Positions 1 to 64,000 of a DNA stretch of 64,000 bases are shown here, in pieces (within the stretch, counting starts at the first letter, position 1; every line of letters begins with the position of its first letter). The notes beneath the pieces are model-generated. The model worked only from the letters and a program-made list of their open reading frames with translations, was not told the origin of the DNA and did no database searches. Source of the stretch: Luteibacter aegosomaticola (GTDB lineage Bacteria; Pseudomonadota; Gammaproteobacteria; Xanthomonadales; Rhodanobacteraceae); the NCBI RefSeq assembly GCF_023078475.1, contig NZ_CP095741.1:4278001-4342000 (forward strand), read 5' to 3'. The translations under genes and the position numbers were made by a program.

Positions 1-1852
1 CACCGAAGGCAGCTTCGTAGGTCGCCTTACCCTCCATAACTCGAACGAACGCATCATGTGGCCAGGACGACTTTCCCCGCTCCTTCTCGACAACCTCGTA
101 TGGTGGATTCCCAACAATCGCTGAGAATCCTCCGCCCTTCATTACGTCGGAGAATGTGTCCCGGAAATCGAGCGGATTCAGAGCTCTAGCGTCCTCGTCA
201 CCAGGGTCGCTATCGCCCAAATCATCCCAACCGACGAGGCTATTTCCACATACAACATTCTGGCTCAAGTCTGGAAGTAGCTTTATCGCCTTTCCATCAC
301 CAAAGTCCATTGCGAACTGCCTTGCCGAACCCGCACTCTCGTTCTCAAGAAGCTTGAGAAACAGCGAGAGCTGGGACACCTCGACGGCCTGGCGGTCAAT
401 ATCAACACCGTACACGCACTTTGTGAGGATATCCCGTCGGAGCTTCAGTCCTAGCCGCCACAGGCCATTGTCGTCGCGCACACACCCGTGATTCTTAGCC
501 TTCGCGTCTCTGTCCGCTGCCAAGACAGCATCTTCCTTACCCTCGTTGTACCAACGCTCGAGATAATTTAAGAGAAAGCCGTATACACCCAGTAGAAAGC
601 TGCCAGATCCACAGGCGATGTCGGCAATTTTGAGCGACCAGACATCCTTAGGCTCGCGGCCGTTCACCAGAGGACCGAGCGTCCTCTCGACAATATGGGC
701 TACGATATGCTCCGGGGTGTAGTAAACGCCACCGGCCTTCCTTATCTCGGGCTTTTCGACAACCTTGACACGCTTCTCTGTCGCTGAGATCACCTTGCCA
801 AGAAAGCGCTCGTAGATCGATCCCAGAATATGAATTGGAATGACGTTTAAATCATAGGGCGAATTGAGATGCGAAAGTCGCTCACAGACATCCCCAAACT
901 GATCGGCATCAACTGGAAAGTCTCGACGATCAAGTGAGGGGTGCACCTTGAAAATGATGCCGTTGTAGGTAGCGTCTAGCTGACGACTAGCCTCCAAGAA
1001 ATCTGTCCAAGCATCTTGTCTGCGGCCGAGATCGGCCACACGCAAGTTTGGCTCAATGAGCTTATCCTCGAGAAATCGGAGGAAGACGAGGCGGTCGAGC
1101 GTCTTCTGGGTAATCTCAGTCAAAGTAAGGGAGTTTAGCGACGGATCTGCCCTTTTGAAGACTTTGGCGAGAGTCTCTCGATGCTCCTCCAGCTCTGCCA
1201 GGAAGCTCTCGTCAACCGACATATACGCGCCAGCAAACAGCGCTCGCTGCTTAGCACCGCCTTTGGCTTTCGGCAATGCTTCGACATAGCGGTCAAACGC
1301 CCCAGTCGCCAGCGCTTCGCGAGAAAATATCCAGTAGAACTCTGCGAATCGCTCCTCGTCTCGGAAGTCCGAGAATCGATATGTCTTGATTGCTTGATCC
1401 AAGACAGAGTCAATATTAGGTCGACGGCGGCAGTCGAGGATGAGGATTTGCTCAAAGTCCGTCAAAACGGCAAGGGGAGTTCCAGCGCTCCAGCCGTACC
1501 GAACAGTCTGGAAATGCGCGTCTTTGCTGTTTACAAGATCTATGCTGGGCTTCTTTGCTTCCACGTAGAATCGCACGGTGTTGAAGTCAGGTGCGAGCGA
1601 AAATGAATAGTCCGCCTTCTTCTGAGTCAAGGCGAATGCCACCGTCTTCTCAACCTTAACTTCCTGCTCCCACGGGTTCCGTTGTGACCGATGAAGAACG
1701 TCCCATCCAAGTGCCTCGAAGAACGGGTCAATAAAGTCCTTCCGAACCTCGGCCTCCTGGTAGTTTGGCTGCAAGAACTTATTGATATGCTCTTGAAAGG
1801 AATCAATGAGTTCAACGACACGTTCAAAAGCAAGACCGAGTGAATCGCTCAT
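1..1852 (-). CDS. Type IIG (Eco57I-like) restriction endonuclease/adenine methyltransferase, 3' end outside window
   Basis: A continuous frame from an ATG at 1852 runs off the left edge (617 residues visible). Residues about 75-105 look like a PD-(D/E)xK nuclease: KADYSF then FYVEAKKPS, giving D81, E98 and K100. A helical spacer follows, then an N6-adenine methyltransferase: GGVYYTPEHIV, motif I ADIACGSGSFL near residue 407, VDIDRQAVEVSQLSLFL, and motif IV IVGNPPYE near 580. This order (nuclease, helicase-free spacer, gamma-type MTase) is that of single-chain type IIG enzymes, where one polypeptide both methylates and cuts; the missing C-terminal part would hold the target recognition domain. 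It is A/T-richer than the genes after 6.4 kb and lies beside an ABC-3C operon, so it is probably part of a defence island. The alternative is a methyltransferase-only BREX/DISARM relative, but the N-terminal nuclease motif argues against that. Confidence 0.88.
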   Translation of the reverse strand, partial: MSDSLGLAFERVVELIDSFQEHINKFLQPNYQEAEVRKDFIDPFFEALGWDVLHRSQRNPWEQEVKVEKTVAFALTQKKADYSFSLAPDFNTVRFYVEAKKPSIDLVNSKDAHFQTVRYGWSAGTPLAVLTDFEQILILDCRRRPNIDSVLDQAIKTYRFSDFRDEERFAEFYWIFSREALATGAFDRYVEALPKAKGGAKQRALFAGAYMSVDESFLAELEEHRETLAKVFKRADPSLNSLTLTEITQKTLDRLVFLRFLEDKLIEPNLRVADLGRRQDAWTDFLEASRQLDATYNGIIFKVHPSLDRRDFPVDADQFGDVCERLSHLNSPYDLNVIPIHILGSIYERFLGKVISATEKRVKVVEKPEIRKAGGVYYTPEHIVAHIVERTLGPLVNGREPKDVWSLKIADIACGSGSFLLGVYGFLLNYLERWYNEGKEDAVLAADRDAKAKNHGCVRDDNGLWRLGLKLRRDILTKCVYGVDIDRQAVEVSQLSLFLKLLENESAGSARQFAMDFGDGKAIKLLPDLSQNVVCGNSLVGWDDLGDSDPGDEDARALNPLDFRDTFSDVMKGGGFSAIVGNPPYEVVEKERGKSSWPHDAFVRVMEGKATYEAAFG

Positions 1853-2144
1853 TAGGTATCCTAGAATGGAGTAATCGTCCGCACCCTCGCTCTGCCGCAC
1901 GCTGAAGCGTCATTGATGCCGGTTCTTAGCAATTATCGTATACGCGGATAGGCGCTGTCATTTTTGGTATCAGCCTCACCACGGCGTGCAAGCAATAGCG
2001 CGTGTCCTCTGGTGCCGCGAGGTTCGAACGCTAAATTCCCATCGTGAATCAATCGGCTGCCGAGGCTATATTCCTCTCTGTCGCTCGTCCATCATTTCGC
2101 AGCCTCCATAGCCCGAAGCATCCGGATCGTTTGTTGCCTGAGCT

Positions 2145-2360
2145 CGGCGCCCCCCAAAGGCCGTCGCGCGGGATCTCGCGCTTCAAATCGGCTAAGCACC
2201 GTTCGGTATGATCATGTGCTTCCGACGGGTTCCGAAAGACGAGCATGTCTATTTCGCCTCGCCGGAAGCAGTCATTGAAGCGCTCGATGAAGCCATTCAG
2301 CATCAACTCGATGAAGTCCAGATCGCCCGTTCTTCTGCGCTGCGCCCATTCTGCTAGCGC
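2145..2360 (-). pseudogene. Remnant of IS3-type integrase (OrfB C-terminus)
   Basis: The reverse strand encodes a stretch reading ALAEWAQRRR, LDFIE, NGFIERFN, LVFRNPSEA, IPRDGLWGAP. This follows the C-terminal pattern of IS3/IS481 DDE integrases (DAWA, LDFIxPGKP, NAFIExFN, RPHxxLG), including the third catalytic Glu region (FIERFN). The PGKP part is damaged, no N-terminal half is present and no start or terminal repeats are seen, so it is a dead fragment. In the rest of the 1853-2470 gap I see no gene. The remnant separates the restriction gene from the ABC-3C operon, consistent with an island built by mobile elements. Confidence 0.7.
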
Positions 2361-2470
2361 GACGGCCACACGGCAGCCTGCAGAGGAACAGAAGGTCCAG
2401 CCGGCTACCAGCGCAACTGGAGGCACGTCGCAAGGCAGCTTGTCTCGTACTAGGGACGCGCGGCACCGAC

Positions 2471-4177
2471 CTACAACCGAAAGAGCTTGTCGTCCTGACT
2501 GAGCTGGAGAATCGTATTCTCCTTAAGAAACGTCTCACTGATCCCCGGTAGCTTGTCGCTGATAGCGGCAAGAATTAGTTGCCCCTCTAAGGAATTGGCC
2601 GCCGTCAGGAGTTCAGATAACTGATTACCATGGATAGCCTCTACGCCATCGTGACAAACGAAAGTTGGAAAGTTGATGCCGGCGGCATGTAGAAATTTGA
2701 TGTAGGCGATATCAAAGGCAGCCGTCTGTGAAACCTTCTTGCCAGCGCCGACGTTCGCACCTACTGATGTCAGAGAAAAGACGATCGATCCGTTCTTTGA
2801 CTCATCGAAGGTTAGTAAGTACTGCTCGCCGTATAAGTCTTTCGAAAGAGATGAGAAAAATTTGTTGAATAGCGACACGCGCTGCGTCAGCCTCGCCTTT
2901 CCTTCCTCTATGAACTTCCTGGTTAAACTGATTTTCTCATCAATGTGCTCCAACGAGTTTCGAAGCGACTGAATTGCATGAAGGCTCTCCTCCAGTCGAC
3001 CCACCTGCTTAAGCATTTCATGCAGATCTTCTTGGGCTTCGAGGGCCATCTCGAAAGCCCGTGTTTTGCGCAGAGCAACCACAAAGCTATCCTCCTCTTC
3101 CTGAAGTCTCTCGAGTTCTCGGAGATGGCTCGCGGCGGTTTCTTTCAGCCCGTGCACCTGCAGTTGAAGAAAACGCTCCTTCCGGCCACGCAAATTCACC
3201 ACAAAGTCGGAAAGTTCTTCCCAATCGCGATGAAGCCTTTCGTTGTATTTCCCAGCTTCTGAGTAAATCGATTTGACGGCAACATCGTCAATACCGCTGT
3301 ACTCATGCTTCAGACTCTCAATTGCCGAGCTCACTGAAGCAATCTCAGCCTCAACCTTTGCCAGTCGGCTTCCAGCATCCGAAGCCTTCGCACGGATTTT
3401 AGAAACGGCATTGGCGGCGGCGGTGATCTCGGAAACCTCACCGCGGAGATGGATTGAGGCCTGTGCGTCGTCAATCTTTCGACGCAGGTGCAGCAAGAGC
3501 TGCTCGATCTCACCCTCTTTTCGCTGGCGAGTTGCCCCGAGAAGATCGCGCGCTACAGTGCCACGCCTGATATTCAGGGAGGACCGTTCCTCCAAGACAT
3601 CAACGTCAAAGAATCCGAAGAGAAAGAGGTGCACTGCCTCATAGTCGACCTCCTTGCCGAAGGGCCCAAGGAACTTCAACGTCTTGCTCATCAAACCGGC
3701 CGAAGACCTCACGAACTTCGGTGCCAGTTGGCGCAAGCTGGGCTTTCTCGACTTTGTGCCGAACAGGATGTTTTTTACTTCGTCACGGTATGTGGCAATC
3801 GAATCTTGCAGAACATCGTCGATGCTTAGCACGCCCGTTCCCTTCTTCCCCTTCACCTTGAAAGAACGACAGAACGAATGAACGCCGCGGATTCTGTCGT
3901 AAATCGTCAAGGTGATGACGACTGCTGGAGTTCCATGCAGAAGGTCGAAAACTTCTTGATTAATACTTCCCCTAAACTCAGAATCGCGCCATATTTCGTC
4001 GCCGTCTGCCCCGAGGCAGAAATCGATAAGACGCAGGACCGTTGTCTTACCAACATTGTTGCCACTTTGCTGCCCCCGACCGGTAGGTCCATCGAGGATG
4101 AGATTCAAGCCGTCTTTGAAGGTAATTTCGCGCAACAACTGATTCCCGCGCTCAATGCAGAGCGATACTAGACGCAT
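2471..4177 (-). CDS. ABC-3C system ABC-type ATPase (DUF2326-like)
   Basis: 568 residues. The N-terminus has a RecF/SMC-like ATPase half with Walker A GNNVGKTT (K44) after an ILDGPTG lead. Residues about 230-450 are mostly charged helices predicted to form a coiled coil. The C-terminal half carries the rest of the ATPase fold, with a Walker-B-like FVCHDG (D510) and a final ISDKLP segment. This layout matches DUF2326 ATPases of ABC three-component systems, which comparative genomics predicts to be conflict (anti-invader) systems in which the ATPase senses or remodels nucleoprotein and activates an effector. It is the last gene of a four-gene operon; its ATG overlaps the preceding stop by 10 bases. 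The overall class is fairly sure; the trigger and the role are not known from sequence. Confidence 0.78.
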   Translation of the reverse strand: MRLVSLCIERGNQLLREITFKDGLNLILDGPTGRGQQSGNNVGKTTVLRLIDFCLGADGDEIWRDSEFRGSINQEVFDLLHGTPAVVITLTIYDRIRGVHSFCRSFKVKGKKGTGVLSIDDVLQDSIATYRDEVKNILFGTKSRKPSLRQLAPKFVRSSAGLMSKTLKFLGPFGKEVDYEAVHLFLFGFFDVDVLEERSSLNIRRGTVARDLLGATRQRKEGEIEQLLLHLRRKIDDAQASIHLRGEVSEITAAANAVSKIRAKASDAGSRLAKVEAEIASVSSAIESLKHEYSGIDDVAVKSIYSEAGKYNERLHRDWEELSDFVVNLRGRKERFLQLQVHGLKETAASHLRELERLQEEEDSFVVALRKTRAFEMALEAQEDLHEMLKQVGRLEESLHAIQSLRNSLEHIDEKISLTRKFIEEGKARLTQRVSLFNKFFSSLSKDLYGEQYLLTFDESKNGSIVFSLTSVGANVGAGKKVSQTAAFDIAYIKFLHAAGINFPTFVCHDGVEAIHGNQLSELLTAANSLEGQLILAAISDKLPGISETFLKENTILQLSQDDKLFRL

Positions 4178-4407
4178 TTTTGAATTTCCCCATTCTCATC
4201 AAGCTTCACGGCGTCGATGAGGTAAAGCCACGCCGCCGCAGCGATGGCCTGCGTCGGCGATATCGCGCGCTTAGTGAGCAGACTCATTCGCTCCTGGAGG
4301 CCAAGCAAGTCAAGCTTGCCATCGGCTACGTCACCAAGAGCTTGCAGCGCGACGGCGCCGAGGTAGTAGCCGCAGTTCCATGGACTCTGTTCACGAGGCA
4401 AGAGCAT
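4168..4407 (-). CDS. ABC-3C middle component (MC6-like)
   Basis: 79 residues starting MLLPREQSP and ending with a LYLIDAVKLDENGEI segment. Small winged-helix-like proteins with an N-terminal 'LLP' start, a helical core and a C-terminal 'LfxLGaIxL' strand are the middle components of ABC-3C systems, thought to bridge the ATPase and the effector. It overlaps the upstream gene by 17 bases and the ATPase gene by 10, so the three are translationally coupled. The call rests mainly on this position and on size; sequence similarity to the MC6 family is by recollection of its pattern. Confidence 0.65.
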   Translation of the reverse strand: MLLPREQSPWNCGYYLGAVALQALGDVADGKLDLLGLQERMSLLTKRAISPTQAIAAAAWLYLIDAVKLDENGEIQKCV

Positions 4408-5098
4408 CGTCGGGCCTCTCTAGAACTTCGCATTCAATTACGGCATCGGCAACGATCAACGAGACTGCCAAGTGTGCCGTCTCCTGCATCACAGTCACAC
4501 TGCTCCCACTTGAGAAATCCGCAAGCATTACCTCTACCACCGCCAAAACGAGACTAACGGCGTGAGCTCTAGCAACGGCGTGCGCATCAGCAGGTTTTAA
4601 TTCAAGGAGATCACACAGCTTGTGCAGCTGCTCCATGTATGCCACTGCGGCCCTGCGACGAACCATGCGGCGCGCGTCATCGTTGCGCTGCTCAGCACCG
4701 CTATAGGCTGACTCAAGGACGCTCGAATACTTAGAGTAATCGGTGATGATGTAATGCGCCGATGGGAAGTCGTTGTAAGCGAGCTTCACGCTAACCTCGG
4801 GCGGTAGCGTTCGCATGGGTCCGGTGTTGTATGCAACCAGATCTTCCGAAAACCGGACGACGACGCTAGAAAGGTAAGACGGAAGTTCACGAGCAATCTG
4901 CCGCTCGATCAAAGTGACGCTTTGTGCGCTGATATTGCAGATTGACCCGTAGTTGTCTCCGGCAACGGCAACGCTACTGTTCCCAGCAGAGATGGACACT
5001 TCCTGCTGCGACGGCGAAGCCTTAAGAAGATTGGTCACGGCTGGCAGCAGCGCCGACAAGGCCGAACCGCTTTGACGCTTGCCGTGTTCCTCAGTCAT
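4391..5098 (-). CDS. ABC-3C C-terminal-domain protein with N-terminal Gly/Asn beta motif
   Basis: 235 residues from the ATG at 5098, preferred over an upstream TTG because it forms a 4-base ATGA overlap with the stop of the preceding gene. Residues 38-57 (AGNSSVAVAGDNYGSICNIS) are a short beta-prone motif closely matching one in the neighbouring membrane protein. Residues about 60-160 contain PPEVSVKLAYNDF and IITDYSKYSSVLESAY followed by a basic helix ending in YMEQL, which resembles the C-terminal domain shared by ABC-3C effectors. The last third is helical and hydrophobic in parts. No nuclease or peptidase motif is visible, so the toxic activity may lie in the partner membrane protein. It could alternatively be a regulator without effector function. 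Confidence 0.6.
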   Translation of the reverse strand: MTEEHGKRQSGSALSALLPAVTNLLKASPSQQEVSISAGNSSVAVAGDNYGSICNISAQSVTLIERQIARELPSYLSSVVVRFSEDLVAYNTGPMRTLPPEVSVKLAYNDFPSAHYIITDYSKYSSVLESAYSGAEQRNDDARRMVRRRAAVAYMEQLHKLCDLLELKPADAHAVARAHAVSLVLAVVEVMLADFSSGSSVTVMQETAHLAVSLIVADAVIECEVLERPDDALAS

Positions 5099-5364
5099 TT
5101 TGCAGCCAAGTGCCAAGCGTGCCAGAGGGTAACTGCTATGCCTAATAGTTCCACTCCGACGGCGAAGTAGGTGAGTCGATGCGAACCGTGAGGCAACGGA
5201 GATGGCGTACCGCAGTTTACGTTGGTGATCGATCCGGTGTTTTTCCCGCCGACAGCGACGGAGCCAGTACTCGCTTCAACTTGAACGACCTTAGATTTCG
5301 AGCGGCCGGCAAAGAAAAGAACAATGCCTAATGCCATCAATGTCAGGCCCACATAGAGTTCCAT
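5095..5364 (-). CDS. Two-helix membrane protein of the ABC-3C operon
   Basis: 89 residues. A hydrophobic helix (about 3-20) is followed by RSKSK, a 20-residue beta motif (31-50, ASTGSVAVGGKNTGSITNVN), a short Pro/Gly linker and a second hydrophobic helix (about 66-86). The motif shares 11 of 20 residues with residues 38-57 of the next protein, so the two may assemble through it. First gene of the operon; AGGGG lies 10 bases upstream of the ATG. I recognise no named family. Small two-helix membrane proteins are common effectors in abortive-infection systems, so a membrane-disrupting role is a reasonable inference, not a demonstrated one. Confidence 0.6.
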   Translation of the reverse strand: MELYVGLTLMALGIVLFFAGRSKSKVVQVEASTGSVAVGGKNTGSITNVNCGTPSPLPHGSHRLTYFAVGVELLGIAVTLWHAWHLAAK

Positions 5365-6032
5365 CTGATTTTTCCCCTGAAATTATTAGTTCAACCGCCA
5401 ATAGCGCATTGAAGCCGATCCGACATCCGAAGAGATTCCTTGTCGCGACTCTACGATGAGGGACGATGGAATCGCGCACTCTGAACGGCTTCGAAAGTTA
5501 CAATTGCGGCATTGCAGTCAACATCAGTAACGCCATCCAACTCTACCGTCATTCGGCGGCGCTGCCGAATTCACGATAAGCGGCGAGGTTTCAACTGCGC
5601 CGAAGATACTGCGCCGACCGACCTGCGCCCGAATAAAAACGCGCATCAGATTTGCTCTTGAAGTATGAGGCCACGAGGTAGAGAGGCGAGCGTCTTTAAG
5701 AGAGTTGGCACGCAGATTTGCCGAAAAAGCCTCCTCGGTGCTAGCCGCTTGTCAGGCTTAGGGCGCCAGTCAACCACTTCCGGTACGGCACCAGGATCGC
5801 TGATCGGAGGCCGGGCAGAAACGGCCCATTGGGATGCTGCGCGCGCTAATCCTGAGGGTGACCACCTTGTTTGACTCGAGGGCCATCGCCCCCCCCTAGC
5901 CAGGCCGAGGCCGTTCTACCCCAAAGCGCGTCAGACTTGTTAGCAACGGAGCTGACGTTGCCGTCGTTGTGATCACCGTCTTAACCGACTGCCAGCGAGC
6001 GCACAACGTCCGCTTCTCTACGTCGTAAGGCG
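5365..6032. other. Gap with no recognisable gene, 5' of the defence operon
   Basis: No open frame here has a convincing start, codon use or family pattern, and no REP palindrome occurs. The stretch must hold the promoter of the four-gene operon that starts at 5364, but I could not assign -35/-10 boxes with confidence. It is probably decayed DNA at the island edge, since a broken gene copy follows directly. Confidence 0.5.
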
Positions 6033-6263
6033 ACTCACCGGAACTTCTAATACCCACGATTTAAGAAAGTCTGCCCCGTCCATCAGCACCAGCGCCTGCG
6101 TATTGCGCTTGGCGAAAAGCGTAGCGCGCCCCGTCAACTTAACGGTATTCGAGAGCTCAAGGAGACGGTGCACCTCGTGCGGGGTGACCGCATTTAGGCG
6201 AGATATTGCTGATGGTCACGTACTGCGCGCGCTTGAGGAGCGGCCCCGTAAGATGTACGTGAA
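6033..6263 (-). pseudogene. Degraded partial copy of the nrdJb-like gene
   Basis: The DNA from 6033 (ACTCACC..AATACCCAC, then CATCAGCACCAGCGCCTGCGT) closely follows 6978-7075, the 3' end of the intact nrdJb-like gene, including the zinc-ribbon codons. At about 6130 the match jumps to the part equivalent to 7465-7572 (TCGAG..AGCTC, GCGGGGT, TTGCTGATGGTCACGTAC, AGATGTACGTG). The roughly 390 bases between these blocks are missing. Substitutions and frame breaks abolish coding. It is therefore a decayed, internally deleted duplicate lying about 900 bp from the functional gene, on the same strand. The stretch 6264-6388 shows nothing else. Confidence 0.85.
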
Positions 6264-6388
6264 TCGGAGGCCGAATAGGCCTTCGATTCAATAAGTGGCA
6301 GGGCGCGAATAGCACGTTCGCCATGCGTTAAGGCAGACGACACCATGCGCTCTACCCGAGAACAGGCGGCATCGTAGACGAAGTCCGG

Positions 6389-6811
6389 TTATGAACGGAA
6401 AAGCTGCCCACGAAGGCTCTCAACAAATGCGCCTGCTTCACTCCGGACCCAAGGCCATCCCTTCGCGACGTTCAAGTCCTGGCCTGCGGTATTCACAACC
6501 ACGGTCGGCGAACCCCAAAGCAGCAGTACGCCGAAGAACACCGCTAGTAGCCCACCAACGGTCAGAATGGCATTGCCGGAGCCGAGACACCCAAGTCCGA
6601 CCAGCACCAAAAAGAGACCACCAACAATTGAGCGCGTGATGTCGAGCCGCACCGACGTGACGTGCTGCAGAGGAATATCCTGGCGGGAACCTCCGCTCAG
6701 CCAGCCCTTAGCGCGAAAGAAGACTAGTCGCTTGCTAGTGACAGTTCCGAAGGCATTCTCGAGAAAGGTCTGTTCTGCGCTTGCTGCGCTGCCCTGTGCT
6801 ACGTCGGTCAT
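6389..6811 (-). CDS. Membrane protein with PH-like (bPH) domain, unknown function
   Basis: 140 residues from the ATG at 6811, chosen because AAGGAG lies 6 bases upstream; a longer frame reaches 6874 without a ribosome site. TSKRLVFFRAKGWLSGG, then IPLQHVTSVRLD, is the strand pattern of small bacterial PH-like domains. It is followed by a tight hydrophobic hairpin (about 62-100) and a final beta/helix part ending in AGAFVESLR, also typical of these domains. Such proteins sit in the inner membrane with the PH-like fold split by the two helices; their ligands are mostly unknown. It lies between the broken gene copy and the RNR operon and is probably a separate transcript, given the hairpin terminator upstream. 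Confidence 0.6.
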   Translation of the reverse strand: MTDVAQGSAASAEQTFLENAFGTVTSKRLVFFRAKGWLSGGSRQDIPLQHVTSVRLDITRSIVGGLFLVLVGLGCLGSGNAILTVGGLLAVFFGVLLLWGSPTVVVNTAGQDLNVAKGWPWVRSEAGAFVESLRGQLFRS

Positions 6812-6926
6812 TTGTCGCTCCTTGGTTACCGAATATGAGGAATATCCGACCAAGGTTATCGACAAGATCTTCACATACTTTAGACCCCGGACCGGAAGGC
6901 CTTATGCCCTTTCGGCACATAAGAAA

Positions 6927-6948
6927 AGGCCTCGATTTCTCGAGGCCT
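6927..6948. terminator. Hairpin terminator after the RNR operon
   Basis: A perfect 9-bp stem AGGCCTCGA/TCGAGGCCT with a TTTC loop. On the minus strand it is followed by TTTCTT, 31 bases after the stop of the nrdJb-like gene; on the plus strand by a weaker CTCTTT. Confidence 0.8.
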
Positions 6949-6978
6949 CTCTTTAGTAGCTTCGGACGCGAGAAGAAC

Positions 6979-7752
6979 TCACCCGCACTTCGAATACCCA
7001 CAATTCAAACAAGTCTGGCACCCATCCATCAGCACCAGCGCCTGCGTATTGCACTTGGCGCAAAGCGTAGCGCCAGCCGGGAAGCCAGCGGCATTGGTGT
7101 GGGAGTCGGCGGCCGGGGCCTCGGGGCTAACGGCGTCGCTCACAGGGTGAGCTCCTACGGGAGCAGCAGCGGGCTTCGCCGCAGCCTTCTCATAAGCAGC
7201 GCGCTTTTCAGCGATCAGCCGCTTGGTCGACTCGTCCATTTCCGGATCGTGGATCAGGCCAATGGACTTCATGTGCTGCTCGATGACGGCACCAATCTCG
7301 GCCACGATGCTGGGCATGTACACGCCGCCCGCCTTGAAGTAGCCGCCACGCGGGTCGAAGACAGCCTTGAGCTCTTCGACGATGAACGTCACGTCGCCAC
7401 CCTTGCGGAAGACGGCGGACAGGATTCGGGTGAGCGCCACGATCCACTGGAAGTGGTCCATGTTCTTCGAGTTGATGAAAAGCTCGAAGGGACGGCGCTG
7501 CTCATGCGGGGTACCCGCATTGAGGACGATATCGTTGATGGTCACGTACAGCGCGTGCTCGAAGAGCGGCGACTTGATCTTGTACGTGTTGCCCACCAGG
7601 GTTTCCGGACGCTCGAGGCTCTCGTGCATCTGGATGACTTCGGCGACGGGTGCGACCTCTTTGACCGGCGCGGCTGCGACGGCTGCGGGTGCTTTGTCCT
7701 CGGGCTTTACGACGTTATAGCCCTTGATCTTCTTCTCGATCTTGATCGCCAT
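6979..7752 (-). CDS. NrdJb-like TSCPD and zinc-ribbon protein of class II ribonucleotide reductase
   Basis: 257 residues. Residues about 45-165 form a TSCPD domain (VGNTYKIKSPLFEHALYVTI, PFELFINSKN, GGDVTFIVEEL), and the C-terminus is a zinc ribbon CAKCN..CQTCLNCGYSKC. In split class II ribonucleotide reductases this is the second chain (NrdJb), which works with the catalytic NrdJa chain encoded upstream. The linker around 198-206 reads PVGAHPVSD, encoded by a single reversed REP palindrome (7135-7158), so part of this protein derives from a repeat element. It is the last gene of nrdJ, lysine-rich protein, nrdJb, and ends before a hairpin terminator. A decayed partial copy lies at 6033-6263. 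Confidence 0.85.
   Translation of the reverse strand: MAIKIEKKIKGYNVVKPEDKAPAAVAAAPVKEVAPVAEVIQMHESLERPETLVGNTYKIKSPLFEHALYVTINDIVLNAGTPHEQRRPFELFINSKNMDHFQWIVALTRILSAVFRKGGDVTFIVEELKAVFDPRGGYFKAGGVYMPSIVAEIGAVIEQHMKSIGLIHDPEMDESTKRLIAEKRAAYEKAAAKPAAAPVGAHPVSDAVSPEAPAADSHTNAAGFPAGATLCAKCNTQALVLMDGCQTCLNCGYSKCG
7135..7158 (-). repeat. Single REP (family A) inside the nrdJb-like gene
   Basis: Read on the minus strand it is GTAGGAGCTCACCCTGTGAGCGAC. It differs from the usual family A palindrome by one compensated pair (GCTCAC/GTGAGC), so the hairpin is kept. It encodes VGAHPVSD in the open frame. Confidence 0.85.
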
Positions 7753-7815
7753 GGTGTTTCTCTCTAACAGGTGGATATCCGGCCCGGCGCGAACGCCGGG
7801 CCGGATGGGTACTAC

Positions 7816-9075
7816 TTACTTACGACGGCCACGGACGGCGCTCTTACGCGCCGGCGTACGGCCGGTCTTGCTGGCAGTGGACCTCTTGGCCGCCTTGGCG
7901 ACCTTTTTCGGAGCAGCGGCCTTTCGGACCGTCTTTTTCGTAGCCGGGCGGCCGGCGACCTTGCGGGTCACCTTGGCGACGGCCTTCTTTACCGCCTTGC
8001 GGGCGGTCGAAGCCTTCTTGACGACGCGGGCAGCGGCCTTCTTGGCGGCCTTCTTCACCACGGCGCCCTTGCGAGCAACCTTCTTGACGACCACAGCAGC
8101 CTTGCGGCCAGCGGTCTTCTTCACGACGGCTGCCTTCTTGGCGACCTTGCGGGCCACCTTCTTGATGGCGACCTTCTTAGCCGGTGCCTTCTTGGCGGCG
8201 GCCTTCTTCGGTGCTGCCTTCTTGACCGCGACCTTCTTGACGGCCTTGACCGCCTTCTTGGCGACGGCCTTCTTCACGGCAACCTTCTTCGGGGCGGCCT
8301 TCTTGGCGACAGCCTTCTTGGCGACAGCCTTCTTGGCGACAGCCTTCTTGACGGCGGCCTTCTTCACCGCGGTCTTCTTGGCAGCTGCCTTCTTCGGCGC
8401 AGCCTTCTTCACCGCGGCCTTCTTCGGAGCGGCAGCCTTCTTGGCAGCGGCCTTCTTCGGAGCAGCGGCCTTCTTGGCAGCTGCCTTCTTCGGGGCGGCC
8501 TTCTTTGCTGCCTTCTTGGCCGGAGCCGGCTCGGCTACGACGGCGGCGGCTGCCTTCTTTGCCGGGGCCTTCTTGGCGGCTGCCTTTTTCGGGGCGGCTT
8601 TTTTCTTGGTGGGTTTGCGCGAGGAGATGTCGCCCACAGGGTGGGCTCCTACAACGGCGGCGGTCTGGTCATCAGCCTGGTGGGCTGCGATTTCGTCGCC
8701 GGCGATGTCCTTCTGGCTGGTGAGCGGCTTCGGGGCCTTCGGCTTGCGCGGGGCCTTCGGCTTCACAGCCTTGACGACCGGGGCGTCGAGCTCGGCAACG
8801 TAGTCCGGCTCGCTGGACGAGACGGCGTCGGTGGCTTCGCTGGTCGGGGCCGGGGTCGGCTCGATCACTTTCTTGGCGACCGGCTTCTTCTTCACCACCT
8901 TCTTCGCGACGACCGGGGCGTGCTCGGTGGTCGCGGTTTCGGCTTCCGCGACCGGGGCTTCAGCAGCCGGGGTGGTCTCGGTGGTGTCGGTGGTTTCCGT
9001 CGCCGTATCGGTCGATTCGGTGGTCTCGCCGTTCGGCAGTTCCGCCTCGTCGATCTGGTTTTCGTCGTTCGTCAT
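7816..9075 (-). CDS. Ala/Lys-rich histone H1-like (AlgP-like) protein
   Basis: 419 residues. The first 60 residues are acidic and Thr/Glu-rich, and a middle linker is Pro/Ala/Val-rich. From about residue 150 to the end are dozens of KKAAxKK-type pentapeptide repeats ending RTPARKSAVRGRRK. The basic tail resembles bacterial H1-like and AlgP proteins, which bind DNA non-specifically and can affect chromatin or transcription. A single REP (8629-8652) lies in frame and encodes [10 protein letters not shown]. The gene starts 24 bases after the nrdJ stop and ends 63 bases before the nrdJb-like start, so it is probably co-transcribed with ribonucleotide reductase. Length is likely to vary between strains because the DNA repeats themselves are near-identical. 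Confidence 0.8.
   Translation of the reverse strand: MTNDENQIDEAELPNGETTESTDTATETTDTTETTPAAEAPVAEAETATTEHAPVVAKKVVKKKPVAKKVIEPTPAPTSEATDAVSSSEPDYVAELDAPVVKAVKPKAPRKPKAPKPLTSQKDIAGDEIAAHQADDQTAAVVGAHPVGDISSRKPTKKKAAPKKAAAKKAPAKKAAAAVVAEPAPAKKAAKKAAPKKAAAKKAAAPKKAAAKKAAAPKKAAVKKAAPKKAAAKKTAVKKAAVKKAVAKKAVAKKAVAKKAAPKKVAVKKAVAKKAVKAVKKVAVKKAAPKKAAAKKAPAKKVAIKKVARKVAKKAAVVKKTAGRKAAVVVKKVARKGAVVKKAAKKAAARVVKKASTARKAVKKAVAKVTRKVAGRPATKKTVRKAAAPKKVAKAAKRSTASKTGRTPARKSAVRGRRK
8629..8652 (-). repeat. Single REP (family A) inside the lysine-rich protein gene
   Basis: A perfect family A palindrome (GTAGGAGCCCACCCTGTGGGCGAC on the minus strand) in the open frame, contributing the peptide VGAHPVGD. No second arm is present. 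Confidence 0.9.
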
Positions 9076-9099
9076 AACTTTTTTCCCTCTCCGCGGGGG

Positions 9100-11244
9100 T
9101 CAGAACTTGCCGTAGTAACCTTCTTTCAGGGCGTCGAAGAGATTGGCGGCGGTGTGCATTTCACCGTCATATTCCACCTCATCATTACCCTTCAACTCGA
9201 CAACGCTACCGTCTTCTAATTCGAAGCGGTAGAGGGTGTTCTCCAAGTCGGTCTCTTTTACAAGCACGCCCTGGAACGCGGCGGGGTTGAATCGGAACGT
9301 CGTGCAGCCTTTAAGGCCTTGCTTATAGGCGTAGAAATAGATGTCCTTGAAGTCCTCGTACGGGTAATCCGTGGGGACGTTCGCGGTCTTCGAAATCGAG
9401 CTGTCGATCCACTTCTGCGAGGCAGCCTGGATATCGACGTGCTCTTTCGGGCTGATGTCGTCGGCGGCCACGAAGTATTCCGGCAGGCGGGTCTTCGGGT
9501 CTTCGGAGTACGGCATGGCCTCGCCATTGATCAGGGCGCGGTAGGCCAGCAGCTCGTAGCTGTAGACCTCGACCTTTTCCTTCGACTTCTTGCCCTCGCG
9601 GATGACATTGCGCGAGTAATGGTGGGCGAAGCTCGGCTCAATGCCGTTCGAGGCGTTGTTGGCCAGGCTCAGGCTGATGGTGCCGGTGGGGGCGATCGAC
9701 GAGTGGTGGGTGAAGCGGGCGCCCACCTTGGCCAGCTCGGCGACGAGCTCCGGAGCCACCGTGGCCACGCGCTGCATGTAGCGCGAGTACTTGGCGTGCA
9801 GCTCGGAACCCTTGATCTGCTGGCCGACCTTCCAGCCGTCTTTCACCATCTCCGGGCGCTTGCGCAGCATGTCGCCGGTGACTTCGAAGCTCTGGGCCAG
9901 CACCGGGGCCGGGCCCTTTTCCTTCGCCAGTTCCAGGGCGACTTCCCAGCCGGCCACGGCCATGTCGCGGCTCACTTCTTCGGTGAACTGCACGGCGTCG
10001 GCGGCGCCGTAGCGCATCTTCAGCATGGTGAGCGTGCTGCCCAGGCCCAGGAAGCCCATGCCGTGGCGGCGCTTGCTCAGGATCTCGTGCTGCTGCTGCG
10101 GGAGCGGCAGGCCGTTGATTTCCACCACGTTATCGAGCATGCGGGTGAACACGCGGACGACTTCGCGGTATTCCTCCCAATCGAAACGGGCCTTCGGGCC
10201 GAACGGGTCGCGCACGAACACGGTGAGGTTCACCGAGCCCAGCAGGCAGGAGCCGTACGGCGGCAGCGGCTGCTCGCCGCAGGGGTTGGTCGCGCGGATG
10301 TGCTCGCACCACCAGTTGTTGTTCATCTCGTTGACGCGGTCGATCAGGATGAAGCCCGGCTCGGCGTAGTCATACGTCGAGACCATGATCATGTCCCACA
10401 GGTGGCGGGCGCGGATGTGGCCGTAGATCTTGCAGGCCACCAGGCCGTCGTCACGGGTGACGTACTGGTCCTTGGTCGGCCACTCACGCCAGACGACCTT
10501 GGTGGCGTCGGTGAGGTCGATCTCGTGCTGTTCCTTGACGTGGACCGGGAAAACGGTCGGCCAGTCCTGGTCGTTCTCCACCGCGTCCATGAAGCCGTCG
10601 GTGATGAGCAGCGAGAGGTTGAACTGGCGCAGGCGGCCATCTTCGCGCTTGGCGCGGATGAATTCCTTGGCGTCCGGGTGGCTCACGTCGAACGTGCCCA
10701 TCTGCGCACCGCGGCGGCCGCCGGCGGAGGAGACGGTGAAGCACATCTTGTCGTAGATATCCATGAACGACAGCGGGCCCGAGGTATGGGCGCCAGCACC
10801 GCTCACGTACGCGCCGCGCGGGCGCAGCGTGCTGAATTCGTAGCCGATGCCGCAGCCTGCCTTCAGGGTGAGGCCGGCTTCGTGGACCTTCTCCAGGATG
10901 TCATCCATCGAATCGTGGATGGTGCCCGAGACGGTGCAGTTGATCGTGGAGGTGGCGGGCTTGTGCTCCAGCGCGCCAGCGTTGGAGGTGATGCGGCCAG
11001 CGGGGATCGCACCGCGGCGCAGGGCCCACAGGAAGCGCTCGAACCAGTGGGCGCGCAGCTCCTCGGTGGCTTCCACATCGGAGAGCGCACGGGCGACGCG
11101 CTGGTAGGTCTCGTCCACCGAGCCATCGACGGGCGCACCCGACTTGGCCTTCAGGCGGTACTTCTTGTCCCAGATGTCGAAGGAAGCCGGCTGCAGCGGA
11201 ATGGCCGAATCAAGGCCAAGGGCCTGGGCGCGTGCGGTGCTCAT
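9100..11244 (-). CDS. nrdJ: Adenosylcobalamin-dependent (class II) ribonucleoside-diphosphate reductase catalytic chain NrdJa
   Basis: 714 residues from the ATG at 11244 (MSTARAQALGLD), chosen over an upstream frame start because homologues begin here. It makes deoxyribonucleotides using coenzyme B12, with or without oxygen. Visible family motifs are the N-terminal IPLQPASFDIWDKKYRLK, RRGAIPAGRI, the active-site region SAGGRRGAQMGTF, NCTVSGTIHDS, and the substrate-loop ATNPCGEQPLPPYGSC. It lacks the C-terminal zinc ribbon, which is supplied by the NrdJb-like protein two genes on. An NrdR-like box lies about 207 bases upstream, suggesting control by the RNR repressor. Confidence 0.95.
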   Translation of the reverse strand: MSTARAQALGLDSAIPLQPASFDIWDKKYRLKAKSGAPVDGSVDETYQRVARALSDVEATEELRAHWFERFLWALRRGAIPAGRITSNAGALEHKPATSTINCTVSGTIHDSMDDILEKVHEAGLTLKAGCGIGYEFSTLRPRGAYVSGAGAHTSGPLSFMDIYDKMCFTVSSAGGRRGAQMGTFDVSHPDAKEFIRAKREDGRLRQFNLSLLITDGFMDAVENDQDWPTVFPVHVKEQHEIDLTDATKVVWREWPTKDQYVTRDDGLVACKIYGHIRARHLWDMIMVSTYDYAEPGFILIDRVNEMNNNWWCEHIRATNPCGEQPLPPYGSCLLGSVNLTVFVRDPFGPKARFDWEEYREVVRVFTRMLDNVVEINGLPLPQQQHEILSKRRHGMGFLGLGSTLTMLKMRYGAADAVQFTEEVSRDMAVAGWEVALELAKEKGPAPVLAQSFEVTGDMLRKRPEMVKDGWKVGQQIKGSELHAKYSRYMQRVATVAPELVAELAKVGARFTHHSSIAPTGTISLSLANNASNGIEPSFAHHYSRNVIREGKKSKEKVEVYSYELLAYRALINGEAMPYSEDPKTRLPEYFVAADDISPKEHVDIQAASQKWIDSSISKTANVPTDYPYEDFKDIYFYAYKQGLKGCTTFRFNPAAFQGVLVKETDLENTLYRFELEDGSVVELKGNDEVEYDGEMHTAANLFDALKEGYYGKF

Positions 11245-11450
11245 GTATGTGTCGTCCTCAAGTACTCGGCCTGTGTCGGCCGTTCTTATTGGTATGCGTG
11301 GGCGCAACCTGTCGAGACCCTCCCCCCGGAGGAAATCAACCATCCTTTACCACCCCTGTTGGCGCCGGCGAAAAGCCTTTGCCGACGCTGGGTTGAAGCT
11401 TGAACCTGAGTCTCCGCAGCACCAGCACTTGGTAACTATCGAACGAAGGA

Positions 11451-11466
11451 ACACAAGATGTTGTGG
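11451..11466. promoter_or_regulatory. NrdR-like box upstream of nrdJ
   Basis: ACACAAGATGTTGTGG agrees with the NrdR consensus acaCwAtATaTwGtgt at 13 of 16 positions and keeps the CACAA/TTGTG symmetry. Only one such box was seen; NrdR sites usually come as a pair about three helical turns apart. The rest of 11245-11581 shows no gene; I looked for a cobalamin riboswitch and did not find its B12 box. Confidence 0.5.
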
Positions 11467-11581
11467 TTGCGGCCGGGGTTGAACCTTACGCTCGGAGGGG
11501 GCCGATGTAAAGTGTCGGATACATGCGTCTCATGGTCTGAAACCGATCGTTTTTCGTGTGGTCTTAGGGCGATGGAAGAGC

Positions 11582-11656
11582 ATCGCGCGCGAGCGCGCTC
11601 CTACAGGAGGGTGAGGAATCCCCCCACGCTGTTGTAGGAGCGCGTTTACGCGCGAT
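11582..11656. repeat. REP family B, outward-facing pair
   Basis: A reversed copy at 11582-11604 (ATCGCGCGCGAGCGCGCTCCTAC) and a forward copy at 11634-11656 (GTAGGAGCGCGTTTACGCGCGAT). Family B shares the GTAGGAGC head with family A but has a GCGCGC palindrome. The pair sits 36 bases before the degQ-like start. Confidence 0.85.
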
Positions 11657-11692
11657 CCCCCTCACCACAACACCCAGCCAAGGAGCTCCACG

Positions 11693-13048
11693 ATGCCCGC
11701 ACGCCCCACCCCGCGGACCCTGATCGCCGTTATCGCCATGGCCCTGGCGACCCCGGCCTTCGCCGCCATCCCGCCCGCCGTCGACGGCCAGCCCGTCCCT
11801 TCCCTCGCGCCGATGCTCGCGAAGGTGACGCCCGCGGTGGTGAACATTTCCACGAAGACGCGCATCCGCACCCAGGGCGCTTACTTCAACGATCCGCTGT
11901 TCGCCCAACTCTTCGGCCAGGGCATTCCGCGTGAGCGGGTGGAACAGAGCCTGGGCTCCGGCGTGGTGGTGGATGCGGCGAAGGGCTACATCCTGACGAA
12001 CAACCATGTGGTGGGTGGTTCGGACGACATCACCGTGACCCTGCAGGATGGCCGCGACTTCAAGGCCAAGCTGATCGGCACCGATCCGGATACCGATGTG
12101 GCGGTGCTGCAGATCCCCGCCGAGCGACTGCAGGCGCTGCCCGTGGCCGATTCCGCGCAGCTGCGTGTCGGCGATTTCGTGGTGGCGGTCGGCGATCCGT
12201 TCGGCCTGGGCCAGACGGCGACCTCGGGCATGGTGTCGGCGTTGAACCGCACGGGCCTGGGCAAGGGCATCCAGAACTTCATCCAGACCGATGCGTCGAT
12301 CAACCCCGGTAACTCCGGTGGCGCGCTGGTGAACCTACGCGGTGAGCTGGTCGGTATCAATTCGATGATCTTCACGCCCTCGGGCGGCAACGTGGGTATC
12401 GGCTTCGCGATCCCCACCGACCTGGCCACCGGCGTGATGAAGCAGCTGCTCGCCTACGGCAAGGTCCGCCGCGGCAACCTGGGCGTGGAGGTGCAGGACA
12501 TCACGCCGCGCATCGCCTCGGCGCTGGGCCTGAAGGACACGCAGGGCGCGGTGGTCACTGGCGTCACCGCAGGCTCGCCGGCGGATGGCGCGGGCCTGCA
12601 GACGGGCGATGTGCTGACAGCGATCGACGGCAAGCCCGTGCGCTCGGCGCAGGAGGTGCGTAATACCGAAGGCCTGCTGCCGGTGGGCTCGTCGGTAAAG
12701 CTCAGCGTGCAGCGTGAGGGTAAGCCGCGTGATGTCACCGCTTCGATCGAAGCGGCGAAGCTGGCGACGGTGGAAGGTGGCAAGGTGGATAAGCGCCTGT
12801 CGGGCGTGGTGCTCACCGACCTCACCCCGGAACAGAAGCAGGCCGGGCTGTATGGCGTGGCGTTGAGCAACGTGCAGCCAGGCTCGGCGGCGTACCAGGC
12901 AGGCCTGCGCGATGGCGACGTGGTCGCCGCGATCGGCCAGCGCCGCGTCCCCGGCGTGAAGGGCCTGCCAACCACCGGCACACTAGGCGGCCGCCAGCTG
13001 CTGCTCACAGTAGTCCGCGACGACGCGGTGTACTACGCGGTCCTGTAG
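11693..13048 (+). CDS. degQ: DegQ/HtrA-type periplasmic serine protease
   Basis: 451 residues. A signal peptide (1-25, ending AFAA) is followed by a trypsin-like domain with catalytic H105 (TNNHVV), D135 (DTDVAVLQ) and S208 (NPGNSGGALV), then two PDZ domains (about 255-345 and 365-445). Such proteases degrade or refold misfolded envelope proteins. Length fits DegQ/DegP. AGGAG lies shortly before the ATG. The stop codon TAG is part of the GTAG head of the REP pair starting at 13045, so the repeat has defined the end of the protein. DegP and DegQ cannot be told apart firmly here. Confidence 0.88.
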   Translation: MPARPTPRTLIAVIAMALATPAFAAIPPAVDGQPVPSLAPMLAKVTPAVVNISTKTRIRTQGAYFNDPLFAQLFGQGIPRERVEQSLGSGVVVDAAKGYILTNNHVVGGSDDITVTLQDGRDFKAKLIGTDPDTDVAVLQIPAERLQALPVADSAQLRVGDFVVAVGDPFGLGQTATSGMVSALNRTGLGKGIQNFIQTDASINPGNSGGALVNLRGELVGINSMIFTPSGGNVGIGFAIPTDLATGVMKQLLAYGKVRRGNLGVEVQDITPRIASALGLKDTQGAVVTGVTAGSPADGAGLQTGDVLTAIDGKPVRSAQEVRNTEGLLPVGSSVKLSVQREGKPRDVTASIEAAKLATVEGGKVDKRLSGVVLTDLTPEQKQAGLYGVALSNVQPGSAAYQAGLRDGDVVAAIGQRRVPGVKGLPTTGTLGGRQLLLTVVRDDAVYYAVL

Positions 13049-13139
13049 GAGCCCACCCTGTGGGCGACGCCTTTCGCGACACCCCCTCCAGACCGTGAGC
13101 CGTGAGGCGAAAGATGTCGCCCACAGGGTGGGCTCCTAC
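13045..13139. repeat. REP family A inverted pair (95 bp)
   Basis: GTAGGAGCCCACCCTGTGGGCGAC followed by GCCTTTCGC, then the mirror copy ending CTCCTAC at 13139. Its first four bases contain the degQ stop codon. Confidence 0.95.
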
Positions 13140-13337
13140 GGAGCGGGGTGTCGGGGTAACGGGGTGTCGGGTGTCGGGTCGATCTGGCGCTTTTGTGAGA
13201 CTTTTCCGCCCTACAGGTTACGTTCCGTTTACCCCCGGCAGGATGCTGAATGACGTCCATGGTGCGCGCGGGGCCCTTATGGCCCACAATTGCGGCCCAA
13301 ATCAGCCACCCCGTTCCGTTCGGAGTTCTTGCCGTCC

Positions 13338-14843
13338 ATGTCTCTTCGTCTCACGCGCCTGCTTACCGCCACGCTGATCGGCCTTAGCGCCTCCGCTTCC
13401 GTCCTCGCTGCAGGACCGCAATTGATCTGGCGAGGCGACGTCACCACCGCGCGCGGTGTCGTGACCGACGTGGCCAAGGCCTGGGAGAAATCCGGCAAGG
13501 GCAAGTTCGAGCTGCAGCCGTTCAATACGGCGTCGGGTCTCGACGCGGTCGCCTCGGGCACCGCTGACCTCGCCGGTTCGGCTCGCCCGAGCATCGGTGG
13601 CAAGGAGCAGTCGCTCACCTTTACCCCGGTGGCGTGGGATGGCCTGGTCATGGTCACCTACCCCTCCAACCCGGTCAGCAACATCACCCTGATGCAGCTG
13701 CACGAGATCTACATGGGCCACATCACCAACTGGAAGGAGCTCGGTGGCGATGACGCGCCGATCAACCTCTATGCGGTGGCGAGCCCGGGCGATGGCGTGG
13801 AATGGAGCCTGCGCCGCCTGCTGTTCGGCCGCGGCAACCAGCCGGTGGCTGCGCCGCGCCTGTACGTGAACCAGTCGAAGCTGGAAGAAGGCGTGACCCT
13901 CGATCGCCGCGGCCTGGGTGCCACCACCCTCGCGGGCGCCGGCGGCAACCCGAAGCTGAAGCTGCTCTCGATCGATGGCGTGAAGCCGTCGGCCTCGACC
14001 GTCGCCAGCGGCGCCTACCCGCTGTACACCGAGCTTTACCTGGTCAGCAACGATGCGAGCCCGAAGGCCGCTGAGGTGAAGGAATTCCTCGCCTTCGTGA
14101 CCTCGAGCCAGGGCAGCTCGCTGCTCAAGGCGCACCAGCTGCTGCCGTATGCCGATGGCACCGCGCTCGCCGCGGCTGATGCCGGCCGCCGCGCCAAGAT
14201 CGCTTCCACCGTCGGCACCCGCGGCAACGTGGGCCAGGCGATGACCACGCCGACCGTCGCCGCTGCCGCTGCGCCGGCTGCTGCTGCCGAGGCCGCGAAG
14301 GAAGCGGTGAAGGCCGCTCCGTCGGTCGCCAAAGGCAAGGCTGCCGCGAAGGCCGCTGCCGCCACCGCCGCTGCGGAAGCCTCGCCGTTCGCTCGCGTCG
14401 TCGCCAGCGTCACGACCAGCGCCCACCAGGGCTTCAAGGGCATCCACGCCGAAGCCTTCACCAGCTCGGACAACGCGAAGATCGGCGGCAAGTTCGCCAA
14501 GGTCACGGGTGATGCCGTGACGGTCGCCGGCAAGAACACCGCCAAGCCGGCGGTGGATGCCAGCGAGAAGTCGAACAAGGTGGAGACGCCGAAGGTGTCG
14601 GAAGCCAAGCCGGTCGCGCCGAAGGCTGAGCCCAAGGCCGCTGCTGAGCCGAAGGCGGCTGTCGCCAAGGCTGAGAAGAAGCCGGCTGCCGCTGGCAGCA
14701 AGACCTACAAGGTCGCTGCGGGCGATACGCTGTATTCGATCGCGAAGAAGAACAATGTAGATGTGAATCAGCTTCGCGCGATGAATGGGCTGAAGGACAA
14801 CAATGTGAAGCTGGGCCAGACGCTTAAGGTGTCTGCACGCTGA
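13338..14843 (+). CDS. Periplasmic phosphate-binding-like (PstS-type) domain fused to C-terminal LysM
   Basis: 501 residues from the ATG at 13338. A signal peptide (ASVLAAG) is followed by a type-2 periplasmic binding domain (about 20-280) with the PstS-family pattern FNTASGLDAVASGTADLAGS, LMQLHEIYMGHITNW and TELYLVSN. A long Ala/Lys/Glu linker (about 300-450) follows, and the C-terminus is a LysM domain (TYKVAAGDTLYSIAKKNN..LKVSAR) that binds peptidoglycan. No ABC permease lies nearby, so this is probably not a classical transporter subunit; a wall-anchored ligand binder is a fair guess. A REP family B copy and a strong hairpin terminator follow the stop. Confidence 0.8.
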   Translation: MSLRLTRLLTATLIGLSASASVLAAGPQLIWRGDVTTARGVVTDVAKAWEKSGKGKFELQPFNTASGLDAVASGTADLAGSARPSIGGKEQSLTFTPVAWDGLVMVTYPSNPVSNITLMQLHEIYMGHITNWKELGGDDAPINLYAVASPGDGVEWSLRRLLFGRGNQPVAAPRLYVNQSKLEEGVTLDRRGLGATTLAGAGGNPKLKLLSIDGVKPSASTVASGAYPLYTELYLVSNDASPKAAEVKEFLAFVTSSQGSSLLKAHQLLPYADGTALAAADAGRRAKIASTVGTRGNVGQAMTTPTVAAAAAPAAAAEAAKEAVKAAPSVAKGKAAAKAAAATAAAEASPFARVVASVTTSAHQGFKGIHAEAFTSSDNAKIGGKFAKVTGDAVTVAGKNTAKPAVDASEKSNKVETPKVSEAKPVAPKAEPKAAAEPKAAVAKAEKKPAAAGSKTYKVAAGDTLYSIAKKNNVDVNQLRAMNGLKDNNVKLGQTLKVSAR

Positions 14844-14854
14844 GGTAACCGGGG

Positions 14855-14877
14855 ATCGCGCGCAAGCGCGCTCCTAC
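14855..14877 (-). repeat. REP family B, single reversed copy
   Basis: ATCGCGCGCAAGCGCGCTCCTAC, 12 bases after the stop of the LysM protein and directly abutting the terminator stem. Confidence 0.9.
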
Positions 14878-14910
14878 AAGGGCCGCGGAACCTTGCGTTC
14901 CGCGGCCCTT
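14878..14910 (+). terminator. Rho-independent terminator
   Basis: A perfect 14-bp stem AAGGGCCGCGGAAC/GTTCCGCGGCCCTT with loop CTTGC, then TTCGTTT. Confidence 0.92.
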
Positions 14911-14959
14911 TTCGTTTGGGCTGCTTGCACGCGATGCCCGCCTACGCCACGCTCCCCAG

Positions 14960-15673
14960 ATGAACTCGCTCGAATCCCCTATCCGCGCCATCACCCTCGA
15001 CCTCGATGACACCCTCTGGCCCGTGTGGCCGGCCCTGGTGGAGGCTGAGCATTGCGTGGACCGCTGGCTGAAGGCGCACCACCCCGAGGTGGCGACGAAA
15101 TGGCCGATCGAGGCCATGCGCGAACTGCGCGACCAGGTGGCGCGCGAGCACACCCACCTCGCCCACGATTTCAGCGAGCAGCGCCGGATCACCATCCGCC
15201 AGGCCTTCGCGGCCTGCGGTATCGATGACGCGCCGGTGGATGCCCTGTGGGGGATCTACTTCGCCGCGCGTAATAACGTCGAGCTCTATCCCGACGCCCT
15301 GCCCGCTCTGGAGCGGATCGCGGCGAAGCTGCCCATCGCGAGCATTTCCAACGGCAACGCCGACCTGGAAGTGATCGGCCTGCACCACCTGTTCCATGCC
15401 CGCATCAACGCGGCGGGCACGGGCGTGGCCAAGCCGGATCCGAAGATCTTCTTCGCCGCCGCCGAGGCCCTGGGGCTGCCGCCGGAGACCCTTCTTCACG
15501 TAGGTGATGACCCACTACTGGACGTGGTCGGCGCCCGCGAGGCGGGTTTGAGAACTGTCTGGCTCAACCGAACCGGCGAAAAGTGGTCGCATGGCCCCGC
15601 TCCGGACCTCGAATTCGCCGATATGCAGGCGCTGGCCGATTGGCTTGACGCTTCCGCGGCCGTGGGTGGCTAG
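14960..15673 (+). CDS. HAD-family phosphatase (YigB/YjjG-like)
   Basis: 237 residues. Motif I LDLDDTLW has the nucleophile D14 and acid/base D16. Motif II is ISNGNADL, the Lys motif lies in GVAKPDPKIF, and motif III is HVGDDPLLDVVGAREAGL. The helical cap between motifs I and II fits the C1 cap of subfamily I HADs that act on small phosphates such as nucleotides or the flavin intermediate of YigB. The exact substrate cannot be read from sequence. It precedes the aminopeptidase gene by 66 bases and is probably co-transcribed. Confidence 0.82.
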   Translation: MNSLESPIRAITLDLDDTLWPVWPALVEAEHCVDRWLKAHHPEVATKWPIEAMRELRDQVAREHTHLAHDFSEQRRITIRQAFAACGIDDAPVDALWGIYFAARNNVELYPDALPALERIAAKLPIASISNGNADLEVIGLHHLFHARINAAGTGVAKPDPKIFFAAAEALGLPPETLLHVGDDPLLDVVGAREAGLRTVWLNRTGEKWSHGPAPDLEFADMQALADWLDASAAVGG

Positions 15674-15739
15674 AATATGGTCGCAACTACAACCAGTCAC
15701 TGACGCGGCCGCCAACCGCCGCGAGGCACGGGAGGCCTG

Positions 15740-17116
15740 ATGTCGCCATTGATCGACCGGAAATCCGGGAAGCGCTCCGTCACCACCATCGAGCTCGTGG
15801 ATCTCGCATCCATGCCCGCGATGGAGCAGAAGCTGGGTGCCCAGCACCGGCAGTGGCTGAGTTCACTGGGATTCCGTCCGACACCGGGCGCCGTCGCCGT
15901 CCTGCCCAATAACGCTGGCGGCCTCGCCCGCGTGCTTGTAGGCATCGACCGCAAGGAACCCCTCTCCGTGCTCGGCGGCCTGCCGCAGCGCCTGCCAGAG
16001 GGCATCTACCAGGTCGCTGAAGACACCATCGTCGAAGACCGCGAACTGCTGGCCCTCGGCTGGGCGCTGGGCGCATACCGCTTCGAGCGTTACCGCAAGG
16101 CGGCCCGCCCGGCCGCGCAGCTGCTGATCGAGCCGGCCACCCTGCGCGCCGTGCAGCCGCTGATGGAAGCGGTGTTCGAAGTACGCGACCTGGTGAACAC
16201 GCCGACGGAAGACATGGGCCCGGCGGATCTTTCCGCGGCGATCCACGCCCACGCCACCGAGCACAAGGCGAAGGTGCGCGAGTGGGTCGGCGACGAACTG
16301 CTGGCGAACAATTTCCCGACGATCCACGCCGTGGGTCGCGCTAGCCATCGTGAGCCGCGCCTCATCGAGCTCACCTGGGGCAAGAATTCCAATCCCAAGC
16401 TGGTGATCGTCGGCAAGGGCGTGTGCTTCGATACCGGCGGCCTGGACATCAAGCCGTCCGATGGCATGCGCTGGATGAAGAAGGACATGGGCGGCGCCGC
16501 CCACGCCATCGCCCTCGCGGGCCTGGTGATGAAGGCGCGCTTGCCGGTGCGCCTCACCCTGCTCGTGCCGGCGGTGGAAAACGCCATCGCAGGTAATGCG
16601 ATGCGCCCGGGCGAAGTCATCCGCACCCGCGCGGGCCACACGGTGGAGGTGGATAACACCGATGCCGAGGGCCGCCTGGTGCTGTGCGATGCGCTCGCCT
16701 TCGCGGTGGAGCAGTCGCCCGACCTGATCGTGGATTTCGCGACGCTCACCGGCGCCGCGCGCGTGGCACTCGGCCCCGAGTTGCCGGCGCTGTTCACCAA
16801 CCGCGATCAGCTGGCCGATGAAGTGATTGGCGCCGCGGAGTCCGTCGACGACCCGATGTGGCGCCTGCCGCTGTGGCGTCCGTACCGCCGCATGCTCGAG
16901 TCGTACATTGCTGACTTCGCGAACGCAGGGCCCTCACGCCACGCGGGTGCGATCACCGCGGCGCTATACCTCGAACGCTTCGTCCCGGAAGGCCAGAACT
17001 GGATGCACCTGGACACGTACTCGTGGAACGACGGCGACCGCCCCGCCCACCCCCGCGGCGGCGAAGCCCAAGGCCTCCGCGCGTTCTTCAAATTCCTCTC
17101 GACCCGCTATTCCTAA
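15740..17116 (+). CDS. Leucyl aminopeptidase family (M17) protein
   Basis: 458 residues. A divergent N-terminal domain (1-150) precedes a C-terminal catalytic domain with the M17 signature NTDAEGRLVL near residue 305. The upstream VGKGVCFDTGGLDIKPSDGM carries the metal-binding Lys and Asp, and KKDMGGAA follows. These di-zinc enzymes remove N-terminal residues from peptides in the cytoplasm. Length and start fit the shorter bacterial M17 form rather than E. coli PepA. The downstream gap carries two REP pairs and a tandem duplication. Confidence 0.9.
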   Translation: MSPLIDRKSGKRSVTTIELVDLASMPAMEQKLGAQHRQWLSSLGFRPTPGAVAVLPNNAGGLARVLVGIDRKEPLSVLGGLPQRLPEGIYQVAEDTIVEDRELLALGWALGAYRFERYRKAARPAAQLLIEPATLRAVQPLMEAVFEVRDLVNTPTEDMGPADLSAAIHAHATEHKAKVREWVGDELLANNFPTIHAVGRASHREPRLIELTWGKNSNPKLVIVGKGVCFDTGGLDIKPSDGMRWMKKDMGGAAHAIALAGLVMKARLPVRLTLLVPAVENAIAGNAMRPGEVIRTRAGHTVEVDNTDAEGRLVLCDALAFAVEQSPDLIVDFATLTGAARVALGPELPALFTNRDQLADEVIGAAESVDDPMWRLPLWRPYRRMLESYIADFANAGPSRHAGAITAALYLERFVPEGQNWMHLDTYSWNDGDRPAHPRGGEAQGLRAFFKFLSTRYS

Positions 17117-17157
17117 ACCCGCTGCGCGCCCTATCGGCGCCGCTGCACGCTACTGTT

Positions 17158-17253
17158 GTAGGAGCCCACCCTGTGGGCGACGCCTTTCGCGATAACGCCA
17201 CAGGCTCTTGTGGGTCTTTCGCGAAAGCTGTCGCCCACAGGGTGGGCTCCTAC
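17158..17253. repeat. REP family A inverted pair
   Basis: Both arms are perfect palindromes, with GCCTTTCGC and GCGAAAGCT spacers. It is the first of two REP pairs in a tandem duplication. Confidence 0.95.
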
Positions 17254-17592
17254 AACAAAAGCAGCGCGCGCATGGCCTGGTGAGGGCGATTATTCGGTCG
17301 GTGCGGCCGGCTGATTTGGCGCTTCCGCCTGCTTCTGCTTCATCGCCACCACACGCCACCCCCGTAGGAGCCCACCCTGTGGGCGACGCCGTTCGCGAAA
17401 GCCCCACAAGACCCTGCGGCGGTATCGCGAAAAACCCACAGACCCTGCGGCGGTATCGCGAAAGCTGTCGCCCACAGGGTGGGCTCCTACAACAAGAGCA
17501 GCGCGCGCAGGGCCTGGTGAGGGCGATTATTCCGCCGGAGCGGCCGGCTGATCCGGCGCTTCCGCCTGCTTCTGCTTCATCGCCACCACGGC
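17254..17592. repeat. Tandem duplication of a gene 3' end plus REP pair
   Basis: 17254-17355 and 17491-17592 are about 90% alike by eye (AACAA[AG]AGCAGCGCGCGCA, GGCCTGGTGAGGGCGATTATTC, CGCTTCCGCCTGCTTCTGC). The second copy is the true 3' end of the gene on the minus strand. The first is a detached copy that still encodes the last 22 residues (VVAMKQKQAEAPNQPAAPTE). Each copy is preceded by a REP pair, so the unit is about 237 bp. Confidence 0.88.
17364..17490. repeat. REP family A inverted pair with internal duplication (127 bp)
   Basis: Arms are perfect, but the centre is duplicated: CCCACA[A]GACCCTGCGG then CGGTATCGCGAAAA occurs twice in a row, adding about 31 bp to the usual 95. Confidence 0.93.
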
Positions 17593-17844
17593 GCGCAGGT
17601 TGCGCTCGAGCTCGGCGATCGTTAGCGGGAAATAGCGTTCATCGCGATCGCCGACAGACCAGCTGGCCAACCGCTGGTCGGTGGCACCCACGCCCATGGC
17701 GTTGAGCGCAGCGCGCACCTCTTCGGGCTTCAGGTCCGTCGCCTGCAGGATCAACTGCCACAGCCAGTTCATGCGCTGCGGATCCACGCCGCGCTGCATC
17801 GGCGGACGCGTGTACTCGCGGACGGGCGTGTCGTGGTCACTCAT
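17527..17844 (-). CDS. Conserved small protein of unknown function
   Basis: 105 residues from the ATG at 17844 (MSDHDTPVREYTRPP), just after a purine stretch AAAAAAGGACC that serves as the ribosome site; a longer frame upstream lacks one. The core NWLWQLILQATDLKPEEVRA, then SWSVGDRDERYFPLTIAELERNLRAVV, is a helical fold; the tail is Lys/Gln/Ala/Pro-rich. I do not recognise a named family. Its last 22 codons are duplicated downstream, together with a REP pair. No signal peptide or membrane helix, so probably cytoplasmic. Confidence 0.6.
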   Translation of the reverse strand: MSDHDTPVREYTRPPMQRGVDPQRMNWLWQLILQATDLKPEEVRAALNAMGVGATDQRLASWSVGDRDERYFPLTIAELERNLRAVVAMKQKQAEAPDQPAAPAE

Positions 17845-18047
17845 GGCAGGGTCCTTTTTTACCTGCCGCGCAGTATAGACGCCACGCGGCGTGACCGCGC
17901 CCGTGGCCACATCCCAGTAAAAACCACCGCACGCCGAAAGCCGCATCCGAACCATCGCCCACACCTCTACCGGCGATCAACGACCGCCGCCTTGCCGATT
18001 TGCCTGATAACCACGCTGCCGCGCGACCGGAGACGAGACCGTTCTGT

Positions 18048-18180
18048 GTAGGAGCGCGCTTGCGCGCGATCAGCCTATGAAGGGGCGCCGGACCTATCGC
18101 GCGCGAGCGCGCTCCTACGGGGTACCGCTATGGCTACGAAGCCGTGATGCCAGACGCATGGCGCGCAAGCGCGCTCCCAC
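18048..18180. repeat. REP family B cluster (three copies)
   Basis: Forward copy 18048-18070 (GTAGGAGCGCGCTTGCGCGCGAT), reversed copy 18095-18118, and a second reversed copy 18158-18180 with one change (GCTCCCAC). They fill the gap before the DUF4019-like gene. Confidence 0.9.
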
Positions 18181-18190
18181 AGGTGTGGCG

Positions 18191-18676
18191 CTATTGAACG
18201 AACGAGATCTCGCGCTGCACGGGGCGAATGACGTAGCCGACCGGTAGCCAGCCTTCCGTGCCTGGCGCCAGCGACACTGTCTCGAACATCACCGCTTTCG
18301 CGTAGTGCGCCAGGAAAATCACATTGAGGTAATCGCCTGCAGGCAGCCCGACCGGGTCCCGCACCCGTGCCATTTCGAACCACTCGCGTCCGACGAGCAC
18401 ACCACGGTCCAGGCGGATCTTGCGGATGTAACGCACCCACTCCGCGCGAGGCACCATCCGCTGCATCATCATCCCGGCCTCGAGCCACATGGCATCGGGG
18501 CGGCGGGCGTCGGAGAGCTGCACCCAGTGCTGCGCGCAGGCAAGGGCCTTGTCGAGGGACTTGGGCTGCGGCCCGATCCGCGGGGCATTCGCCACCGTGA
18601 GCAAGGCGCCCAACGGGCTCGCCGCCGGCCGGGCGGCCGGGGCTTTTCGAACAGCAGGTGCCGTGGCGCTGGGCAT
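18191..18676 (-). CDS. DUF4019-like protein
   Basis: 161 residues. After a Pro/Ala-rich head, the pattern LDKALACAQHWVQLSDARR, WVRYIRKIRLDRG, LVGREWFEMARVRDP, GDYLNVIFLAHYA, FETVSLA..GWLPVGYVI follows the DUF4019 domain, an alpha+beta fold found in exported or envelope proteins of unknown role. This copy has no clear signal peptide from the chosen ATG. The nearest neighbours are REP copies on one side and a divergent secreted-protein pair on the other. Confidence 0.65.
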   Translation of the reverse strand: MPSATAPAVRKAPAARPAASPLGALLTVANAPRIGPQPKSLDKALACAQHWVQLSDARRPDAMWLEAGMMMQRMVPRAEWVRYIRKIRLDRGVLVGREWFEMARVRDPVGLPAGDYLNVIFLAHYAKAVMFETVSLAPGTEGWLPVGYVIRPVQREISFVQ

Positions 18677-18919
18677 AGGACGCTCCCGAAGTTACGGGCT
18701 CCAGCTTGGGCGGCCCGGCCCCATGCGGCAATTCGGCTAGAAGGGATACCCGATTCGGCCACAACTTAGGGGTCGATACTCCCGCCTACAGCTCTGTAGG
18801 CGTCTTCCAGCGTCACTGACGGTGATCGCTGACGCGGGAAAGGGGCCTGCCCTGCTAACCGGCCGGGGCGCCCATTCATAGTCTTTAGGTCGCCCAATGA
18901 CGGGCGACAATAAGGATCC

Positions 18920-19285
18920 ATGATGAAAAGAAGAAGAGTCGCAGTGACACTCATCGCGTGCCTGCTGCCTTTTTCGGCAAGCGCCAGCGTGAAATCGCTT
19001 AGCCGCGCGAACTGCATTGCGGGGGTGATCAACGAATCGGTCACCTACGACAGGCCAAGCATGGCCAGCCACTTCATGTACACCCAAAGCGAACACGTCG
19101 GCTTCGGCGCGATCGCCGGCCACGCGGTCACGGCTCTCTGGGCGTCGACGTGGCGCTCCTACGCCGGTGATAACGGAGACAGCAACCGGAACACCGTTTT
19201 GGGGCTCCACATCTTCGGCGACAACATGTCCGCTCTCGCGGTAGAGCGGACAAATGCGACCGACTGCAACCTCGGAGAATGGTGA
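18920..19285 (+). CDS. Small secreted protein, unknown function
   Basis: 121 residues; AAGGA precedes a double ATG. A signal peptide (VAVTLIACLLPFSASAS) is followed by a small domain with cysteines at NCIAGV and DCNLGEW and the phrase DRPSMASHFMYTQSEHVGFG. Not recognised. The stop is directly followed by the next start (TGAC ATG), so the two are an operon and may act together in the periplasm. Confidence 0.65.
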   Translation: MMKRRRVAVTLIACLLPFSASASVKSLSRANCIAGVINESVTYDRPSMASHFMYTQSEHVGFGAIAGHAVTALWASTWRSYAGDNGDSNRNTVLGLHIFGDNMSALAVERTNATDCNLGEW

Positions 19286-19286
19286 C

Positions 19287-20066
19287 ATGAAGACCCAAAC
19301 CGCTCTGCTTGCCGCAGCCCTGATGAGCCCGCTCGTTACTCACGCCCAGGCGCCCAGCAAGCCTGAGGTCATCGCGCCCGCGTCTGCCGTCGTCCCCGCA
19401 AGACAACGCCAACAGGCCATGAAAAGTGGCGTCGATCTGAGCCGCCTTTCGACCAGTCCGGGAGTTCACATTGTTCCGCTGGATGATTCGCCATTCGCAG
19501 GGCCGCTCGCCGCAGAGATTCGCCGCGATATCCAGATGCAAGCCGAGCAAGGCAGCTACCTCGCGTCGGAGACTCGCGACACATCGTTCAAAGCGGCGCG
19601 TCGCGCACCAAGGAGTCGCCTTGACCAGTGGCTCAACAAAACATACCCGTCCGTCGAATCAGCGCGCCCGCACCTTCGGTATCAGCCGGTTTCCGTCTCG
19701 CGAACGGTGCTCTCCACGGCTGCGCTGAAAGAGGTCTATCCGAGCGGAAAGCTAGACAAGGGGCTCTGGAGCGGCACCACGCGGACGTGGCTCGTCGCGG
19801 GATTGGGGGAAGTCGAACTGAGTGAGACGGAGCACAAGAAGTCCGGCACCTCCCTCACCCTGATTCGCGAGTGGCTGAATGCCGACGTTTCGGGAACCCC
19901 GGCAACGCTCAAGACCGCTCGCGATGGCGCCGGGCACGCCCTCGTCTCGCTGGCCTGGGTCACGGACACCACGTCGTTTCGACTCGAACTGAGGCCAATC
20001 GATGCAACGGCTCTAAAAACGAACGAGCAAGCCATCCTCGCGATGGCCAACGATCTGGGCGATTGA
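19287..20066 (+). CDS. Secreted protein, unknown function
   Basis: 259 residues from the ATG at 19287, one base after the previous stop. A signal peptide (LLAAALMSPLVTHA) is followed by a mixed domain with SRLSTSPGVHIVPLDDS, LDQWLNKTYPS, TRTWLVAGLGEVEL and SLTLIREWLNA. The last part (ALVSLAWVTDTTSFRLELRP) looks like beta strands. No family recognised. Ends at a bidirectional hairpin terminator. Confidence 0.65.
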   Translation: MKTQTALLAAALMSPLVTHAQAPSKPEVIAPASAVVPARQRQQAMKSGVDLSRLSTSPGVHIVPLDDSPFAGPLAAEIRRDIQMQAEQGSYLASETRDTSFKAARRAPRSRLDQWLNKTYPSVESARPHLRYQPVSVSRTVLSTAALKEVYPSGKLDKGLWSGTTRTWLVAGLGEVELSETEHKKSGTSLTLIREWLNADVSGTPATLKTARDGAGHALVSLAWVTDTTSFRLELRPIDATALKTNEQAILAMANDLGD

Positions 20067-20070
20067 CCGG

Positions 20071-20104
20071 GAAGGTCGCGGTGGGGAACGCCACCGCGAC
20101 CTTC
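20071..20104. terminator. Bidirectional terminator between converging genes
   Basis: A perfect 14-bp stem GAAGGTCGCGGTGG/CCACCGCGACCTTC with loop GGAACG, lying between the ends of the convergent genes at 20066 and 20106. Confidence 0.85.
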
Positions 20105-20105
20105 C

Positions 20106-20774
20106 TCAGCGCTTGCCGAAGGCCAGCACGTCGGCGGTGTAGGTTTCGATGACCAGGCTGAAGGGCTGGTTGGCCTGGGTGTAGAGGACGGCGCGGTGGC
20201 GGAGCACCTCGTGGGGGATGGCCAGGGGGCCCTTCCCGGCCGCCGGGAGCGCGGCGTCCATTTCCCAGCCCTTGGGCAGGGGCGACCACAGGAGTTCGGC
20301 GCTGATCGTCTGGCGGCGGAAGTGCAGCGGCTGGACGACCTTGCCGAAGGGCTCGTCGGTGCTGTCGAGCACCTGGTTCATCTCGGGGGTGAGCTGGGCC
20401 GGGACGTACCAGTTATCCGCTTCGGACAAGACCAGCGCCCCGCAGGCCAGTTGCACCCGGCGGTAGCGCACCGGCTTGTCGGCGCCGATGCCCAGCGCGG
20501 CACGATCTTCGGCGGCCAGCGGCTTGTCCTGCCCCTTCACCCGGTGAGCCACGATCTTCGCTTCCGGCGCCAGCCCATGGTCACCGCACCAGCGCTCGAG
20601 CGTGAGTGTGGCGCTGGGATGGCTGAGCAGGTCAGCGTTGAGGGTCTCCAGCAGCGCCAGCGCCTGCGTCCGCGACGCGACGTCGTTGGTGAACGGCGTA
20701 CGCGCCTGCGAGGGCGTCACGACCGTCGCCATGACAGCGATGGAGCCAGCGGCAATGATTTTCTTGGTAACCAT
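20106..20774 (-). CDS. Exported chorismate-lyase-like protein
   Basis: 222 residues from the ATG at 20774. A signal peptide (IIAAGSIAVMATVVTPSQA) is followed by a domain resembling the chorismate lyase/UTRA fold: LTLERWCGDHGL, RYRRVQLACGALVLSEADNWYVP, LTPEMNQVLDSTDEPFG and LAIPHEVLRHRAVLYT. UbiC itself is cytoplasmic, so this exported relative probably binds or converts another small aromatic compound, or is a fold relative without that activity. Function is therefore left open. Confidence 0.55.
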   Translation of the reverse strand: MVTKKIIAAGSIAVMATVVTPSQARTPFTNDVASRTQALALLETLNADLLSHPSATLTLERWCGDHGLAPEAKIVAHRVKGQDKPLAAEDRAALGIGADKPVRYRRVQLACGALVLSEADNWYVPAQLTPEMNQVLDSTDEPFGKVVQPLHFRRQTISAELLWSPLPKGWEMDAALPAAGKGPLAIPHEVLRHRAVLYTQANQPFSLVIETYTADVLAFGKR

Positions 20775-20800
20775 CTGCCCAAGGATACTCCCTCGCCCCT

Positions 20801-20866
20801 GTAGGAGCGCGCTTGCGCGCGATTGGCGGAGTGGCAAGCACCCGTCGCGAGCAAGCTCGCTCCTAC
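20801..20866. repeat. REP family B inverted pair
   Basis: Forward copy 20801-20823 and a diverged reversed copy 20844-20866 (GTCGCGAGCAAGCTCGCTCCTAC), whose palindrome is kept by paired changes. Confidence 0.88.
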
Positions 20867-20885
20867 AAGAGCGCGTGGTGGCAGT

Positions 20886-21617
20886 TCAGGGTTTGGTGGA
20901 ATCCAACAGAAACGTCGCGTAGATCCGGCTTTCCATTTTCAGGCTACCGACGTCCAGGTCGATCGATGGCGCCAGTTTATTTGCTGAGACGGTGACGCTT
21001 TCGAGCGCGTTCGCGTCGTAGCCGCCGCGCGACAGGGGGTGGTCCGAAACGGTGAAGAGCGCCCCGAGCTTCACGCCATACGCTTTAGCGATGCGTGCCG
21101 CGTTGCGCTGTGAATCGCGCATGGCTTCTTCGCGGAGTTCAGAATCGATCGCTGCCGTGTCGCTACGGGTCATCTTCGTATCGACCACCTGCAGTTCTTC
21201 ACCTGCGGTATCGAGGCTGTCGATGAAGTGACGCAAGTCGTCCAGCCGTGTGAAGGTGGCCGTCGCCGTCCGGGTGACCACCGTGCCGTCGTTGACCGGA
21301 TTGTCGTTCACATAACCGGTGTGGGGGCCGATCGAGAACGTCGAGGCATCCAGGGTTTCGGGCAGTGCGTGGTTAGCGCGAAAACTCGCCATGACCTTGC
21401 CCATCTGCTCTTCCACGCGCGTACGCGCCTTGGCCGGCTTACGGTCGACGGCTTCCACTTTGACATTGATGCTGAAGCGATCCGGCTGCACGAGCCGCTC
21501 GGCATGGCCGGCGACGTCGATATGCGGCGCGGTTTGGGCGAGCGCCAGCAAAGGCGTGGCGATGAGCGCGGTGGCAAGCGCAGTAGTGAACGTGATCGAG
21601 GCGATGCGAGCTTTCAT
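20886..21617 (-). CDS. SIMPL-domain (DUF541) periplasmic protein
   Basis: 243 residues with a signal peptide (ATALIATPLLALAQ). The SIMPL/DUF541 pattern is clear: IDVAGHAERLVQPDRFSINV at the start, repeated alpha/beta halves, and REEAMRDSQRNAARIAKAYGVKLG. Members such as BP26/YggE form ring-like periplasmic assemblies and are linked to stress protection, but the mechanism is unclear. Single-gene unit flanked by REP copies of both families. Confidence 0.85.
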   Translation of the reverse strand: MKARIASITFTTALATALIATPLLALAQTAPHIDVAGHAERLVQPDRFSINVKVEAVDRKPAKARTRVEEQMGKVMASFRANHALPETLDASTFSIGPHTGYVNDNPVNDGTVVTRTATATFTRLDDLRHFIDSLDTAGEELQVVDTKMTRSDTAAIDSELREEAMRDSQRNAARIAKAYGVKLGALFTVSDHPLSRGGYDANALESVTVSANKLAPSIDLDVGSLKMESRIYATFLLDSTKP

Positions 21618-21677
21618 GAATTACCGGACTCCCTGGTGGTCATGTTGGACGTCGACACAGCGTGCTGCGACTTACTT

Positions 21678-21772
21678 GTAGGAGCCCACCCTGTGGGCGA
21701 CATCTTTCGCGAAAGAGCCACAGACCCTGTGGCGGCTGTGCGAAAGGCGTCGCCCACAGGGTGGGCTCCTAC
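21678..21772. repeat. REP family A inverted pair (95 bp)
   Basis: Two perfect arms around a CCACAGACCCTGTGG centre, between the SIMPL gene start and the trpE stop. Confidence 0.95.
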
Positions 21773-21816
21773 GGGCGGCCGCGTAATACGGTGGCCGCGT
21801 TATATGGTGGGCGGCG

Positions 21817-23292
21817 TTACAGGCCCTTGGCTGCCTGGGCTACTGCGCGGAATAGCGCGCGGCCTTTGTTCATCGTTTCTTCCCACTCGGCAGCGGGGTC
21901 GGAGTCGTAGACGACGCCGCCGCCGGCCTGCACGTGCAGGCGGCCGTCCTGGATCACCGCGGTGCGGATGGCGATCGCCGTGTCGGCGTCGCCCCACCAG
22001 CCGAGCCAGCCGATGGCACCGGCGTAGATGTTGCGCTTGTACGGCTCGAGTTCCTGGATGATTTCCAGCGCGCGGATCTTCGGCGCACCGCTGACGGTGC
22101 CGGCCGGGAACGTCGCCTTGATCACGTCCATGTAGGACATGCCGTCTTTGATATCGCCTTCCACCTGGGAAACGATGTGCATGACGTGCGAGTAGCGCTC
22201 GACCACGAAGGATTCGGCGAGCTCGACGGTGCCGGTCTGGCTCACGCGGCCCACGTCGTTGCGGCCGAGGTCGATCAGCATGAGGTGCTCGGCGCGTTCC
22301 TTCGGATCGGCGAGCAGCTCGGTTTCGAGCGCGACATCTTCGGCTTCATCCTTGCCACGGCGGCGCGTGCCGGCGATGGGGCGAAGGACGACACGGCCGT
22401 TCTTCAGGCGCACGAGAATCTCCGGCGACGAGCCGACGATCTGCGTGGTGCCGATGTCGATGAAGAACATGTACGGCGAAGGGTTCATCGCACGCAGCGC
22501 GCGGTACACATCGACCGGGCGTGCGTTGAAGCCGATGCTCAGGCGCTGCGAGGGCACCACCTGAAAGATGTCGCCGGCGCGGATGTATTCCTGCGCGGTG
22601 CGGACCATGTTCTCGTATTCCTCGCGGGTGAACGAGGATTTGAAATCGGATTCGTCGAGCGCGACTGACTGCTGGATCTGCGGATACGACACGCCGCCCT
22701 GGCGCAGGCGGAAGGTCAGCGCGTCGAGGCGGCGCGACGCTTCGGCGTAAGCCTGTGGGCGCGACGGATCGGCGTGGACGATCAGGTACAGGCGGCCCTT
22801 GAGGTTATCGAAAACGGCCAGCTCGTCGGCAAGCATCAGCAGGACGTCGGGCGTGCCGAGCTCGTCCTTCTTATCCCACTGGGCCAGGCGCTCTTCGATG
22901 TAGCCGATGGTCTCGAAGCCGAAGTAGCCGACCAGGCCGCCGGTGAAGTCAGGCAGACCCGGCAGCTGGGGCACTTCGTACTGCTTGCGCAGCACTTCGA
23001 TCTCGGCGAGGGGGTCGTCGAGGTGGCGGGTTTCGACAACCTCGCCGTTCTCTTCCACCTCCAGCTCATGCCCGCGCAGGCGATACACCCGGCGCGCCGG
23101 CAGGCCGATCATGGAATGGCGGCCCCAGGTCGCCCCGCCTTCGACCGATTCGAACAGGAAGGTATACGGGCCATCGGCCAGCTTCAGGTAGACCGAAAGC
23201 GGCGTGTCCAGATCGGAAAACACCTCACGCACCAAGGGGATACGCGTGTAGCCCTGGGCGGCGTAGGCATCGAATTGTTCGCGGGAAATCAT
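21817..23292 (-). CDS. trpE: Anthranilate synthase component I
   Basis: 491 residues of the usual length. It converts chorismate to anthranilate using ammonia from TrpG, the first step of tryptophan synthesis. The N-terminal regulatory part (YTRIPLVREVFSDLDTPLSVY) contains the LLES-like feedback region SVEGGATWGRHSMIG. The catalytic C-terminal part has GDIFQVVPSQR, SPEILVRL, PIAGTRRRGKDE, LIDLGRNDVGR and the FPAGTVSGAPKIRA signature. trpG is not next to it in this window; rpe lies 12 kb away. Confidence 0.97.
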   Translation of the reverse strand: MISREQFDAYAAQGYTRIPLVREVFSDLDTPLSVYLKLADGPYTFLFESVEGGATWGRHSMIGLPARRVYRLRGHELEVEENGEVVETRHLDDPLAEIEVLRKQYEVPQLPGLPDFTGGLVGYFGFETIGYIEERLAQWDKKDELGTPDVLLMLADELAVFDNLKGRLYLIVHADPSRPQAYAEASRRLDALTFRLRQGGVSYPQIQQSVALDESDFKSSFTREEYENMVRTAQEYIRAGDIFQVVPSQRLSIGFNARPVDVYRALRAMNPSPYMFFIDIGTTQIVGSSPEILVRLKNGRVVLRPIAGTRRRGKDEAEDVALETELLADPKERAEHLMLIDLGRNDVGRVSQTGTVELAESFVVERYSHVMHIVSQVEGDIKDGMSYMDVIKATFPAGTVSGAPKIRALEIIQELEPYKRNIYAGAIGWLGWWGDADTAIAIRTAVIQDGRLHVQAGGGVVYDSDPAAEWEETMNKGRALFRAVAQAAKGL

Positions 23293-23381
23293 GGGGTCTC
23301 GGGGGCTGACCGGGGGTGACCTTTGATTGTAGGGCCAATGGGGCTGAGCGCCCTACCCACACCCCTCGGTTGCCCCTCCCC

Positions 23382-23476
23382 GTAGGAGCCCACCCTGTGG
23401 GCGACATCTTCCGCCTTACCCCATCAGTCCCTGTGGCGGCCTCGCGAAAGGCGTCGCCCACAGGGTGGGCTCCTAC
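23382..23476. repeat. REP family A inverted pair (95 bp)
   Basis: Two perfect arms with the standard ATCTTCCGC and GCGAAAGGC flanks, upstream of trpE. Confidence 0.95.
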
Positions 23477-23480
23477 AAGG

Positions 23481-23572
23481 AGGCGGTGCGCCGGAGGTGC
23501 ATGGGGCGTGGCGGTGCGCCGGAGGCGCAGGGGGCGTGGCGGGGCGCCGGAGGCGCATGGGGCGTGGCGGTG
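23481..23572. repeat. Tandem repeat, about 29-bp unit, three copies
   Basis: Units built on GGTGCGCCGGAGGCGCATGGGGCGTGGC repeat three times with small changes. The GCGCCGGAGGCGC core is also the first half of the composite repeat at 47246 and 52269. Confidence 0.85.
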
Positions 23573-23587
23573 CTAGCCGCATCCGCA

Positions 23588-23618
23588 TAAAAAAGGGGGC
23601 GCCATCACTGGCGCCCCC
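23588..23618 (-). terminator. Terminator of the autotransporter gene
   Basis: On the minus strand a 10-bp GC-rich stem (GGGGGCGCCA/TGGCGCCCCC on plus) is followed by six T, 34 bases after the stop. Confidence 0.88.
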
Positions 23619-23651
23619 CCCTTTCTCACTCAACAGTGGCGAAGCTTTCGC

Positions 23652-26600
23652 TTACCACTTCACCTCGAGGGCCATGCGCGCACCCTGGTCCTTCGCACCG
23701 CCGCCGAACAGGCCGTGGTAGCTGGCGCTGACCGTGGTGTTGCGGGCCACCGCGAAGGTGACGCCCGCATCGGCGAGGCCGGCGTGGCGGGCCAGCGGGG
23801 CACCGGCGACGGTGAAGCTGTCACCGCCCGTGGTGAAGCGCTGCGTGTCGTACGGACGCACATCGCCCCATGCCTGCTGGTAACCCAGCGTGGCGTGGGC
23901 CGAGATGCCCTCGCCCAGGGCGAGCGTGCCGCGGACGCCGGCGGTGCCGACGGTCACGCCATCGTTCTGGCCCTGCACGTCGAGCGCCGCATCGCTGTTG
24001 CGCTCGTGGATGCCATCCTGGTCGAGCTGCACGCGTGCCACGTTCACGAACGGCGTGAGGCTGCCGCTCGTGAAGGTGAAGCGGTAGCCGCCATCCACGT
24101 AAGCCTGCGCCGTCGTGGCGTCGTAGCGTGCGGACGCATTGCCCGCGAGGCCATCGACGTTCACGTGGCGGTGGCTCTCGAGACGGTTCCAGCCGTACAT
24201 CGCACCCGCCTGCCATTCCCATGCACCGACGTTGCCAGCCGCATACAGGCCGGCCACGCGCGAGTGGCCCTGCACGCTGTCGCTACCGCTGCGTGCCGAG
24301 AGGTTGCCGGTACCGACCGTGCCGCCGAGGGTCACGCCGCCGAGATCATGATCGGCACCGACCAGCAGGCCGCTGCCGTTGCTGCGCAGGCTATCGACGC
24401 CGGCGCTGCCATCACGATCACCCCAATGGCCCCAGGCCGAAGCCCACGCGCCATTGGCCGTCTGGCCGCCATCGTTGGTGCCGAGCAGATGACGCTGCAC
24501 GGTCTCGCGGATCTGGCGGGCATCGTCGACCATCGCCGTGCGCGAGGAAGCCAGCGAGACACCCGCGAGCTGGCCAAGCGCCGGGGACACGGCCGGCGTC
24601 TGCAGGGCCACGACGGCGTCGTACACCGGCTTGCCCGAACCCTGCGACTCAACCGCTTCGGCCGTGGCGGCCTGGTTCGCGTTGGTGGCGAGCGAGGCGA
24701 AGCTGGTGTCGTTGCGCAGCAGGTCGAGGTAGACGTGGTTGGTGTCGTAGCTCAGCGTCGGGGTGAGGAAGGCCAGGTTCGAGGTCAGCGTGCCGAACGT
24801 GCCCTTCACGCCGGCATCGGCGGTGAGCAGCGTGTAGCGCGTGGAAGCCTTGTACGAACCGGTGCCCTGCAGCGAACGCACGGTGGCGCCGCCGAGGGTG
24901 GCCGTGCCGGTGACGTTCACGGTATCGCTGGTGCCGTCGGCGGCGGTGTTCACCACATAGGTGGAACCGCTGGCGAACACGAGGTTACCGCTGACATCGA
25001 AACGGCCGATCGCATCATCGCCGCCCGGGGTCATGCTGGTGCCGCTGCTCACGGTCACTTCGCCGAGCTTGCCGGCACCGGTGAGGATCGCGTTCTGCGC
25101 CAACACGAGCGAGCCACCGAGGCTGCCGGTGAGGTTCAGCACGCCGCCCGCCACCGTGGTGGTACCGGTGAAGGCGCTGCTGTCGCCGCTGAGGGTCAGC
25201 ATGCTGGTGCCGAGCTTGCTCACCGTGCCTTCGCCGCTGATCGCGCCAGCAAAGGTGGTGGCATCGCTACGATCGAAAGTCAGCGTACCGGCGCTCTTCA
25301 CCAGCACATCGCCCACGATCGAACCCGTGGTGGCGCCGTTACCGACGATCAGGTTGCCCTGCGAGACCGTGGTACCACCGGTGTAGGTGTTGGCCGCGGT
25401 GAGGCGCAGCGTACCCGGGCCCGACTTCACGATATCGCCCGGCGTGGTGCCGTCGACGATCGCGCCGCTGAGCGTCACCGTGGTGTCCGGGGCGACCACG
25501 AGGTTCGGGTCGCCGTTGACCACGATGTTGTTGGCGATGTTGATGCCATCGCGCAGGAACACCAGGCCGGTGTTCTCGGCCATGTTGACGGTGCCCGTAC
25601 CAAGCGCGCCGTTGCTGGCTACGCCCAGGTAGCCCGCGTCGATCCAGGTACCGCCGCTGTAGGTGTTATCGCCGCTCAGGGTGAGCGAACCGGTGCCCGT
25701 CTTGCGCAGGGCGCCGGTGCCGCTGACCGTACCGCCGATCGTGTAGCCGAAGTCGACATCGAGGGTGCCATCGCCTTCACCCAGCTTGAAGTCACGCTGC
25801 GTGAGCACGCTGTTGGTCGCGTGCAGCGTGCCGCCCGCGAGGGTGACGCTGTTGGATGCATCGCCGAGGTTGCTGTCATCGCCCACCTGCAGCGTGCCGC
25901 CGTTGACCACGACGCCACCGGTGAAGGTGTTCTGGCCGCTGAGCACCAGCGTGCCGGCATCGGTCTTGCGCAGGCCATCGGTGCCGGTGAGGTTGTTCTC
26001 GATGGTGGCGGTGATCGCCGCGCCATTCGAGGTGCCATCACCCACGCGGATGGTGGGGGCCAAACCGTCGGCGGCCACCAGTTGCAGGTCATCGCCCTTC
26101 AGGGTGTAGCCGTCGGTCAGGAACTGCATGCCCGTGGCAGCCACCGGTGTATCGGTGCCATCCACGGTCACCGTACCGGCGGCGCCGCCGAAGATGGCGA
26201 AGCCCGGTGCCGGGTTCATGCTGCTGGTGATGTTGCCTTCGGCATCGGAGAACACCTGCGCGGTGTTCGACCAGGTGCCCGTGCCGCCACCGGCGTGCGT
26301 CGACGACGCGAGGCCGTCGGCATTCCAGTAGTTGAGGACGGCACCGGTCTGGTTGACGAGGTCGAACTCGACACCGTTCTCATCGTTGCTCTGGCGCAGC
26401 ACCAGGTTGCTGCCGAGCGGCGTGGCGCCGAGCGTCAGGCCCTCCGTGCCGTAGATGTGCGCGCCGCCGCCCACCGTCATGAAACGGTAGACACCCAGGC
26501 CCAGGCCACCGAGGTCGTTGACGTCGACGACGCTGTTGTAGATGTCGGCAGTGCCCGTCACGTACAGGAGATCGCTGACGCCCGGCGTACCGACATCGAT

Positions 26601-28829
26601 GGCGAGGTGCGAATTCTGCACCGAGAGCGTGCCCGTGGTCAGCGTGCCGATCTGGCCCATACCCGGCGAGACGACACCGGAGTAGGACGTGAGCGAACTC
26701 AGCGTGCCGTTACCACCGACGGTCGTGCCACCCATTGCATAGACCATGGGCTCGATGTTCGCGGAGGTAAGGCTGTCGGCGCCCACCACGAGCGTGCCCG
26801 CGTTGACGGTCATCGGGTGGCTCGATTCGACATTGCCTTCGACGACCAGCGTGCCAGCGCCGTTCTTGTAAATGGTGCTGCCCAGTTCGAGGTTGTTCGG
26901 GTTGGCATCTTCTACGCTACCCGACAAGGTACCGGCCAGGCCGGCGCCCACATCAAACACCTCACGGCCGCGCAGCACGAACGTGTTGCCGAACGCCAGG
27001 TTATCGCCGAACGCAAACGTGGTCTGGTCAGCCATGGTGACGATGGCATGGCCCAGCGCGCCTGCCGAGCCGGCGCGCAGGGTGCCGCCGCTGATGTCGA
27101 TCCAATTCGTGCTGTTATTGCCCGTCAGCGTCAGCGTGCCCGTGCCGACCTGCGCCAAGTCGTGCACCGAGGCGTCGCCCGCATAAGTCACGCTATCGGA
27201 ACGGTTGAACCAGACGTTGCCGTTCGCACCGCTGACATCACCGATAAGCTGGCCGCCAGCGCCGCCGTTGCCGATCTTCAGCGTGCCGTCGATCGTTGCG
27301 CCAGCGAGGCCCAGCGTTTCAAGCGTACCGGTAAGCGTGAAGACCTTCGTGCCCGTCTGCTCGAAGCTATCCGACGTGATGTCGCCGCCGTAACTGCCGT
27401 CCGCCGCCAAGTTGAGCGTGAGGTCCGCGCCATTGACGATCTTGCCACCCACGCCGGATAGCGACGACATATTTAGGGGCGTGCCGGCCAGATCAAGCGT
27501 GCCACCGTCGATCTGGTAGGCAGCCGCCGGGCCGCCGTGCAGAATCAGCGTGCCGTCTTCGAGGGTCGTCGTACCTAAGTAATCCGGCGTGTAGAGCTCG
27601 ACCTGGCCCTCGCCAGTCTTGGTGATGCCACCCGGCGTCAAGACCTGCTGATTGAACGTGAGCGAATTGCCAGCTGCGACATCGAACGTAAGATCACTCG
27701 AGGCCGATACATGGCCATCGAACGTCCAGTTCGCATTGTCCGGAGAACGGTTGGCGTTGTACGCGCTAAAGCCCGTGATATCAGCAGCGCCGCCGCCGTC
27801 ACCTTCGAACGACAGGGAGTTGTTGGTGCCGGCCGAATAGACGCGCCCGTTGATCCTGGTACTACTGAACAGGATATCGTTGTTGTTGCCAGTGACAGCG
27901 ATCGCATCCCCCTGGCTGGAGCCATCGCCCGACATGCCTCCGCTGATGTCGCCCAGGTTGATGACCGAGTTGTTGTTGCCGCTGATCACCAGACCGGTGC
28001 CGCCGAAGCCTGCGACGCCACCGGTCCCAGCCTGCGCGCCCGAACCACCTGTGATGAGATCGTAGTTCTTGAACGTGTTGCTGTCGCCGACGATGACGAC
28101 ACCTGCGCCGCCACCGCCACCACCGGCTCCGTAGCCACCCGTGCCACCCGTGCCGCCGCGCAGCCACGAGAAGTTACTCACACTCAAGCTATTTGCGACG
28201 ACAACGGCTGCGCCGCCACCGCCGCCACCGCCGCCCATGGTCTCGCTATTGCCCTCACCGCCAGCGCCACCGTCGCCACCCAGGATCGCCGGGGCGGAGA
28301 TCGTGATTTGCGCGGGGCTTTCATCGATCGGCATGAGATAGATCGCAGCGGCACCGCCACCACCGCCCGAGGTACCCGAGCCTGCCTCACCGCTAGCCGC
28401 GACAGACGTCTGATTGATATCGCCCGAAAAGTAGACAAGCGAATTTTGTCCGCCGGCACCACCCGTACCCGCATCGCCCGTCAGGCCGGCGCTACCGTCA
28501 ATCTCGTTGCTGTTGGGCTGCGCGAGCGAATCATTGCCCGCATGGCCGCCACCCGCACCGCCACCAAACGTGCCCGAACCCGAACCGCCGGCACCGGCAC
28601 CCGGAAGCGCAGGATTGCTGCCGTTCGTATACGGCGCGTCGATCTGCGCAAAGGAAGCGCCCGACGCCACCATCAACGCACTACCAATGCACAACGCCAG
28701 CAACGCCTGGCGCGGACGCGAAACCTGACCCTGTGCGCTTGCGCCCCCCTGAGCGCGCGTAGCGATTTCCGCGACGGCCTGCGTAACACCCAGCGCGCGG
28801 TTAAAGACGAGACGATAGATACGATTCAT
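23652..28829 (-). CDS. Large autotransporter (type Va) with extended signal peptide
   Basis: 1725 residues from the ATG at 28829, which begins the extended signal region MNRIYRLVFNRALGVTQAVAE and ends with LCIGSALMVASGASFA. A Gly-rich head (GAGAGGSGSGTFGGGAGGG) leads into a long beta-helix passenger with passenger-associated repeats of the type GAGTLTLSGDNTYSGGT. The last 280 residues are an autotransporter beta-barrel (ANGAWASAWGHWGDRDGS) ending in the typical aromatic residue (LEVKW). It is secreted to the outer membrane and displayed as an adhesin-like fibre; no protease triad is apparent in the passenger. Its N-terminal Gly stretch is the lowest-complexity part and could vary in length. 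Confidence 0.9.
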   Translation of the reverse strand: MNRIYRLVFNRALGVTQAVAEIATRAQGGASAQGQVSRPRQALLALCIGSALMVASGASFAQIDAPYTNGSNPALPGAGAGGSGSGTFGGGAGGGHAGNDSLAQPNSNEIDGSAGLTGDAGTGGAGGQNSLVYFSGDINQTSVAASGEAGSGTSGGGGGAAAIYLMPIDESPAQITISAPAILGGDGGAGGEGNSETMGGGGGGGGAAVVVANSLSVSNFSWLRGGTGGTGGYGAGGGGGGAGVVIVGDSNTFKNYDLITGGSGAQAGTGGVAGFGGTGLVISGNNNSVINLGDISGGMSGDGSSQGDAIAVTGNNNDILFSSTRINGRVYSAGTNNSLSFEGDGGGAADITGFSAYNANRSPDNANWTFDGHVSASSDLTFDVAAGNSLTFNQQVLTPGGITKTGEGQVELYTPDYLGTTTLEDGTLILHGGPAAAYQIDGGTLDLAGTPLNMSSLSGVGGKIVNGADLTLNLAADGSYGGDITSDSFEQTGTKVFTLTGTLETLGLAGATIDGTLKIGNGGAGGQLIGDVSGANGNVWFNRSDSVTYAGDASVHDLAQVGTGTLTLTGNNSTNWIDISGGTLRAGSAGALGHAIVTMADQTTFAFGDNLAFGNTFVLRGREVFDVGAGLAGTLSGSVEDANPNNLELGSTIYKNGAGTLVVEGNVESSHPMTVNAGTLVVGADSLTSANIEPMVYAMGGTTVGGNGTLSSLTSYSGVVSPGMGQIGTLTTGTLSVQNSHLAIDVGTPGVSDLLYVTGTADIYNSVVDVNDLGGLGLGVYRFMTVGGGAHIYGTEGLTLGATPLGSNLVLRQSNDENGVEFDLVNQTGAVLNYWNADGLASSTHAGGGTGTWSNTAQVFSDAEGNITSSMNPAPGFAIFGGAAGTVTVDGTDTPVAATGMQFLTDGYTLKGDDLQLVAADGLAPTIRVGDGTSNGAAITATIENNLTGTDGLRKTDAGTLVLSGQNTFTGGVVVNGGTLQVGDDSNLGDASNSVTLAGGTLHATNSVLTQRDFKLGEGDGTLDVDFGYTIGGTVSGTGALRKTGTGSLTLSGDNTYSGGTWIDAGYLGVASNGALGTGTVNMAENTGLVFLRDGINIANNIVVNGDPNLVVAPDTTVTLSGAIVDGTTPGDIVKSGPGTLRLTAANTYTGGTTVSQGNLIVGNGATTGSIVGDVLVKSAGTLTFDRSDATTFAGAISGEGTVSKLGTSMLTLSGDSSAFTGTTTVAGGVLNLTGSLGGSLVLAQNAILTGAGKLGEVTVSSGTSMTPGGDDAIGRFDVSGNLVFASGSTYVVNTAADGTSDTVNVTGTATLGGATVRSLQGTGSYKASTRYTLLTADAGVKGTFGTLTSNLAFLTPTLSYDTNHVYLDLLRNDTSFASLATNANQAATAEAVESQGSGKPVYDAVVALQTPAVSPALGQLAGVSLASSRTAMVDDARQIRETVQRHLLGTNDGGQTANGAWASAWGHWGDRDGSAGVDSLRSNGSGLLVGADHDLGGVTLGGTVGTGNLSARSGSDSVQGHSRVAGLYAAGNVGAWEWQAGAMYGWNRLESHRHVNVDGLAGNASARYDATTAQAYVDGGYRFTFTSGSLTPFVNVARVQLDQDGIHERNSDAALDVQGQNDGVTVGTAGVRGTLALGEGISAHATLGYQQAWGDVRPYDTQRFTTGGDSFTVAGAPLARHAGLADAGVTFAVARNTTVSASYHGLFGGGAKDQGARMALEVKW

Positions 28830-29021
28830 TCGAGACAACATCCATTGGTAGTGACGCAATAAGTCGCTTTTGGGCACATAGCGCCCCCCGGCGTCGCAAC
28901 ACGCCGAAGCAACCGAAAAGAGAAAAAGGAAGCGCCAAGCCCCAAAGCGCGCTTCGCGAAAACGTTTGCAATGGATGTGCCAAAAATGTGAACTTCGTCA
29001 CATTTGTGAAAACGCGTTGCC

Positions 29022-29116
29022 GTAGGAGCTCACCCTGTGAGCGACGCCGTTCGCGAAAGAGCCACAGGCCCTGTGGCCGTGAGGCGAAAGATGTCGCCCA
29101 CAGGGTGGGCTCCTAC
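29022..29116. repeat. REP family A inverted pair (95 bp)
   Basis: The left arm is the GAGCTCAC/GTGAGCGAC variant, with a compensated palindrome; the right arm is standard. The rest of the 28830-29169 gap holds the autotransporter promoter region; no other gene seen. Confidence 0.93.
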
Positions 29117-29169
29117 GGGGCGGGTGAATCGGGCGAGATGGCGGGGCTCAGGCCACGCGCGACGGGGTG

Positions 29170-31185
29170 CTACGCCAAGCGTTGGCGGGGCAGTCCTTTG
29201 AGATGCAACGTAAATGCCACGCCGTCATCGATGTTGCGTGCGCTTGCGCTGCCCTGGTGGCGTTCGGCGACCAGACGGACAACGTACAGGCCAAGGCCCA
29301 GATGCGGTGCCTCGCCCGGCGTGGCTTTCTCACGCAGGCTCACCAGCGAATCGAACAGCCGGCCCTGCATCGCGGCGGGCAGCGGCGGGCCCTGGTTGGC
29401 GAGCTCCACATCGGCACCGTCCGGCGTGGGCCGCAGGGCGATGCGCATCCAGCCACCCGGTGGGGTGAACGAGAGCGCGTTGTCGAACAGCTTGTCGAGC
29501 GCCTGGGCGATGAGCTCGGGCGACACGTGCATCGACACGGGCGTGTCGGGCACGTCCACTTCGATGGGCCGGTTACCCGCAAGTGAGCGGTAGCCTTCGG
29601 CGCAGCCACGCACGACGTCGATAAGGTTCACGTCTTCCGCCTCGGCCGAGGCGATCGCGCGTTCCATCCGGCTGGCTTCACTCATGGCGCGCACCAGCGC
29701 GCTGAGCCGGGTGACGCCATCGCGCGCCCGGGCGAGGTACGGCTCGGCTTCCGGCGGCAAGCCAGCGTGGTCGAGGTTATCGAGCGAGGATTTGACGATG
29801 GCGAGCGGCGTCTGCAGCTCGTGCGAGAGCTTGGAAGCCAGCGTGCGCAGGTAATCGGTATAGCCGCCCACCACGTCGAACAGCCGGGCGAAGCTGCGGG
29901 CGAGGTCGCCGAGCTCGTCGGTGGCATCGATGAGCGGGAACGGGCCGTCGAGCTTGCCATCGTTATCCTGCGCGCGCTCGGCGGCGTTGCGCAGGCGACG
30001 CAGGCGGAAGGTGAGCCGCGTGGCGAACAGCAGCAGCACGCCACCGGCGACAAGCAGCACACCGAAGCTGGTGAGCAGCAGGCCGAACAACGCGCGGTTG
30101 GCGAGCAGCGGCACCGCGCGGCTGGGCTGTTCGAGCAGCACGACGCCATGCAGCTTGCCGCCCTGGGTGATCGGCACCGCTGCGGAGAGCAGGACGCTGC
30201 CGCGCGCTTCGCCCATGCGCCATGCAGTGGAGGGGTTGCCGCCGAGCGCACGACGCACCTCGGGCAGGTCGATCTTCGGCGCATCCTCGGCCCACGCGCT
30301 GCTATCGGCCATGCGCGTGGCGAGCAACGAGCGGTATACGAGCGAGGCAAACCAGCCGGGCTGCTGGCTGGGTGGCGCGTCGGGCAAGGCCGTCCTGCCA
30401 GGCAACATGAGGTTGCCGGTCTGCGCCATGAGCCACGCATCGGGCGAGAGCACGCGGACGCGCACGCCATCGGGCGCGAGGCGTTCGAGCTCTTGCGATA
30501 GCGCAGGCGAGAAATCGAGCAGTGGACGGGTATCGGCGCTGAGCGGCTCGGCGTCGCCAGCCGCGGCAAGGTGTACGCCGACGCCGAAGCGGTCGAGGCG
30601 CAGGCCACGCGGCAGCTTCAGCTCCACGCGGAAGCCGCCGCCATCTTCCTGCCATTGCGCATTGATCTGGTCGGGCAGCACGCCGGCTTCCGGATCGAGC
30701 GCGATCGCGGTGGTGGCGCCGGGCGCGGCGCTGGCCAACAGGTAGCGCTGCGCGTCTTCGTTGCTGGCGATGGAGAGGATCAGGTGGTCGGCGCTGAGCG
30801 CGAGGCGATCGGCGGCATCGGCGCGGCGGCGGCTGGGCGCGCGCACGTCGATGGTGAAGTACAGCCAGCGGTCGTCTTCCGCGAACATCACCTTGGCATT
30901 GCGGCCTAGCGGCTGCGCCCACGGACTCAACGGCGCCCAGTCATCGGCGTAGCCATCGATGGTGATGGGCACGTTGGCCTGCTGGACGTACCAGGCATTG
31001 CCGGCCGGCGGCAGCGGCGCCTCGACGACGACCAGGCTGCGCGCCATCGCACGCGCCGACGCCACCAGCGCCTGGGCCTGGCCCTCACGGAGCAGCGTTT
31101 CCATCTGCCGAACATAAAGCCACCCGGCCACGGGAAGGGCCAGGGTGCAGAGCGCGACGAGAAGCAGTTTCTGCCGCAGCGTCAT
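29170..31185 (-). CDS. Sensor histidine kinase of the proteobacterial dedicated sortase type
   Basis: 671 residues from the ATG at 31185 (MTLRQKLLLVALC), preferred because the longer frame runs into a REP. There is a transmembrane helix at 5-25, a periplasmic domain with a CBM9-like pattern (PITIDGYADDWAPLSPW, DDRWLYFTIDV), a second helix (FGLLLTSFGVLLVAGGVLLL), HAMP, then the kinase: H box KLSHELQTPLAIVKSSLDNL, N box ALDKLFDNALSFTPPGG, G boxes and a final HQGSASARN. This domain order is that of the PdsS-type kinases that pair with PdsR. The response regulator lies immediately upstream, separated by a broken REP pair that sits 3 bases from the start and leaves no Shine-Dalgarno site. No sortase or target gene is in view. 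Confidence 0.72.
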   Translation of the reverse strand: MTLRQKLLLVALCTLALPVAGWLYVRQMETLLREGQAQALVASARAMARSLVVVEAPLPPAGNAWYVQQANVPITIDGYADDWAPLSPWAQPLGRNAKVMFAEDDRWLYFTIDVRAPSRRRADAADRLALSADHLILSIASNEDAQRYLLASAAPGATTAIALDPEAGVLPDQINAQWQEDGGGFRVELKLPRGLRLDRFGVGVHLAAAGDAEPLSADTRPLLDFSPALSQELERLAPDGVRVRVLSPDAWLMAQTGNLMLPGRTALPDAPPSQQPGWFASLVYRSLLATRMADSSAWAEDAPKIDLPEVRRALGGNPSTAWRMGEARGSVLLSAAVPITQGGKLHGVVLLEQPSRAVPLLANRALFGLLLTSFGVLLVAGGVLLLFATRLTFRLRRLRNAAERAQDNDGKLDGPFPLIDATDELGDLARSFARLFDVVGGYTDYLRTLASKLSHELQTPLAIVKSSLDNLDHAGLPPEAEPYLARARDGVTRLSALVRAMSEASRMERAIASAEAEDVNLIDVVRGCAEGYRSLAGNRPIEVDVPDTPVSMHVSPELIAQALDKLFDNALSFTPPGGWMRIALRPTPDGADVELANQGPPLPAAMQGRLFDSLVSLREKATPGEAPHLGLGLYVVRLVAERHQGSASARNIDDGVAFTLHLKGLPRQRLA

Positions 31186-31188
31186 ACC

Positions 31189-31264
31189 GTAGGAGCCCAC
31201 CCTGTGGGCGACATCTTTCGCCTCACCGCAGCAGGCCCTGTGGCGTCATCGCGAAAGATGTCGT
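31189..31264. repeat. REP family A pair with broken right arm
   Basis: The left arm is perfect; the right arm stops at GCGAAAGATGTCG and then diverges (TGGGGGTGG instead of CCCACAGGG). It occupies the gap between response regulator and kinase. Confidence 0.88.
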
Positions 31265-31278
31265 GGGGGTGGTGCGCA

Positions 31279-31968
31279 TTACGGGGTCCAGCGGTAGCCG
31301 ACGCCGTGGACGGTTTCGATCGCGTCGAAATCCGGCGCCAGCGCGACGAACTTCTTGCGGATGCGCTTGATGTGCGAGGTGATCGTGGCGTCATCCACCA
31401 CCAGCTCGGCTTCGCGCATGAGCTGGTCGCGGTTCTTCACGTGGCCGGGGAAGCGCACCAGCGTGTGCACCATCCAGAACTCGGTGACCGTCAGCGGGAT
31501 CTCGGTGCCGTTCCAGGTGATGCGCATGCGCTCGCTTTCCAGGCGCAGCGGGCCGTGGGTGATCACGTTCTCGCTGGCGGCGGGCGTCTTCAGCGATTCG
31601 ATGCGGCGGAACAGCGCGGCGATGCGGGCGGCCAGCTGGTGCAGGCTGGTGTCCTTGCTGAGGTAATCGTCGGCGCCCAGGCGCAGGCCGCTGATCACGT
31701 CGAAGTCGGAATCACGGGCCGTCAGGAAGATGAGCGGCAGCGTGGCGCTCTTGGCGCGCAGCTCGCGGCAAAGGTCGAAGCCGCCCTCGGGCTCATCGCC
31801 CAGGCCGATATCGATGATGACCAGCTCGGGCAGGCGCATGGCGAAGGCGTTGGAGGCCTCGGCACGCGAGCTGTAGCCGCGGGCCTCGTAGCCGAAGCGG
31901 CTGAGCGCTTCCACGTAGTTGGCGCGGATGAGGGGTTCGTCTTCGACAATGGCAATGCTGCGGCCCAT
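31279..31968 (-). CDS. OmpR-family response regulator (PdsR-type)
   Basis: 229 residues from the ATG at 31968 (MGRSIAIVEDE). The receiver has acidic residues E9/D10, phospho-acceptor D in IIDIGLGDEPEGG, T in FLTARDSD and K in DDYLSKD. The C-terminal winged helix (ITWNGTEIPLTVTEFWMVH, TITSHIKRIRKKF, VHGVGYRW) is of OmpR type. The GLGDEPEGG insert and the FPGHVKNRDQLMREAELVVDDATI stretch match the dedicated sortase system regulators. First gene of the two-gene operon; divergent from two small ORFs. Confidence 0.8.
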   Translation of the reverse strand: MGRSIAIVEDEPLIRANYVEALSRFGYEARGYSSRAEASNAFAMRLPELVIIDIGLGDEPEGGFDLCRELRAKSATLPLIFLTARDSDFDVISGLRLGADDYLSKDTSLHQLAARIAALFRRIESLKTPAASENVITHGPLRLESERMRITWNGTEIPLTVTEFWMVHTLVRFPGHVKNRDQLMREAELVVDDATITSHIKRIRKKFVALAPDFDAIETVHGVGYRWTP

Positions 31969-32212
31969 GGGGGTTCCGTTTTCGGGTTGGCGTGCGCAGG
32001 GTGCAATGGCGGCCCGGATCGCGCAAGCGCCCGCCACGCATTGCCCGTGTTTTGCCCGTGCACGAGCCCATCCCGGGCCTACACGCTGCGTTTGCCCGCG
32101 TTTTGCCACAAAGCATCGGTGGATTGCCCCACGGGAGCCGCCCCTGCCGCCCCGGCAGGCGCTGAACTGGCACCACGGCGGCCCTACCGGCGCCGAAGGA
32201 TCAAAGAAGACC

Positions 32213-32326
32213 ATGAAGACCAAGCCCGACGCCGACAACACCGAACTGGAACGAAATTTTGAGCCCCTCCGCGTAACACTCGCCCTGGGGGCACTGTTGC
32301 TGGGCCTGCTTTGCGGGCTGCACTGA
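32213..32326 (+). CDS. 37-residue single-helix membrane protein
   Basis: MKTKPDADNTELERNF is a charged head, followed by a hydrophobic tail VTLALGALLLGLLCGLH. AAAGAAG precedes the ATG. It is followed 12 bases later by another tiny ORF with a perfect AGGAGG site, and then by a strong terminator, so the pair looks like a real short transcript. Unknown function. Confidence 0.6.
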   Translation: MKTKPDADNTELERNFEPLRVTLALGALLLGLLCGLH

Positions 32327-32338
32327 GGAGGTTGGCTC

Positions 32339-32458
32339 ATGGATCTATTTGACGACTTCGTGGAACCGGCGCTGGAAGGCCCCGGTATGACCGGGACGCA
32401 CGCAAGCGCGCCCGCCGCCGGTGGGCCGGAACCCGACCCGAACTGGCAACCCGTTTAA
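32339..32458 (+). CDS. 39-residue acidic protein, unknown function
   Basis: Starts MDLFDDFVEPALEGPG and ends PDPNWQPV. AGGAGG lies 7 bases before the ATG, overlapping the end of the preceding small gene. Acidic with no membrane helix; probably works with its partner. Confidence 0.6.
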   Translation: MDLFDDFVEPALEGPGMTGTHASAPAAGGPEPDPNWQPV

Positions 32459-32506
32459 CCGTTTCCCGCTTCCCCCTCGAGCTCCTGGTGTGTGGACGCT
32501 CCTTCA

Positions 32507-32535
32507 CTCCCCCGGCCTTAACCGGGGGAGCTTTT
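32507..32535 (+). terminator. Rho-independent terminator of the small ORF pair
   Basis: Stem CTCCCCCGG/CCGGGGGAG, loop CCTTAA, then CTTTTTCG. Confidence 0.9.
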
Positions 32536-32571
32536 TCGTGCGCGGCGCGTGCGTGGCGGCGCCCTCCCCCG

Positions 32572-33294
32572 CTACTCGGCCTTCTCCACCGGTTTGGCCG
32601 GCTTCGGCGGTTTGACCTCGCTGAGCGGTACCAGGGTGGCATCGCCCACCCAGACCTGGCTCTCGTAGCCGGCGAAGAAGTTGGTGCGCTCGTTCTTCAG
32701 CCGCTGGATGAGGGTGATGCCGCGCATCGGGGCCACCCCGCTCAGATACATATCTCCACCAAAGAGCGAGGCCGTTTCCAGCTGATGCAGTTCGCGGTCG
32801 AAACGCTTCTGGGCCCGCGGCGCAGCGTAGGCATCCGCGTACTCCAGCTTCATCGTGTTCCAGTAGGCATCGGCCTGGGCGTGCTCTTCCGGGGTGAGCA
32901 ATTGGTAAGCCGCAACGAAGGCCCCTTCGTAGTCGGGCTCGTGGCGTTCGGCCGCAAGGGCCAGCCAGGCCACGCCCAGCGGGCGGTTTTGCACCGCGTG
33001 GTCGCCATTGAAGTACATGATGCCGAGCGCGTGTTGCGCCGGCTTGCTGGCCCAGTGCGCCGCGCTTTCCAGTGAATCGCGGGCCATGCCGAAGCGGGCG
33101 GCCCAGTAATGCGAGCCGGCCTGGCAGAAGTAGTAATCGCCGGGGAGGATACGCTCCACGCCGAAGGCGCAACCGCGCAGCATGTCGGCGACATCCTTCT
33201 CCTGCCCGGGTAAGGGAACGGGCCGCTCACCCTGGGCGCAGCCCGCCAGCATGAGGCTGGCCGTGATCGTTGCGAGATACAGCCATGACCTCAT
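32572..33294 (-). CDS. Sel1-like repeat lipoprotein (paralog 1 of 3)
   Basis: 240 residues with a lipoprotein signal (ASLMLAGC). The body reads ERILPGDYYFCQAGSHYWA, DSLESAAHWASKPAQHALG, IMYFNGDHAVQNRPLGVAWLALAAERHEP, an Ala/Gly repeat pattern typical of Sel1-like TPR relatives. The C-terminus is lysine/proline-rich. It is the third gene on the minus strand of a run of three homologous genes; the other two have ordinary signal peptides. Role unknown, probably envelope-associated protein binding. Confidence 0.72.
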   Translation of the reverse strand: MRSWLYLATITASLMLAGCAQGERPVPLPGQEKDVADMLRGCAFGVERILPGDYYFCQAGSHYWAARFGMARDSLESAAHWASKPAQHALGIMYFNGDHAVQNRPLGVAWLALAAERHEPDYEGAFVAAYQLLTPEEHAQADAYWNTMKLEYADAYAAPRAQKRFDRELHQLETASLFGGDMYLSGVAPMRGITLIQRLKNERTNFFAGYESQVWVGDATLVPLSEVKPPKPAKPVEKAE

Positions 33295-33312
33295 GCGCGT
33301 ACTCCTTCGCGG

Positions 33313-34077
33313 TTAGTTGGCGCCTTCCTTGTTGCTCCGGCTCACGACTTCGCCGACCGGGACCAGTTGCGCATCACCGACGAACACGTTGGACTGCCAG
33401 CCTGCGAGGGCGACGGCTTCACGCCCCTGCAGGAAACGGCCGACGCTGAAACCGCTGGCACCGTAGGTGGCTACGCCGCCGTTGATGCCGTCGGTCATCT
33501 GCATGCCGGCGACGCCGTCGATGAAGATCGAGCCGCCGAAGTTCACCGCCCACGCGATGTCGTTGTAGGCGCGGTCGAAGCGGTTCTTGGCGCGCGGTGC
33601 GGCGATCTTGTCGGCGTATTTGCCCTTCAGGTCCTGCCAGTACACGTTGGCCTGGGCGAGTTCCTCGGGGCTGACGCGCGCGTAGGCGTCGACGAAGGCC
33701 GGCTCGTAATTCGGGTTGTGCCGTTCGGCGGCGAGCGCCAGCCAGGCAAGGCCGAGGGCGCGGTTCTTCTCGGCGTGGTCGCCGTTGAAGTACATGATGC
33801 CGAGCGCGTACTGCGCGGGCTTGTTCGCCCAGGCGGCGGCATCCTTCAGGCTCTCGCGGGCGGCGCCGTCACGGCCCGACCAGAAGTTCCGGGCGGCATC
33901 GCAATAGTAGTAATCCCCGGGGAGGAAGCGCTCGAGCGACGAGGGGCATTGCTTGAGCGCCTCGCTCACGTCGTGCTTCTGATCCGGTAGCGGTTTCGGC
34001 TTCTCGCCGGCGGCCGCGGCGAATGACGCGGTGGCGCTGGCGAAGGCGGCGAGGAAGAGCAGCGATTTCGAGATCAT
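33313..34077 (-). CDS. Sel1-like repeat exported protein (paralog 2 of 3)
   Basis: 254 residues with a signal peptide (FLAAFASATASFAAAAG). Shares LPGDYYYCDAARNFWSG, DAAAWANKPAQYALGIMYFNGDHAEKNRALGLAWLALAAERHNP and a YW.DLK.KYAD helix with its neighbours. The C-terminal FGGSIFIDGVAGMQMTDGINGGVATYG is its own. Spacing to the next gene is 18 bases, consistent with one operon. Confidence 0.72.
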   Translation of the reverse strand: MISKSLLFLAAFASATASFAAAAGEKPKPLPDQKHDVSEALKQCPSSLERFLPGDYYYCDAARNFWSGRDGAARESLKDAAAWANKPAQYALGIMYFNGDHAEKNRALGLAWLALAAERHNPNYEPAFVDAYARVSPEELAQANVYWQDLKGKYADKIAAPRAKNRFDRAYNDIAWAVNFGGSIFIDGVAGMQMTDGINGGVATYGASGFSVGRFLQGREAVALAGWQSNVFVGDAQLVPVGEVVSRSNKEGAN

Positions 34078-34101
34078 GGGGGCGTCCTTGAACGATGTGG
34101 G

Positions 34102-34878
34102 TTAGCGCGCCGGAGGGGCTTCTGCGAGCTGACCGACGGTGCCGGCGTAAGTCACTGCGCCAACGGTCACGTGGCCTTCCATGCCGTGGAAATAGTCGTC
34201 GCGCATCTTGTCCATCTTCTTGATGAAGGCGAATGCGCGCTGGCCACCGCCCACGCGTGAGCTGTGGACGCCGCCACCGCCCTCGTAGGTGCCAGCCTCA
34301 CCGCCCTGCGGCGAGGTGATCCCGTCCAGGAACACGTCGTTGCCGGCGAAGTCGGCGTCCTTCATGTCTTTCATGCCAGCGTCGTACCGACGCTCCGCGC
34401 GTCGGCCAGCCACGTTATCGGCGTAGTCCTTTTTCATATCGCGCCAGTAGGCGTTGGCCTGCGCGCGCTGCTCGGTATTGAGCTTGGCGAATTCGACCAG
34501 GAATGCGCGCTCGAACACGGCGTCGTGGCGTTCGGCGGAGAGGGCCAGCCAGGCGACGCCGCGGGCGGGATCGCGCACGCCGGTATCGCCGTTGAGGTAC
34601 ATCAGGCCGAGGACGTATTGCGCGGGCTTGCTCGCCCAGCGGGCGGCATCCTGCATGCGCGCTGCCGCGGCTTGCTTGTCGCCACGGGCGAACGCCTGGC
34701 TGCCGGCACAGAAGTAGTACTGACCGGGCAGGAACGTCTCCATGACCGGTGGGCAGTACGCGGGCGCGCCCTTCAGCGCGTCGCTGGACTCGTTCGGGGA
34801 AGCGGGCGCAGCGGCGGCAGCAGCGCTACCGGCGAGGAAGATAAGCGCGGCCGTGGCCATCATGCGACGAATGAACAT
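34102..34878 (-). CDS. Sel1-like repeat exported protein (paralog 3 of 3)
   Basis: 258 residues from the ATG at 34878 (MFIRRMMATAALIF), with GAAAGGAGTCGG before it. A signal peptide is followed by the shared pattern FLPGQYYFCAGSQAFARGDK, DAARWASKPAQYVLGLMYLNGD and GVAWLALSAERHDA. The C-terminal FLDGITSPQGGEAGTYEGGGGVH is specific. Most upstream gene of the three, so the promoter should lie before 34878. Confidence 0.72.
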   Translation of the reverse strand: MFIRRMMATAALIFLAGSAAAAAAPASPNESSDALKGAPAYCPPVMETFLPGQYYFCAGSQAFARGDKQAAAARMQDAARWASKPAQYVLGLMYLNGDTGVRDPARGVAWLALSAERHDAVFERAFLVEFAKLNTEQRAQANAYWRDMKKDYADNVAGRRAERRYDAGMKDMKDADFAGNDVFLDGITSPQGGEAGTYEGGGGVHSSRVGGGQRAFAFIKKMDKMRDDYFHGMEGHVTVGAVTYAGTVGQLAEAPPAR

Positions 34879-35030
34879 CACCGACTCCTTTCTGCATGCC
34901 GGCGCTGTGCCCCGCACCGTGGGGTTCCCGAGGACTATTACAGTACTACCCGGTTCGCTTTAGCGGCGTGAAAATTTGTTTAGGGCCCGTCGTAAACCGC
35001 GCGGTTGTGGCGTTGGTTGACCCTCAGCCT

Positions 35031-35705
35031 TCACCCCTTATCGATCGCCGCGTGCATGCGACGGATGACATCGGCGTAATCGGGGGCCGTGAAGATGGCC
35101 GAGCCGGCGACGAACGTATCTGCACCTGCGGCGGCGATCTGGCCGATGTTGTCGGCGTTCACGCCACCATCCACCTCGAGGCGGATCTTGCGGCCGCTGG
35201 CGTCGATGCGCTCGCGGACATGGCGGATCTTGTCCAGCGCGCCGGGGATGAACTTCTGGCCGCCAAAGCCCGGGTTCACCGACATGATCAGCACCATGTC
35301 GATCTTGTCGAGCACGTAATCGAGCCAGTTGAGCGGCGTGGCCGGGTTGAACACCAGGCCGGCTTCGCAGCCTTCGCCCTGGATCAGCTGGATGGTGCGA
35401 TCGACATGCTCGCTGGCTTCCGGGTGGAAGCTGATGCTGCGCGCGCCAGCCTTGGCGAAATCGGGAACGATGCGGTCGACCGGCTTCACCATAAGGTGCA
35501 CGTCGATGTGCTCGGTGATGCCGTAATCACGCAGCGCCTTCAACACCATCGGGCCGATGGTGAGGTTGGGCACGTAGTGGTTATCCATGACGTCGAAATG
35601 CACCCACTGCGCACCGGCGTCGAGCACCTTGCGCGTGTCCTCACCCAGGCGGGCGAAATCCGCCGAGAGGATGGAGGGGGCGATGACGGGAGACTGCTTG
35701 GCCAT
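35031..35705 (-). CDS. rpe: Ribulose-phosphate 3-epimerase
   Basis: 224 residues from the ATG at 35705. It interconverts ribulose 5-phosphate and xylulose 5-phosphate in the pentose phosphate pathway. TIM-barrel motifs: [16 protein letters not shown], the metal site [36 protein letters not shown] and the end [26 protein letters not shown]. Single gene here, with a REP pair right at its 5' side. Confidence 0.96.
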
Positions 35706-35732
35706 GGTCGTTACCCTAATGAAGAAAGCTTG

Positions 35733-35827
35733 GTAGGAGCCCACCCTGTGGGCGACATCTTTCGCCTCACCGCCGGCGGCCCTGTGACGTAACCGCGAAC
35801 GGCGTCGCCCACAGGGTGGGCTCCTAC
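35733..35827. repeat. REP family A inverted pair (95 bp)
   Basis: Two perfect arms, between djlA and rpe and 27 bases upstream of the rpe start. Confidence 0.95.
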
Positions 35828-35878
35828 CGGGCGGGGTTCGCGTTGTATCGGGGCATCATACCGATGCCCGTGTTGGCA

Positions 35879-36691
35879 TTACTTGAAGCCCCGTTCTGCC
35901 TTGATCCGTTCGTAGGCCGCGTTGATTTCGCTCGCGCGGGCTTCGGCGCGGCGGCGCATGTCTTCGGGCAGGTCGCCGAGGCGGTCGGGGTGGTGTTCGG
36001 AAATGAGCTTGCGGTAGGCGCGTTTGATGGCGCGCTCGTCGGTATCGCGCTGGATGCCGAGCACGGCGTAGGGATCCGGGCCCTGGGTGTTCCGCTGCGG
36101 GGGCACGTAGCCGCCGCGACCGCCACCACCGCCGTAGGCGCGGCCCTGGCCGGCGTTACCGTTCCAGGCGTAGCCCTTCATGGCCATGAGGGCCATGAGC
36201 TCCATGTCGCTCACCCGCAGGGCGAACGCCAGCTGGCGCAGGATGGCCATCTTCTCGGGCGAGGGCGTGCCTTCGGCGAGCACGGTTTCGATCACCACAT
36301 CGATCACCGGGAACGCGTGGTCACGGCGGTGGCCCACCCACTGGCGCAGGTCGTCGATGACCTCGGTGGCGTTGAATTCGGGCTGCTTGCCCTGGTTGAA
36401 GGCATCGATGGCGCGGGCGCGATCGTCCTGGTCCAGGTTCATGCGCACCATGAGGCGCTCGGCGATGGCGATTTCCGCTTCGGAAACCCGGCCATCGGCC
36501 TTGGCCACAGCGCCGATCAGGGCGAACAGCGGGGCGATGTAGCCGCCCTGCGCCGGCGCGCGGCGGCGCTGCGATTGCTGGCGGCTGGCATCGAACATGA
36601 AGCCGATCGCGCCGCCGATGAGGGCGCCGAGGAGATTGTGGGTAAGCCACATGCCCAGGACGGCGCCGATAAGAATGCCGGTGAAATTCAT
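35879..36691 (-). CDS. djlA: DnaJ-like membrane co-chaperone DjlA
   Basis: 270 residues from the ATG at 36691, which overlaps the preceding stop as ATGA. An N-terminal membrane anchor with the GxxxG-rich helix (GILIGAVLGMWLTHNLLGALIGGAIGFMF, shortened here) is followed by a TerB-like middle domain (about 50-180), a Gly-rich linker and a C-terminal J domain with the HPD motif (LISEHHPDRLG). It stimulates DnaK at the inner membrane. Order and length match DjlA. Confidence 0.93.
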   Translation of the reverse strand: MNFTGILIGAVLGMWLTHNLLGALIGGAIGFMFDASRQQSQRRRAPAQGGYIAPLFALIGAVAKADGRVSEAEIAIAERLMVRMNLDQDDRARAIDAFNQGKQPEFNATEVIDDLRQWVGHRRDHAFPVIDVVIETVLAEGTPSPEKMAILRQLAFALRVSDMELMALMAMKGYAWNGNAGQGRAYGGGGGRGGYVPPQRNTQGPDPYAVLGIQRDTDERAIKRAYRKLISEHHPDRLGDLPEDMRRRAEARASEINAAYERIKAERGFK

Positions 36692-36999
36692 GGAGCGCCC
36701 TTGGAGGGGGTCTGGGCGGCGAACCACTGGGAAAGCTGGTCGATATCCGCTTCGGAAAGGGGACCGGCCATGGCGCGCATCACGGGGTTGTCCCGGTGGC
36801 CATCGCGGTACTGGTGGAGCGCGGCGCGCAGGTAAACCGCCTTCTGCCCGGCGAGGTTAGGGGCATCGGCGTTGATCGCGATGCCGTTTTCGCCATGGCA
36901 GGCCGCGCACATGCCCAACCGCACCGGTTTCGCGGGCGGGGCAGCGAGTACAGGGGTGGTCAAGGCCAGGGCGAGTGCCGCGGTCGTCAGTTTACGCAT
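36688..36999 (-). CDS. Small c-type cytochrome
   Basis: 103 residues from the ATG at 36999. A signal peptide (ALALALTTPVLA) precedes one haem site CAACH and a distal Met (AMAGPLSEADID). It is a class I monohaem cytochrome of the cytochrome c553/c4 half type, exported to the periplasm as an electron carrier. It overlaps djlA by four bases, an unusual but common-looking coupling. Confidence 0.85.
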   Translation of the reverse strand: MRKLTTAALALALTTPVLAAPPAKPVRLGMCAACHGENGIAINADAPNLAGQKAVYLRAALHQYRDGHRDNPVMRAMAGPLSEADIDQLSQWFAAQTPSKGAP

Positions 37000-37059
37000 G
37001 GCAAAGTTGTGGGGGCTGTCGCCGCAAATTCTAGCAGGTGCCCGCAACCCACCCGCGCC

Positions 37060-37224
37060 GCAGGCGCCCACCCCGTGCGCGACATCTTTCCCACCCCCGC
37101 CGTAGGAGCCCACCCTGTGGGCGACATCTTTCGCGAAATAACCACAGGATCGCCGAGACCAAGCTCCAAACGGCGGCCATGCGGCGTTTTCGCGAAAGGC
37201 GTCGCCCACAGGGTGGGCTCCTAC
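37060..37224. repeat. REP family A cluster
   Basis: A degenerate single copy at 37060-37083 (GCAGGCGCCCACCCCGTGCGCGAC), then an inverted pair 37102-37224 (123 bp, longer centre). The rest of the 37000-37304 gap is the purC leader. Confidence 0.9.
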
Positions 37225-37304
37225 GGGGGGTGCGGGGCGCCGCTGGGCCGGTACAATTAACAGGATTCCTGTTGTTCCCGCCTTTTGCCTCTGGAGCTCC
37301 GCCC

Positions 37305-38204
37305 GTGCCCACCACCTTGAGCCAATCCGACCTGCCTGGCCTGGAACTCATCCATCGCGGCAAGGTGCGCGATGTGTACGCCCTGCCCGGCAACCGCCTG
37401 CTCATGGTGGCGACCGACCGCCTTTCGGCTTTCGACTCGGTGCTGCCCAACCCGATCCCGGGCAAGGGTGAGATGCTCTGCCAGATCTCGAACTTCTGGT
37501 TCGAGAAGACCCAGCACCTGATCCCGAACCACCTGACCGGTGAAGACGTGGCCTCGGTGCTCCCGGCCGGCGTGGACGTGGCCCTGTACGCCAAGCGCGC
37601 GGTGATTACGAAGCGTCTCAAGCCGGTCCCGGTCGAGGCGATCGCCCGCGGTTACATCATTGGCTCGGGCTGGAAGGACTACCAGGCCACCGGCGCCATC
37701 TGCGGGATCACCCTGCCGCCGGGCCTGCAGCAGGCCGAGCAGCTGCCGGAGCCGATCTTCACCCCGTCGACCAAGGCCGCCGTGGGCGACCACGACGAGA
37801 ACGTGAGCTTCGATGCCGTGGTGGCTGCCGTGGGCGAGGAGATGGCCAACGCCGTCCGCGACGCCACGCTGAAGATCTACCAGTTCGCCGCCGAGTACGC
37901 CGCCACGCGCGGGATCATCATTGCCGACACCAAGTTTGAATTCGGCACGGATGAAGACGGCACGCTCTACATCATGGATGAGATGCTCACCCCGGATTCC
38001 TCGCGTTTCTGGCCGGCGGAGACCTACAAGGTCGGCACCAGCCCCGACAGCTACGACAAGCAGTTCGTGCGCGATTACCTGCTGAACGTGGCCCACTGGA
38101 ACAAGGAGCCGCCGGCGCCGTCCGTGCCCGACGACGTGATCGCCGGCACCGCCGCGAAGTATGCTGAGGCCCTGGACAAGCTGGCCGGCATCCGCGTCGA
38201 CTAA
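37305..38204 (+). CDS. purC: Phosphoribosylaminoimidazole-succinocarboxamide synthase
   Basis: 299 residues from the GTG at 37305, with GGAG 9 bases before it; the frame is open further upstream but that part is REP DNA. It joins aspartate to CAIR in purine synthesis. Motifs: [62 protein letters not shown] and [16 protein letters not shown]. The length fits the bacterial/yeast-like monofunctional form. Confidence 0.96.
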
Positions 38205-38237
38205 GCCGGTTCCTGGCGCCCACGGGGAGGAGGCACC

Positions 38238-38705
38238 ATGCGTGATGCGGCAACGTGGTTCGGCAACTACAGCCAGGACCACCAAAACCCGACCAACCGC
38301 CTGATCCACTGGATCTGCGTGCCGGCGATCACCTGGACGGTGGTCGCCCTGGTCTGGCTGATCCCGGTGCCCGCCTTCCTCGGCAAGCCCGGCCTGTGGG
38401 CTGTGCTGGCGATGTTCCTGGCCTTCTGCTTCTACTACTACCGCCTCTCGCGGAAGATCGGCCTGGCCATGGCGGCCGCGTTCGCCGCCCTGGCCTTCCT
38501 CACCGATACGCTCTACCACGGCCTGGGCGCCAGCGGCCTGCTCTACCTGGCCATCGGCGTGTTCGTGGCCGCGTGGGTCGGCCAGTTCATCGGCCACAAG
38601 ATCGAAGGCCGCCGGCCGTCGTTCTTCACCGACCTGCAGTACCTGCTGATCGGCCCGGCGTGGCTGATGAGCAAGGCCCTGCGCCGCGCGGGCGTGGACT
38701 ACTAA
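38238..38705 (+). CDS. Mpo1-like (DUF962) membrane protein
   Basis: 155 residues with four hydrophobic helices and the family's conserved histidines: NYSQDHQNPTNRLIHWICVP, TLYHG and GQFIGHKIEGRRPSFF. The yeast relative Mpo1 is an Fe(II) dioxygenase that alpha-oxidises 2-hydroxy fatty acids; the same activity in the inner membrane is likely here. It follows purC by 33 bases and precedes another membrane gene by two. Confidence 0.85.
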   Translation: MRDAATWFGNYSQDHQNPTNRLIHWICVPAITWTVVALVWLIPVPAFLGKPGLWAVLAMFLAFCFYYYRLSRKIGLAMAAAFAALAFLTDTLYHGLGASGLLYLAIGVFVAAWVGQFIGHKIEGRRPSFFTDLQYLLIGPAWLMSKALRRAGVDY

Positions 38706-38707
38706 GC

Positions 38708-39115
38708 GTGCAGACACTCCTGACGCTGTTCTCTGCCGCCATCTGGTGGGTCATCTATTCCAGCGCTGCCGCCGTCGTGCCGGCCGTCATCGTGTTCTTC
38801 GTGCTGCGCTGGCTGGAAAAGACCTCGGTCGTCTTCAACCGGGCCTATTTCGCCAGCCTGCTCTGGGCCCTGCTCGCGGTGCTCAGCGGCGGCCTCGTGA
38901 TCGCCGCCCAGCACGGCCAGGCCGCCGGCGAGTCGGTCTTCGTCCTACCCTGGATGCGCGCCGCCCTGGTCGTCGACATGCTAATCGGCGCCTTCCTGAT
39001 CTGGCGCCTCGTCCCCCGCACCGACGCCCGCCGGGTCAAACCCACCAGCGCCTGCATGGCCGTCGCCATGGTGATGGTCGTAGCCCTGGTCGTCGGCACC
39101 ACGATCCACCGCTAA
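38708..39115 (+). CDS. Membrane protein, unknown function
   Basis: 135 residues from the GTG at 38708, two bases after the previous stop. Four hydrophobic helices (VIYSSAAAVVPAVIVFFVL, YFASLLWALLAVLSGGLVI, MRAALVVDMLIGAFLIW, CMAVAMVMVVALVVGTTI). No family recognised. Its position suggests it works with, or is merely co-expressed with, the Mpo1-like protein. Confidence 0.6.
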   Translation: MQTLLTLFSAAIWWVIYSSAAAVVPAVIVFFVLRWLEKTSVVFNRAYFASLLWALLAVLSGGLVIAAQHGQAAGESVFVLPWMRAALVVDMLIGAFLIWRLVPRTDARRVKPTSACMAVAMVMVVALVVGTTIHR

Positions 39116-39116
39116 C

Positions 39117-39301
39117 TCGCGGCCCCCGCATCGCACGGCCCCTGCACCACGACCGCGCCGCCCCTGCATCGCAACCGCGCCGCCCTCTGCATCACGACCT
39201 CACGGCCCCTGCATCGCAACCGCGCGTCCTCTGCATCGCGACCGCACGGCCCCTGCATCACGACCTCACGGCCTCTGCATCACGACCTCACGGCCTCTGC
39301 C
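39117..39301. repeat. Minisatellite, about 22-bp unit, 8-9 copies
   Basis: Units of the form CACGGCCCCTGCATCACGACCT repeat in a row with small changes (CGCAACCG, CGCGACCG, TCTGC variants). It directly abuts the REP pair that follows. Confidence 0.88.
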
Positions 39302-39302
39302 T

Positions 39303-39397
39303 GTAGGAGCCCACCCTGTGGGCGACGCCTTTCGCGATAACGCCACAGGGCCTGTAGCGGTGGGGCGAAAGATGTCGCCCACAGGGTGGGCTCCTAC
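39303..39397. repeat. REP family A inverted pair (95 bp)
   Basis: Two perfect arms, immediately after the minisatellite. Confidence 0.95.
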
Positions 39398-39461
39398 GGG
39401 CGCGGGGGCGAACGGCGAGCGCGCGATAGGCCTGTGCTATCGGATTGATCCATACGATCAG

Positions 39462-39503
39462 TTGGACTTGACCCCCACCATCCCCATAATGAGAGTCATT
39501 CTT
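39462..39503 (+). promoter_or_regulatory. Promoter with Fur-like box for the DUF2061 gene
   Basis: A -35-like TTGGAC (39462-39467) and -10 CATAAT (39485-39490) are 17 bases apart. The 19-base CATAATGAGAGTCATTCTT (39485-39503) matches the Fur consensus GATAATGATAATCATTATC at 14 of 19 positions and covers the -10, the usual position for iron-dependent repression. Confidence 0.5.
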
Positions 39504-39519
39504 ATTAGAGGACGCGGCC

Positions 39520-39702
39520 ATGGCCCGCAAGATCAAGTTCGCGGCGACGCATTTCAGCATCGCCTTCTCCATGAGTTACGCGGCCAACCAGAACGTGGCG
39601 CTCAGCGCCCTGATCGGCGTGGCCGAGCCGCTGGCGTTCGCCTTCGGCCGTTCGGTCGTCAGCGAAGCCCGCAACGGCCTAGCGCTGGCTCCCGCCGCCT
39701 GA
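39520..39702 (+). CDS. DUF2061 small membrane protein
   Basis: 60 residues with two hydrophobic stretches, in the DUF2061 pattern (KFAATHFSIAFSMSYA, LIGVAEPLAFAFG). GAGGA lies before the ATG. The family is small and membrane-bound, without a known activity. A probable Fur box upstream suggests it is made when iron is scarce. Its last eight codons overlap the end of the glycosidase gene on the other strand. Confidence 0.8.
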   Translation: MARKIKFAATHFSIAFSMSYAANQNVALSALIGVAEPLAFAFGRSVVSEARNGLALAPAA

Positions 39703-41898
39703 TCCACCGCCGACCCGCGCGTTCGTCTCTGTCACCGCGCGGGTGAATCCTTCGAACGGGATGTCGGTAATGCCGACCAGCCCGATGTGCGAGTTTTCGC
39801 CATCCAGGATGCGGCCGGTCACCGGCTGGTCGACGTACTGGAACCAGTGGGTGCCGACAACGACGCCCGATGCCGCCGCGGCATCGACGAAGCGCGTGTA
39901 GGCCTTGCCCCGCTCCTCCTCGCTCGCCACCGCCGCCACGCCATTGCCGAACGGCCCACGGTCGCTCGAGCCGAAATGGAACTCGGTGATCATCACCGGC
40001 TTGTCCCACTTCTTGAACTCCGCCACGTCGAAGCCGTGTTCCGGCAGGTCGGTGTAGGTGTTGATACTGGTGACGTCGGTGTACTTCGCGCTCATCTCTT
40101 CCACTTCGGGCGTGCGCACCGCGAGGCGGCCGCCGAGGAAGAGATGGTGCGGGTCGGCTTTCTTCAGCGTCCGCGCGACGGTGTTGAAGTACTGGCCGGC
40201 GAAGAGTTTGAGGAAAGCGATGTAGTCCGCGGCGACAGCGGGGTGGGCTTCGCTCGGGTCCGGTGCCTTGAAGCCGCTGGCTTCGAGTTGCTTCCAGTCA
40301 GTGAGGTTGTTGAGGCCCCATGCCTTGGCGAAGGTGGCCGCATCGCCGTGAGTCTTTTTCAGAGACGCAATGAAGGCCTGTTTCGCCGGGCTTTGTGGGC
40401 CTTGGGCGAGCGAGCCGACGGCGAGTGCCCAGCGGCCTTGTGGGCCCTGCCCTGCCCACGCGAGTTCGTTATCGGCGAAGTAGCCGAGGAGCCAGGGATC
40501 GTTGGCTTTGTCCTTCGTCGCGTTGGCCACCGCTTGCTGCGTCGCCTTTTCGAAACGCGGGTCGAACGGATCCGGCATACGGCCCCAGTAGTCGTAGCCC
40601 GTGCTCACCGTATTGAAATCGCCGTGGATCAGGATGGGCACGGTGTAAGCCATGCGTTTGTCATCGGCGAAACCGGGATCGCTCCAGTTACCGAGCGTGT
40701 TGAAACGCCAGGCCTTCAATCGATCAAGCGTGCGCCTGCGCCATGCGTTGTCGTAGTTGTTGCCGAGCGTGCGCGCCACGTTGTTCGCATATACATCCCA
40801 CCAGCGCCCGTGATTCATACCGTTATCGCGCTGCGAACCGTTATCGCTGCGGCTGTCGCTGGTGCCACCGAATGGGCCGTTTGCGCCGCTCGTATCAGCG
40901 AACATGAATTCCCTGCCCTGCACATAGGCGCGGCCATCCGTGTGATTCACGGCATTCACGCCGAGCGAGAAAAACGCGTGCCCCTCGGGCGATACCAGCC
41001 ACCAGCGCTCACCCTGCTTCTGCACACGGAAAAACCCGGAAGCCTGCATCGCTGGCAAATCCGTCCGCCCACCAAACCGATCAAGCCCGGCAGCCTTGCC
41101 GCCCGACTCACCGCTCGTTGCAGGAGCGCCCTTGGGCGCGATCGCCCGCGCCTTCAAAGCCTCATCGGAATCAATCTTCTCCGGCCACGACCCACGCGTG
41201 AACTGTCCATACTTATCGACGATGCCGGTATAAGCGGCCTTCAAGTCCGCATCACCCGCCACTGCATCAACGCTTCCGAACAACACCGTCTGCGCCGCGC
41301 CCGGCTGCGGCATGGAAAGCGTCACGCCCGTGACCTTCGCCGGATCGATCGCACCCTCGGTGAAGGTCGCCACGATACGCTTCACCTTCCCATCGTCAAA
41401 CGGCATGGGCGGCCCGACCTGCATGCCGAACGCACGAGGCGAGGTCGCGCTGAGCGGCACCGACAGCACCTGCGGTGGCCCCGGCGGCAAACCCACCGTC
41501 GCCTTCAAATGTTTCTCTCCGGAAGCCACATCGACGATGAGCGTCACCGGCCAGGGCATGCCGTTCTGCACCGTAAGCCGCAGCGTGCCGTTGGCCGGCC
41601 AGGCCCACGCACACTGCTCCTTCGCTGCTCCCGCGGGAGCGCGGCTGCCAGCACCAGCACCGGCATTAGAACCAGACCCAGTACCAGAACCTGGCGCAAG
41701 CGTGATCGCTGGCGCAGCGGCCGGTTGAAAAGTAACCGCCACCAACTCGCTCCCATCCGCGGCCTTGCGCACCGTCGGATCGAGCGAAGCGTTGGCCGGC
41801 GTGATCCGCACGGCCGGCGTGGGATGGGCAAGATCAATCGCCGCGGCATGGGCACCGCAGGCAACGCTGGAAAGCAGCAGGCAGAGTGTCAGGCGCAT
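39679..41898 (-). CDS. Agarase-like glycoside hydrolase (GH-A clan)
   Basis: 739 residues from the ATG at 41898 (MRLTLCLLLSSVACGAHA signal). A beta-sandwich-like first part (to about 290) precedes a TIM barrel with HAFFSLGVNAVNHTDGRAY, RTLGNNYDNAWRRRTLDRL, the acid/base Glu in YFADNELAWAG and the nucleophile Glu in PVMITEFHFGSSDRG. This is the arrangement of GH50/GH86-type agarases and related beta-galactosidases acting on galactans. The true substrate could be a plant or algal galactan. A family B REP variant (41120-41142) lies inside the frame near residue 257. The Ala/Gly-rich stretch about residues 75-95 looks like a linker. Confidence 0.75.
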   Translation of the reverse strand: MRLTLCLLLSSVACGAHAAAIDLAHPTPAVRITPANASLDPTVRKAADGSELVAVTFQPAAAPAITLAPGSGTGSGSNAGAGAGSRAPAGAAKEQCAWAWPANGTLRLTVQNGMPWPVTLIVDVASGEKHLKATVGLPPGPPQVLSVPLSATSPRAFGMQVGPPMPFDDGKVKRIVATFTEGAIDPAKVTGVTLSMPQPGAAQTVLFGSVDAVAGDADLKAAYTGIVDKYGQFTRGSWPEKIDSDEALKARAIAPKGAPATSGESGGKAAGLDRFGGRTDLPAMQASGFFRVQKQGERWWLVSPEGHAFFSLGVNAVNHTDGRAYVQGREFMFADTSGANGPFGGTSDSRSDNGSQRDNGMNHGRWWDVYANNVARTLGNNYDNAWRRRTLDRLKAWRFNTLGNWSDPGFADDKRMAYTVPILIHGDFNTVSTGYDYWGRMPDPFDPRFEKATQQAVANATKDKANDPWLLGYFADNELAWAGQGPQGRWALAVGSLAQGPQSPAKQAFIASLKKTHGDAATFAKAWGLNNLTDWKQLEASGFKAPDPSEAHPAVAADYIAFLKLFAGQYFNTVARTLKKADPHHLFLGGRLAVRTPEVEEMSAKYTDVTSINTYTDLPEHGFDVAEFKKWDKPVMITEFHFGSSDRGPFGNGVAAVASEEERGKAYTRFVDAAAASGVVVGTHWFQYVDQPVTGRILDGENSHIGLVGITDIPFEGFTRAVTETNARVGGGSGGGSQR
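41120..41142 (+). repeat. REP family B variant inside the agarase-like gene
   Basis: GCAGGAGCGCCCTTGGGCGCGAT differs from the family B unit at three places; the two palindrome changes compensate (GCGCCC/GGGCGC), so the hairpin is kept while coding is not broken (minus strand reads IAPKGAPA). Confidence 0.7.
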
Positions 41899-41923
41899 CC
41901 CCCAAGCCTGCCATCCCAAACGT

Positions 41924-42012
41924 GAACGCGACACCCACCCACAACGGGAACGCGCCCCCTCCACAACGGGAACGCGACGCCCACCCACAACGGGAACGCG
42001 ACACCCACTCGA
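41924..42012. repeat. Short tandem repeat, about 24-bp unit, four copies
   Basis: GAACGCGACRCCCACCCACAACGG repeats with variants just upstream of the glycosidase start and just before a REP pair. Confidence 0.85.
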
Positions 42013-42018
42013 CCCTCC

Positions 42019-42140
42019 GTAGGAGCCCACCCTGTGGGCGACATCTTTCGCCTCAGGCCACAAGGTCTTGGGGATCAGATCGAGAGCTCTATTTCCCGAG
42101 CGTTGTCGCGAACGGCGTCGCCCACAGGGTGGGCTCCTAC
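42019..42140. repeat. REP family A inverted pair (122 bp)
   Basis: Perfect arms with an enlarged, diverged centre (GGATCAGATCGAGAGCTC). Confidence 0.93.
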
Positions 42141-42150
42141 ATGGCGCGGG

Positions 42151-43479
42151 TTAGGTCGGGTTGCCCAGGCGCTTGCGCCACAGGTAATACACCGGCACGC
42201 CAATCGCGATGATCAGCAGGCTCATGCCCGCGTTTTCCGGCTGCGTGATGGCGGTGGCGACGATCACGCAGAGCACCGTGGTCGTGAAGATCAATGGTAC
42301 CCACGGGTAACCCGGCACCAGGTACGGCGAGGGTTCGTCCTTCAGCTTGCGGCGGTACCAGAAGATGGTCGCGATACCGAAGGCGTGCGACAGCCATTCG
42401 CCGACGGTCGTGTAATCCACCAGTGCTTCGAAGCTACCCGAGAGAATCAGGGCAATGGCCCACGCACCCAGTGCGAGCAGCGCGATCTGCGGTGCGCCGG
42501 TCTTCGCATCGATACGCGCGATCGGCTTGAAGAACATGCCATCGGCACTCATCACCTGCAGCACGCGGGCGCCGCCGGCAATGGCGATGCTGCAATAGCC
42601 GAAGGTGGAACAGGCAATGCCAACGGCAATGACGGTAGCACCCGATTCACCGAACACCTTGCGCATCAGATCAGCCGCAGGCGCGGTGCTTGCCGCCAGA
42701 CCCGCGTGGCCGAGGCCCGCCATGTAAGCGATGTTCACCAGCACATAGCAGACCACGACGCTGGCCATGCCGAGGCCCAGTGCACGCGGCAGCGTGCGCT
42801 GCGGGTTACGAACTTCGCCAGCCAGGTCGTTGAGGTAGTGGAAGCCACCGTAGGCAAACATCGCCGGCAGCAGCGCGCCGATGACCATGCTCGGAGGCAC
42901 GTCATGGGTGGTATCCACAGCGAAAGCCAGGCCGAGGTGGCCGTTGGCGAGGTACAGGCCGACCACGATCAACATGGCCACCGCGCCCAGCTTCAGCACG
43001 GTGAAGATGTTCTGCACCAGGGCACCCGCCCGGATACCAAATAGGTTCACCGCCACGATGAAGCTGATGGCGCCGACAGCAACCGGCTTCACCCACTCAT
43101 GGGGAAGGCCCACCGCCCGGGTGGCGTAATCCGCGAAGGTGGTAGCCACCGCGGCGACGCTGCCGGGGTAGTTGATCAGTGCCATGGTCCAGCCGAACAG
43201 GAAGGCCGGCAGCCGCCCGAAGGCCTCGCGCAGGTAGACGTAGGTGCCGCCCGCCTGGGGGCGCCGCGCGCCGAGCTCGGCGTAACAGAGCACCCCGGCC
43301 AGCGTCAGCAAGCCACCAATAGCCCAGAGGAGGATGACCTCCGTCCCGGAACTGGTGCTCTTGGCCACGGCGGCAGGCGTACGGAAGATGCCCGCGCCGA
43401 TGACGCCGCCAATAACGATCATCGCGGCATCCCAGGTGCCGAGACGACGGAGGTAGTGAGCTGGCTGCGGTGCTGGCAT
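42151..43479 (-). CDS. APC-family amino-acid permease
   Basis: 442 residues, about 12 membrane helices. Family signatures: MIVIGGVIGAGIFRTPA (helix 1 Gly-rich turn), GAIGGLLTLAGVLCYAELGA (here WAIGG..), PQAGGTYVYLREAFG, YGGFHYLNDLAGEVRNPQRT and RVLQVMSADGMFF. It resembles the basic/polar amino-acid or GABA permease group; the transported amino acid cannot be fixed. Single gene flanked by REP pairs. Confidence 0.9.
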   Translation of the reverse strand: MPAPQPAHYLRRLGTWDAAMIVIGGVIGAGIFRTPAAVAKSTSSGTEVILLWAIGGLLTLAGVLCYAELGARRPQAGGTYVYLREAFGRLPAFLFGWTMALINYPGSVAAVATTFADYATRAVGLPHEWVKPVAVGAISFIVAVNLFGIRAGALVQNIFTVLKLGAVAMLIVVGLYLANGHLGLAFAVDTTHDVPPSMVIGALLPAMFAYGGFHYLNDLAGEVRNPQRTLPRALGLGMASVVVCYVLVNIAYMAGLGHAGLAASTAPAADLMRKVFGESGATVIAVGIACSTFGYCSIAIAGGARVLQVMSADGMFFKPIARIDAKTGAPQIALLALGAWAIALILSGSFEALVDYTTVGEWLSHAFGIATIFWYRRKLKDEPSPYLVPGYPWVPLIFTTTVLCVIVATAITQPENAGMSLLIIAIGVPVYYLWRKRLGNPT

Positions 43480-43616
43480 CCGCCGACGATGCCATAAACC
43501 ACCGCCGCGTGGCGATATGACCGAGGTCATGAATTTTTTTGTGCCTGCGCACAATGGGTTGGGACCCGGTTGCGGCTCCGCCGCCATGGCGAACTCACCC
43601 CGACACGCCACCCGCC

Positions 43617-43711
43617 GTAGGAGCCCACCCTGTGGGCGACATCTTTCGCCCCAACGCCACAGGGCCTGCTGTGTCATCGCGAACGGCGTCGCCCACAGGG
43701 TGGGCTCCTAC
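43617..43711. repeat. REP family A inverted pair next to the RAYT gene (95 bp)
   Basis: Two arms with central CCACAGGGCCTG, ending 57 bases before the RAYT start. This is the arrangement expected of a RAYT with its cognate elements. Confidence 0.95.
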
Positions 43712-43768
43712 AGTGTGGCGGGGCGTGCGCTGATGGTCGCGTCGCGAGGCGCTCGGCACGCTGGGGGC

Positions 43769-44224
43769 ATGAATATCAAACCTGGAAATGCCGCCTTGCG
43801 CCGCGGCCGATGCTCCATCCCCGGCCAGACTTACATCATCACCTGCGTCGCCTGGAATCGCGCGCCGGTGTTTCGCGATTACCGAGACGCACGCATGGCC
43901 GCCCGTGTCATCCATGCGCAGAAATCATGGGGTGATGCGACCTGCCTGGCATGGGTTCTTATGCCGGACCATTTCCACGCCGTCGTGCAACTCGGCAACG
44001 ACGATCTGGCAAAGGTCGTGAATCGGCTGAAGGCTCGTGTCCGCAAGGCGTTCCGGGTAGCCGGCCGCGCCTCGCCCCTCTGGCAGAAAGGATTCCATGA
44101 CCGTGCACTGCGCACCGATGAAGATGCCCGCACCGCGGCTCGGTACGTCATCGCGAATCCGGTGCGCGCGAGGCTTGTAGAACGCGCCGGTCTATATCCG
44201 TATTGGGACGCCGTTTGGCTCTGA
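43769..44224 (+). CDS. REP-associated tyrosine transposase (RAYT)
   Basis: 151 residues, from the ATG at 43769 after GGGGGC. IPGQTYIITCVAWNRAPVF, the HuH metal site PDHFHAVVQLG (H68, H70) and the catalytic Tyr in ARYVIANPVRARLV (Y126) match the Y1 transposase core of RAYTs. These single-stranded DNA nickases bind GTAG/GTGG-headed palindromes and are held responsible for spreading REPs. It is probably intact and is the obvious candidate that seeded the GTAG palindromes of this chromosome. No REP lies downstream; two small hairpins (44233-44249, 44265-44295) follow the stop without T-runs. Confidence 0.93.
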   Translation: MNIKPGNAALRRGRCSIPGQTYIITCVAWNRAPVFRDYRDARMAARVIHAQKSWGDATCLAWVLMPDHFHAVVQLGNDDLAKVVNRLKARVRKAFRVAGRASPLWQKGFHDRALRTDEDARTAARYVIANPVRARLVERAGLYPYWDAVWL

Positions 44225-44301
44225 CGCGAAGCGCGGTTGGGAAAACCGCACTGATGACAGATTATCGCCCCCGAGGCCAGCAGCCGCGGGGGCGACAGTA
44301 C

Positions 44302-45894
44302 TTAGGAGTGCCTCCGAATTCGCTGCTTATGCGCCTGCCGCGGCTTGCAGTTGAATGTGTAAGTCACCGAGTTCGATTTCACACCATAGGCATCGATTGC
44401 CGACACCTGGTAGCGGATTGGCGAATGTGCAAGATCTTCCGGCCGGCAAGCGTGCTCGATACGCGTACGCTCAACGGCGGCCGCATCCCATACAGAGCTA
44501 TGCATGGGTTGGCAGGTCGGGCAATCGAGCTTTTGCGTGATCAGCTTGATCGGGAAGTCCGGATTACCGCCGAAGGCGATGGGTAGCTTGCCGCGTCCCC
44601 AGACGACAACATCGGCCGCCTGATCGGAGGCGATCTTGAACGGTGCGCAGGTTCTCCCATCGCGGTAGAGACGGTAGCCCTTCGCGACGCCTGCCATCGC
44701 CTTGTACTTGAACAGGGGGTTGGTTAGGTATTTCACATCGTCGGGATTCGTGTGAAACCCAACCTCGACGATGACGGCGGGCACCTTGGCGAAGCTGGTC
44801 TCTGCGTGCTTGTCGTGGAAATTCGGCACGGCGGGAACGCTATAGGTCGCAAATTCGTCAACCGAATGGATCATTTCGGACATGGAACACAGCACGAGTG
44901 AAGCGAGCTTCTTATCTTCCGGGCGCCCCGAATGAATATAGGCACGAGCGCCGGTGGAAGATACGTCTTCATTGGCATTCGTATGTATCTGCAGAAGGGC
45001 CTTTGCTTTGAGATGGTTTGCGTACAGCGGGCGGCTTCGAAGATCCTCATCTCGCTCGCGCGTGGCGTACTTGGCATTTGGGCTCGAGTTCCACACATCG
45101 CGAAGATCCGGGTACAGGGATTCAATGTGATACCGCACCCCAAGTCGCCACCACTCTTGACCACTTTCCTGATGTGGAGACCCAGCCTTCAGACGACGAA
45201 GGTTCGTCACCTGAATTCTCTTTGTCGCGAGGTGTGACTCAAGCTCATTGGCCATGAGCTGCGTGATATCGTCCTCGAGCACACCGTTAACGACGTCCCG
45301 CTGGGACGTCCAACGCTTCTGCCCATGGTTGTAGTAGAAGCCGTGACCGCCGGTAAGCACTACCGGCCCCGTCGCGGATGCCGGATCTATACGCAAGGAA
45401 GCCTCACCTCTGGAGTGAGGAAGATACGATGAGGCGGGACCACCACGATTCAGCCCGCGATCCATCCACCAGTCAGAATCACGACCACCGTATCGCCACA
45501 CAGGCCCCATATTCCCGACCAACGGCTCGATAAGGTCTTGAGCAGCGGTTTCGATGTTGTTCGTCATATCGATCATATCGGTGTAGCCGGCTTCAGGCCC
45601 CATCCTCTCATCGGTATCGAAGTAGAGCAGCCGTTCTTCCGGTGAAAATGTCACGCGGAAAGAAATCGGGCGATAGTCCTGTTCAAAGTAGGAGCGTTTG
45701 TTGGCGACCTCGTTCGCGATTCGCTCAATCTCTTGCACCGCGGCAGCTATGTCGGCTTGCGAGAATTCGGCGGGTTCGCCGCGTTCGGCTGGATTGACCT
45801 GTTCCGCGCGAACGCAAGGAGAGGTAAGTAGCGCCACAGCAATGGCTAGTGAAGCGGCCTGTTTAGGCAGGGAGTCTTTCAGTTTCCTGAGCAT
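44302..45894 (-). CDS. N-acetylmuramoyl-L-alanine amidase (Amidase_3) with extra C-terminal part
   Basis: 530 residues with a signal peptide (SLAIAVALLTSPCVRA). The zinc amidase core (about 165-400) shows PVVLTGGHGFYYN (zinc His), the ALLQIHTNANE His region and the catalytic Glu in IVEVGFHTNPDDVKYL. It cleaves the bond between MurNAc and the stem peptide. An N-terminal helical region (residues 40-160) and a Cys-containing C-terminal region (about 420-510) are additions not found in short AmiC-type enzymes; they may direct it to a partner or substrate. Not part of an operon. Confidence 0.85.
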   Translation of the reverse strand: MLRKLKDSLPKQAASLAIAVALLTSPCVRAEQVNPAERGEPAEFSQADIAAAVQEIERIANEVANKRSYFEQDYRPISFRVTFSPEERLLYFDTDERMGPEAGYTDMIDMTNNIETAAQDLIEPLVGNMGPVWRYGGRDSDWWMDRGLNRGGPASSYLPHSRGEASLRIDPASATGPVVLTGGHGFYYNHGQKRWTSQRDVVNGVLEDDITQLMANELESHLATKRIQVTNLRRLKAGSPHQESGQEWWRLGVRYHIESLYPDLRDVWNSSPNAKYATRERDEDLRSRPLYANHLKAKALLQIHTNANEDVSSTGARAYIHSGRPEDKKLASLVLCSMSEMIHSVDEFATYSVPAVPNFHDKHAETSFAKVPAVIVEVGFHTNPDDVKYLTNPLFKYKAMAGVAKGYRLYRDGRTCAPFKIASDQAADVVVWGRGKLPIAFGGNPDFPIKLITQKLDCPTCQPMHSSVWDAAAVERTRIEHACRPEDLAHSPIRYQVSAIDAYGVKSNSVTYTFNCKPRQAHKQRIRRHS

Positions 45895-46081
45895 CTGGAG
45901 TCGTCCTTCTGGTACCGCTTATGCGGCAGGAAGATGCTCGGAAATTCGCCGACAGGGAGATGCCGGGGTTTCCCACCGGGGTGGGACGGAGTTCGTGGAT
46001 GCGTCGTGTCGGCGGGTTACGCGGGGCGTGTAGGGGAAGGACGATTTGTTGAGCGCGACCGTTGGGGTGGTCGCGAACGGC

Positions 46082-46105
46082 GTCGCCCACAGGGTGGGCT
46101 CCTAC
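46082..46105 (-). repeat. Single REP family A copy
   Basis: A perfect reversed palindrome after GCGAACGGC, with no recognisable mate upstream except a decayed GTAGGGG at 46031. Confidence 0.9.
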
Positions 46106-46134
46106 AGCGGGGATTTTGGGTTTGCTGCTCGGGC

Positions 46135-46605
46135 TTAGGGGGTTAGGCGCCTTTTCAGCTTGGCGCAGAAGGTCTTGGAACCCTTGGGACATTGCCTGGT
46201 GGCGTGGTCTTTGATGGCTATCCCCTGTTCGAGAATGATGGTCTCATCGACGTGCGACAGCACGAATGCCTCGAAATGGGCGTCGTCCTGGATCAGGCGG
46301 GCAAGCTCGCCCAGGGTGGCCCAGTGGTCGGCCAGCAACGTGGCTATCGAAGCGCTATACCCTTCGGCGATGGCACCATCGTCACAGCTTCGGTAACGCT
46401 CGTAGGAAGCGTAGACAGCTCTCCAAGTCCTGAGGCTATCCGCCTCGGTCATTGCCTTCATAGCCATGGCCCGTGTGCACACGGCAGCACGTTGTGACGA
46501 GGCCAGCACACAGCTCGGCGCCCAGAGCAACGCCAAGACGACAAACGTGCCGGTTCGAGATCTGAATGCACGACGATGCAGGCCATTCACATCATCGGTC
46601 CGCAT
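46135..46605 (-). CDS. Exported protein of unknown function
   Basis: 156 residues from the ATG at 46605 (an upstream GTG is possible). A hydrophobic signal-like stretch (GTFVVLALLWAPSCVLA) is followed by a helical domain with CDDGAIAEGYSASIATLLADHW and HVDETIILEQGIAI and three cysteines. I recognise a recurrent pattern in hypothetical proteins of this group but no function. Codon use resembles the neighbours. Confidence 0.6.
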   Translation of the reverse strand: MRTDDVNGLHRRAFRSRTGTFVVLALLWAPSCVLASSQRAAVCTRAMAMKAMTEADSLRTWRAVYASYERYRSCDDGAIAEGYSASIATLLADHWATLGELARLIQDDAHFEAFVLSHVDETIILEQGIAIKDHATRQCPKGSKTFCAKLKRRLTP

Positions 46606-46766
46606 CGAGGTTTGCACTGAAGCTTATCAATCCGTTCATCACCGCTCCCTGACAGGTTGGACGAGTGTAGTGCGAGCGCGGGCGTTGGTTTGTTAGGCAA
46701 TGCTTGCAGATATTCGCGAGGTATACGCACTTTCGGTGCTTCCCTGTAGGAGCGGCGAGCCTGTAA

Positions 46767-47174
46767 TTAGGGAACTGTCGAGCGAGCCGCTTCCATGCTC
46801 AGAGCGTTGCAGAGGCATACGAGGGTGCATCCGTACGACGGATCCACGCGCACGACCGTCAGGCCGGCGGCGCGGTGCTCTTCGAGTGCCCTGGGGAGAT
46901 AGGTGGTGTTGTCGTGGCTCATGCCGTAAGCATCGGCAATGTCTGCAATGGAAAGGTCCGAACCCGACGTCACCGAAACGCTGAGGATGATATTCCCACC
47001 GCGAAAATCATCCGCCTTCATACGCCTGACGCCATCCATGACGAGGGACACGGATTCCCCAGTAACCAACTCCACGACAAGCCTGACGCGATCTGGCTTC
47101 TCGAGGAGAATCCCCATTAGGCTGCCATCGTGAACGGACGGCGAGACCAGCATTTCGTCCTTGACTGTAATCAT
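46767..47174 (-). CDS. Protein of unknown function
   Basis: 135 residues. The first half is beta-strand rich (MLVSPSVHDGSLMGILLEKPD, VVELVTGESVSLVMDG), with a helix and a C-terminal part with cysteines (YGCTLVCLCNAL). No signal peptide. Not recognised. A partial GTAGGAGC head lies just after its stop at 46745. Confidence 0.5.
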   Translation of the reverse strand: MITVKDEMLVSPSVHDGSLMGILLEKPDRVRLVVELVTGESVSLVMDGVRRMKADDFRGGNIILSVSVTSGSDLSIADIADAYGMSHDNTTYLPRALEEHRAAGLTVVRVDPSYGCTLVCLCNALSMEAARSTVP

Positions 47175-47245
47175 GCAGTAGCTACTCCCTGGCTGCGTAC
47201 ACCCCGAGTATGCCTCGATACGCCCCCTGCAGGAGCTGGGCTTGT

Positions 47246-47290
47246 GCGCGCCGGAGGCGCACTAAACATGGCGGCGCAGCCGCAACCTTT
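47246..47290. repeat. Composite repeat (family C)
   Basis: GCGCCGGAGGCGC followed by CATGGCGGC, GCAGCCGCAACC: two adjacent small palindromes, also found twice at 52269-52365. It sits directly before the lpd terminator. Confidence 0.85.
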
Positions 47291-47329
47291 TCGGCAGGCC
47301 ACGCCGAAACCCCAAACGCTAGACATAAA

Positions 47330-47379
47330 AAAACGCCGCCAAGCGAGCAACCCGAAGGTCACGCGCCCGACGGCGTTTT
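47330..47379 (-). terminator. Terminator after the E3 gene
   Basis: On the minus strand AAAACGCCG/CGGCGTTTT pair across a 32-base loop, followed by a T-run, 11 bases after the stop. Confidence 0.7.
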
Positions 47380-47390
47380 AGCACCAACCC

Positions 47391-49205
47391 TTACTTCTTC
47401 TTGGGAATATAAAGGTCGGTAATCGTGCCTTCGTACACTTCCGCCGCCATGCCGACGGATTCGCCGAGCGTCGGGTGCGGGTGCACCGTGCGGCCGATGT
47501 CGCCGGCTTCGCAGCCCATTTCGATCGCGAGAGCGAGTTCGCTGATGAGATCACCCGCGTGCGGGCCGACGATGCCGGCGCCGACGATGCGGTGGGTTTC
47601 TTCATCGAACAGGAGCTTGGTGAAGCCCTCGGTGCGGTCGATACCGATGGCGCGGCCGGAGGCTGCCCACGGGAACTTGCCCACGCCGATCTTCAGGCCC
47701 TTTTCCTTCGCTTCGCGTTCGGTCACGCCGACCCATGCGATTTCCGGATCGGTGTAGGCCACCGACGGGATCACGCGGGCGTCGAAGAAGCTCTTCTGAC
47801 CAGCGGCCACTTCAGCCGCCACCTTGGCTTCGTGCGTGGCCTTGTGCGCCAGCATCGGCTGGCCCACGAGATCGCCGATGGCGAAGATGTGCGGAACGTT
47901 GGTGCGCATCTGGCGATCGACCGGGATGAAGCCGCGGTCGGTGACCTGCACGCCAGCCTTGTCCGCACCGACCTTGCCGCCGTTCGGCGAGCGGCCGACG
48001 GAAACGAGGACGCGATCGTAGAGCTTCGTCTCGGGGATGCTTTCGCCATCGAAGGTGACTTCGATGCCCTTCTTCGTAGCCTTCGCCTCGACGACCTTGG
48101 TCTTGAGGTGGATGCCCTTGTAACGCTTGGCGATGCGCTGCTGCAGCGGCTTGATGAGATCCGCGTCGGCGCCCGGGATGAGCTGGTCGGCGAGCTCGAC
48201 AACGGTCACTTCCGTGCCGAGGCCGGCGTACACCGTGGCCATCTCGAGACCGATGATGCCGCCGCCGACCACGAGCATGGTCTTCGGCACATCGCGCAGT
48301 TCGAGCGCGCCGGTGGAATCGATGATGCGCTCGTCATCCCACGGGAACGACGGCAGCTTCACCGACTGCGAGCCGGCGGCGATGATCGCGTTTTCGAAGC
48401 GGATGAGCTTCACGCCATCGGCGGTCTGCACTTCCATTTCGTTCGGCGACACGAAGGTGCCGACGCCGGTGACGGTGCGGACCTTGCGTGCCTTCGCCAT
48501 CTGGGCGAGGCCGCCGGTGAGCTTGCCGACGACCTTTTCCTTGAACGAGCGCAGCTTGTCCAGGTCGATCTTGGGCTTGCCGAAGCTGATGCCGTGCGCT
48601 TCGATCGCAGCGGCTTCGTCGATGACGGCGGCGGCGTGCAGCAGTGCCTTTGACGGGATGCAGCCGACGTTGAGGCAGACGCCGCCGAGCGAGGCGTAAC
48701 GCTCGACGAGGACGGTATCGAGGCCGACGTCAGCGCCACGGAACGCGGCGGTGTAGCCGCCCGGGCCGGAGCCGAGGACGACGAGCTGGCATTCGATATC
48801 AGCCTTACGGCCCGATGCGGCAGCAGCCTTCGGTGCAGCGGCGCTCGGCGCGTCCTGCTTCGGCGGCGGCGGGGCCGGTGCCGGAGCGGGATGGGCCGGA
48901 GCTTCGGACACCGAGGCCTGGCCGACGGACTTCTCCGCGGCGGCCGGCTTCGCGTCGCTGCCGCCAGCGGCTTCGACGGTGAGGATGACGGTGCCGTCAT
49001 TCACGATGTCGCCGACCTTGACCTTCAGCTCGACGACCTTGCCAGCCTGCGAGGCGGGCACATCCATCGTGGCCTTGTCGGATTCGAGCGTGATGAGGCT
49101 CTGGTCCTTCTCGACGGTGTCGCCGACCTTCACGAGGATCTCGATGACGGGGACGTCATGCGAGCCGCCGAGGTCGGGCACCTTCAGTTCAATGGTGTTT
49201 GCCAT
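47391..49205 (-). CDS. lpdA: Dihydrolipoyl dehydrogenase (E3) with N-terminal lipoyl domain
   Basis: 604 residues from the ATG at 49205 ([14 protein letters not shown]). Residues 1-80 are a lipoyl domain with the lipoate Lys in [10 protein letters not shown]. After a Pro/Ala linker is the flavoprotein: [18 protein letters not shown], redox pair in [18 protein letters not shown] site [19 protein letters not shown] and the active-site His in [11 protein letters not shown]. It re-oxidises lipoate in the pyruvate dehydrogenase complex. It follows the E2 gene by 13 bases; the E1 gene is not in this window. Confidence 0.95.
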
Positions 49206-49218
49206 GCGCGTGCCTCCG

Positions 49219-50904
49219 TCAGAGCAACAGGCGGCGGATGTCGCCGAGCTGCTGGGCCAGGTACACGGCGAAGCGTGCGGCGAGCGCGCCATCGATGACG
49301 CGGTGGTCGTACGACAGCGACAGCGGCAGGATCAGGCGCGGCGCGAATTCCTTGCCGTTCCACACCGGCTTCATGGCCGCCTTGGAGACGCCCAGGATCG
49401 CCACTTCCGGCGCGTTGATGATCGGCGTGAACGCCGTGCCACCGATGCCGCCGAGCGAGGAGATGGAGAAGCAACCGCCCTGCATGTCGGCCGCGGTGAG
49501 CTTCTTGTCGCGCGCCTTCTTCGAGATTTCGCCGAGTTCAGCGGCGAGCTCGAGCAGGCCCTTCTTGTCGGCGTCGCGGATGACCGGGACGACGAGGCCA
49601 TCGGGCGTATCCACGGCGATACCGACGTTGTAGTACTTCTTGAGCGTCAGCGTTTCGCCAGCGGCGTCGAGCGAGGCGTTGAAGGTCGGGAACTTCTTCA
49701 GCGCGGCGACGACGGCCTTGATCTGGAAGACCAGCGGGGTGACCTTGAGGTCCTTGTTCTCTTCGCCGAGCTTCTTGCGGAAGGCTTCCATCTCGGTGAT
49801 GTCGGCGTCTTCGAACTGGGTGACGTGCGGAATGACCGCCCAGTTGCGCGCGAGGTTGGCGGCGGAGATCTTCGGGATGCGGCCCAGCGGCTTCTCTTCG
49901 ATCTCGCCGAACTTCGAGAAATCGACCTTCGGCCACGGCAGCAGCGAGAGACCGGTGCCACCCGCGGCGCCACCGGCAGCCGACGGAGCAGCGCCCGAGG
50001 TCATCACGTTCTTGACGTAACCGGTGATGTCTTCGCGCTGGATGCGGCCACCACGGCCGCTGCCCTTGACCTGGGCCACGTCGACGCCGAGCTCGCGTGC
50101 GAACGCGCGGACGGCCGGGCTGGCGTAGGGGGCGTTGTCCGGCATGATGACGGAGGCGTCGAACGACACCGGCGGCGTGCGCGGTGCGCCACCGGCCGGG
50201 GCTTCGGACTTCGACGGGGCAGGCGCGGCGGCAGCGGCGGGTGCCGGTGCGGGTGCCGGGGCAGCAGCGGCCGGCGCCGGCGCCGGGGCGGCTTCGCCAC
50301 CCTCGCCTTCCATGATGGCGATGAGGTCGCCGTCATTCACTTCGTCGCCGACCTTGACCTTCAGCTCCTTGATGACGCCCGCGGCCGGAGCCGGGATGTC
50401 CATCGTGGCCTTGTCGGATTCCAGGGTCATGAGGCTCTGGTCTTTCTCGACCTTGTCGCCGACCTTGACCATGACTTCGATGATGGGCACCGGCTTGCCG
50501 CCGATGTCCGGGACATTGACGTTGACCGGGCCGGAGGCCTTGGACGCCGACGGGGCGGCAGCCTTGGCGGCGGCCGGGGCCGGAGCCGGGGCCGGGGCCG
50601 GGGCAGCAGCGGCGGGTGCCGGAGCGGGCGCGGCGGCGGCAGGAGCCGGGGCGGCCGGGGCATCGCCCGCGGCTTCGACCAGGGCGATCACGTCATTGTC
50701 GTTGACCTCGTCGCCGACCTTGACCTTGATCTCCTTGATCACGCCGGCAAACGGCGCCGGGACTTCCATGGTGGCCTTGTCGGACTCCAGCGTGACCAGG
50801 CTCTGGTCTTTTTCGACGGTATCGCCGACCTTGACCATGATTTCGATGATGGGCACCGGCTTGCCACCGATATCGGGCACGCGGGCTTCTTTGACGTCGG
50901 CCAT
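49219..50904 (-). CDS. aceF: Pyruvate dehydrogenase E2 (dihydrolipoyl acetyltransferase)
   Basis: 561 residues. Two lipoyl domains (about 1-80 and 120-200), each with ESDKATM, are joined by Ala/Pro/Gly linkers. A peripheral-subunit-binding domain ([28 protein letters not shown]) precedes the catalytic domain ending in the active-site [15 protein letters not shown]. It transfers acetyl groups to coenzyme A and forms the core of the complex. The two-lipoyl layout is usual for this group. Confidence 0.95.
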
Positions 50905-51087
50905 GGAACCTCCTCAAAAAACAACGATGAAGGGCGGACGAACCCTCCAACGGGGGAATGTCGGGCGCCGTGCTGCGGCGCAACCGGTCGATTGTAATCC
51001 CTCAGGAGGCGATTCCCACGATTCAAACGCTTGTTTGGGGCGATTTCTGTTGTGCGAGCCGGTTATGGCCCGCCAAACACCCCCGCC

Positions 51088-51182
51088 GTAGGAGCCCACC
51101 CTGTGGGCGACGCCGTTCGCGGAAGCGCCACAGGGCCTGCGGCGGTGAGGCGAAAGATGTCGCCCACAGGGTGGGCTCCTAC
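51088..51182. repeat. REP family A inverted pair (95 bp)
   Basis: Two perfect arms between aceF and mscS, with 14 bases to the mscS stop. Confidence 0.95.
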
Positions 51183-51196
51183 GGGGCGGGGGGCGG

Positions 51197-52042
51197 TCAG
51201 GGGGCGGGTTTGGGGGCTTCGGGCGGGAGCAGGCGGATGTCCGTGCTGGAGGACGGGATCGTGATGCCCTCCTCGCCGAACTGATCCTTGATGCCACGCA
51301 GCAAGGTGGTCTGGGCACCGTACATATCCGCCACCGTGCACCAGCCGCGGATCACCAGGGTGACGTTCGAGGCGCCCAGGCTGTCCGTCCACACCCCCGG
51401 CGCCGGGTCCTTCATGATCCGCGCATCGCCCTCAAGCAGCCCACGGACGATATCCATGGCCTTGCCGATATCGTCGCTGTAGGCGATGCCCACCTTGATC
51501 TCGAAGCGGCGGGTGCCACGACGGTTGAAGTTGATGATGGCGTCGCCGCCCACCTTCGCGTTGGGCACCACGGCTTCGCGGTTATCCGGCGTAATGATGT
51601 AGGTGTGCATCAGGTTGATGCTCTCCACCGTACCCTCCACCCCGCCGACCAGCACGTAATCGCCAATGCGGTACGGGCGGAACAGGATCAGCAACACGCC
51701 CCAGGCCAGGTTCGACAGCGAGCTGTTCAACGCCAGGCCAATGGCCAGACCGGCAGCGCCGAGCGCGGCGATGAATGACGCGGTGGGAATCCCCGCCATG
51801 CCCATCACCTGCACGACGAGGAAGGCGATCAGCAGGCCGTAGATGGCGTTGCGCAGGAAGCCGGCGAGCGTGTCGTCCACCTTCGCGCGCTCAAGCGCAC
51901 GGCGGCCGACGTTAGCGATGCGCGCGGAGATCCAGAAGCCGACGACAAGCGCGATCAGCGCAATGCCGATACGGATGCTCCAGCCGATGATGACCAGCCG
52001 CGTGGCGTGGTCGATGCCGAGGTGATCGAGGAAGTCGAGCAT
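51197..52042 (-). CDS. Small-conductance mechanosensitive channel (MscS family)
   Basis: 281 residues from the ATG at 52042. Three hydrophobic helices; the pore helix is FIAALGAAGLAIGLALNSSLSNLAWGV, followed by the beta domain with YRIGDYVLVGGVEGTVESI, TYIITPDNREAVVPNAKV and the C-terminal vestibule. It opens under membrane tension and protects from osmotic shock. Length fits E. coli MscS. Confidence 0.92.
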   Translation of the reverse strand: MLDFLDHLGIDHATRLVIIGWSIRIGIALIALVVGFWISARIANVGRRALERAKVDDTLAGFLRNAIYGLLIAFLVVQVMGMAGIPTASFIAALGAAGLAIGLALNSSLSNLAWGVLLILFRPYRIGDYVLVGGVEGTVESINLMHTYIITPDNREAVVPNAKVGGDAIINFNRRGTRRFEIKVGIAYSDDIGKAMDIVRGLLEGDARIMKDPAPGVWTDSLGASNVTLVIRGWCTVADMYGAQTTLLRGIKDQFGEEGITIPSSSTDIRLLPPEAPKPAP

Positions 52043-52127
52043 GCGAGGCCTGCCTTTCGAAGCGAAGAATCGCGGCAAAGGCTAGCAACGAAACCGTGAA
52101 GACCCGGTTTCAATGCCCCCTCGCACT

Positions 52128-52222
52128 GTAGGAGCCCACCCTGTGGGCGACGCCTTTCGTACAGCCGCCACAGGGTCTGAAAGGTGTTGGCGAAAGATGT
52201 CGCCCACAGGGTGGGCTCCTAC
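52128..52222. repeat. REP family A inverted pair (95 bp)
   Basis: Two perfect arms between mscS and the family C repeats. Confidence 0.95.
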
Positions 52223-52268
52223 GACGGGAGCCACCACGCCGGTGGACGATGCGCGGCGGGCCATGCGA

Positions 52269-52365
52269 TTTTTGCGCCGGAGGCGCTTAGGCATGGCGGC
52301 GTAGCCGCAACCGACAAAGGCTTTTGCGCCGGAGGCGCCTGAGCATGGCGGCTCAGCCGCAACCG
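52269..52365. repeat. Composite repeat (family C), two direct copies
   Basis: TTTTGCGCCGGAGGCGC, then CATGGCGGC, then GCCGCAACC, at 52269-52312 and again at 52321-52365. The second copy runs into the prc terminator. Together with 47246 and the degraded form at 23481, this is a third repeat family in the window. Confidence 0.88.
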
Positions 52366-52370
52366 CATAA

Positions 52371-52394
52371 AAAAGGCCCCTTTCGGGGCCTTTT
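52371..52394. terminator. Bidirectional terminator after prc
   Basis: Perfect 10-bp stem AAAAGGCCCC/GGGGCCTTTT, loop TTTC, 3 bases from the prc stop. Confidence 0.92.
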
Positions 52395-52396
52395 CA

Positions 52397-54718
52397 TCAC
52401 TTCGGCGTATTCGGCTCAGGCTTCGCGGCCTGTGCCGTCTGCGGCGGGGTGTCGATCTTCTTGCCGCCGTACGGGAGCACCTCGGAGGCGAGCTTCGCAT
52501 CGCCCTTGATGAGGGTCACTTCGTCGCTGACGATGTGCGCTGCTTCTTCCAGCGGCGTGTCCTTCGCCTTCTTCGCATCGGCTTCCTGCTTGAGGTCGCT
52601 CTTGATGCTGCGCTCGTTCGCGTTCAAACCGTCATCGCCATTGCTCTGGTCATCGACATCCGCGCTGCCGTCGCCACCGAAGATGGCCTTGCGGCGGTTG
52701 CGGAAATCAGCCTGCGTGGCGTCGAACTGCTTGCGCTCGGCCTGGCGGGCGGCGAAGTTCAGCGAGATATCGGTCTTGTCGCGCAGCTGCTTGTACTGCG
52801 CCAGCTCATCCAGCATCAGCTTCCACGCCGGCGACGTAGCCACGCGCGCGGTGTGCTTCTGGTTGAGCGGACCCACGATCGGCTTCAGGTCAGCGACCGG
52901 CTTGTAATCGGCCGGATCGATATGGCGCCACGGCAGTGCGTTGTCGTAGGTGGATTCACCAAACTCCTTCGCGTCGCCGTTTTCGGGGAAGCGCACATCG
53001 GGCGTCACGCCGTGCAGCTGCGTGCTGTCGCCGTTGATGCGGATGAACTCGGCGATGGTCATCTTGAGCTCGCCGTACTTCGCGTCTTCGCCGGTCTGCG
53101 CCTTGCCGAAACGGTCGAGGTCGACCAGGTTCTGCACGGTGCCCTTACCGAAGGTGGGCTCGCCGATGATGATGCCGCGGCCGTAATCCTGGATGGCGGC
53201 GGCGAAGATCTCCGACGCCGAGGCCGAACCACGGTTCACCATGACGGCCATCGGGCCATCCCACGACATGCCCGGCTGGTCGTCGCCCTGGGCTTCGACC
53301 TGGCCACGCGCATCGCGCACCTGCACGACCGGGCCGGTATCGATGAAGAGACCGGTGAGTTCGGTGGCTTCGTTGAGCGAGCCGCCGCCGTTGTTACGCA
53401 GATCCATGATGACGCCCTCGACCTTCTGTGCCTTCAGGTCGGTGAGCAGCTTGGACACGTCGCGGGTGGCGCTCTTGAAGTTGGCATCGCCGTTACGGCG
53501 CGCGCCGAAATCCTGGTAGAACGTGGGCAGTTCGATCACGCCGATCTTGCGCGTGACATCGCCATCCTTCACGTCGATGACCTTGGACTTGGCGGCCTGC
53601 TCTTCCATGGTGACCTTCTTGCGCACAAGGGTCACGATGTCGTGCTTGCCATCCACGCCGGCATCGCCCGGGAGCACTTCCAGGCGGACGGTGGTGTCCT
53701 TCTTGCCACGGATGAGCTTGACCACGTCATCCTGGCGCCAGCCCACCACGTCGACCATCGGGCCGGTTTCGCCCTGGCCGATGGCGACGATGCGGTCGCC
53801 GGGCTTGAGCTTGCCGGACTTCAGCGCCGGGCCGCCCGGGACGAGCTCGCGGATGGTGGTGTAGTCGTCGCGCGCCTGCAGCACCGCGCCGATACCTTCC
53901 AGCGACAGGCGCATGGCGATATCGAACGCATCCGCCGCGCGGGGGCCGAGGTAATCGGTGTGCGGGTCGGTGGAATTGGCGTAGGCGGTCATGAACGCCT
54001 GGGTGGCGTCCTCGTCATCGAGCTGGCGTACGCGCGTGATGTACGTGGCGTAGCGCTTGTCGAGGGTCTTGCGGATATCGTCGTCGCTCTTGCCGGCAAG
54101 CTTCAGGCGCAGCCAGTCGTTCATGGTGCGCTTGCGCCACACATCGTCGAGCTCGGCCTGGTTCTTCGGGATCGGCGCCTTCTTGCGATCGAAGTTGAAG
54201 GTCTCGTTGCCGCTGAAGTCAAAACCCTTCTTCAGCAGGCCGCGCGCATAGTTCATGCGATCGACGGCGCGCGTGATGTACAGGTTGAAGACCGAGAACG
54301 GGCCGGTGAGGTCCTGGTTCCAGATGGCGTCGTCGAACTGCGTCTTCAGCGGTTCGAACTTGGCCATGTCTTCCTGGGTGAAGAAGACCTTCTCGCTATC
54401 GAGATCGTCGAAGTAGGCCTTGTAGATCTTGGCCGACATGGCGTCGTCGAGCGGCTGCGCCTGGTAGTGGAAACGCGTGAGGAAGCGCGCGGAGAGCTGC
54501 GCGGCCTGCGTTTCCGCCGAGGTGGGCTTCAGCGGGAGGGAGGATTCTTTCTTCTGCGGTTCGGGCGACGTGGCCGCTTCCGAAGCATCCTTCGGTTGCG
54601 GCGCAGCCGTCTTCGCCGGCGGTGTCGCGCCAGGCTGCTGAGGGGCGGCATTCTGGGCGTGCGCTCCTGTGGCGGTAAGGGCCAGCAGGAGGGCGAGCGA
54701 CACGGGGCGAAGGGTCAT
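52397..54718 (-). CDS. prc: Tail-specific C-terminal processing protease Prc
   Basis: 773 residues with a signal peptide (LALLLALTATGAHA). An N-terminal helical region, a PDZ domain (around IGAVLQARDDYTTIRELVPGGP), then the peptidase with Ser in NRGSASASEIFAAAIQDYG and Lys in IGEPTFGKGTVQ, and a long C-terminal DUF3340-type part. It degrades periplasmic proteins from their C-terminus and processes PBP3 in E. coli. The N-terminal Pro/Ala/Lys stretch (residues 22-60) is family-atypical low-complexity sequence. Confidence 0.95.
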   Translation of the reverse strand: MTLRPVSLALLLALTATGAHAQNAAPQQPGATPPAKTAAPQPKDASEAATSPEPQKKESSLPLKPTSAETQAAQLSARFLTRFHYQAQPLDDAMSAKIYKAYFDDLDSEKVFFTQEDMAKFEPLKTQFDDAIWNQDLTGPFSVFNLYITRAVDRMNYARGLLKKGFDFSGNETFNFDRKKAPIPKNQAELDDVWRKRTMNDWLRLKLAGKSDDDIRKTLDKRYATYITRVRQLDDEDATQAFMTAYANSTDPHTDYLGPRAADAFDIAMRLSLEGIGAVLQARDDYTTIRELVPGGPALKSGKLKPGDRIVAIGQGETGPMVDVVGWRQDDVVKLIRGKKDTTVRLEVLPGDAGVDGKHDIVTLVRKKVTMEEQAAKSKVIDVKDGDVTRKIGVIELPTFYQDFGARRNGDANFKSATRDVSKLLTDLKAQKVEGVIMDLRNNGGGSLNEATELTGLFIDTGPVVQVRDARGQVEAQGDDQPGMSWDGPMAVMVNRGSASASEIFAAAIQDYGRGIIIGEPTFGKGTVQNLVDLDRFGKAQTGEDAKYGELKMTIAEFIRINGDSTQLHGVTPDVRFPENGDAKEFGESTYDNALPWRHIDPADYKPVADLKPIVGPLNQKHTARVATSPAWKLMLDELAQYKQLRDKTDISLNFAARQAERKQFDATQADFRNRRKAIFGGDGSADVDDQSNGDDGLNANERSIKSDLKQEADAKKAKDTPLEEAAHIVSDEVTLIKGDAKLASEVLPYGGKKIDTPPQTAQAAKPEPNTPK

Positions 54719-54744
54719 GTAATGCCTCGATTTGCTTTGAGCGT

Positions 54745-55746
54745 TTATTCGACGACGCCGGCGGCGTGGGCCATCAGGTCGGCATGGTAGGAGGATCGCA
54801 CCAACGGGCCGGAAGCGACATGGCCGAAGCCCATCTCTTCGCCGGCGACGCGGAGCGCCTCGTATTCTTCCGGCGTCCAGTAGCGGACCACCGGATGGTG
54901 ATGCGCCGTCGGCTGCAGGTATTGGCCAATGGTGATCATGTCGACGTCATGGGCGCGTAGATCGCGCATGGTTTCGAGCACCTGCTCCATGGTTTCGCCC
55001 AGGCCCAGCATGATGCCGGACTTGGTCGGGACCTCGGGATGCTGCGCCTTGAAGCGCTTGAGCAGGTCGAGCGACCACTGGTAATCGGCGCCCGGGCGCA
55101 CTTCGCGGTACAGGTGCGGCACGGTTTCCAGGTTGTGGTTGAACACATCCGGCGGGAAATCCTTCAGGACCTCCAGCGCGCGCTCCATACGGCCCTTGCC
55201 GCGGAAATCCGGGGTGAGGATCTCGATCTTGATATCCGGGCTGGCGTGGCGCACGGCGCGGATGCAGGACGCGAAATGCTCGGCGCCGCCATCGCGCAGG
55301 TCGTCGCGATCCACCGAGGTGATGACCACGTACTTCAGGCGCATGTCGCGGATGGTCTCGGCCAGGCGCGCCGGCTCGAGCGGATCCGGCGCCAGCGGGC
55401 GGCCGTGGGCCACGTCACAGAACGAGCAACGGCGGGTGCAGACCTCGCCGAGGATCATGAAGGTGGCGGTGCCCTTGCTGAAGCACTCGTGGATGTTCGG
55501 GCACGAGGCTTCCTCGCACACGGTGACCAGCGAGTTTTCGCGCAGGCGCGCCTTGAGCTGCTGCACGGCATTGCCCTGCGGCAGGCGCACGCGGATCCAG
55601 CTCGGCTTGCGCAGCACAGGCACATCGGTCTCGAAAGCCGCGCGGTTGAGCGCGATCTTGTCGTTACCGAGCATCTTCTCGCCGGGCTTGTCGACGACAG
55701 CGATGGGAATGCTGCGGGCGGGGGTATTGGGGACGGTTTGGCTCAT
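54745..55746 (-). CDS. lipA: Lipoyl synthase
   Basis: 333 residues. A radical SAM enzyme that inserts sulphur into octanoyl groups. Auxiliary cluster motif [13 protein letters not shown] and radical SAM motif [13 protein letters not shown] are both intact, with the C-terminal [14 protein letters not shown] containing the third-cluster Ser. It starts 12 bases after lipB, so they are co-transcribed. Confidence 0.97.
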
Positions 55747-55758
55747 GGGGCTACGACC

Positions 55759-56427
55759 TCAGACCGCAACGCGGGCGGGGAGTTCGGGGATAACGGGAGC
55801 GGATTCGACGGCGTGGAAACCGAACTGCTTGCAGAATTCCTGTACCAGGACGTCTTCCACGTCTGACAACCGCGACGGACCCCCCAAGTCTACCACCTGG
55901 GTGACTTCCAAACCCTTGTAGCCGCAAGGATTGATGCGGTGGAAGGGCTCCAGGTCCATATCGACGTTGAAGGCCAGCCCATGGAAGCTGCAGCCGCGGC
56001 GGACACGCAGGCCGAGGGCCGCGATCTTGGCGTCGGCGGTGTACACGCCGGGGGCGCCTTCACGCCGGGCGGCGCCGATATTCCACTCGCCGAGGGTATC
56101 GATGATGGCCTGTTCGATCTTGCAGACCATGTCGCGGACGCCCACGCCTACGCGGCGCAGGTCCATCAGGGGGTAGGCCACGATCTGGCCCGGGCCGTGG
56201 TAGGTCACCTGGCCGCCGCGATCGACGCGAACCACCGGGATATCGCCAGCGAACAGCACGTGCTCGTCCAGGCCAGCCTGCCCCAGCGTGAACACCGGGT
56301 CGTGTTCCAGCACCCACAGCTCATCGGGCGTGTCTTCGGTGCGGTTGTCCGTGAAGGCGCTCATGGCCTTCCAGGCGGTTTCGTAGGGCACGCGCCCCAG
56401 CCGGCGAACGTTGAGGGGAAGGGTCAT
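55759..56427 (-). CDS. lipB: Octanoyltransferase
   Basis: 222 residues. Transfers octanoate from acyl-carrier protein to lipoyl domains. Motifs [20 protein letters not shown] and [16 protein letters not shown] with the catalytic Cys in [14 protein letters not shown]. It makes the cofactor used by the E2/E3 proteins encoded 5-7 kb away. Confidence 0.96.
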
Positions 56428-56512
56428 GGGGCTTATCGGGGGGATGCGGGGATGTCAGGTATCTGCGGGTTGAACGCCTACGATACAAGAGATCCCCACC
56501 CCGATGCTGCCC

Positions 56513-56640
56513 GTAGGAGCCCACCCTGCGGGCGACATCTTTCGCGTAGGAGCCCACCTTGTGGGCGACATCTTTCGCGGAAGAGCCACAGGGCCTGTGG
56601 CGTTTGTACGAAGGGCGTCGCCCACAGGGTGGGCTCCTAC
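56513..56640. repeat. REP family A triple (two direct, one inverted)
   Basis: Copies at 56513 (one base changed, CTGCGGGCGAC) and 56546 point the same way, and the inverted partner ends at 56640. The doubled left arm suggests a recent duplication. Confidence 0.93.
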
Positions 56641-56642
56641 GG

Positions 56643-56706
56643 CGGTATGCCGGTATGCCGGTATGCCGGTATGCCAGGACGGCGGGACGGCGGGACGGCG
56701 GTCCCG
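56643..56706. repeat. 8-bp microsatellite
   Basis: CGGTATGC four times, then CAGGACGG, CGGGACGG twice and CGGTCCCG, all in the same 8-base phase, directly after the REP triple. Confidence 0.88.
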
Positions 56707-56715
56707 CGCGGGCCG

Positions 56716-57006
56716 TTAGAGCGTGAAGCGGATGTCCGCGTCGGCGCGGAGGGCGTCGTGGGCTTCCATGTACTTCTCACGGCTGGGTGCGACGAAGCTG
56801 ACCGCCACCGACTCGTAGTTGCCGGCGGGGGTAAGCTTGGAGGTCACCGTTTCGTGGAGCACTTCCAGGCCGATTCCGTGCAGGATCTGCGGCACGCGGG
56901 CCTTCAGGTCCACATTGGCATTGCCGATGGCCGTGATCTCGAACTGGCCCGGGAACTGGAAACCCTTGCCTTCGGCCTTCGCCTGGGAGAAATCGATCTC
57001 TTTCAT
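56716..57006 (-). CDS. DUF493 (YbeD-like) protein
   Basis: 96 residues, starting MKEIDFSQAKAEGKGFQFPG and ending SREKYMEAHDALRAD. It fits the small ACT-like DUF493 family encoded between dacA and lipB in many gammaproteobacteria; a regulatory role in lipoate metabolism has been suggested but is unproved. It follows dacC by 12 bases. Confidence 0.9.
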   Translation of the reverse strand: MKEIDFSQAKAEGKGFQFPGQFEITAIGNANVDLKARVPQILHGIGLEVLHETVTSKLTPAGNYESVAVSFVAPSREKYMEAHDALRADADIRFTL

Positions 57007-57018
57007 CGCCGGAGCTCC

Positions 57019-58242
57019 TTACTTCTTGCCGCTGTCGTCGCTATGGAACCACAGCATGATGGTGTCCCACAGGCGCGAGAAGAAACCGCCTTCCGGCGCA
57101 TCGCTCAGGGCGACGAGGGGCACCGTGGTGACCGGCTGGCCATCCAGGGTGACGCGCAGCGAGCCGACCTGCTGGCCCTTCTTGAACGGGGCGATCAGCG
57201 TGGACGGAAAATCGAGGTTGACCTTGAGCTTGTCGTAATCGCCGCGCTTCACCGAGATCAGCACGTCTTCGGTGGTGCCCAGCGGCAGGGTGTTCTCAGC
57301 GCCCTTCCACAGCTTGGGCGAGGCCAGCGTGGCGCCCGCGGCGTACAGCTTGTGGCTTTCGTAGAAGCGGAAGCCGTAGTTCATGAGCGCCAGCGCGGCA
57401 TCGGCGCGGCCCTTTTCGCTGCCGGCACCCATCACGATCGCGATCATGCGGGCATCGCCCTGCTTGGCCGACGCAGCCATGCAGAAGCCAGCGGCGGCGG
57501 TGTGGCCGGTCTTGATGCCGTCGACGGTGTTATCGCGCCACAGCAGCAGGTTACGGTTGTGCTGGGTGATGTCGTTCCACTTGAACTCCTTCACCGCCGA
57601 GATCGCGTAATCCTCCGGGAAATCGTGGATCAGCGCGCGCGACAGCACGGCGACGTCGCGTGCCGTGGTGTAGTGGTTGGCGATCGGGTAGCCCGACGCG
57701 TTCTCGAAGTTCGAGTGCGTCATGCCGAGCTGCTTGGCGTACGCGTTCATCAGGTTGGCGAACGCCGGCTCGGAGCCCGCGGTGTGCTCGGCCAGGGCGA
57801 TGGCGGCATCGTTACCCGACTGGATGATCATGCCGTACAGCAGATCCTTCAGCGGGACCTGGCTGTTGAGCTTGAGGAAGCTGGTGGAACCGTCGGTGCC
57901 GGCACCGCCGCCACGCCACGCGTTCTCGCTGATGGTGACCGGGTCGGTCATGTGGATCTTGCCGTTGGCGATCTCCGCGGACACGACGTAATCGGTCATG
58001 ACCTTGGTGATCGAGGCCGGCTCGACCTGCATGTCCGGTTCCTTCGACGCGATGATCTGCCCGGTGTTGTAGTCCATCAGCACCCAGCTCTTGCCTTCCA
58101 CATCCGGCGGCGGCGGCACGGGGGCCTCGGGCACCACGGGGCGCGGCACCACGGGACGCGGCGGCGTCTGCTGCGCCACGGACACGCCGGCGACGAGCGC
58201 GGCGGCGGCGAAAGCGAACAGGGAACGGGGCAAAAGCTTCAT
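57019..58242 (-). CDS. dacC: D-alanyl-D-alanine carboxypeptidase (PBP5/6 type)
   Basis: 407 residues with a signal peptide (FAFAAAALVAGVSVAQ). Active-site Ser-Lys in PASITKVMTDYVV, SGN in IIQSGNDAAIAL, and KTG in DGIKTGHTAAAGFC. The C-terminal domain ends in an amphipathic helix typical of membrane attachment. It trims the stem peptide of peptidoglycan. A Pro-rich stretch (residues 24-46) precedes the catalytic domain. The dacA/dacC choice is not resolvable. Confidence 0.93.
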   Translation of the reverse strand: MKLLPRSLFAFAAAALVAGVSVAQQTPPRPVVPRPVVPEAPVPPPPDVEGKSWVLMDYNTGQIIASKEPDMQVEPASITKVMTDYVVSAEIANGKIHMTDPVTISENAWRGGGAGTDGSTSFLKLNSQVPLKDLLYGMIIQSGNDAAIALAEHTAGSEPAFANLMNAYAKQLGMTHSNFENASGYPIANHYTTARDVAVLSRALIHDFPEDYAISAVKEFKWNDITQHNRNLLLWRDNTVDGIKTGHTAAAGFCMAASAKQGDARMIAIVMGAGSEKGRADAALALMNYGFRFYESHKLYAAGATLASPKLWKGAENTLPLGTTEDVLISVKRGDYDKLKVNLDFPSTLIAPFKKGQQVGSLRVTLDGQPVTTVPLVALSDAPEGGFFSRLWDTIMLWFHSDDSGKK

Positions 58243-58285
58243 CGTTTCAGCAGTCCAGTCGAAAACAAACGGGAAAAAAAGAGGT

Positions 58286-59686
58286 TTAGTCTACCGCGAC
58301 CGAGGGTCTGGGCAGGCCCATGCCGGCAATCTGGTCGGTAACGCGGTCGGCGGTGTCCACATCGGCCAGGGGGCCCACGCGCACCTTGCGAATGCTGCGG
58401 CCGGCCACGTTGGCCTCGATAACACTGACAGGACCGACGCCGGCGCGGTTCAACTGATCGGCCACGCGGTTCGCGTTGGCCAGGTCGGAAAAGGCGCCCA
58501 CCTGGAGGTAAATGCTGGGCTTGCCGGGCACGGCGGCCGGGCTGGAGGCGGTGCCGGCAGCCGCGCCAGGAGCGGCCTGCGGGGCCTTCGCCACCGGAAT
58601 GGAGGTGCCGACCGGGGCCGCGATATCGGCCGAAGGAGCGCGCGTAGCGACCGGTGCGCCAGCAGCCGACGGCGGCAAGGCATCAGCGACGGAGGCGTTG
58701 GTCATGCCCGGCACCGGGCCGTCGTCTTCCGGGTTGCCCACGGCCACCGGCGTGGACGTGGTTGATGTCGGCGCCGGCCGGGGCGCACCCGCGATCACCG
58801 CACCCGTGGCCACCGCGGCAGCCGTGGGCGCCGTACGCGCTGCAGGTGGCGGCGGCGTACGCGACGAACGAACAGGCGGCGGCGGGGCCGTCACCGGCGC
58901 GGGCTTCGGCGTGGTCTGCACGAACGGCGGTGCAGAGACCGACGAAGGGTCTGACGGATCGATCGCGCGCACTTCAACCAGACCGGTGCCGCTCGGCCAC
59001 ACGCCGATCTTTACCGCGGCGGCGAACGAAAGATCGATGATGCGGTTTTCATGGAACGGGCCGCGATCGTTGATGCGGACGATGACGCTCTTGCCGTTCT
59101 CAAGATTGGTGACACGCGCATAGCTCGGCAGCGGCAGTGTCTTGTGCGCCGCGCTGAACTGGTACATGTCGTATTCCTCGAGATTCGAGGTCTTGTAGCC
59201 GTGGAACTTGTTGCCGTAGAACGACGCGATACCGCGCTCCACGTAGCCCTTGGGCGTGGGCAGCACGTTGTAGGTCTGGCCCAGCACCGAGTACGGCGAT
59301 TTGTTGCCGTACAGCGAGCGCGGTTCGTTCTTCGGCACCGGCTCCGGGATCTTGCTGAAGTCCGGCATCTCGGTCGGCACGCTGTCGCTCTTGCTGCCGT
59401 AGCGCGACCCCTGCGAGCGGCTGATATCGTCGTACGGCCGGCTGGAACCACCACTGCGCTTGCCCGAGGAAGGCCGCGTGTTATGCCCGCCCCCGCAAGC
59501 GCTGAGCAGCACCGTGACCACCAGAATGAGGCACCACCGTAGGAGCCCACCCTGTAGGCGACGCCGTTCGCCCAAACGCCACAGGGCCTGTTGCGCACCC
59601 GCGAAAAGATGTCGCCCACAGGGTGGGCTCCTACGATGGCGCGGATGCGTCAGCTGGTTCACCGCCCCCACGGTGGCCTTGTTCAT
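58286..59686 (-). CDS. rlpA: RlpA septal lipoprotein with SPOR domain, carrying an in-frame REP insertion
   Basis: 466 residues from the ATG at 59686, which overlaps the mltB stop as ATGA. Residues 18-49 are encoded by a REP pair. After them comes a normal lipoprotein signal RWCLILVVTVLLSAC with the lipidated Cys at about 64. The DPBB/RlpA domain (YVERGIASFYGNKFHGYKTSN, VIVRINDRGPF) and a C-terminal SPOR domain (YLQVGAFSDLANANRVAD) follow, with a Pro/Thr/Ala linker between. RlpA-type proteins are lytic transglycosylases acting on denuded glycan at the septum. Removing the REP would leave a 32-residue leader of typical form, which supports the start used and in-frame invasion. Confidence 0.9.
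   Translation of the reverse strand: MNKATVGAVNQLTHPRHRRSPPCGRHLFAGAQQALWRLGERRRLQGGLLRWCLILVVTVLLSACGGGHNTRPSSGKRSGGSSRPYDDISRSQGSRYGSKSDSVPTEMPDFSKIPEPVPKNEPRSLYGNKSPYSVLGQTYNVLPTPKGYVERGIASFYGNKFHGYKTSNLEEYDMYQFSAAHKTLPLPSYARVTNLENGKSVIVRINDRGPFHENRIIDLSFAAAVKIGVWPSGTGLVEVRAIDPSDPSSVSAPPFVQTTPKPAPVTAPPPPVRSSRTPPPPAARTAPTAAAVATGAVIAGAPRPAPTSTTSTPVAVGNPEDDGPVPGMTNASVADALPPSAAGAPVATRAPSADIAAPVGTSIPVAKAPQAAPGAAAGTASSPAAVPGKPSIYLQVGAFSDLANANRVADQLNRAGVGPVSVIEANVAGRSIRKVRVGPLADVDTADRVTDQIAGMGLPRPSVAVD
59539..59634. repeat. REP family A inverted pair inside rlpA (96 bp)
   Basis: The left arm has one change (CCTGTAGGCGAC). The spacer has GCGAAAAGATG with four A, one more than the usual GCGAAAGATG, which makes the element 96 bp rather than 95 and keeps the rlpA frame open. 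Confidence 0.93.
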
Positions 59687-60798
59687 CGCGCGCCGGGTCC
59701 GTTTACGCGGGCGCGGATCGCCTGCGCCAGCTGGTCGACGGCCAGTGCGTACATGGGGCTACGGTTGTAGGTGGTGATCACGTAGAAGTTCTGGAACGTG
59801 AACCAGTATTCGTCACCCGAGGGGCCATCCAGGCGCAGCAGCTGTGCGTCGCGGCCCGGGTCCAGGTGCTGCACCGGCGCGAAGCCGGTGGCCACGAAGG
59901 ATTCCACGGGAGCGACGGTGTGCCAGTCCTTCGGTACCGCCGGCGCCTTCGCGCGGCGATCGGGCTGGGCGCGCGCGGCGACGGGGCCGCCGGTCTGCCA
60001 ACCGTGTTCCTTGAAGTAGTTGGCGACGCTGGCAAAAATATCGCCCATCGAGCCCTTCATGTCGATGCGGCCATCGCCGTCGTAATCCACGCCCCAGTCG
60101 CGGATGGAGCTGGGCATGAACTGGCCCCAGCCCTGCGCGCCGGCGTACGAGCCGGTGAGCGTATCCAGCGGACCGGCCAGGTGGTTCGGCGGCAGCTCGA
60201 GCAGCACCTTCAGCTGTTCGCGGAAGAACGGTGCGCGCTTCGGGTAGTAGAACGCCAGCGTCGTCAGCGCATCGAGCACCTTGTACTTGCCGGTGTTCCG
60301 GCCGTAGAAGGTCTCCACGCCCACGATCGCCACGATGTATTCGGCAGGCACGCCATATTTGCGGCTAATGCCATCAAGCAAGGCACGGTGCGTGCGGTAG
60401 AACTCGGCACCCGCGTTGATCCGGTCTTCGGTGAGGAAGATGGGCCGGTACACGCTCCACGGCTTGCTCTCGGCCGGGCGGTTCATGGCATCGATGATGC
60501 CCTGCTGCATCTTCGCCCCGTTGAGCAGCTTGTTCAGCGCCCAGGCGCTCTTGCCCGTGTCCTTCGCTACTTCACGCACCAGCGCGGCCTGGCCCGGATG
60601 GGTCTCAGGCGCAGCCGGTGCCGCGGCGCGTGCATGGCCGGCCGCAAAAAGCAGGGGAAGCAGAAGCGTCGCGCCGAGCAGGCGCGGAACATATCGAGCG
60701 GGTCGTGCGCGGTGCGCCGGCTGTGCATCATCCATGAGCCGAAGCGTAACACGCGAAAGTGGCGCTTCCCGGGCTGGCTGGAGCGCGTGTTCAGCCAT
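59683..60798 (-). CDS. mltB: Membrane-bound lytic murein transglycosylase B
   Basis: 371 residues from the ATG at 60798, whose first base overlaps the rodA stop (TAATG); an internal ATG at 60735 is possible and would leave a shorter leader (ALL-type signal LLGATLLLPLLFAAGHARA). Catalytic Glu in AIVGVETFYGRNTG, followed by AGAQGWGQFMPSSIRDWG and DYDGDGRIDM. It cleaves glycan strands non-hydrolytically. No lipobox is seen, so this may be a soluble periplasmic form. Confidence 0.92.
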   Translation of the reverse strand: MAEHALQPAREAPLSRVTLRLMDDAQPAHRARPARYVPRLLGATLLLPLLFAAGHARAAAPAAPETHPGQAALVREVAKDTGKSAWALNKLLNGAKMQQGIIDAMNRPAESKPWSVYRPIFLTEDRINAGAEFYRTHRALLDGISRKYGVPAEYIVAIVGVETFYGRNTGKYKVLDALTTLAFYYPKRAPFFREQLKVLLELPPNHLAGPLDTLTGSYAGAQGWGQFMPSSIRDWGVDYDGDGRIDMKGSMGDIFASVANYFKEHGWQTGGPVAARAQPDRRAKAPAVPKDWHTVAPVESFVATGFAPVQHLDPGRDAQLLRLDGPSGDEYWFTFQNFYVITTYNRSPMYALAVDQLAQAIRARVNGPGAR

Positions 60799-61913
60799 TA
60801 ATCGTGGAGCTTTCGGTTCGCGTGGATGGACATGAGCACACCAAAGCCTGTCAGCAACGACACCGCAGACGTGCCGCCATAACTGACGAGCGGCATCGGC
60901 ACGCCCACCACCGGCAGGATGCCCGCGACCATGCCGCCGTTCACGGCCACGTATACGAAAAAGCTCATACCGATCGCACCCGCGAGGAGACGCGAGTAGG
61001 TATCGCGTGCATTCATCGCGATCCACAGGCAGCGGCCGATGATGAAGGCGTAGAGCACCATGATGGCGATGACGCCCACCAGGCCGAATTCCTCGGAAAA
61101 CACCGCGAAAATGAAGTCGGTGGTGTGCTCGGGCAGGAAATCCAGGCGCGACTGGGTGCCGTGCTGCCAGCCCTTGCCGAAGATGCCGCCGGAGCCCACC
61201 GCGATCTTCGACTGGATGATGTGCCAGCCGTTGCCCAGCGGGTCGGATTCCGGATCCAGCAGCGTGCGCACGCGGTTGCGCTGGTATTCGTGGAGGAACT
61301 GCCAGGCCACCGGGATAGCGGCGCCAGCACCGCCCACCAGCAGGCCGATCCGCCACCAGGCCATGCCGGACAGGAACAGCGCGAAGGCGCCCGCGCCCGC
61401 AACGAGCAGCGCCGTGCCCAGGTCGGGCTGTTCAGCGATGAGTGCGGCCGGCACGGCGATCAGCAGGCCGACCACGATGATGTCTTTCCAGCCCGGCGGC
61501 AGCTGCCGCGGGTGCAGGTACCAGGCCACCATCATCGGCATGGTGAGCTTGAGTAGCTCCGAGGGCTGGAAGCGCATGAAGCCCAGATCGAGCCAGCGGT
61601 AAGCGCCCCTGCCCTCGCCCAGCGCGGCCACTACGAAGAGCAGCGCGGTGCTGCCGGCGTAGAGCCATGGCGTCCACGAACGCAGCACCGGCGGTGGGAT
61701 GCGTGAGATCACCAGCAGCAGCACGCCGCCGAGCACGAAGCGCGCGGCCTGGCCGCCGACCAGCGAATAGTTGCCGCCGCCCGCGCTATACAGCGTGGCC
61801 AGGCCGGCGCAGGCCAGCAGGAACAGCGCCAGCAAGAGCGGCAGGTCGAGGCGCGGCCGGGTCATCAGACGCAGGCCGAAACGCTTGAGGCGGACGGTGA
61901 TTTGTTCGAGCAC
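60798..61913 (-). CDS. rodA: Rod-shape-determining glycosyltransferase RodA
   Basis: 371 residues from the GTG at 61913, two bases after the mrdA stop. Ten hydrophobic helices; SEDS family signatures in GFMRFQPSELLKL, the catalytic-Asp loop NPLGNGWHIIQSKIAVGSGG region and the C-terminal PLVSYGGTSAVSLLTGFG. It polymerises glycan for cell elongation, together with PBP2 encoded just upstream. Confidence 0.96.
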   Translation of the reverse strand: MLEQITVRLKRFGLRLMTRPRLDLPLLLALFLLACAGLATLYSAGGGNYSLVGGQAARFVLGGVLLLVISRIPPPVLRSWTPWLYAGSTALLFVVAALGEGRGAYRWLDLGFMRFQPSELLKLTMPMMVAWYLHPRQLPPGWKDIIVVGLLIAVPAALIAEQPDLGTALLVAGAGAFALFLSGMAWWRIGLLVGGAGAAIPVAWQFLHEYQRNRVRTLLDPESDPLGNGWHIIQSKIAVGSGGIFGKGWQHGTQSRLDFLPEHTTDFIFAVFSEEFGLVGVIAIMVLYAFIIGRCLWIAMNARDTYSRLLAGAIGMSFFVYVAVNGGMVAGILPVVGVPMPLVSYGGTSAVSLLTGFGVLMSIHANRKLHD

Positions 61914-61915
61914 GG

Positions 61916-63931
61916 TTACTGGTCCTCCCCGTCATCGTCCGGGGGCAGCACGCTGCTGGTGGCCGGCGCGGGCTCGGCGCCCTGCACGCTGCTGTCGCTC
62001 GCAGGCGCGCTCTCGATCGGCGCATCCGAGGTGGCGATGGGGCCTGGCGGCAACGCTTCCGGACGCGGGCCGCCCGAATCGACCACCCACTGGTCGAGGA
62101 TCTTGCGCACGATCGGGCCGGAATCCTGGGCGCCCCAGGCGCCCGCTTCGAGCAGCACGGCCACGGCGATCTTCGGATCTTCCGCCGGCGTATACGCGAT
62201 GAACCACGCACGGTGGCGGCTGGCGAGATAAGCGCTGTTCTTGTTGTTGTCGTAAGCGTCGGTCTTGCGCGAGAAGCGCTCGGCCGTGCCGCTCTTGCCC
62301 GCCATGACATACGGGAAGCCGATACCGACCTTCTTGCCGGTGCCCTTGCCCGAGTTGATCACGTCGATCATGCCCTGGTTCACCGCCTGCCAATCGCTAT
62401 CGCGGCGGACCACCGAGGGCCCTTCCGGAGCGAATACCTGGGGCACGCGCGGGCTATCCACGCCATCCTGGGTATCCAGCAGCAGGTGCGGCGCATACGG
62501 GATGCCGTGGCCGGCGAAGGTGGCGATCGCGTGGGCCAGCTGGATCGGCGTGACCGCCCAGTAGCCCTGGCCGATACCGGCGATGATCGTTTCGCCCGGG
62601 AACCAGCCGGCCTTCGAACGCTTCGCTTTCCATTCGCGCGATGGCAGCACGCCCTCGGCCTCGCCAACCAGATCGATACCGGTCTTCTGGCCGAAGCTGA
62701 ACTTCGACATCCAGGCGGACAGGCGATCGATGCCCATATCCAGCGCCAGCTTGTAGAAGTAGGTGTTCGTCGAGTGCTCGATCGCCTGCATCATGTTGAC
62801 CGTGCCGTTACCGCCGCGGTCGTCATCGCGGTAACAGCGGGTCTGGCCGGGGATGCAGAACTGGCCGTTCGAAAACACGGTATCCGTCGGTCGGCGCAGG
62901 CCCAGGCTGAGGCCACCCAGCGCGAGCAGCGGCTTCACCGTGGAGCCCGGCGGGTACACGCCGCGCAGGGCACGGTTGTACAGCGGCTTATCCGGGTCGG
63001 TGGTCAGCGCCTTGTAATCCGCCGAACTGATGCCGTTGACGAACAGGTTGGGATCGAACGTGGGGAAGCTGGCGAAGGCCAGCACCTGGCCGTTGCGCGG
63101 ATCGATGGCGATCGCTGCGCCCGGGCGGCCGGCAAGGCCTTCCAGCGCGGCCTTCTGCAGGCGCACGTCGATCGACAGGTAGATGTTCTTGCCGGGCGTC
63201 GGCGGCGTGGTATCCAGCACGGCCTGGGTGCGGCCGTCGGCGTTCACTTCGACCAGCTCGTAGCCCGGCGCGCCGTGCAACAGCTTTTCGTAAGAACGTT
63301 CGATGCCGATGCGGCCGATGTGGGTCGTGCCCTTGTAGCTGGCCTCTTCGTCGTCATCCATGCGATCGAGATCATCCGCATCGATACGGCTCACATAGCC
63401 GAGCACGTGGGCGAATTCCGGGCCCATCATGTAGCGGCGGGTAAGGTACGGCACCACGTCCACGCCGGGGAAGCGCCAGCGGTTCACGGCGAAGCGGCCG
63501 ATTTCATCCTCGGTGAGCTTGAGCTTCAGCGGCACGCCTTCGAAGCGGCGGCTCTGCTTCACCTGCTTCTTGAACAGGGTGATGTCGTCATCGCTAAGCG
63601 GCACGACGGCGCCCAGGTCGCTGAGCATCTTGTCCATGTCGCCGACCTGTTCCGGCGTCACTTCCAGGCGGAAGGCCGGTACGTTGTCGGCGAGCAGCAC
63701 GCCATTGCGGTCATAGATGAGGCCACGCGCCGGCGGGATCGCACGCGGCTTGATCCGGTTCTGCTCCGAACGCGCGGCGAACTCGTCGTGGTGGTAGACC
63801 TGCAGGTACACGTAACGCGTGCACACCGCGATCAGGCCAAGCAGGATCAGGCCAAAGCCGGCCAGCGCGCGGCGGCGGAACAACGCCACCTCACCGCGCA
63901 TTTCCTTGATGGAGGCGCGCCGCAGGCTCAT
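61916..63931 (-). CDS. mrdA: Penicillin-binding protein 2 (elongation transpeptidase)
   Basis: 671 residues. An N-terminal membrane helix (GLILLGLIAVCTRYVYL) is followed by the dimerisation domain (PARGLIYDRNGVLLADN) and a transpeptidase with Ser-Lys in PPGSTVKPLLAL, SxN in EHSTNTYFY, and KSGT in VMAGKSGTAERF. The Gly/Pro/Ser-rich C-terminal tail (about 635-671) is an addition. It crosslinks the wall for elongation. Its ATG overlaps the mreD stop (ATGA). Confidence 0.97.
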   Translation of the reverse strand: MSLRRASIKEMRGEVALFRRRALAGFGLILLGLIAVCTRYVYLQVYHHDEFAARSEQNRIKPRAIPPARGLIYDRNGVLLADNVPAFRLEVTPEQVGDMDKMLSDLGAVVPLSDDDITLFKKQVKQSRRFEGVPLKLKLTEDEIGRFAVNRWRFPGVDVVPYLTRRYMMGPEFAHVLGYVSRIDADDLDRMDDDEEASYKGTTHIGRIGIERSYEKLLHGAPGYELVEVNADGRTQAVLDTTPPTPGKNIYLSIDVRLQKAALEGLAGRPGAAIAIDPRNGQVLAFASFPTFDPNLFVNGISSADYKALTTDPDKPLYNRALRGVYPPGSTVKPLLALGGLSLGLRRPTDTVFSNGQFCIPGQTRCYRDDDRGGNGTVNMMQAIEHSTNTYFYKLALDMGIDRLSAWMSKFSFGQKTGIDLVGEAEGVLPSREWKAKRSKAGWFPGETIIAGIGQGYWAVTPIQLAHAIATFAGHGIPYAPHLLLDTQDGVDSPRVPQVFAPEGPSVVRRDSDWQAVNQGMIDVINSGKGTGKKVGIGFPYVMAGKSGTAERFSRKTDAYDNNKNSAYLASRHRAWFIAYTPAEDPKIAVAVLLEAGAWGAQDSGPIVRKILDQWVVDSGGPRPEALPPGPIATSDAPIESAPASDSSVQGAEPAPATSSVLPPDDDGEDQ

Positions 63932-64000
63932 GCCTCGTGGATGCGCAGGCGCGCGCGCAGGTCATCGAGGATCAGGAACACGAACGGCCACAGCGCGGCG
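63928..64000 (-). CDS. mreD: MreD C-terminus (5' part beyond window)
   Basis: The reverse strand reads AALWPFVFLILDDLRARLRIHEA then TGA, which fits the end of MreD (a hydrophobic helix and a basic tail, directly before mrdA). Its stop overlaps the mrdA start by four bases. Only 24 codons are visible, so the call rests on this tail and on the conserved gene order. Confidence 0.75.
   Translation of the reverse strand, partial: AALWPFVFLILDDLRARLRIHEA

Follow-up and report, generated by a model that had tools for sequence, protein, structure and literature searches.

Four overlapping genes near one end of the window (the whole 64,000-nucleotide stretch of Luteibacter aegosomaticola DNA analysed here) raise the question of what a small membrane protein does at the head of an ABC three-component (ABC-3C) operon. 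The initial annotation had read these genes as an ABC-3C-type operon with a fourth, membrane gene, and the identities of the components and the overlapping ORFs agree with this. All four ORFs lie where it had placed them, in one direction on the minus strand; the membrane protein comes first, followed by the CTD protein (the one with the ABC-3C-like C-terminal domain), MC6 and the ABC ATPase. The overlaps, given as 17, 10 and 4 bases, were recovered as 4 (5095-5098), 17 (4391-4407) and 10 bases (4168-4177). The features are the following:

5095..5364, minus strand: gene 1, 89-aa membrane protein (ORF, AF2 helices, hydropathy, homologues)
5215..5286, minus strand: motif copy A, gene 1 residues 27-50, VQVEASTGSVAVGGKNTGSITNVN, predicted cytosolic
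4391..5098, minus strand: gene 2, 235-aa CTD protein, an LmuA-type subunit without recognised enzyme domain
4928..4999, minus strand: motif copy B, gene 2 residues 34-57, VSISAGNSSVAVAGDNYGSICNIS, in a low-confidence N-terminal tail
4394..4888, minus strand: LmuA/YydB-like helical C-terminal domain, gene 2 residues 71-235, a CTD10 relative
4168..4407, minus strand: gene 3, MC6 (middle component 6), 79 aa, PF20293 at residues 3-78
2471..4177, minus strand: gene 4, SMC/Rad50-like ABC ATPase, 568 aa, with C-terminal DUF2326 (PF10088, PADLOC)

Components and setting of the operon

The ABC protein had been called DUF2326-like, which its Pfam match bears out (PF10088, E = 2.4e-15, 56.9 bits, cut-off 28.7); in PADLOC it matches PDC-M68B (5.6e-29) and LmuB (1.2e-13). 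The proposed small middle component is matched over its full length by PF20293 (MC6) with E = 6.5e-6 and 26.5 bits, narrowly short of the 27.2-bit cut-off, and its gene sits between the CTD and ABC genes, as does the middle component of Lamassu and ABC-3C systems. Classed by these matches, the locus is an ABC-3C system of the Lamassu superfamily. The earlier remark that ABC-3C systems are known only as predictions is outdated: a passage of a review counts ABC-3C within the Lamassu superfamily (PMC10586767), and LmuA and LmuACB structures are on record, going by the titles of the entries.

The CTD protein has 235 residues from the ATG at 5098, or 241 from an upstream TTG. A direct search with the CTD10 HMM fails on it (E = 0.11, 13.5 bits against a Pfam cut-off of 28.1), and the support for its ABC-3C-like C-terminal domain comes from relatives, profile comparison and the modelled fold. 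At E ≤ 0.1 the CTD10 HMM picks up 20 of the 25 homologous proteins (15/19 and 5/6), and hhalign aligns a profile of 19 of them, all of the motif type described below, with 41 CTD10 proteins at 99.9% (E = 4.9e-31). The modelled C-terminal part of the protein best matches YydD-YydB and LmuA structure entries, one of them titled as an LmuA tetramer on DNA, and its predicted fold is LmuA-like. At the N-terminus no Pfam domain was found that would supply an enzymatic effector; the profile of the 19 proteins gave no convincing hit among PDB chains by sequence. Residues 1-70 have AF2 pLDDT block means of 43-55, with values below 50 at residues 28-55 and 59-65, and motif copy B lies in that tail. Since no N-terminal enzyme domain was recognised in the CTD protein, we file the locus as a variant of Lamassu/ABC-3C. 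The protein has no match among plasmids. A match in genome G190 was rejected as chance, as it falls inside a long opposite-strand ORF that resembles trehalose synthase.

For the 89-aa protein, described earlier as a two-helix membrane protein, AF2 predicts helices at residues 2-22 and 62-88, and hydropathy peaks at 3-19 and 64-80 coincide with them. The mean pLDDT is 62, with residues 23-54 below 50, and motif copy A lies in this loop joining both helices. No Pfam family reached its cut-off, and the nearest homologues, at loci L041 and L144, are 65-67% identical. Searched against its own genome, the protein returned itself, the motif of the CTD protein (E = 0.16) and three further weak rows (E = 0.10 to 1.4).

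The type IIG restriction neighbour is confirmed (Eco57I, 1e-20; PADLOC REase_MTase_IIG, 2e-145; window positions 1-1900 and beyond), and genes for McrC, an AAA_5 ATPase and an HNH protein are nearby. G+C content is 51-56% across positions 1-6000, compared with 60-66% across 7000-12000; this lower value, together with the restriction and other genes around it, indicates that the neighbourhood is probably an acquired defence island. In the other genomes of the order (398 sampled, own included), a close relative of the ABC protein was absent, with two weak, partial matches.

Motif copies and the two kinds of related loci

One motif (VQVEASTGSVAVGGKNTGSITNV / VSISAGNSSVAVAGDNYGSICNI) is shared between the 89-aa membrane protein and the N-terminal part of the 235-aa CTD protein. 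Residues 27-50 of the former align with residues 34-57 of the latter with no gaps and 12 identities; copies A and B reach a local alignment score of 59, which lies z = 8.2 above that of shuffled tails, and blastp of one protein against the other gives E = 4e-5. The motif contains V-A-V-G-G-K-N. The window thereby presents a matching motif in two neighbouring proteins, one of the marks of a BASS signalosome. This motif, which we regard as the key feature of the locus, had been overlooked in the initial annotation.

Relatives were gathered from plasmids, species genomes and IMG/VR contigs, and loci were classed by walking the genes upstream of the ABC gene. Among the related loci, L041 comes from Hydrogenophaga, L047 from Marinobacterium and L009 from a plasmid of Lacticaseibacillus paracasei. 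In the IMG/VR scans the window ABC protein alone retrieved nothing; an alignment query found relatives. The ABC protein of locus L096, used as a query, gave seven plasmid records and no phage record. Duplicates were dropped (L120, with the proteins of L119; L090, equal to L089; L176, equal to L050), as were repeated IMG/VR records (L106, L107, L110-L114 and L123-L134 except L132). Left unclassed as incomplete, broken or unread were L028, L059, L062, L067, L072, L075, L076, L081, L082, L084, L086, L087, L093 and L121, together with L011 (truncated ABC gene), L010 (interrupted by insertion sequences), L040 (SMEK-like by eye) and L177, which is in pieces but has a helix fragment and a motif-like fragment. 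Loci with an ABC protein or middle component of another kind (e.g., L027, L029-L035, L037-L039 and L182-L196) were not counted.

The readable MC6/DUF2326 loci fall into two kinds. In the fused kind (41 loci), the CTD protein has an N-terminal domain, and CTD10 matches in all 41. SMEK_N matches 32 of these proteins at E ≤ 0.01 and the remaining nine are HNH-like by eye, with matches to HNH_2 in four proteins and to HNH in two; a profile built from the whole set of 41 hits an Mrr domain of solved structure, that of a pAgo protein (6.7e-20). The motif kind (25 loci including the window) has a short CTD protein of 178-236 aa, for which no convincing enzyme-family match was found in any of the 25, and a small gene directly upstream of the CTD gene in every case. 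Most of these loci have a Gly/Asn-rich stretch common to the upstream protein and the CTD N-terminus; at L036, L060 and L049 the alignment of the two is at chance level. In the CTD proteins compared here, the motif replaces the fused domain. The membrane gene does recur in related loci, which passes the initial annotation's own test, but it is not an add-on to ordinary ABC-3C systems and instead accompanies the absence of the SMEK/HNH-like domain from the N-terminus of the CTD protein.

A tree built by a quick method from 65 ABC proteins, 24 from motif loci and 41 from fused loci, with long branches flagged by the program and L007 excluded for its broken ABC frame, needs three changes of label, and the starred branches force three. 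Motif loci are scattered over deep branches, some adjoining HNH-like loci, and L073 falls within the SMEK group. Read from this tree, the motif wiring is old and has been swapped with fused domains more than once.

The two-helix form of the upstream gene had been expected to be conserved. What is conserved is a membrane-helix gene: in 24 of the 25 motif-type loci one immediately precedes the CTD gene, but two helices flanking the motif occur only in the window and two Hydrogenophaga loci. The other 21 membrane partners mostly have one helix followed by a C-terminal motif; the L132 partner has two helices ahead of the motif, and that of L060 has a second hydropathy peak in an N-terminal extension that hinges on the chosen start. 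The sole non-membrane case is the soluble 169-aa partner of L073. We abandoned the two-helix gene as the defining part in favour of a motif-bearing partner. In 23 of the 24 membrane partners, more Lys and Arg residues lie to the motif-bearing side of the helix than to the other; only L132 departs from this, and it has a second hydrophobic segment ahead of its motif. As judged by charge distribution, the motif should accordingly face the cytosol.

Locus-specific pairing of the motifs

Each upstream protein was scored by Smith-Waterman alignment against the first 70 residues of each CTD protein. The 25 true pairs sum to 1325, compared with a permuted mean of 687.5 (sd 45.2, max 952), and 0 of 200,000 permutations reach the true sum. 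When close groups are thinned to a single locus each, leaving 20 pairs, the sum is 1107 against 560.8 permuted (max 799), and an initial run on 14 pairs gave 708 versus 397. The highest score falls to the true neighbour in 16 of 25 rows; in the thinned set it does so in 17 of 20, and there the window pair comes top in both directions. The alignments establish that motif pairing is locus-specific across the 25 loci. The motifs themselves diverge strongly between loci, as illustrated by L009 (KLISKGNNNLQQVGGKNSNG / KLSAKGDSNVQQVGTTNING), L008 (ATGKVATNVVGSNNS / AIGKVATNITGDSNS), L073 (NLNPAATTV / NLNPAATTV) and L109 (NNKGVIGGSISGGV / NNKGIIAGKIEGDV).

Against composition-preserving shuffles of the tails, 19 of the 25 pairs have p < 0.01 (median z 6.3), those not significant at 0.01 being L036, L060, L049, L077, L007 and L117; by this measure the match reflects residue order, not composition. 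Among 258 identical residues, 107 have identical codons, with 120.4 expected from codon usage alone. Codons thus agree no more than usage predicts, which places the likeness at the protein level and not in a recent DNA duplication. The idea that the shared motif is merely a low-complexity Gly/Asn/Ser linker or the remnant of a gene duplication gains something from the richness of the motifs in G, N, S, V and I and from the few pairs that are no different from shuffles. The excess of the 19 pairs over their shuffles, the cis specificity under permutation and the codon comparison all speak against it, however, and we give it hardly any credence.

As a control, the same scoring was applied to upstream ORFs of 35-250 aa whose ends fall in the interval from 300 bases ahead of the CTD start to 100 bases past it. 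At a threshold chosen after the true-pair scores were known, a score of at least 45 was reached in 0 of 40 fused loci (max 32), six of which had no eligible ORF, versus 18 of 25 motif-type loci; L046 was excluded for having no upstream DNA, and at L049 the top ORF differed from the TM gene. This result bears on the possibility that the upstream protein is an inhibitor or antitoxin, sequestering the CTD protein via the shared motif until infection. Its gene does head the operon, overlapping that of the CTD protein, which would suit such a role. Yet no enzymatic domain needing restraint is recognised in the CTD protein, and where an enzymatic domain is present no matching partner was found, which makes this role, in our judgement, very unlikely.

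Proposed signalling and relation to known systems

The recurrence of the motif, in locus-specific form, in a small membrane protein suggests that the alarm reaches the membrane by motif-to-motif assembly, much like necroptosis or the prion signalling of fungi. We lean towards the view that the LmuA-type subunit has traded its enzyme for a homotypic motif of RHIM/BASS-like type, probably amyloid, through which it signals in trans to a membrane effector. The complex, its DNA trigger, the amyloid state, membrane damage (read from the helices of the partner) and phage defence belong to a route that we infer as follows. The DUF2326 ATPase (LmuB-like) and MC6 (LmuC-like) would hold the CTD protein (LmuA-like) in a complex that, from its family, may sense foreign DNA, with a flexible tail bearing the homotypic motif standing where relatives have a nuclease-like domain. 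Upon activation, the tails of the LmuA-type protein would cluster and nucleate a cross-beta (RHIM/BASS-like amyloid) assembly, which would recruit and convert the matching motif of the small membrane protein; its helices would then cluster and permeabilise the inner membrane, resulting in abortive infection. The clustering and templating proposed here are drawn by analogy with Lamassu activation, in which, according to passages of two papers, an SMC-like subunit senses DNA and the effector is activated afterwards (PMC10586767, PMC12904381), and with NLR-to-Bell signalling, in which NLRs are thought to template Bell proteins via BASS motifs (PMC7889193, PMC8086366).

One source (PMC7885112) describes a RHIM core of the form G-(I,V)-Q-(I,V)-G. 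No Pfam RHIM was found in the 22 scanned of the 25 upstream proteins, and the core is, by eye, only approached in these motifs; amyloid is for this reason the most likely state of the motif, but a putative one. In proposed logic the loci resemble the RHIM necrosome and HET-s or HELLP, where assembly of a sensor templates a membrane-acting executor via a homotypic motif. They differ in that amyloid here is putative and that a RHIM-like core (Q-[VM]-G-x-x-N, by eye) is present only in the membrane partners of L009 and L085.

The main rival to homotypic signalling is membrane tethering, in which the motif would form a stable heteromeric clamp, holding the DNA-sensing complex at the inner membrane, the site of phage DNA entry; the membrane protein would then be an anchor rather than a killer, and no amyloid would form. 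Most partners are one helix with a short tail, and among them no pore-forming family match is convincing (weak single matches include Saf_2TM, 0.028, and HlyE, 0.036); sensors are placed at the membrane in other systems, as part of one paper describes (PMC12904381). A tether would, however, leave the CTD protein with no effector, unlike its SMEK/HNH-like relatives, the soluble L073 partner anchors nothing, and duplicate copies of one motif suit homotypic assembly more than a lock-and-key clamp. We consider tethering unlikely.

Compared with Lamassu/ABC-3C systems (LmuA-LmuC-LmuB; DdmABC), the window has the same order of effector, middle component and ABC protein, an MC6, an SMC-like ATPase and an LmuA-like C-terminal fold, but its LmuA-type protein has a motif tail and no recognised enzyme domain, and a fourth gene bears the matching motif. 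What is new relative to these systems is a sensor with an in-trans, motif-coupled and mostly membrane-bound partner. Two-gene BASS signalosomes follow the same logic with NLR receptors (PMC7889193). NLR and Bell genes are likewise adjacent or overlapping and have a common short motif, located at the N-terminus of the receptor and on a membrane-helix partner, as outlined in sections of two papers (PMC7889193, PMC8086366). In our loci, by contrast, the receptor side is an SMC/ABC complex with a CTD10/LmuA-type protein and no NLR, the partner is a bare one- or two-helix protein, and the hosts include ordinary single-celled bacteria.

A 2021 review asks, in one of its passages, whether signalling amyloids occur in NLR-independent pathways (PMC7889193). 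In the library searched we found no paper joining Lamassu and amyloid, and only four that mention ABC-3C, ABC-three component or DUF2326, although an earlier remark on the upstream gene is possible; among the matches listed, titles and abstracts on ABC-3C/DUF2326 held no amyloid link, and nothing concerned bacterial non-NLR systems. The loci provide 25 concrete candidate pairs for NLR-independent signalling amyloids, several in easily grown bacteria, and would link the field of SMC-type DNA-sensing immunity to that of amyloid cell-death signalling, while suggesting what LmuA-type proteins without an enzyme domain might do. We put at about even the chances of a broader statement, that amyloid-type homotypic signalling extends beyond NLR receptors and multicellular bacteria, with deep branches of SMC/Rad50-like DNA-sensing defence (Pseudomonadota, Bacillota, Actinomycetota and Bacteroidota) wiring sensor to membrane executor by locus-specific amyloid motifs that were exchanged with fused nuclease-like effectors in evolution. 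The variation of the motif between loci offers natural tests of signalling specificity.

The SMEK/HNH-CTD10 : MC6 : DUF2326 systems have the same ABC, MC6 and CTD10 families, both kinds being in one tree, but differ from the window in having the domain in cis, with no matching upstream ORF in 40/40 tested. One example lies on a Priestia plasmid and is annotated as ABC-three component, and the yyd genes of B. subtilis probably belong with these systems as well.

Effector domains and partners in related loci

We built a profile from an alignment of the 41 CTD proteins with an N-terminal SMEK or HNH-like domain, and it matched a pAgo protein of solved structure (26bh) in its Mrr domain, at 6.7e-20. 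This match makes it probable that the effector domain of the SMEK type resembles Mrr. In the Bacteroidales locus L073, the motif partner is a soluble protein of 169 residues. The motif-type pair lies at:

L073:3383-3892 and L073:3911-4477, Bacteroidales

The soluble partner and the L073 CTD protein have NLNPAATTV in common, and the former is perhaps a different effector with the same kind of wiring.

The yyd genes of Bacillus subtilis

An MC6 match is present in the B. subtilis control genome, and the modelled C-terminal part of the 235-residue CTD protein of the window has the YydD-YydB model (PDB 9a6c) as its best fold match. From these two matches, the yyd genes probably form an ABC-3C locus of the MC6/DUF2326 kind.

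Exceptional and broken loci

At L182 (reverse strand), the CTD-like ORF encodes a short protein and is accompanied by another kind of middle component; no matching gene was found upstream of this ORF, and the locus is an exception to the rule that a short CTD protein has a matching upstream gene. A helix-turn-helix-like protein (L118:2501-2923) lies upstream of an HNH-like CTD locus. It contains a Gly/Asn-rich stretch, QQANGNSGVIMGNNNSNVNN, that resembles the motifs and has no counterpart in the L118 CTD protein.

The SMEK-CTD/MC6/DUF2326 locus on the Caballeronia plasmid L010 apparently has its CTD and ABC genes broken by insertion sequences. The broken Lactobacillales locus at L177:1706-2533 shows one fragment with a membrane helix and another that resembles the Gly/Asn motifs, and is probably a decayed motif-type system.

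Defence island and paired copies

A defence island adjoins the window operon (L197:5744-13900, covering the genome just outside the window and window positions 1-1900). Its members within this interval include:

AAA_5 ATPase gene
McrC
MrcB_N-HNH protein
type IIG enzyme, 1012 residues

A single Hydrogenophaga MAG carries the window-type operon twice, on separate contigs (L041 and L144), and the two copies are closely similar.
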